This document shows, one piece after another, positions 1-22,837 of a DNA stretch of 22,837 bases; positions within the stretch are counted from its first letter, which is position 1; the number at the start of each line of letters is the position of its first letter. This DNA comes from a virus. The DNA lies in IMG/VR virus record IMGVR_UViG_3300035162_000755, positions 1 to 22,837 of that record; one strand, written 5' to 3'. Made by a program: the position numbers and the translations under genes. The notes below the pieces were generated by a model, which saw nothing but the letters and a program-made list of their open reading frames with translations, had not been told where the DNA came from and did no database searches.

Positions 1-83
1 CCATCTGGGTTACTGTCAAAGCATCGTTGTAATGATGCCTTACTAATGATTTCATTTGCTGGTTTATATATTGCTATGCACAT
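1..83 (-). CDS. Class II glutamine amidotransferase-like protein, N-terminal fragment (runs off the window)
   Basis: Only the first 27 codons are inside the window; the gene continues past base 1. The reading begins MCIAIYKP and reaches NPD, with the next two bases (GG) fitting Gly. A Cys at position 2 followed by a short hydrophobic strand is the layout of N-terminal-nucleophile (Ntn) class II glutamine amidotransferases: the Met is removed and the Cys attacks glutamine to release ammonia. A downstream NPDG motif is common in phage members. An AAAGGAG Shine-Dalgarno sits 8 bases before the ATG, inside the end of the amidoligase gene. The two genes overlap by 10 bases in different frames, so translation is probably coupled. 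The fold assignment rests on the N-terminal motif and the neighbour; most of the protein is not visible. Confidence 0.6.
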   Translation of the reverse strand, partial: MCIAIYKPANEIISKASLQRCFDSNPD

Positions 84-1777
84 AATGCACTCTCCTTTAC
101 GTAAGTATGTAACTCTTTGAATTCTTTTTTGGTATTTTCTAGCCATGTAATGAAAGAACTAAAGCTTGTCTGCTCTTTAAGTGTACCAGTAAGAGCTGCT
201 GGTTGGCAATAACCTATCATTGCCTTTACGAATTGCATGCGTACCTTGAATTCATTTGTATTCTTAGGTGATGCAAAGATTCGTAATTCAATTGTCTTCT
301 TGTTTTGTAGATTGACATAGTTATATCTATCTGCATGGTCGTCACCAATGTGTACCTTGTAAGGTTTCTTGATGTCATATGTTTCATTAGCCCGCTGATA
401 GTTAGTAGACTTTCTACCTGCTATAAGGCGAATGAATTTCTCATTGTCATCACGATTCATAAACTCTACAAGTTTACCCGCACCCATTTGACTAAGTGCA
501 GTACGACTGATGTGTACATGCATACCACATGATGCATGAGGATGTATCCACTCTGGTAAGCCATCTAAGAAGGACTCATACTTGAGCATGTGTTGAGCAT
601 AAGAAGCTGGTCTTGATACAATCTCAAAGCCGTTGCGTATTGAACCATCTTCTTTCATAAGCGAATGATTGTATAAATTATCACCGACATATAATCTAGC
701 TTCCTTTCTTTTTTCTACTTGATATTCTATTTCAATACCTAGGTATGGTTCAGTAGTAGATTTATTTCTTTTGTCAAAGCCTAATGATTCTTCTACTCTA
801 TGACTGTAATTATGTACACGATAAGTAGTACCTAGACAGTCAACACATAAACCATCACGAGTAGTATCAACAACTGATTTAGTATTGCATTCTGTACAGT
901 GTGTAATTTCTACTGTACTACTATCATATACAGAACCATCAATCATAATCTCATTACCTAACAACCAATTATGAGAATGATTATCCATATCATAACCTAA
1001 AGCTGATAAGTCAAGACCTTTGACATGCCATTTTCTTGTACCTGAAATCATATTACTATCAAGATGATTTTGAAAATCAACAGTGTATGTTGAGAAACAA
1101 TAGTTAACTTTTGGATATATATTTTCAAGGAAATCATTCATCTTTTCTACAAGATTTTTGGTAGACATAATAAATAAATCAGCTTGACTAGAATCATTTG
1201 CTACACTAGTTATACTATCTTGTAATGTTTTTAACATTATCTTAGTAGCAAAAGAATTATTAGCAAAGCCTTTAGCTCTACGCTTTAGATGATTCTTAAA
1301 GCCAGACTTTAATCTACCATCTAAGTAATGCATTTCTAATGGCTTAGCTTTGTAATACAATGCATCACATAACCAATCATAACCACGACTACCATAATGA
1401 GCATCTTCTTTACAAGACATTAAATCTGTAGCAAAGTCTTTCATTGGTGTACGTCTATAAGTTAACCATTGCTCTGGTGTAAATGCTCCTAAACATTGTT
1501 CATATAAGTCAGCATTGATACGCATGTCATTATAAGCAACAGACATAAGTTTATAACAAGGTATATGTCTATACAATGGCATTGGACCTATAAAGTTTCT
1601 AATGTGATGATAACTTGCTTCATTCCAATCATGATGATGATGATAGCTTTGTCTGTGTGTTGATTGTATAACAAATAGGTCATCAGTTACAAATTTTTTA
1701 TCACCTGGTTGTACATAAGATAAAGAACTATCTAATGGAAAGGTATTAAAAAATGTAGTATGACTAATAGGTTTCAT
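74..1777 (-). CDS. Predicted amidoligase (glutamine synthetase-like fold) with internal zinc ribbon
   Basis: About 567 residues. The C-terminal half carries the motifs of the phage and bacterial amidoligase family: GIEIEY (about 347-352), EDGS (376-379), FEIVSRP (384-390), CGMHVHIS (417-424) and NLQNKKTIELRIF (489-501). The Glu and His residues in these blocks correspond to the metal and ATP site of the glutamine synthetase-like fold, which makes amide bonds. Before it lies a CxxC-x13-CxxC zinc-ribbon motif (294-314). The N-terminal half (1-290) is not recognised and has a His-rich patch near 46-58. I chose the ATG at 1777 over the one at 1783 because the AGGAG site leaves only one base before the first ATG but about seven before the second. 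This start also overlaps the upstream stop as ATGA. The substrate is unknown. The downstream neighbour is an amidotransferase-like gene that may supply ammonia or process amides. Confidence 0.75.
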   Translation of the reverse strand: MKPISHTTFFNTFPLDSSLSYVQPGDKKFVTDDLFVIQSTHRQSYHHHHDWNEASYHHIRNFIGPMPLYRHIPCYKLMSVAYNDMRINADLYEQCLGAFTPEQWLTYRRTPMKDFATDLMSCKEDAHYGSRGYDWLCDALYYKAKPLEMHYLDGRLKSGFKNHLKRRAKGFANNSFATKIMLKTLQDSITSVANDSSQADLFIMSTKNLVEKMNDFLENIYPKVNYCFSTYTVDFQNHLDSNMISGTRKWHVKGLDLSALGYDMDNHSHNWLLGNEIMIDGSVYDSSTVEITHCTECNTKSVVDTTRDGLCVDCLGTTYRVHNYSHRVEESLGFDKRNKSTTEPYLGIEIEYQVEKRKEARLYVGDNLYNHSLMKEDGSIRNGFEIVSRPASYAQHMLKYESFLDGLPEWIHPHASCGMHVHISRTALSQMGAGKLVEFMNRDDNEKFIRLIAGRKSTNYQRANETYDIKKPYKVHIGDDHADRYNYVNLQNKKTIELRIFASPKNTNEFKVRMQFVKAMIGYCQPAALTGTLKEQTSFSSFITWLENTKKEFKELHTYVKESALCA

Positions 1778-1938
1778 TTGCATGCTCCTTTAATGAATTC
1801 AAAGACATCACGAGGTGGTTTTTTGTATGCTTTTATTACACGAAAGCTTGAACCACTTCGTTTAATACGCACACAATTATCCCACCCATCTTTCCAGAAT
1901 ACATCAAACAAGTTCTTTGTTATGTGTTTAACTACCAT
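1774..1938 (-). CDS. Small hypothetical protein (54 aa)
   Basis: A 54-residue reading frame beginning MVVKHITKN, preceded by a clear TAGGAG ribosome site. Its TGA overlaps the ATG of the amidoligase gene by four bases (ATGA), so the two are probably translated together. The protein is basic, with two Trp near the middle (WKDGWDN) and a C-terminal KGACK. No domain is recognised. Its position directly upstream of the amidoligase suggests a role with it, but that is inference only. Confidence 0.65.
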   Translation of the reverse strand: MVVKHITKNLFDVFWKDGWDNCVRIKRSGSSFRVIKAYKKPPRDVFEFIKGACK

Positions 1939-1960
1939 AACATATACTCCTATATAATTA

Positions 1961-2005
1961 AAAAATTTACTATAAGAGACGAGGCTCTCAACCTTGTTGA
2001 GCCTC
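1961..2005 (-). terminator. Hairpin plus T-tract after the 60-aa gene
   Basis: On the minus strand GAGGCTC (2005-1999) pairs with GAGCCTC (1987-1981), with extra pairing possible inside the loop. The stem spans the stop codon of the 60-residue gene. A run of six T on the minus strand lies about 13 bases downstream (around 1961-1967), further than in a classic intrinsic terminator, so this may be a weak terminator or a processing or stability hairpin. Confidence 0.45.
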
Positions 2006-2170
2006 GGCTCGCATGTTGCTTATTTCATTGATGAGTATATCACGACTCATTACACTTGGCAAGGGAAACTTACCAAATAGTTTATGATACTGATAACAGT
2101 ATTCTTCTTGCAATGTTTCTAACGCATATTGCTCTAACGAAACAGTATGATACCATTGTTCTTGAGACAT
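1988..2170 (-). CDS. Small hypothetical protein (60 aa)
   Basis: A 60-residue protein rich in Tyr, Glu and Gln, predicted mostly helical, with no recognised family. It has a strong ribosome site, TAGGAG, eight bases before the ATG, in the AGGAGTATA leader shared by several leftward genes here. It ends inside a hairpin that covers its stop codon. It follows a tiny membrane-peptide gene by nine bases, so both are likely on one message. Confidence 0.6.
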   Translation of the reverse strand: MSQEQWYHTVSLEQYALETLQEEYCYQYHKLFGKFPLPSVMSRDILINEISNMRAEAQQG

Positions 2171-2179
2171 AGTATACTC

Positions 2180-2242
2180 CTATTGATTAAAGAAAAGAAA
2201 TATTGCTAAACCTGATAGATAAATTAAACTAAACCATTCCAT
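2180..2242 (-). CDS. Tiny membrane peptide (20 aa)
   Basis: ATG at 2242, stop TAG at 2182-2180. The peptide begins MEWFSLIY and consists almost wholly of one hydrophobic stretch (about residues 3-18), ending in Asn-Gln. It would span the membrane once. The start has a good TAGGAG site at the same spacing as the neighbouring genes, and the next gene's ribosome site overlaps its stop codon. The leader match and operon position argue that it is translated despite its size. The function is unknown; a role in lysis, membrane potential or exclusion would be guesswork. Confidence 0.5.
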   Translation of the reverse strand: MEWFSLIYLSGLAIFLFFNQ

Positions 2243-2427
2243 ATTATACTCCTATACATTGAAAAAAATCGCATATTGCATGACCGACTTATAGTTCTTT
2301 CAGCACCACCATTTTTGCATTTGAATTTAGTCATACTATTGTTTATACTCTTTCTATGGAATAGAAAGAAGTATATAGTATATTGTAAATCAAAAATATG
2401 TTTTATCATTTTTGAACCTGAGCCCAT

Positions 2428-2466
2428 AAAAAAAAAGAGAAAGAAGATATAATCTCCTCTCTCTTT
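2428..2466 (-). terminator. Rho-independent terminator, leftward
   Basis: Read on the minus strand, a 14-base stem (2466-2453 with 2447-2434) pairs throughout with two G-U wobbles and a five-base loop, followed at once by T residues. It lies about 20 bases past the stop of the 93-aa gene. The wobbles are G-U only on the minus strand, which fits leftward transcription. The rest of the gap 2243-2427 holds no gene I can support, only a short AT-rich hairpin near 2348-2366. Confidence 0.8.
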
Positions 2467-2485
2467 AAGTGTGAATAAGAATAAA

Positions 2486-2767
2486 TTATGAATTTGATTT
2501 TGCTTGCATACGAGCCTGAATTTCAGCTTGTTGAGCAAATTTAAAATCATTAACATTTTTTATAAGAACATCAATCTCTTGACAAGTTTGATAGTTATTA
2601 TATTCCATTGCTTTCTTTTTGCACTCATTTAAAAGCATGATACTTATTCCAAGTAATGCATTAGGCGAACTATTCTCAACATCTAATGCTTCTTTTTGGT
2701 CATTTCTTTTTTGATTAAATGCTGCTGTTTCTTCTTTAGTCCAAACTTTCTTTGCGTATGTAGCCAT
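2486..2767 (-). CDS. Hypothetical helical protein (93 aa)
   Basis: A 93-residue protein, Lys/Gln/Asn-rich and predicted almost all helical, beginning MATYAKKVW. No family is recognised. It has two Cys (in ECKKK and TCQEI) but no metal-binding pattern. The ribosome site TAAGGAGA lies ten bases before the ATG. It is flanked by terminator-type hairpins on both sides, so it may form its own transcription unit or depend on read-through; I see no convincing promoter in the gap before it. Confidence 0.7.
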   Translation of the reverse strand: MATYAKKVWTKEETAAFNQKRNDQKEALDVENSSPNALLGISIMLLNECKKKAMEYNNYQTCQEIDVLIKNVNDFKFAQQAEIQARMQAKSNS

Positions 2768-2806
2768 TTTTAAATCTCCTTAATTTATAATAAAAACTTA
2801 CAGGGG

Positions 2807-2838
2807 AAAAAAGCCCCTCGTAAAACGACGGGCTTTTT
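2807..2838. terminator. Bidirectional rho-independent terminator
   Basis: AAAGCCCCTCGT (2810-2821) pairs with ACGACGGGCTTT (2825-2836) with one C-C mismatch. T-runs follow on both strands (six T on the minus strand at 2812-2807, five T on the plus strand at 2834-2838). It lies just past the stop of the leftward 98-aa gene, so the leftward direction is the useful one. Confidence 0.8.
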
Positions 2839-2847
2839 GTACCACTC

Positions 2848-3144
2848 TTAATATATCTCAATTGGTGCATGATATATTGGGTCAGAGGCTAAGTCACTTG
2901 CACACTTTCCATTTTCTACATTAGCTTTATTCCAGTAACAAGGGTCATTAGCTGAATTAGCCATTCTTTCTAATGTATCCTCTTCTCGTTGAGCGTCTAC
3001 TTCAGGTAAGTCTACTCGAGAGTTGGGTATGTACTGTAAGAATCTATACCCTGTATCAAATAACTCATCTGTTAATTCAGTAACTACTTTCATATGACCT
3101 GTGTCTTGATTGACTACTTCAAGAAAATTATAACTGTTAATCAT
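2848..3144 (-). CDS. Hypothetical acidic protein (98 aa)
   Basis: A 98-residue acidic protein beginning MINSYNFLEVV. The N-terminal half looks like alternating strands, and the middle is charged (VDAQREEDTLERM). Two Cys lie in the C-terminal third (DPCYW and GKCAS). No family is recognised. It has a strong AAAGGAG site ten bases before the ATG, in the AGGAGTATA leader type. It sits between two hairpins, one before and one after it. Confidence 0.65.
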   Translation of the reverse strand: MINSYNFLEVVNQDTGHMKVVTELTDELFDTGYRFLQYIPNSRVDLPEVDAQREEDTLERMANSANDPCYWNKANVENGKCASDLASDPIYHAPIEIY

Positions 3145-3156
3145 GTTATACTCCTT

Positions 3157-3183
3157 TAAAAATGAGGGTGAAACGCCACCCTC
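3157..3183 (-). terminator. Intergenic hairpin with T-tract, leftward
   Basis: On the minus strand GAGGGTG (3183-3177) pairs perfectly with CACCCTC (3170-3164) around a six-base loop, followed by ATTTTT. It falls in the 49-base gap after the 82-aa gene, immediately before the ribosome site of the 98-aa gene. It is probably an intrinsic terminator or attenuator. Confidence 0.6.
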
Positions 3184-3193
3184 TAAGCGTTAG

Positions 3194-3442
3194 TTATTTC
3201 TCTCTTTTTTTCCAGTGACTAGGATTATTTTCGCCTATCTGAAAGTATTTAGCTAGAAATGATACGTCAGAGAGTATGTCGCCATGAAATCCATGCTCAC
3301 CCATTGCAAAATCTAATGAGTTCTCGTCAGTTCTGTTGTTGTCAGATTGTCTTACTAGTATTGTAATTAGATTTCTTAGCTGTTCTTCTTGTTTGTTGCT
3401 AATTACTAATTCAGTTTGATGCTTTGGTGTTGGATGACTCAT
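3194..3442 (-). CDS. Hypothetical protein (82 aa), first leftward gene
   Basis: An 82-residue protein beginning MSHPTPKHQ. It has a helical middle (EEQLRNLITILVRQ) and a C-terminal half with several aromatic residues and His (GEHGFHGD, AKYF, HWKKREK). No family is recognised. The ribosome site AAAGGAGA precedes the ATG by about seven bases. It is the promoter-proximal gene of the leftward cluster. A possible rightward promoter (3339-3367) lies inside it, so it may be opposed by antisense transcription. Confidence 0.65.
   Translation of the reverse strand: MSHPTPKHQTELVISNKQEEQLRNLITILVRQSDNNRTDENSLDFAMGEHGFHGDILSDVSFLAKYFQIGENNPSHWKKREK
3339..3367 (+). promoter_or_regulatory. Candidate rightward sigma70 promoter for the structured RNA
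   Basis: TTGTCA (3339-3344), a 17-base spacer and TGTAAT (3362-3367) match the -35 and -10 consensus at five of six bases each. A start near 3374 would put transcription about 100 bases upstream of the first long-range stem of the structured region. It lies inside the leftward 82-aa gene. In DNA this AT-rich such a match can occur by chance, so this is only a candidate. Confidence 0.3.
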
Positions 3443-3472
3443 TGTAGTTCTCCTTTAGTTATTAAGAATATT

Positions 3473-4249
3473 TATATATATAATACCTTGCTGTTGGCAT
3501 ACCCACTGCAAGGATATTAATTGTTGTCAAGTAATTCATTATTAGAAAGACACGTGCAATCTCAGGGTATCTGGTTTTACCCTGAGTTGTGCTGTGTTTT
3601 CTTATGATAAGCTACTTTATTACTATTAATATCCATGCTTAAGAAAGGCTTCGAGCTTGCTCGATTATAAAGCCTTTCTAATTGTGCCTACCGCTAGGTA
3701 TTATATATATATACACCGTGGTCTCGACTTAAAAAGGTAGATGCTCTAAGCCTTCCGTGGTCGGAAGGTGTTCACGTTAAGAATCCGTGCTCTTTGGTTC
3801 TTATAGGATTCTCTTGCGTGATAGAGTATCCTTCGACACATGCGTCTGCCCTAGCAGACCATGGCACTTGTACTTGTCGAATCTTTTTAACGATAGACTC
3901 GAGACCTGATGCCTAGATTATGTTCCGTCTAGGCTACCGTCCACGTTTGGGTTATCTTACGTGGATGCCGAAGACAATATAACTACATGTTCTGGGTTAT
4001 CAACACTATTGTATTTGATTTTGGGTGTAATTAACATATACATTAGAATATTAATAACTATATCTTATAGGAAGAGTATATTAATATAACATATGGTTAT
4101 ATAACAATAACTTAACAGTGGCATTGATAGATATATTATAATGTAACTTAACAATCACTATTGGCTAGCAATTATTCCCCAAGGAATAATTAATCATGTA
4201 TAATTCCCCAGAATTATATGTGATTGCCCCCGCCAGGGGGCTAGCTAGC
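3473..4249 (+). ncRNA. Large, highly structured noncoding RNA (family not identified)
   Basis: No gene is visible in this roughly 780-base stretch, but complementary segments tile it densely. Domain A is closed by a 16-bp stem, 3473-3488 with 3696-3711. Inside it are a small hairpin (3489-3510), a 10-bp stem 3512-3521 with 3625-3634 enclosing a long hairpin (3550-3597), and a hairpin 3642-3679. Domain B is 3720-3727 with 3899-3906, then 3729-3736 with 3883-3890, then 3740-3748 with 3822-3830 holding hairpins 3751-3768 and 3772-3821, plus hairpin 3832-3881. Domain C has hairpins 3911-3934 and 3938-3967. An AT-rich part (3974-4163) is less certain. The last domain (4164-4249) is a four-way junction. 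Seven G-U pairs (3555/3591, 3556/3590, 3743/3827, 3777/3816, 3939/3966, 4197/4220, 4198/4219) fit a plus-strand RNA; the minus strand would have C-A mismatches there. The ends are estimates. Size and phage context recall GOLLD and ROOL RNAs. Confidence 0.7.
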
Positions 4250-4372
4250 AGTATATATATATGAATTGCAACTTAAAAATATCTAACAGAAATTATTGGG
4301 TTAGAAAGCAGTCGCTCTTGCTCCTTTATCTATAGGGGAGTGTAATTATTTCAATATATCTTTAATTATCTA
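4250..4372. other. Gene-free spacer between structured RNA and promoter
   Basis: No gene is seen. It starts with a TATA run, then a 6-bp hairpin (4282-4287 with 4300-4305) and a weak CTCC/GGAG hairpin (4321-4324 with 4337-4340) followed by AT-rich sequence. These could be a 3' extension of the structured RNA or its transcription end, but there is no clear T-tract, so no terminator is called. Confidence 0.35.
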
Positions 4373-4401
4373 TTGACTTTCAATTAAAAGTATGATATAA
4401 T
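4373..4401 (+). promoter_or_regulatory. Strong sigma70-type promoter, rightward
   Basis: TTGACT (4373-4378), 17-base spacer, perfect TATAAT (4396-4401). It is the first of three near-identical promoters in the window, all continuing after the -10 box as ATTAGTAT. Here that extension runs into ATAATAAG rather than an ATG, leaving a leader of about 100 bases before the first gene at 4510. The leader has short direct repeats of AGTTATAG around 4428-4452. Confidence 0.85.
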
Positions 4402-4509
4402 ATTAGTATAATAAGTAATTAGATAGTTAGTTATAGTTTTATAGTTATAGTCTTACAGTTATGTAATTATTAATTATGTAAATCATAGTATGATAGAGAG
4501 GAGACAAGT

Positions 4510-4641
4510 ATGGCAGTAGTAAAGTTTAAACCACACATGATGTATTCCAAAGCTGGTAAAGGTCAAATGGCGTTCACTAAAAAGAAACACTTAGCTCTCA
4601 AAGCTAAAGGATTTACTCACACTAAGCCTAAGAAAAAATAA
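4510..4641 (+). CDS. Small basic phage protein (43 aa)
   Basis: Starts MAVVKFKPHMMYSKAGKG and ends TKPKKK; about one residue in three is Lys or His. A GAGAGGAG ribosome site precedes the ATG. Short proteins with a similar HMMYSKxGKG motif are, from memory, recurrent in marine phages, but no function is known to me. It is the first gene after the strong promoter, and its TAA overlaps the next ATG (TAATG). A nucleic-acid-binding role would fit the charge but is not shown. Confidence 0.7.
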   Translation: MAVVKFKPHMMYSKAGKGQMAFTKKKHLALKAKGFTHTKPKKK

Positions 4642-4964
4642 TGTCAGAAAATAATATAAAGATTAGAGGTCGTGGGGGTAAAAGCTCTACAGGGCATAGC
4701 TCTAATATAAGTGTTTCTAAGAAGATTCAGCTTAATAAGGATATTTCTATAACTCCTCATGTAGGGACATTAAATAATAGATATACTAAAAAAGTTAATG
4801 AAACTGGGTCTACTGTAGGTTTCCAAAGTAAAATTAAAGTAAATAAAAACCTTGAGTTTACTGGTGGTATAAGTAAGACTAAGAGTAAAGTAAAAGGTTC
4901 TAACTGGTCTAGTTCAAATGAAGGTACTAGAGCTAATGTTGGTCTCACTTGGCGTTTTAAATAA
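4641..4964 (+). CDS. Hypothetical beta-strand-rich protein (107 aa)
   Basis: 107 residues made of successive short strands of alternating polar and hydrophobic residues separated by Gly/Asn/Ser turns (ISVSKKIQL, DISITPHVG, STVGFQSKI, LEFTGGISK, ANVGLTWRF). It ends in an aromatic strand (TWRFK). The pattern resembles the last strands of a small beta-barrel, yet there is no signal peptide and the N-terminus is Gly/Ser-rich and basic (RGRGGKSS). It could be a virion or host-surface related protein. No family is recognised. It overlaps the preceding gene at TAATG and has no strong ribosome site of its own. Confidence 0.65.
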   Translation: MSENNIKIRGRGGKSSTGHSSNISVSKKIQLNKDISITPHVGTLNNRYTKKVNETGSTVGFQSKIKVNKNLEFTGGISKTKSKVKGSNWSSSNEGTRANVGLTWRFK

Positions 4965-4967
4965 TCC

Positions 4968-4996
4968 TTGACTTTCTTTAAGTCTTGTGTTATAAT
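4968..4996 (+). promoter_or_regulatory. Sigma70-type promoter directly on the start of the small terminase gene
   Basis: TTGACT (4968-4973), 17-base spacer, TATAAT (4991-4996), then ATTAGT and the ATG at 5003. Transcription would start at or next to the A of the ATG, so the message is predicted to be leaderless. The element begins four bases after the previous stop codon. Confidence 0.85.
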
Positions 4997-5002
4997 ATTA
5001 GT

Positions 5003-5533
5003 ATGAGTAAAAAATCGTTTAAGGACAAGATGGGTAGATATCGTACTCAATCTCTTTTTTGGGAGATGAGAGATGAATCTATGGTACCAGTTTGGTGCAT
5101 GAAGGACTATGACCTTGTTAAAGGTAATAAGACCTATCCGTCTCTAAAGAATATATATATGTCTTATGAGCACGTTCCGGGATACGAGTATGACTTTGCT
5201 TTAGATAACCTAGGGTCTTGGGACCACTGGTTAAAGCTATGTAACGACACAACACCACAAATCAAAGATATGATAAAGGGCTGGAGAGATGAGTTAGATA
5301 TTCGTCTAAAAGCTACAGGTATTAAAACAATTATGAAGCACAGTCTGGATGATGACCCAAAGGGTCTACAGGCAGCTAAGTACCTTGTAGACAAGGGCTA
5401 TGCTGTCAAAAAGGCTGGGCGCCCTTCCAGGGAAGATGTAGAAAGAGAACTTAAAACAGATGCTAGGGCTGTTAGAGAACAGCAAGCTGACATGGACCGT
5501 ATTGGTCTTAAACTCGTAAACGGAGAAAAGTAA
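5003..5533 (+). CDS. Putative terminase small subunit
   Basis: 176 residues from the ATG at 5003. An upstream in-frame TTG (4985) lies in the promoter and is not credible. The protein has an aromatic N-terminal part (GRYRTQSLFWEM, residues 11-22), a middle with LGSWDHWLKLC (70-80), an amphipathic region (IKGWRDELDIRLKATGIKTI, 91-110), then LQAAKYLVDKGY and AGRPSREDVEREL (139-150). This layout, with a basic GRPS-(K/R)-E motif before a charged tail, is what I remember from small terminase-type proteins of marine podoviruses. That subunit recognises phage DNA and regulates the large terminase. No Shine-Dalgarno precedes the start; the promoter suggests a leaderless message. An ATG at codon 10 with AAGGA before it is an alternative start. 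The large terminase lies about 4.8 kb downstream. Confidence 0.55.
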   Translation: MSKKSFKDKMGRYRTQSLFWEMRDESMVPVWCMKDYDLVKGNKTYPSLKNIYMSYEHVPGYEYDFALDNLGSWDHWLKLCNDTTPQIKDMIKGWRDELDIRLKATGIKTIMKHSLDDDPKGLQAAKYLVDKGYAVKKAGRPSREDVERELKTDARAVREQQADMDRIGLKLVNGEK

Positions 5534-5534
5534 C

Positions 5535-5759
5535 ATGGCATTACCATTAATACCTATAGCAGCAGGAGTAGCAGCAAGATATGGTGCTAAGAAACTGGCT
5601 AAGTACTTAGTTAAAAGAAACACTAAGAAAAATGTAAAGGTTCCCTTACTGAAATCTAAAAAAGTAGATGTATCTGATTTAAGATTTAAAAATAATGACC
5701 CATTCGCTCAAGATAGACTACATCTAAGTCCACTACGAAAGACTCTTCCTAAAAAATAG
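5535..5759 (+). CDS. Small basic protein with hydrophobic N-terminus (74 aa)
   Basis: 74 residues. The first 15 (MALPLIPIAAGVAAR) are hydrophobic and small-residue-rich, followed by a Lys/Arg-rich body (KKLAKYLVKRNTKKN) and a C-terminal PLRKTLPKK. The N-terminus could insert in a membrane or pack as an amphipathic helix. No family is recognised. It has a GGAG ribosome site and follows the putative small terminase by one base, so the two are probably co-translated. Confidence 0.6.
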   Translation: MALPLIPIAAGVAARYGAKKLAKYLVKRNTKKNVKVPLLKSKKVDVSDLRFKNNDPFAQDRLHLSPLRKTLPKK

Positions 5760-5769
5760 GAAATAAACA

Positions 5770-6033
5770 ATGCCCTTCATGACAAAAGGTAAGAGAGACT
5801 ATAAAAAAGAATTAGCTTGGGAAAAAAGAAACCCTGAAAAGAATAGACAAGGTAAAAGAGTAATACGAAATAGAAATCATAATCAAATGGTTGCTGATGG
5901 TAGTTCTAAACAAGTAGACCATAAAGATGGTAATCCAATGAATAACAAACCAAGTAATCTACAAGTTGTATCGGCTAGCTATAACTTAAAGAAAGAAGCA
6001 AACAGAAAGAAATTTAAATCAAGGAAAACATAG
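5770..6033 (+). CDS. Small HNH-type endonuclease (87 aa)
   Basis: The core QVDHKDGNPMNNKPSNLQVVS (residues 48-68) is the HNH pattern of phage endonucleases: the D-H pair (50-51), the DGN turn, N58/N59, and the PSNLxVVS block, with a further Asn (72) in the third position. The N-terminal half is very basic and would hold DNA. Small HNH proteins near terminase genes often assist genome packaging, while others are free-standing homing enzymes. The position between the small terminase and the tail fibre allows either. At 87 residues it is close to a minimal HNH domain. The AGGA site before the ATG supports this start. Confidence 0.75.
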   Translation: MPFMTKGKRDYKKELAWEKRNPEKNRQGKRVIRNRNHNQMVADGSSKQVDHKDGNPMNNKPSNLQVVSASYNLKKEANRKKFKSRKT

Positions 6034-9000
6034 ATGGCTAAAATTACACTCCCTACCATTGCAGCAGGCTTTGCTAGTAATACAGCATTTAATACTGCAT
6101 ATGACTTAATAGAAGCAGAGTTCCAGAACAAAGTACTATATCGAAATAATACTTCTGGTGAAACTAATACTATGCAACAAGCTCTGGATATGGATGGCGA
6201 AGCTATTAATAATGCTGGAATGGTTACAGCTACAGGACTTACTGTTGCTGGAGTTAATTTAACTGCTAAAGTAGCGGAAGCAGCAGCCAGTGCAACAGCA
6301 GCTGCATCAAGTGCTACAGCAGCAGCTAGTTCTGCAACAGCAGCGGCAGCTTCATATGATTCCTTTGACGACAGATATCTTGGAGCTAAGGGTTCAGCAC
6401 CAACTGTAGATAATGATGGTGATGCTTTATTAACAGGTGCTATCTATTTTAATACTTCTAGTAATCAAATTTTTGCTTGGACATCAGGAGATGCCTGGGT
6501 AGCAATTAAACCTACATCTTCAGAACAAACAGCTATTACTGCTGTAGCAGCAGATGCAACAGACATTGGTGTTGTTGCTGGTAAAGCTACTGAGATTGGT
6601 AGATTAGGTACATCCGAAGCAGTTGCTGATATGGCTATTTTAGCTACTGATGCAATTGTAGCTGATATGGCATTACTTGGTTCATCTGTAGTAATTGCAG
6701 ATATGGCTTTACTTGCATCAGATGCAGTTATTGCAGACATGGCTATTCTAGGAACTAGTGATGTAGTTACAGATATGAATGTTTTAGCAACATCTGATGT
6801 TGTTACTGATATGAATGTTCTAGGTACATCTGATGTTGTAACAGACATGAATGTATTAGGAACTTCTGCTAATGTTACAGCGATGGGTCTTTTAGGAACA
6901 TCTGCTGTAGTAGCTAATATGGCTGTAGTTTCAGCTAATGTAGCTGGTGTAAATAGTTTTGCTGATATATATAGAGGAGCATTGAGTGAGGCACCAAGTG
7001 GTACAATTACCACAGGTTCTTTATATTATAATACAGGAAGTGATAAATTATTTATTTGGACAGGCTCAGCCTGGTCTGAAGCAGCCTTCTCAATATCAGG
7101 TACAGTAACAGCGTTTAATTCACGAACTGGTGCAGTAACTTTATCAAGTGCAGATGTTGTTGCAGCTTTAGCTACAGGGGCTATTGCTACTGCTAAAATT
7201 GCAGATGATGCAATTACTACGGATAAATTAGCTAACTCAATTAATTCAGCTATAACTGCTAACACAGCTAAGACAGGAATTACATCAGGACAGGCTAGTG
7301 CAATAATAGCTAATACTGCCAAGACAGGTATTACTAGTGGACAAACCTCTGCTATTACAGCCAATACTGCAAAGGTAACTAATGCTACTCACTCAGGTGA
7401 AGTAACAGGAGCAACAGCTCTTACTATAGCTGATAACATAGTTGACGAAGCCAACCTTAAAGTAAGCAATGCGCCTACAAATGGTTATTTTCTTTCTGCT
7501 CAAAGTGGAGACACTGGTGGAATGACTTGGGCAGCTGTTGATGCAGGCGCTCCATCACAAGTATTAGTAGATAAAAGTGTAACAGGAGGCTCAGTTACAG
7601 CAACTAGAGCAGTGTCTATGGCAGCTGATGGTTCAGTAGGAGTTTACCCAACTATTAATAGTTTTGGTACAAGAATAAATCAAACTTTACCTTTAGGTAA
7701 TGTTTCTCTAGGTATTGGAGCAACTAAAGCAAGAGTAGTTTTTTCACAAATATCAGGTGGTACTAATTCTAGTCTAGATACAAATAGAGCATCTATTTAT
7801 GGTAGTTATAAAAATGGTTCTGGTGTTTGGGTAGAAAATAGTACACCATTAGTTATTGATTGTTTAATGATAGCTGGTAGCCAACACTCAGAAAATGGTG
7901 GTCAACTTGCGTCATTATGGGCAGAACCAGGACAAGATGGAAAATTTGTTCTTCAACAAACAGGAAGAATGTATGTTAATCAAATTACAGCTGTTCAAGT
8001 TAATGCTTCTAATGGAGCTCCAACAACATTTGGTTCTTCTCATAGAAGAGCGGTTAATCCAGGAGGAGGTCAAGATGGTGGATTCATAAGAATAGGATTA
8101 GACTATTTTTCTTTCTGGGAAAATAATATTAATTATCCTTTGTATTGGTATAATCCAGCATCAGGTATGGATTTAATGTCAACTGGTGTAGATGCAACAC
8201 TAAGAGGGCAGTTTTATACACAAGATGGTGGTATAGATAGAAAAATGCAAATAGAAGTTAGTAATAGACTTTTTTGGTTTCAAGGAAACACTTTAAATTC
8301 TATAGCTGTGTCAACTCATATGCCATCTGGAAGTAAGACTAGTACTACAATAGCAGCTGATGTCCAATCAGGTCAAGTTTCAGGATTTTTAGACAGTAGT
8401 CATTTTCTTACTTATTATAAAGATAGCTCTGGTGTATGGAAATTTAGAACCTACTCTTTTAATTCCTCTACGGCTGTCACCTCAATAGATATACATGCAG
8501 TGCCTACTGATTTTGTAGAGGCTCCAACTTTTTGGGCTTACAAAGATTCTAAAAATATTCTTGTTGCCAAAGGTGCTGGTGCAACCACTTCTTTTGTTTC
8601 AACAGTACAAATGGCATCAGACTTTACTATTGTTGGAACAAATGTAAAACTTCCTACTGTATATAATACTCAAGGTCAAATTTGGGCTAGATGGAGTGGT
8701 TCAGGAGATGTATATAATATACATTTACTAGATTCAACGGCTCAATTTACACAGCCTGTTACTGTAAATGCTTATGCTACTTCTTACTTTACTTATGGTG
8801 GAATAGCTACTGCTTCAGCTTCATCAGGCACAACACCAATTGTAGTTGCAGGAGTTGCTGCTGGATATTCAGGTTTAACAACAGGTCAAACATATTATGC
8901 AACTTCTGCTTTTGATGGAACAATATCTACTGCCACTACCGATAATAAAATAGGAAAAGCTATTAGTGCCACTCAAATTTCAATGGGAGAAATAGTATAA
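6034..9000 (+). CDS. Long tail fibre / receptor-binding protein (988 aa)
   Basis: 988 residues, rich in Ala, Thr, Ser and Gly. In order: an N-terminal attachment region (1-80); an Ala/Ser coiled segment (81-107); a module with LTGAIYFNTSSNQIFAWTSG (133-152); ten copies of a 12-residue repeat (about 187-298); a second copy of the module (TTGSLYYNTGSDKLFIWTGS, 326-345); a SRTGAVTLSSADV block (363-375); 17-residue repeats with TAKTGITSGQ (406-450); a large C-terminal part with aromatic strands; and an end with GLTTGQTYYATS, typical of phage fibres. These repeats occur in trimeric fibres of marine phages, so it probably binds the host receptor. It is followed by a probable fibre assembly chaperone with a TAATG overlap. 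No enzymatic motif is seen. Confidence 0.8.
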   Translation: MAKITLPTIAAGFASNTAFNTAYDLIEAEFQNKVLYRNNTSGETNTMQQALDMDGEAINNAGMVTATGLTVAGVNLTAKVAEAAASATAAASSATAAASSATAAAASYDSFDDRYLGAKGSAPTVDNDGDALLTGAIYFNTSSNQIFAWTSGDAWVAIKPTSSEQTAITAVAADATDIGVVAGKATEIGRLGTSEAVADMAILATDAIVADMALLGSSVVIADMALLASDAVIADMAILGTSDVVTDMNVLATSDVVTDMNVLGTSDVVTDMNVLGTSANVTAMGLLGTSAVVANMAVVSANVAGVNSFADIYRGALSEAPSGTITTGSLYYNTGSDKLFIWTGSAWSEAAFSISGTVTAFNSRTGAVTLSSADVVAALATGAIATAKIADDAITTDKLANSINSAITANTAKTGITSGQASAIIANTAKTGITSGQTSAITANTAKVTNATHSGEVTGATALTIADNIVDEANLKVSNAPTNGYFLSAQSGDTGGMTWAAVDAGAPSQVLVDKSVTGGSVTATRAVSMAADGSVGVYPTINSFGTRINQTLPLGNVSLGIGATKARVVFSQISGGTNSSLDTNRASIYGSYKNGSGVWVENSTPLVIDCLMIAGSQHSENGGQLASLWAEPGQDGKFVLQQTGRMYVNQITAVQVNASNGAPTTFGSSHRRAVNPGGGQDGGFIRIGLDYFSFWENNINYPLYWYNPASGMDLMSTGVDATLRGQFYTQDGGIDRKMQIEVSNRLFWFQGNTLNSIAVSTHMPSGSKTSTTIAADVQSGQVSGFLDSSHFLTYYKDSSGVWKFRTYSFNSSTAVTSIDIHAVPTDFVEAPTFWAYKDSKNILVAKGAGATTSFVSTVQMASDFTIVGTNVKLPTVYNTQGQIWARWSGSGDVYNIHLLDSTAQFTQPVTVNAYATSYFTYGGIATASASSGTTPIVVAGVAAGYSGLTTGQTYYATSAFDGTISTATTDNKIGKAISATQISMGEIV
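6592..6927 (+). repeat. Ten 36-bp coding repeats (12-residue units) in the tail fibre
   Basis: A unit close to DMNVLGTSDVVT recurs with exact 12-residue spacing: the Met (or Ile in the first copy) falls at residues 188, 200, 212, 224, 236, 248, 260, 272, 284 and 296. The middle copies are nearly identical. The regular period suggests a solenoid or coiled shaft whose length can change by recombination. Confidence 0.85.
7249..7383 (+). repeat. Tail-fibre 17-residue repeats (51 bp, about 2.5 copies)
   Basis: Units of the form AITANTAKTGITSGQAS start at residues 406, 423 and 440 of the fibre, the last cut short (AITANTAKVTN). This is a second, different shaft repeat further along the same protein. 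Confidence 0.75.
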
Positions 9001-9230
9001 TGAATTATCCAGTTCCAGAAGAATATAGAAAAGCATGTTTAGTTTTATTAGAAGAAACAGACTATGCAGTTTTACCAGATGTACAGTTAGTTTTGACTAA
9101 CAAAGCTGACATTCTTACATTTAGAAATAAAATAAGAAATGAATACTTAGGTTTATCTACTCTTTACGGAAGTATAGAATTATTACCAGAAGTACCTAAA
9201 GCTGTATGGGGAGAAAAACTTCCAGATTAA
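9000..9230 (+). CDS. Probable tail fibre assembly chaperone (76 aa)
   Basis: 76 residues. The order EEYRKACLVLLEETDYAVLPD, then a helix ending FRNKIRNEYLGL, then PEVPKAVWGEKLP matches the layout of small phage tail assembly chaperones (a leading R..LL..TDW..LPD, a YR..LR helix and a closing P..P..W). Such genes usually lie directly after the fibre gene and help it trimerise. Here the ATG overlaps the fibre stop codon (TAATG), with GGAGAA nine bases upstream. The family match is by motif memory, not by a search. Confidence 0.6.
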   Translation: MNYPVPEEYRKACLVLLEETDYAVLPDVQLVLTNKADILTFRNKIRNEYLGLSTLYGSIELLPEVPKAVWGEKLPD

Positions 9231-9263
9231 AATGTAACAACTTAACTTAAAGGAGAACTAAAA

Positions 9264-9497
9264 ATGGCAAAAACCAAAAAAACACCATTTGATTTGTACG
9301 AAAAAGAATACTTTGTAGAAGATTTAAACGAAACACAAACAATTTTATTTCAACACATAGGCGATTTAGAAAGAAAGACTAAACAGTTATTATTTAATTT
9401 AGACCAACTTAATGTAGGTAAGCAAGCTTTTATTGATAAGTTACATTTAAGTTTAATAGAAAAGAATTTAGTAACACCTAAAGAAGAGGAAAAATAA
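9264..9497 (+). CDS. Small helical protein of unknown function (77 aa)
   Basis: 77 residues, predicted to be two helices: a short strand-like start (FDLYEKEYFVEDL), then a long amphipathic region (QTILFQHIGDLERKTKQLLF and on) with hydrophobic heptads, and a charged tail. The layout resembles small coiled-coil phage proteins that begin with a 'KEY-V-DL' segment, whose role is unknown. AAAGGAGA gives a strong ribosome site. Its stop overlaps the next gene as TAATG. Confidence 0.65.
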   Translation: MAKTKKTPFDLYEKEYFVEDLNETQTILFQHIGDLERKTKQLLFNLDQLNVGKQAFIDKLHLSLIEKNLVTPKEEEK

Positions 9498-9634
9498 TGG
9501 AGTATCTATTATATATTATTATAGGATTATATGTTTGGGAAGTATATCTAGAAACCCATTGGTATAAACTTAAAGAGACTGTAACTACTAAGGCTCTATG
9601 GCTTAGAGATGTAGTCTTGGATAAATTTAAATAA
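9497..9634 (+). CDS. Small single-pass membrane protein (45 aa)
   Basis: A 45-residue frame linked at both ends by TAATG overlaps. Residues 3-18 (YLLYIIIGLYVWEVYL) form one membrane span at the N-terminus, followed by a charged amphipathic tail with two Trp. The exact stop-start overlaps on both sides support a real gene. One span and a basic tail would be compatible with a lysis accessory or an inner-membrane protein. No lysis gene is otherwise seen in the window, so this is only a suggestion. Confidence 0.55.
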   Translation: MEYLLYIIIGLYVWEVYLETHWYKLKETVTTKALWLRDVVLDKFK

Positions 9635-9918
9635 TGGCATCACCAGCATGGACTCGTAAAGAAGGTAAGAATCCTAAAGGTGGATTAAATGCTAAAGGTA
9701 GAGCCAGTGCAAAAGCAGGTGGCTCTAATCTTAAAGCTCCAGTTAAGTCTGGTAAAAACCCAAGGAGAGTATCTTTTGCTTGTAGATTTGCAGGCATGAA
9801 AGGTCCAATGAAAGATAGTAAAGGCAGACCAACTAGAAAAGCTCTAGCTTTAAAAGTATGGGGATTTGGTTCTGTAGAAGCTGCAAGAAGTTTTTGTCAA
9901 AATAATAAGAAGTCATAA
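9634..9918 (+). CDS. Basic phage protein of unknown function (94 aa)
   Basis: 94 residues, beginning MASPAWTRKEGKNPKGGLN, with NAKGRASAKAGGSNLKAP, a SFACRFAGMKGPMKDSKGRP block (positions about 48-67) and RKALALKVWGFGS. I recognise this as a widespread phage family of unknown function, usually near terminase or structural genes. Very basic, with two Cys. It is the first of three consecutive Lys-rich proteins before the large terminase. The start overlaps the preceding stop (TAATG). Confidence 0.7.
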   Translation: MASPAWTRKEGKNPKGGLNAKGRASAKAGGSNLKAPVKSGKNPRRVSFACRFAGMKGPMKDSKGRPTRKALALKVWGFGSVEAARSFCQNNKKS

Positions 9919-9926
9919 GGAGAATT

Positions 9927-10118
9927 ATGTCAAGTCCTAAACCTAATAATCCTGCTTTATGGTCAAAGTCAAAAGCAGCAGCAAAGAAAAAGTTTAAAGT
10001 ATATCCTAGTGCTTATGCAAATGCATGGGCATCTAAAGATTATAAAAGTAAGGGTGGTACTTGGAGTGGTAAAGATAACCGTGTAGCCTCTAAGAAAAAG
10101 GCAAAAAAACGTGGCTAA
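9927..10118 (+). CDS. Basic phage protein of unknown function (63 aa)
   Basis: 63 residues. The core is LWSKSKAAAKKKFKVYPSAY followed by ANAWASKDYKSKGGTW, a pattern seen in many phage proteins of unknown function. The tail is Lys-rich. An AAGGAGA ribosome site precedes the ATG. The last eight bases overlap the start of the next gene, which begins with GTG. Confidence 0.7.
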   Translation: MSSPKPNNPALWSKSKAAAKKKFKVYPSAYANAWASKDYKSKGGTWSGKDNRVASKKKAKKRG

Positions 10119-10347
10119 AGAAGGACTAGGTAAATGGTTTAAAGAAGATTGGGTAGATATAAAAACAGGGAAGCCCTGTGGTCGTAGTGGTAAGAAAGAT
10201 AAACGAGGTTATCCAGCTTGTAGACCAAAGAAGGTAGCAAAGAAAATGACAGCTGCTGAAAAGAAAGCTATGTCTAAAAAGAAAACAAGTTCTGCTCGTA
10301 AAAAATGGAGTGTAACTGCTTCAGGTAAACGAAGAAAAAAGGCATAA
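10111..10347 (+). CDS. Basic phage protein with GTG start (78 aa)
   Basis: 78 residues. The N-terminus, LGKWFKEDWVDIKTGKPCGR, followed by KDKRGYPACRP, is a recognisable conserved phage module of unknown function with two Cys (about residues 23 and 36). The remainder is a Lys/Ala/Ser tail (KKMTAAEKKAMSKKK). The start codon is GTG at 10111; no nearer ATG keeps the conserved N-terminus. It overlaps the preceding gene by eight bases and abuts the large terminase gene. Confidence 0.7.
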   Translation: MAKEGLGKWFKEDWVDIKTGKPCGRSGKKDKRGYPACRPKKVAKKMTAAEKKAMSKKKTSSARKKWSVTASGKRRKKA

Positions 10348-11880
10348 ATGAAAAATGATATGATAAGAGAGGCTGCTGAAGGTGACCTCTTAACATTTAT
10401 TAAATTAGTTGCTCCTCATATATTATATGGTGCTCTTCATGAAGAACTAGTATCATGGTGGGGACGACAAGATGCTAAAGAGAATCAATTAGTTTTACTT
10501 CCTCGTGGACACATGAAAAGTAAACTAGCTGCTTATAGAACTGCTTGGTGGATAACTAAACATCCTGAGACTACAGTTCTTTATGTATCAGCTACAGCTG
10601 ATTTAGCAGAGAAACAATTATATGCAATAAAACAGATAATAGATTCACCAATCTATCGTAGATACTGGGCAGATATGATTCACCCAGAAGAAGGTAAACG
10701 AGAAAAGTGGGCAGTAGCTGAAATAGCTGTTGACCATCCACAACGTAAACTAGAGGGGATAAGAGATGCTACTTGCAAAGCTGTTGGTCTTACTAGTAAT
10801 ACTACAGGCTTCCACGCAGATATTGTCGTACTTGATGACATTGTCGTACCAGGTAATGCCTATTCAGAAGAAGGAAGAGAGAAGGTAGGAAATGCTTATT
10901 CTCAATTAGCTTCTATTGAAAACCCGGGAGCACAGGAATGGGTTGTAGGAACTAGGTATCATCCTCGTGATATATACGATACGATGATTAATATGAAAGA
11001 AATACATTATGATGATGAAGGTGAAATAGAGTTAGAAGAAGAAGTATACGAGTTGTTCCAAAAGGTCGTAGAAACAGATGGTGAATTTTTATGGGCTAAG
11101 AGGACAAGAAATGATGGGAAGGCTTTCGGATTTGATGCAAAAGAGTTGGCTAGAATTAAAGCTAAATATATTGATACTACACAGTTCTTTGCTCAGTACT
11201 ACAATGACCCAAATACTACTGAGAGTGCCCGAATCAATAAAGAGAATTTTCAATACTATGATAAGTCAGCTTTAAGTAATAAAGAAGGCGATTGGTATAT
11301 TAGGGATAGAAAACTAAATGTTTATGCTGCTATTGATTTTGCTTTCTCTTTGAGAAAAGGTTCTGATTATACTGCACTAGTAACTATAGGTGTAGACCAT
11401 CAAGCTAATTATTATGTATTAGATATAGATAGATTTAAAACAGAAAGAATTGTAGACTACTATACTCGTATATTACATGCATGGGAAAAGTGGGGATTTA
11501 GAAAGATAAGAGCAGAGATAACTGTAGCACAACAAACTATTGTAAAAGAATTAAAAGATAGTTATCTTAAACCTAATGGAATACCTCTATCAATAGATGA
11601 GTTTAGACCTACTAGACATCTAGGAGATAAAGCACAAAGAGTAGGTGCTGTCTTAGAACCTAAGTATGATAACTTACAAGTATGGCATTATAAAGGTGGT
11701 AACTGCCAGACACTAGAAGAAGAACTTGTAATGGTACACCCACCACACGATGATGTTAAAGATGCACTTGCTAATGCAATGTCTATATCTTTAGTACCTA
11801 AAGTAAGAACACAAATGAATGTAGGTTTAAATAAACCAAATATGACTCACAGCCGTTTCGGTGGTGTGAGTTTTAACTAA
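10348..11880 (+). CDS. terL: Terminase large subunit
   Basis: 510 residues, the usual length. The ATPase half shows a Walker A-like LPRGHMKSKL (51-60), Walker B VVLDDIV (160-166) and the motif GTRYHPRD (201-208). The nuclease half carries the RNase H-fold acidic residues: YAAIDFAFS with Asp 330, IRAEIT with Glu 390, and HPPHDDVKDALANA with Asp 468/469/472. It pumps phage DNA into the prohead through the portal and cuts it. The ATG follows the preceding stop with no gap, and the portal gene starts nine bases after its own stop. It is the surest functional call in the window. Confidence 0.95.
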   Translation: MKNDMIREAAEGDLLTFIKLVAPHILYGALHEELVSWWGRQDAKENQLVLLPRGHMKSKLAAYRTAWWITKHPETTVLYVSATADLAEKQLYAIKQIIDSPIYRRYWADMIHPEEGKREKWAVAEIAVDHPQRKLEGIRDATCKAVGLTSNTTGFHADIVVLDDIVVPGNAYSEEGREKVGNAYSQLASIENPGAQEWVVGTRYHPRDIYDTMINMKEIHYDDEGEIELEEEVYELFQKVVETDGEFLWAKRTRNDGKAFGFDAKELARIKAKYIDTTQFFAQYYNDPNTTESARINKENFQYYDKSALSNKEGDWYIRDRKLNVYAAIDFAFSLRKGSDYTALVTIGVDHQANYYVLDIDRFKTERIVDYYTRILHAWEKWGFRKIRAEITVAQQTIVKELKDSYLKPNGIPLSIDEFRPTRHLGDKAQRVGAVLEPKYDNLQVWHYKGGNCQTLEEELVMVHPPHDDVKDALANAMSISLVPKVRTQMNVGLNKPNMTHSRFGGVSFN

Positions 11881-11889
11881 GGAAATATT

Positions 11890-13725
11890 ATGGCTGGTGA
11901 AGTAGCAGAAATTGAAAAAGCAATTGGTGGAGAGAATCTAGCACGAGTTCTTGCAGGTTTATATAACCAGTGGTGGATTCAAAGAAATCCTAAAGAAGCA
12001 GAGTGGAGAGAGTTAAGAAACTATCTATTCGCTACTGATACTACATCTACATCTAATAGCGCACTACCTTGGAAGAATAAAACAACTCTTCCTAAGTTAA
12101 CTCAGATTAGAGATAATCTACATGCTAACTATATGGATGCTTTATTTCCAAATGAAGATTGGATGAAGTGGGAAGGTTCTACTATGGAATCTTCTACTAT
12201 GAAGAAACGTAGAGCTATTGAAGCTTACATGAAAACCAAATTAAAAGAAGGTGGTTTTAGAGAAATTATTTCTGATTTAGTAGCTGACTATATTGACTAT
12301 GGTAATGCTTTTGGAGAAGTCCAATATGTAAATGAGTCTCATGTAGACCCAATAACTGAAGAAGTAGTCACTACATTTAATGGTCCTAAACTTGTTAGAG
12401 TATCTCCATTTGATATAGTATTTAATCCTGTAGCTAGTTCTTTTGCAAAGAGTCCTAAGTTTACTAGATATGTTAAATCTATTGGAGAATTAAAAAAAGA
12501 AGTAGAAACAAGACCAGACTTAAACTATAACAAAGGAGCTTTTAAAAAAGCTTTAGAAATTAGAAAAGCTATTTCTATGTTTAGAGTAGAAGATGTTAAT
12601 AAAGCAAATGCTTTTATTGCAGATGGTTTTGGTACACTACAAGAATACTATCAATCTGGTATGGTAGAAGTTATAGAATTTGAGGGAGACTTCTATGATA
12701 AAGATGAAGATAAACTGCATGAAAATAGAATTATTACTATTGTAGATAGAAGTTATGTTCTTAGGAATATAGAAAACCCTAGTTACATTGGTCATGATAC
12801 TAAACATCATGTAGGTTGGAGAAAAAGACCTGATAATTTATATGGTATGGGACCACTAGATAATCTAGTTGGTATACAATATAGACTAGACCACTTAGAG
12901 AATCTTAAAGCTGATGCTTTAGACTTAACTATTCATCCCCCAATGGTACTTAAAGGTGATGTAGAACCATTTACTTGGGGACCAGAGGCAGTAATTCAAT
13001 TACAAGAAGATGGTGATATTAAAATGTTACCACCTAATCCTGCAGCTTTCCAAGTTAATAATGAGTTATCTGCTTTAATGAATACTATGGAAGAGATGGC
13101 AGGTGCTCCTAAAGAAGCTATGGGTATTAGAACTCCTGGTGAGAAGACTGCATTTGAAGTACAGTCTTTACAGAATGCTGCTGGTAGAATATTCCAGAAT
13201 AAAATTAATCAATTTGAAGTAGAGTTTTTAGAGCCTATCTTAAATACAATGCTAGAAACTGCTAAACGTAATTTAAATTTACCAGAGCTAGCTAAAGTAT
13301 ATGATGATGACTTTGGTGTACAAGATTTCTTATCTATAACTAAAGCAGATTTAACTTCTAGAGGAAAGATAAGACCAGTTGGTGCTAGACATTACGCTGC
13401 TAGAGCACAGCTCTTACAGAACATCCTAGGGGTCTTTAATAGTCCAATTGGACAAATGATAGCTCCACATATTTCACCTAAACAATTAGCTATTATGGTA
13501 GAAGAATATATGGGCTTTGAGAAGTATAACTTTGTTAAAGATAATGCTGCAATCTTTGAAGCTGCAGAGCAAGAAAAGATAAAAATGCAAATACAACAAG
13601 ACTTACAGTCTCAACAACAAGCACCAGGTATGGAAGAACAGATGCTAGACCAACAAATGCAACAGATGGAACAAGGAGTTCCTCCTGAAGTAGACCCAGC
13701 AACTGAAGAACCAATGCCTGAATAA
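11890..13725 (+). CDS. Portal protein (head-tail connector)
   Basis: 611 residues. The N-terminus (LYNQWWIQRNPKEAEWRELR, about 26-45) and blocks such as ALPWKNKTTLPKLTQIRDN, DYIDYGNAF and GPLDNLVGIQYRLDHLENLK match podovirus-type portal or head-to-tail connector proteins. The C-terminus is Gln/Glu/Pro-rich and probably disordered. The portal forms the dodecameric ring at one capsid vertex, docks the terminase and later holds the tail. Position directly after the large terminase agrees. AAGGAAA precedes the ATG. A promoter begins three bases after its stop. Confidence 0.85.
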   Translation: MAGEVAEIEKAIGGENLARVLAGLYNQWWIQRNPKEAEWRELRNYLFATDTTSTSNSALPWKNKTTLPKLTQIRDNLHANYMDALFPNEDWMKWEGSTMESSTMKKRRAIEAYMKTKLKEGGFREIISDLVADYIDYGNAFGEVQYVNESHVDPITEEVVTTFNGPKLVRVSPFDIVFNPVASSFAKSPKFTRYVKSIGELKKEVETRPDLNYNKGAFKKALEIRKAISMFRVEDVNKANAFIADGFGTLQEYYQSGMVEVIEFEGDFYDKDEDKLHENRIITIVDRSYVLRNIENPSYIGHDTKHHVGWRKRPDNLYGMGPLDNLVGIQYRLDHLENLKADALDLTIHPPMVLKGDVEPFTWGPEAVIQLQEDGDIKMLPPNPAAFQVNNELSALMNTMEEMAGAPKEAMGIRTPGEKTAFEVQSLQNAAGRIFQNKINQFEVEFLEPILNTMLETAKRNLNLPELAKVYDDDFGVQDFLSITKADLTSRGKIRPVGARHYAARAQLLQNILGVFNSPIGQMIAPHISPKQLAIMVEEYMGFEKYNFVKDNAAIFEAAEQEKIKMQIQQDLQSQQQAPGMEEQMLDQQMQQMEQGVPPEVDPATEEPMPE

Positions 13726-13727
13726 GC

Positions 13728-13756
13728 TTGACTTTTAACGTAATGTGTGATATAAT
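13728..13756 (+). promoter_or_regulatory. Sigma70-type promoter directly on a start codon, before the scaffold-capsid genes
   Basis: TTGACT (13728-13733), 17-base spacer, TATAAT (13751-13756), then ATTAGT and ATG at 13763, the same geometry as the promoter at 4968-4996. It would boost expression of the scaffold and capsid genes just downstream and give a leaderless first cistron. Confidence 0.85.
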
Positions 13757-13762
13757 ATTAGT

Positions 13763-13987
13763 ATGATAGATTTAAAATCAGATAAAGGCAAAGCCTTAAC
13801 AAAGATAGAAGCTCTTAGAGAAATAAGAGCTTTTTTAGAAGACCAAATAGGTCTTTCAAATAGAAAGTGTATGGATGAAGAGAACTTTAATAAACCTTCT
13901 TGGTCTGAGTTTCAAGCTTACCAAATAGGAATACAAAAAGCATATACAAAATTATTAAACGTAATACCTGACCAAGGAGATAAGTAA
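13763..13987 (+). CDS. Small helical protein upstream of the scaffold (74 aa)
   Basis: 74 residues beginning MIDLKSDKGK, helical and charged (EALREIRAFLEDQI, then SWSEFQAYQIGIQKAYTKLL). No function is recognised, though short genes between portal and scaffold are frequent in related phages. There is no Shine-Dalgarno; the ATG lies six bases after the -10 box of a strong promoter, so translation from a leaderless message is predicted. The scaffold ATG follows its stop by one base. Confidence 0.7.
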   Translation: MIDLKSDKGKALTKIEALREIRAFLEDQIGLSNRKCMDEENFNKPSWSEFQAYQIGIQKAYTKLLNVIPDQGDK

Positions 13988-13988
13988 C

Positions 13989-14702
13989 ATGGATGAAGTA
14001 AAAACAGAAACAACTGAAACACCTGTAGAGCAGAGTACAAACGAAGCTGTACAAACAGATACTGCACCAAAAGCATTTGAGATTCCGACCGAAGCTCAAG
14101 AACTAGTTGGTGAAGGAAAAAAGTACCAGAGCCCAGAAGATGCTCTTAAATCAGTACCTCATGCACAAAAGCATATTGAGACTTTAGAGTCTGAACTTGC
14201 TTCTGTAAAAGAAGAACTGACCAAGAGACAAACTACTCAGGAACTTATAGATGAACTTAAGTCTGGGTCACAGCCAGTAGAGAATACCACTCAAAGTGCT
14301 GAGATTAATCAAGATAACGTAATGGCTTTAGTTAATGAAACATTATCTATTAGAGAAAAGAAAGCACAAGCAGATTCAAATGCTAAGCAAGTAGCTGCAA
14401 AGTTTACTGCTCAGTATGGAGATAAAGCAGAAGCTACTTATAACTCTATAGCTAAAGAACTAAATGTTACCGTTACACAACTAAATGAGCTTGCATCATC
14501 AGCTCCAAGCATTGTATTAAAAGCAGCAGGTTTATCTGCCGCTACAGCACCAGTAGGTAATACTACAGGTTCAGTTAATACAGAAGCTCTTGGTAATACT
14601 ACAACTGCTCCAGCTTTATCGGCTAAAGTAGAAAGTGGTTCAACTAAGGATTTATTAAAAGCATGGGGACGAGCAGGCGAGAAAATTAAACAACAGTCTT
14701 AG
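13989..14702 (+). CDS. Scaffolding protein
   Basis: 237 residues, acidic at the N-terminus with many Thr/Glu, a coiled-coil centre (HAQKHIETLESELASVKEEL, about 58-77), a Gln/Ala-rich middle, a low-complexity Thr/Gly/Ala region and a basic C-terminal tail (KDLLKAWGRAGEKIKQQS). Acidic helical body plus basic end is the usual scaffold design; the tail contacts the capsid protein. Position between portal and major capsid protein supports this. AAGGAGA ribosome site before the ATG. Confidence 0.8.
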   Translation: MDEVKTETTETPVEQSTNEAVQTDTAPKAFEIPTEAQELVGEGKKYQSPEDALKSVPHAQKHIETLESELASVKEELTKRQTTQELIDELKSGSQPVENTTQSAEINQDNVMALVNETLSIREKKAQADSNAKQVAAKFTAQYGDKAEATYNSIAKELNVTVTQLNELASSAPSIVLKAAGLSAATAPVGNTTGSVNTEALGNTTTAPALSAKVESGSTKDLLKAWGRAGEKIKQQS

Positions 14703-14714
14703 GAGACTTAAAAA

Positions 14715-15698
14715 ATGGCACAACTGACAAGTAATACTACTGCGTTCATTGAATCGCAGCAATATTCTCAGTTTATTCTTGATAACTTACACGACTACCT
14801 TCTTCCAGAAGGGATGTATCGTGATGTAACAGACTTCGGTTCAGGTACAACACTAAACATTAAAACAGTTGGTACTGTAACACTTCAAGATGCAGCAGAG
14901 GATACACCTCTGAACTTTACTAACATAGACACAGGTACTATTACCCTAGCTATTACTGATTATATCGGTGATGCATGGAAAGTATCTGATGACCTACGTG
15001 AAGATGGTTCTCAGGTAGATACATTAATGGCAATGCGAGCTATGGAATCAACACGTGCTCTTGGTGAAAACCATGAATCACGATTCTTAGCAGTAGCTAA
15101 TGCAGGACAAACAGCAGCAAATCTTAATTTGGTGAATGCAAGACCTCACCGTTTTGTAGGTTCAGCAGCTGGTAATGCACGTACAATCACATTGGCTGAC
15201 TTTGTAGCTATGAAATTGTCTTTCGATAAAGCAAACGCACCAGCAGGTGGCAGAATTGCAATCGTAGACCCTATCGTAGAAGCAACGCTTAATACACTTA
15301 TCTCAGCAACAACAGTTGTTAATAACACTCCGCAATTCCAAGGTGTTCTTAATGAAGGTTTTGCAAGAGACCATCGTTTCGTAAGAAACATTATGGGTTG
15401 GGATATTTATACATCTAACTTCTTACCATCACTGACTGCAGCTGAAGCAATTAATGCTACTTCTGTTGGTCTTACAAATGAAACAGCAGCTATTGGCGAC
15501 AAAACTAATGTATTCATGTGTGTGGCAGATGATTCATGTAAACCAGTTATGCATGCGTGGAGACGTGCACCGCAAACTGAAGGCTGGAGAGCTGAAGAAG
15601 AAAGGGGTGACAAGTATCAAGTTACTTCTAGATTCGGCTTTGGAGTTCAACGACTTGATACTTTAGGTGTGGTGTTAACTCATCCATCTAATTACTAG
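14715..15698 (+). CDS. Major capsid protein
   Basis: 327 residues, directly after the scaffold with a strong AGGAGA site, as expected for a highly expressed gene. The start is a helix (FIESQQYSQFILDNLHDYLL), followed by strand-rich segments (TTLNIKTVGTVTLQDA), a long helix (DLREDGSQVDTLMAMRAMES) and later RIAIVDPIVEATL, HRFVRNIMGWDIYTSNFLPS and RRAPQTEGWR. This order fits an HK97-fold capsid protein of podovirus-type phages. Base composition looks slightly less AT-rich than its neighbours, which may reflect codon selection for high expression. Confidence 0.85.
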   Translation: MAQLTSNTTAFIESQQYSQFILDNLHDYLLPEGMYRDVTDFGSGTTLNIKTVGTVTLQDAAEDTPLNFTNIDTGTITLAITDYIGDAWKVSDDLREDGSQVDTLMAMRAMESTRALGENHESRFLAVANAGQTAANLNLVNARPHRFVGSAAGNARTITLADFVAMKLSFDKANAPAGGRIAIVDPIVEATLNTLISATTVVNNTPQFQGVLNEGFARDHRFVRNIMGWDIYTSNFLPSLTAAEAINATSVGLTNETAAIGDKTNVFMCVADDSCKPVMHAWRRAPQTEGWRAEEERGDKYQVTSRFGFGVQRLDTLGVVLTHPSNY

Positions 15699-15707
15699 GA
15701 GAATATA

Positions 15708-16187
15708 ATGGGATATGAAATCGGACCAAAAAGAGGCGTAGCCAACCATTATGGACCTCGTGGTGCTGACAACCAATATGGTGGTCAAGACAACTCGGTT
15801 GGAAAAGTAAAAGAAGCAAGTTGGGTATTTGATTATGATAAGTTACCTGCATACTCTGCAAGTAATTTAGAAATGCAAATTCCAGCTAATGCTACGGTTA
15901 CTCATGCAGCTTTACGTGTATTAGAACCAGCTGTTTCTTCAGGTACAGCAAACATAACTGTAGGTTTAACTACTACAGCTGGTGCTGTTGTTGATGCGGA
16001 CGGTTTAATTACTGCTGCAAATGCAGCTTATGCTAAACTTGAAGTAAAAGGACAGCGTATTGCAGGAACAGGAGCTTTAGTAAATGCTCTACCTGTAGGA
16101 ACTTCGGCAGTTGAAGTAACAGTTGCAGCAGCAGCTACTTTAACAGCAGGTAAGTTTGAATTAGTTGTACATTATCAGTATAACTAA
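15708..16187 (+). CDS. Probable head decoration or structural protein (159 aa)
   Basis: 159 residues. The N-terminal 45 are Gly/Asn/Tyr-rich (GPKRGVANHYGPRGADNQYG); the rest forms a beta-sandwich-like series of strands (ATVTHAALRVLEP, GTANITVGLTTTAG, GKFELVVHYQYN). Directly after the major capsid protein, with AGGAGA before the ATG. A capsid-binding decoration protein is the most likely role. No enzyme motif is seen. Confidence 0.6.
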   Translation: MGYEIGPKRGVANHYGPRGADNQYGGQDNSVGKVKEASWVFDYDKLPAYSASNLEMQIPANATVTHAALRVLEPAVSSGTANITVGLTTTAGAVVDADGLITAANAAYAKLEVKGQRIAGTGALVNALPVGTSAVEVTVAAAATLTAGKFELVVHYQYN

Positions 16188-16197
16188 GTAATACCTC

Positions 16198-16219
16198 GGT
16201 GAGCCCTTCGGGGCTTACC
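16198..16219 (+). terminator. UUCG-capped hairpin after the capsid-decoration genes
   Basis: GGTGAGCCC (16198-16206) pairs with GGGCTTACC (16211-16219) across a C(UUCG)G tetraloop, with one G-U pair in plus-strand RNA. No T-run follows (CCTAATTT), so it may be a partial terminator or a 3' stabiliser for the capsid messages. Confidence 0.55.
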
Positions 16220-16241
16220 CCTAATTTAACAAGGAAACAAA

Positions 16242-16811
16242 ATGACGATTCAACACAAAACTATTACTGGCACTGACTTGCATGAGCCCAAAGGTGTGGC
16301 TGCGGCTGCTGCCAATAAAGTTTATGTAGCGAATGGTTCAGCATCAGGAGCTTGGTCAACATTGACTACAAGCACGATGGCTTTACCAAAAGGAAAATTC
16401 TATTTCTATAATATAGGTTCTCCTTATACTTTATCACATAGTGGTTCTACTGCAAAAGTAGCACCAACAACCATAGCTTCTGGACTAGGAAGTCTAGTTA
16501 CTGAAGCAACATCAGCAAGACTAACATATACTGGAAGTCTTACAGCAGTTGTTAAGCTTGACTTTGATGTATCTTTAAAACAAGCTTCAGGAGCAGATAG
16601 AGATATAATGATTTCAGTTCATAGAAATGGTTCTGTTATTGCTGGTTCTCAAGTATTAGTAACTTCTGTTACAGGAGACCTACACCAAGCTGCAGGCTCA
16701 TGTTTTTATAATGCTGCTACTGACGACTACTTTGAAATCTATGCTCAAAATACAGGAGCATCTGGTGATATGGTATTTCAAAAAGTAGGTTTAACATTAA
16801 CTGCTACATAG
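16242..16811 (+). CDS. C1q/TNF-like jelly-roll virion protein (189 aa)
   Basis: 189 residues. After a short leader (GTDLHEPKGVAAAAANKVYV) the C-terminal part reads as a jelly-roll: ARLTYTGSLTAVVKLDFDVS, DIMISVHRNGSVIAGSQ, DYFEIYAQNTGASGDMVFQK and a final VGLTLTAT strand. The DYFEIYAxN...V.L motif is typical of C1q/TNF-like trimeric domains on phage heads and fibres. It may be a head fibre or decoration. AAGGAAA ribosome site, after the UUCG hairpin. Confidence 0.6.
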   Translation: MTIQHKTITGTDLHEPKGVAAAAANKVYVANGSASGAWSTLTTSTMALPKGKFYFYNIGSPYTLSHSGSTAKVAPTTIASGLGSLVTEATSARLTYTGSLTAVVKLDFDVSLKQASGADRDIMISVHRNGSVIAGSQVLVTSVTGDLHQAAGSCFYNAATDDYFEIYAQNTGASGDMVFQKVGLTLTAT

Positions 16812-16819
16812 GATAAATT

Positions 16820-17602
16820 ATGGCTAAAATGACCTTATTAGAAATTGTACAAGATATTATGTCAGACATGGATTCTGATAATGTCAATGCAATTAATGAT
16901 AGTGTAGAAGCTATTCAAGTAGCTCAAGTAGTTAAAGCAACTTACTATAGTATCATAGATGGAAAAGATTATGCTTTCCTTTATGAGCTATTTAGAATGA
17001 CTGCTAGTGGTACTACTGCTAGACCAACTCATATGAGTCTACCTGAAGATATTATAGATTTAAAATATATTAAATATAATAGTAAAAAAACAGTTACAGC
17101 TAAAGATTTATTTTCAGTAATAGAATATAAAACTCCAGAAGAGTTTATGTATCTTACAGATGCTAGAGATAGTACTGCTACGACTGTTAAGGTAGTAACA
17201 GACCCTACTGGTATAACTATTAATATTCTTAATAATAAATGTCCTCAATACTTTACATCTTTTGATGATGTAACAATGGTATTTGATTCTTATTTAGCAA
17301 CTTTAGATAGTACTTTACAAGCTAGTAAAACACAATGTCATGGTAAACGTTCAATAGCTTTTAGTATAGCAGATACATTTACTCCTGATTTACCAGTACA
17401 AATGTTTACTTACTTACTTAATGAAGCTAAGTCTACTTGTTTTTTAACTCTTAAACAAATGGCTAATCAGAAAGCTGAACAAGTATCAGTAACACAAAGA
17501 CGTAAGATGAGTCAAGATGCTTGGAGACTACAGACTGAGAAAGGTATTATGTATCCAAACTATGGTAGAAATAGAGCTACTAAAAAGACACCTAACTACT
17601 AA
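16820..17602 (+). CDS. Tail adaptor / tail tubular protein A-like
   Basis: 260 residues. It begins with helices (MTLLEIVQDIMSDMDSDNVN, then EAIQVAQVVKATYYSI), then a strand region with LPEDIIDLKYIKYN, and ends RRKMSQDAWRLQTEKGIMYP plus NYGRN. The helical start, a beta insertion and basic C-terminus are typical of podovirus adaptor proteins that connect portal and tail nozzle (T7 gp11 type). Position between decoration genes and nozzle-type gene fits. AGGA site before the ATG. The next gene overlaps its stop (TAATG). Confidence 0.6.
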   Translation: MAKMTLLEIVQDIMSDMDSDNVNAINDSVEAIQVAQVVKATYYSIIDGKDYAFLYELFRMTASGTTARPTHMSLPEDIIDLKYIKYNSKKTVTAKDLFSVIEYKTPEEFMYLTDARDSTATTVKVVTDPTGITINILNNKCPQYFTSFDDVTMVFDSYLATLDSTLQASKTQCHGKRSIAFSIADTFTPDLPVQMFTYLLNEAKSTCFLTLKQMANQKAEQVSVTQRRKMSQDAWRLQTEKGIMYPNYGRNRATKKTPNY

Positions 17603-17775
17603 TGAATACTTGGGATACTAAGCCATTTATTAAAGGTGATGTGTATGGAGCACCTAAAAAAAAGAAACTTAAACGTGGTATTTATGTAAGTACTTTAAAT
17701 AAACCTAAAGGTGGACAGAAATGGAAAAAGATTTCTGGTTCGTTTTCAAAACAACTTAAAAAGAGGACAGTGTAA
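17602..17775 (+). CDS. Small basic protein (57 aa)
   Basis: 57 residues beginning MNTWDTKPFIKG and then very Lys-rich (APKKKKLKRGIYVSTL, KPKGGQKWKKIS). TAATG overlaps join it to the tail adaptor before and to the next basic gene after, so it is probably translated by re-initiation; no clear Shine-Dalgarno is seen before it. No family is recognised. The charge suggests contact with DNA or RNA in the virion. Confidence 0.6.
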   Translation: MNTWDTKPFIKGDVYGAPKKKKLKRGIYVSTLNKPKGGQKWKKISGSFSKQLKKRTV

Positions 17776-18287
17776 TGGTAGACTTTAGAACAGAAAAGAA
17801 AAAAAAGGAATTAACTTTAAAAGAACGACAACCTTTTACGCCTTTTGCAAATAGAACAGAAGCTAAAAATAATGCTATGTTTAGAAGGCAAAAACGTAAA
17901 TCAACTGTTTCTGGTACTATGAAAGGTAAACCAGTAAATACTACTGGTGGTATGTTTAAAGCTATGGCAAATACAGAGGTAGCTAAGCAAGCAGTTAAAA
18001 TGGATACTTCAGTTTATAAACCTACAAATACGACAGGTTCTCCTTATGGTGATGAGAATTTAGCAGGTAAAGGAAGACGAGGTACACCAAAAGGTAATAT
18101 TGGTAACGTACAGCAAATTACTGAAGATACTAAATATGGTGGAATGCAAAAAAAAGGTAACGAATTAAAGACACCTAAAAAGAAAGCTAAAAAGAAAGAG
18201 TCTTCTCCTGTTAAACATAGAAGTCAAACTCAAATGAATTCAGCTAGAAAATCTATGGGTCAAGGGAGGTATAATTTTACAAAATGA
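17775..18287 (+). CDS. Basic, probably disordered protein (170 aa)
   Basis: 170 residues, low in hydrophobic residues and rich in Lys, Thr, Asn and Gly, with KKKAKKKESSPVKHRSQTQ near the C-terminus. Expected to be largely unstructured. No family is recognised. AGAGGA ribosome site. It lies inside the tail gene run, so a virion or assembly role is likely, perhaps DNA-binding. Confidence 0.6.
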   Translation: MVDFRTEKKKKELTLKERQPFTPFANRTEAKNNAMFRRQKRKSTVSGTMKGKPVNTTGGMFKAMANTEVAKQAVKMDTSVYKPTNTTGSPYGDENLAGKGRRGTPKGNIGNVQQITEDTKYGGMQKKGNELKTPKKKAKKKESSPVKHRSQTQMNSARKSMGQGRYNFTK

Positions 18288-18349
18288 GTATGAATAAAAA
18301 AAAGAAAGTAGTAAAAAAAACTAAAGAGAAAAAAGGAAGAGGATACTAA
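18284..18349 (+). CDS. Possible 21-aa Lys-rich peptide
   Basis: ATG at 18284 overlaps the preceding TGA (ATGA). The frame gives MSMNKKKKVVKKTKEKKGRG plus Tyr. A GGGAGG lies about 15 bases before the ATG, further than ideal. Very basic, like its neighbours. It may be a genuine micro-gene or only the leader holding the ribosome site of the next gene. Confidence 0.3.
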   Translation: MSMNKKKKVVKKTKEKKGRGY

Positions 18350-18350
18350 A

Positions 18351-18620
18351 ATGGCACATGAGATAATTAGAAGCTATAAAACTAAAGGTGTTAAAGAAAT
18401 ACAGACTTATATTAAACCAGGAACATCACATTATGTATTACAATGGAGTGATGGTGGACAGTTACCAGATATACTAACAGGTTTATATACATCTTTAAAT
18501 ACTGTTGATACTGCTGTGTTTAAATATATTAATGAACAAAAAGAAGAAGCTGCTAAAACAAAGCTAACACCAAAAGAAAAATATTACTCTAAACAAGAAC
18601 AAAAAGCTCAGGAAATCTAA
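18351..18620 (+). CDS. Hypothetical protein (89 aa)
   Basis: 89 residues. The N-terminal half is strand-like (EIIRSYKTKGVKEIQTYIKP, then HYVLQWSDGGQLPDIL); the C-terminal half is a charged helix (NEQKEEAAKTKLTPKEKYYS). No function recognised. GGAAGAGG gives a good ribosome site. Its stop abuts the ATG of the large nozzle-like gene. Confidence 0.65.
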   Translation: MAHEIIRSYKTKGVKEIQTYIKPGTSHYVLQWSDGGQLPDILTGLYTSLNTVDTAVFKYINEQKEEAAKTKLTPKEKYYSKQEQKAQEI

Positions 18621-20876
18621 ATGGCTCAAAAGGGCGAAAAGGCTTTTAGGTCCTTTGTTAAGGGTCTAGTAACTGAAGCTAATCAATTAACATTTCCAGA
18701 GAATGCTTCTGTAGATGAAGCTAACTTTGTACTTAACCGTGATGGTTCAAGGTATAGGCGCTTAGGTGTTGATTATGAAACTGGTTATGCTTTAACATCT
18801 ACAGGACTAACTGCTACTCAAATAGCTGAAGGTAAGCAATCATTTCATATTTGGGAGTCTCCTGCTGGAGATACTACTGTATCATTAGGTGTAGTTAGAA
18901 TTGTAAATAAACTTTGGTTTATGAATATGTTAGCTCCAAGTCCTTCTAATGCTTTAAAAAATGGAGGTTCTCCTATTACTATAGGAGCTTTAGCTAATAA
19001 TGATATAGAAGTTTCTATTATTAATAATAGTTGTATTATAGTAAGTAAAGATTTAGATAATCCTGTACTATTAACTTATGATAAGGCTTCAGGTAATGTA
19101 GCTCAAAGTACTGTATCTTTACAAATTAGAGATATTTATGGTGTAGATGATGGTTTAGCTATTGATACTAGACCTACTACTTTATCAGCAGGACATAAAT
19201 ATAACCTTAGAAATCAAGGTTGGAATAAAAACATAGTAACAGAAGATGCAGATTATCCAGATGCTTTAGTATATCATGAACATGAAACAGGACAGTATCC
19301 TAGTAATTCAGATACTTGGACATTAGGTAAAATATCTAATACTGCTGATAGTAACTTTGAAAAATATGACCCTGATACATTAGTTAAAAACTCTCAGTCT
19401 AATTTTCAAATAGCTAAGGGTTCATTTATTATAGATGCTTTTAATAGAGGTGCTGGTAGAATGAGTAAGTCTGATGTTACATCAGGTTTACCTAGTGATG
19501 CAGAACAAGGTAATATATCTACTGTAACTACTTATGCCCAACGAATATTCTATGCTGGTATTGAATCAAGTGTTTCAGGAGGAGATAGTAAAAGTCCTAA
19601 CTATTCAGGATATGTCTTTTTCTCTAAGGTTATTAGAAGTAATGCAGATTTAGGAATATGTCATCAAGTAGCTGACCCTACTGATGCAGAAATAAATGAT
19701 TTAATAGATACTGATGGTGGTTCTATACAGATACCTGACATCACTAAGATTGTTAAAATTGTAGCTTCACAAGCCTCGGTATTAGTTTTTGCAGAAAATG
19801 GCGTGTGGGAGATTTATGGAGATACTGGAGGGTTTATTGCAACCTCTTTCCAAGCAAGTAAGATATCTACCAACGGAGTATTTAATCCTAATGCAGTAGT
19901 AAATGTAAATGGTAACTTTGTATACTGGTCAAGAGCTGGTATATATACTCTTAAACCAGATGTTGCTAGTGGACGATTTACATCAGAGTCTTTATCATTA
20001 CAAAGTATTCAAACTCTATATTTAAATATACCGGAATTAGGTAAAAATAATGCTAAAGGTTTTTATGATGAAAGAGAAAACAGAGTAAGATATTTATATA
20101 ATGATAGTACTAGTTATTCAGAAACTAACTATATTAATTCATATAATAAAGAATTAATATTTGATTTAACACTGCAAGCTTGGTATAAAAATGAGTTATC
20201 AAGTTTAGCTTCTAACTCACCCTACGTAGCTGATTATGCGGATGTACCTGGATACTCTATATCTATTAGAGAAGAGACTGTAGTAGCTGGAGTTGAAAGT
20301 GTAATAAATACTGCAGGAACAGGTGTAGTTGTTAATGATGATATACCAGTTAATAGAGCAGCTCAGTTTAGTTTACTAACTATTAGAGGTACATCTTTTA
20401 CACTATCTAAATATAATGGTAGTGATTTTATGGATTGGAAAACAGCAGATTCTACTGGAGTTACTTATTTAAGTTACTTAGTTACAGGTTATGAATTGTT
20501 TGGTGATATTATGAGAGAAAAACAAATACCTTATTTGTTTATGTATTTACAAAAAACTGAAGATGGATTTGCATCTAGTGGTTCAAGTTTTATATTTACT
20601 AATCAATCCTCTTGTAAAGTACAAGCACAGTGGAGCTGGGCTAATACTGCTACAGGTGGTAAATGGGGACCAGAGTTTCAAGCTTATAAAATACTAAGAA
20701 ACTTTACACCGTCAGGAGTAACATCTTCATTTGACAATGGTAATAGTATGGTAGTAACTAAAAACAAACTTAGAGGCTCAGGTAAATGTTTAAGTTTATA
20801 TATTAAATCAGAAACAGGAAAGGATATGAGATTGTTAGGGTGGGGATATCCAGTTACTATGTTAACAACTCAGTAA
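18621..20876 (+). CDS. Tail nozzle / tail tubular protein B-like (751 aa)
   Basis: 751 residues. The start (KAFRSFVKGLVTEANQLTFP, then NASVDEANFVLNRDGSRYRR) is characteristic of a tail protein of marine podoviruses. The body has repeated propeller-like blades, for example SVLVFAENGVWEIYGDTGGF and NFVYWSRAGIYTLKP. This is the pattern of the nozzle proteins (T7 gp12 or P22 gp10 type) that form the lower tail tube. The preceding tail adaptor agrees with this. The ATG follows the previous stop directly, with AGGA upstream. The exact family cannot be settled without a structural search. Confidence 0.65.
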   Translation: MAQKGEKAFRSFVKGLVTEANQLTFPENASVDEANFVLNRDGSRYRRLGVDYETGYALTSTGLTATQIAEGKQSFHIWESPAGDTTVSLGVVRIVNKLWFMNMLAPSPSNALKNGGSPITIGALANNDIEVSIINNSCIIVSKDLDNPVLLTYDKASGNVAQSTVSLQIRDIYGVDDGLAIDTRPTTLSAGHKYNLRNQGWNKNIVTEDADYPDALVYHEHETGQYPSNSDTWTLGKISNTADSNFEKYDPDTLVKNSQSNFQIAKGSFIIDAFNRGAGRMSKSDVTSGLPSDAEQGNISTVTTYAQRIFYAGIESSVSGGDSKSPNYSGYVFFSKVIRSNADLGICHQVADPTDAEINDLIDTDGGSIQIPDITKIVKIVASQASVLVFAENGVWEIYGDTGGFIATSFQASKISTNGVFNPNAVVNVNGNFVYWSRAGIYTLKPDVASGRFTSESLSLQSIQTLYLNIPELGKNNAKGFYDERENRVRYLYNDSTSYSETNYINSYNKELIFDLTLQAWYKNELSSLASNSPYVADYADVPGYSISIREETVVAGVESVINTAGTGVVVNDDIPVNRAAQFSLLTIRGTSFTLSKYNGSDFMDWKTADSTGVTYLSYLVTGYELFGDIMREKQIPYLFMYLQKTEDGFASSGSSFIFTNQSSCKVQAQWSWANTATGGKWGPEFQAYKILRNFTPSGVTSSFDNGNSMVVTKNKLRGSGKCLSLYIKSETGKDMRLLGWGYPVTMLTTQ

Positions 20877-20880
20877 GTCT

Positions 20881-21186
20881 ATGGAAATATTGTATGAAGA
20901 AGGTGATAATGGTTTTATAGGAATAGTGTTTAATAAAGAAATAAATGAATGGACAATGCATATAGAATGTCATTCATGGAGTCATACAAAGTTTAAAAGA
21001 TATTTAAAAGGTTTAGAGGTAGCTAAACAAAAGTTAAGAGATAGAAATATTAAAAGAGTTTATGGAATATGCAGGTCAGAAAAAGAAAGAAAGTTTAACC
21101 TAGTATTTGGAGCAAAAGCAGTACCAAATGGAGTAGTATTAACAGATGATGGATTACTAAATTATTTAACAGTCTTGGAGACATAA
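20881..21186 (+). CDS. Small GNAT-like protein in the tail module (101 aa)
   Basis: 101 residues. The layout strand-strand (GFIGIVFNKEINEWTMHIEC), a helix (KFKRYLKGLEVAKQKL), a strand (IKRVYGICRS) and KERKFNLVFGAKAVPNGV resembles a truncated GNAT acetyltransferase fold. Similar small proteins precede internal virion genes in other podoviruses. The usual acetyl-CoA loop is not evident, so it may be structural rather than enzymatic. The ribosome site is weak. Confidence 0.45.
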   Translation: MEILYEEGDNGFIGIVFNKEINEWTMHIECHSWSHTKFKRYLKGLEVAKQKLRDRNIKRVYGICRSEKERKFNLVFGAKAVPNGVVLTDDGLLNYLTVLET

Positions 21187-21187
21187 C

Positions 21188-21655
21188 ATGGCAGCAGCAG
21201 TACCATATATAGGAGCAGTATTTTCAGCAGTAGGCACAATAAAATCAATGAGTGCTCAAAAAAAACAAGCTTCGGCTCAAAGGAGTCAAGTAGACGCTCA
21301 AAATAAAGCAGATGCAGCTAGAAATAGATACAATCAATTACAACAAAAACGTCAAAGACTCTCTGAGATACGTCAAGGTAGAATAAGACAAGGACAAGTT
21401 GAAGCTGCTACTGGTGGAGCAGGTTTAGGCGCAGGAGGTACTTCAAGTTTCTCAGGAGCTGTTGGTTCAATAGGTACACAAGTTTCTGCTAACTTAGGTA
21501 ATATTAATGTAGCTGAAGATGTTGGTAATCAAATAACAGGATTAAATCAACAAGCTGCTAACTATGGTTCTATGGCTAATTCTCAGGCTTCTAAAGCTAG
21601 TATGTGGACTTCAGTAGAAACTCTTGGTAATACTACTGGGAAATTATTTAGTTAA
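21188..21655 (+). CDS. Internal virion protein, gp14-like (155 aa)
   Basis: 155 residues. A hydrophobic start (AAVPYIGAVFSAVGTIKSM) is followed by an Ala/Gln/Arg coiled coil (about 24-70, including RYNQLQQKRQRLSEIRQGRI) and a Gly/Ser/Ala-rich C-terminal half. This matches the small ejection proteins of podoviruses (T7 gp14 type) that leave the virion and enter the host envelope. GGAG ribosome site. The stop overlaps the next gene's ATG (TAATG), another probable ejection protein. Confidence 0.6.
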   Translation: MAAAVPYIGAVFSAVGTIKSMSAQKKQASAQRSQVDAQNKADAARNRYNQLQQKRQRLSEIRQGRIRQGQVEAATGGAGLGAGGTSSFSGAVGSIGTQVSANLGNINVAEDVGNQITGLNQQAANYGSMANSQASKASMWTSVETLGNTTGKLFS

Positions 21656-22837
21656 TGATAAATCAACCTCCTATACAAGAAGTTAATTTAACTAATGGAG
21701 CTCCTTATGAAGAGCCTAAAGTTAAAGAGAATGTAAGTAGCAATGATGCTTACTATGCTACTTCTTTGTCTGGTTCAGAAGACCCAGTAAGTACTTATCT
21801 AGAAATACTTCAAGGTGCGGCAGAAGAGGGTCAATCTAGCTTTATGGAATCTTTAGAATTAAAATTTCAAGAAGAAGATGATAGACAATCTCAAATAAAT
21901 ATTGAGTCAATGTTATTAAATCCAGAAATATCTCAAGAAGATAAAAAACTTCAATTAGAAGATTATGTTTATAAAGATAAAGTACCACCAACTATAGAAC
22001 AAAGATATGTAGAAACAGTAGGTAATGAAAATCTTATTGATAATAATCAAGATGTAAATGATGAAAGTATTATGGAACAACAAGACTTGGAGACAGAAGC
22101 AGTTACAGAGTCTACTTGGTCTAATCTTTATGACTCATTATTAGAAGATAAAGAAGCTCTTCCAAAAAAATCTTTTGAAGAAAATGTAGAAGTTTTAGCT
22201 AATATGGATATAAATGCTGAAGCTAATTTAGACTATTGGGGAAAAGATAGTCTTGTTGATAGAGCTATATCTCCTGTTATGAATAATGTAGGGTTCTGGG
22301 CTAATATGCTTTTAGGAGAAAGTTGGAAATGGTTTGTTGATATAGCTGATTCATTTGGAATGTACTATCGTAATGTTATACAAGTTGATGACACTATGCA
22401 ATTACCTCAACATAAAGCTGCTCTTATATTAATTGATTATTTAAAAGAAGGTACTAAATCATTAGACCCTAAAAAAGTAGCAATAGCACAAAAAGAATTA
22501 GCTAAAGATGAATCTCAGTATGGTAAAGCATTAAATAATATGACTACTATGTTTGATTACATATCTAGAAAAAATGCTGGTGATTATGATATGAAAGATA
22601 AAACAATTTCTGCTGAAGTAGGAGAACTTTCTAGAAACTTTTTATCACAAATGTTTGGTATTAGTACAGAAGATTTAGCAAGTACTGTTAGTGCTTCTGC
22701 AATGGAAAGCTTTGATGAATATATGCAAAAGGTATCTAAAAAATTAAATCCAGATGACCCTATGTTAGTTAGATTACCATTAGAAATATTAATTGGTATC
22801 TTTGGACCTAAAGGTGTTAAACATACTTATCGAGCTG
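21655..22837 (+). CDS. Large internal virion / ejection protein, N-terminal part (at least 394 aa, runs off the window)
   Basis: An open frame from the ATG at 21655 to the window end without a stop. The first 165 residues are acidic and helical (EILQGAAEEGQSSFMESLEL; EEDDRQSQINIESML), then come helical segments with hydrophobic patches (NVGFWANMLLGESWKWFVDI, about 210-229) and, close to the edge, LPLEILIGIFGPKGV. Placement after a gp14-like gene fits one of the large ejection proteins that form the DNA-transfer channel. No transglycosylase motif is seen in the visible part, though it could follow. Confidence 0.6.
   Translation, partial: MINQPPIQEVNLTNGAPYEEPKVKENVSSNDAYYATSLSGSEDPVSTYLEILQGAAEEGQSSFMESLELKFQEEDDRQSQINIESMLLNPEISQEDKKLQLEDYVYKDKVPPTIEQRYVETVGNENLIDNNQDVNDESIMEQQDLETEAVTESTWSNLYDSLLEDKEALPKKSFEENVEVLANMDINAEANLDYWGKDSLVDRAISPVMNNVGFWANMLLGESWKWFVDIADSFGMYYRNVIQVDDTMQLPQHKAALILIDYLKEGTKSLDPKKVAIAQKELAKDESQYGKALNNMTTMFDYISRKNAGDYDMKDKTISAEVGELSRNFLSQMFGISTEDLASTVSASAMESFDEYMQKVSKKLNPDDPMLVRLPLEILIGIFGPKGVKHTYRA

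Follow-up and report, generated by a model that had tools for sequence, protein, structure and literature searches.

Sequence comparison supports the presence, in the gene-free gap of a marine phage genome fragment, of a large structured element that is conserved and shows covariation of its base pairs. We propose, with a probability of roughly 0.4, that this gap encodes a rapidly evolving plus-strand structured noncoding RNA that acts in trans as a double-stranded-RNA-like effector. A function of the element at the RNA level, whatever its kind, is probable. The element lies in a fragmentary IMG/VR virus record of 22.8 kb (here called the window, meaning the whole stretch of 22,837 nt that was analysed), and the corresponding gap in related phages is a positional hot spot for unrelated, highly structured elements. 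We regard the window element as a candidate for a new structured phage RNA and the locus in its relatives as possibly a new phenomenon; taken together, a conserved covarying RNA and a locus that swaps one elaborate hairpin for the next suggest that phages have a class of RNA function that has gone unrecognised.

At the terminase large subunit, the window shares 87% identity with the Methylophilales phages MEP401 and MEP402, which places the window phage among the MEP401-type OM43 phages. MEP401 and MEP402 infect OM43 and have been classed in the Zobellviridae, and phages of the MEP401 type are reported to be ubiquitous in oceans worldwide (PMC10580990). The window shares with both a divergent gene layout, in which leftward early genes lie on one side of the gap (3443-4510) and rightward genes on the other, the latter running to the tail, terminase, portal and capsid genes. 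The first-pass annotation had described the gap as gene-free and flanked by divergent clusters, and this agrees with the absence of any ORF of at least 50 aa overlapping 3443-4640, by which a protein-coding gene in the window gap is ruled out; an 85-aa ORF found in the homologous contig L102 has no counterpart of at least 50 aa in the window. The early-module gene nearest the gap on its left side (3194-3442, minus strand, 82 aa) has no family match, and its ribosome-binding site lies immediately left of the RNA element. To the right, a phrog_8035 protein (4985-5533, plus strand) is probably the terminase small subunit, judging from its position and size. The rightward late genes are served by a sigma-70-type promoter at 4373-4401 on the plus strand (TTGACT-17-TATAAT, 11/12), so a structured RNA is not required as their leader; with this strong promoter downstream of the element, a leader role is unlikely to be its only one.

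The gap folds far more stably than expected. On the plus strand, positions 3460-4260 reach -282 kcal/mol against -187 +/- 7 kcal/mol for shuffled sequences (z = -13.7), the core at 3490-4010 reaches z = -9.0, and no 160-nt segment in all 22.8 kb is more extreme than 3521-3680 (z = -9.5), those beyond the gap averaging z = -0.5 (sd 1.2). The minus strand of the gap folds equally well (z = -13.9), and the strand cannot be chosen from folding energy alone. All five long-range stems named in the first-pass annotation form completely: 3473-3488/3696-3711 (16 of 16 pairs), 3512-3521/3625-3634 (10 of 10), 3720-3727/3899-3906 (8 of 8), 3729-3736/3883-3890 (8 of 8) and 3740-3748/3822-3830 (9 of 9), with a single G-U pair, in the last of them. 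The strong fold proposed for an ornate RNA of about 780 nt at 3473-4249 was thus recovered, but not as one uniform molecule, since the interval comprises two domains (3473-3906), a stem reaching 3996, a weak linker and a separate junction.

Domain 1 (3473-3711, plus strand) consists of an AT-rich closing stem (3473-3488/3696-3711), a long, interrupted hairpin at 3508-3638 and a further hairpin at about 3640-3680, and is followed by the multibranched core of domain 2 (3712-3906, plus strand). Folding then predicts a plus-strand stem between CCTAGATTATGT (3912-3923) and ACATGTTCTGGG (3985-3996), which is identical across the compared homologues and hence not open to a covariation test; in the window its loop holds about 50 extra nucleotides, including a hairpin. 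A weakly structured AT-rich linker (about 4010-4158) leads to a plus-strand four-way junction at 4159-4251, made of a closing stem and hairpins at 4170-4191, 4192-4225 and 4226-4241, and 3' of the junction stands a conserved motif (TGAAYTRCAAC...ATATCT...AGAAAT, 4260-4300, plus strand). The 5' arm of the domain 1 closing stem contains TATAAT (3479-3484, plus strand), a candidate -10 element of a rightward promoter that would start transcription near 3490. Since L095, L102 and the window share this arm unchanged, although the 3' strand that pairs with it drifts, the TATAAT may double as a -10 element. In L095 a TTGAAA lies 17 nt upstream of it; the -35 of the window is poor.

Homologues of the core were found in three IMG/VR contigs, L095, L102 and L109, the last of them partial. 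L095 was reached through a nearby 98-aa early protein and the other two through two exact patterns, while the 82-aa early protein used as a query gave no matches. L095 and L102 can be aligned along the entire core. In domain 2 (59 pairs, four sequences), 99.6% of pair cells are paired against 96.8% in shuffles, five pairs changed on both sides (8 cells, against 3.5 in shuffles and at most 3 in slid structures), and the one-sided changes that keep a pair all lead to or from G-U on the plus strand. Domain 1 (92 predicted pairs, three sequences) has 11 pairs with two-sided compensatory change, and in its inner part the window differs from the other homologues. The covariation check put forward in the first-pass annotation thus found compensatory changes in both domains.

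This family is narrow. Among 84 loci, a covariance model of domain 2 (R1) found the window, L095, L102 and L109 only, and the remaining contigs hit by exact patterns (L100, L101, L103-L108, L110 and L120) fell outside it. A search of bacterial genomes, one per species, with a 21-base pattern returned no homologue, and a nucleotide search of GenBank phages matched only the conserved downstream part, in MEP401. L095 and L102 carry a terminase unlike that of the window, and L102 an unlike portal as well; with at least two homologues beside an unrelated terminase, the element appears to travel with the early/replication module. This fits the recombination between groups I and II in the published scheme, in whose group II a replication module of the MEP401 type is joined to a different packaging module (PMC10580990).

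The corresponding gap in relatives was surveyed in about 80 further contigs, with the terminase small subunit-like gene as the anchor. BLASTN comparisons among them showed that the 3' half of the gap is conserved and the ornate half is not; many relatives have very strong folds there (z -7 to -13) in sequences unrelated to one another, whereas others, such as L062, L072 and L075, have a gap without one. A palindrome scan of 743 kb placed nearly all long palindromes that are not AT-rich at or near this gap. Joining the two ends of the MEP401 record (OP830906) reveals an imperfect palindrome of 769 bp that extends over gp01 and part of the gap; gp01 occupies record positions 1-300 plus the adjoining record end, and the record start splits the palindrome. 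Comparable imperfect palindromes of 774-883 nt occur in L017/L018 (L017, 4004-4777), L044 (4597-5479), L053 (723-1600), L114 (2855-3724) and L022 (1446-2326). Each of these gene-length palindromes combines a whole early gene (about 95-99 codons) with its diverged inverted copy, and the proteins encoded by the early ORFs inside them belong to a single family, marked by a conserved STSAD motif at the C-terminus. MEP402 has a short hairpin only, without a long palindrome. A four-way junction topology recurs with different sequences in MEP401, MEP402, L004/L005, L016, L017 and L019; the last junction hairpin, in the window too, always consists of a C-run, a short loop and a G-run, after which the TGAAYTRCAAC motif follows. 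The junction possibly lies close to a genome end.

Mismatches between palindrome arms bear on the strand that is used. Counted on the plus strand, G-U exceeds A-C in MEP401 (30:4), L017 (32:3), L044 (39:5), L053 (39:6) and L020 (10:0), whereas L114 (11:10), L022 (8:7), L005, L016 and L060 show no such excess. Taking lineages as independent, with the close pairs L053 and L022 left out, the ratio is 125:39 against 98 G-U expected from composition (z = 4.3), and changes between the close pair L044 and L053 also favour G-U (10:3 and 10:1). A plus-strand RNA had been argued in the first-pass annotation from G-U pairs, which holds for some relatives and for domain 2, but a strand-symmetric count of the window family is about even (3:4 and 4:3), as it is for L114/L022, and the five long stems hold just the one G-U pair. 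The window family and L114/L022 also have more two-sided changes than one-sided transitions, an excess for which DNA template switching between palindrome arms could be the source. For the window itself, the plus strand is favoured but not proven.

Based on these observations, the RNA would be transcribed rightward from near 3490, would include both domains and would run to about 4005 or perhaps on to the junction at 4251. It would be stable, largely double-stranded and active in trans, engaging an RNA-binding factor of host or phage; it might, for instance, act as a decoy that occupies a defence sensor or a nuclease specific for double-stranded RNA, with its overall fold counting for more than its sequence. 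Because the fold is kept across relatives while the sequence is replaced, a target that recognises the fold, such as a double-stranded-RNA enzyme or a host sensor, is the simplest inference; the trans or decoy role directed at an RNA-binding factor is nevertheless tentative. In favour of an RNA we counted the compensatory changes, the linkage to the early module, the refolding in relatives, the G-U bias and the invariant TATAAT arm; against it we counted the even G-U numbers of the window family, the two-sided excess, a family of four members and the weak -35 of the window. A broader and more speculative version, which we hold to be unlikely as a whole, places a hypervariable RNA locus at the early/late junction of MEP401-type phages. 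Its products would be very long double-stranded RNA hairpins, interrupted and changing in sequence, some built from an entire neighbouring gene in inverted copy and coevolving with tolerance of G-U, and would serve as effectors defined by fold only in an arms race with the host.

The two-sided excess and the equal folding of both strands are also what a DNA-level element might show, that is, a region of genome ends or replication start in which template switching creates and homogenises the palindromes, or in which they act as DNA hairpins when the genome is replicated or packaged, with RNA function unneeded. Cultured cobaviruses have direct terminal repeats of 159-173 bp, that of ICBM2 lying in the corresponding gap, which is a substantive point in favour of this reading; the two ends of the 42,780-bp contig G001 both lie in the gap and are near-identical over about 91 nt, and many other contigs terminate there. 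However, a cruciform has no strand preference, whereas MEP401, L044, L053 and L020 prefer G-U on one strand, and domain 2 is multibranched rather than a simple palindrome, and we consider this explanation rather unlikely. Less likely still is antisense control, in which the plus-strand RNA would contain the complement of a gp01-type gene, which the diverged inverted copy would keep in a long hairpin, and would turn the early gene off. The palindromes of MEP401, L017, L044, L053, L114 and L022 do cover a whole early ORF (about 95-99 aa), but the element lies outside coding sequence in the window, L095 and L102, and MEP402, which grows on the same host, has no long palindrome; since the window element does not overlap the early gene, antisense action alone cannot account for the element in general.

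A further reading, which follows the first suggestion of membership of, or kinship with, the GOLLD and ROOL RNAs, is that the element forms a cage made of RNA only. The window element resembles these RNAs in being large, ornate, noncoding and phage-encoded (PMC12286853), and the suggested kinship derives from this size and ornateness. GOLLD and ROOL are often found near tRNA islands (PMC12286853), whereas ARAGORN detected no tRNA genes in the 22.8 kb. No Rfam model, including GOLLD, ROOL and the other large-RNA models, reached its gathering score in the window, and GOLLD and ROOL were absent even from permissive searches of the gap and of the homologues L095 and L102. Such searches gave sub-threshold matches only, among them a Chlorobi-RRM RNA (RF01697) at 3748-3822 that scored 25.2 bits against a threshold of 45, was missing in the homologues and was discarded. 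The window element differs further in its position at the junction of divergent modules, with unrelated folds filling the gap of relatives and rod-like hairpins replacing it in some, so that a cage is very improbable.

Hepatitis delta RNA and Obelisks are rod-like RNAs, and the gene-length palindromes of the relatives would likewise take a rod shape, one arm of which contains an ORF; unlike them, the palindromes are encoded by DNA phages and have the ORF on the opposite strand, the comparison being one of predicted shape. The text of the MEP401/MEP402 paper (PMC10580990) contains none of the terms noncoding, non-coding, palindrom- or promoter, and a literature search on palindromes and hairpin RNAs in phages returned nothing relevant. 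Direct terminal repeats are described for the cobaviruses ICBM1-3, that of ICBM2 in the corresponding gene-free gap, and long inverted repeats were once reported at the ends of the related phage SIO1, whose ends the authors judged misplaced; unlike for the window element, RNA structure was not considered for these repeats (PMC6775973). MEP401, with its 769-bp palindrome over gp01, and MEP402, without one, are both cultured on the same host strain and offer a testable system.

Several further features of the gaps were observed. Of the contigs surveyed, a large proportion stop in the 800 nt or so that precede the terminase small subunit-like gene; such ends in the gap, those of G001 included, reflect either places where hairpins interrupted the assembly or the physical ends of genomes. 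The right palindrome arms of L114 (3356-3460) and L022 (1948-2050) have insertions of 6-8 nt relative to the gene arm (such as GTGATT, ACGGGTTA and GTGGGTT), spaced roughly 25 bp apart. GGGTTA-like bulges are also found in other gaps, in the window near 3945-3953 and 3994-4000. In L019, positions 5030-5330 are gene-free, GC-rich and heavily structured, with no evident likeness to other gaps, and the related phage MW202697 (L119) has a palindromic, extremely AT-rich stretch (about 2% GC) on the reverse strand at about 9430-9670.
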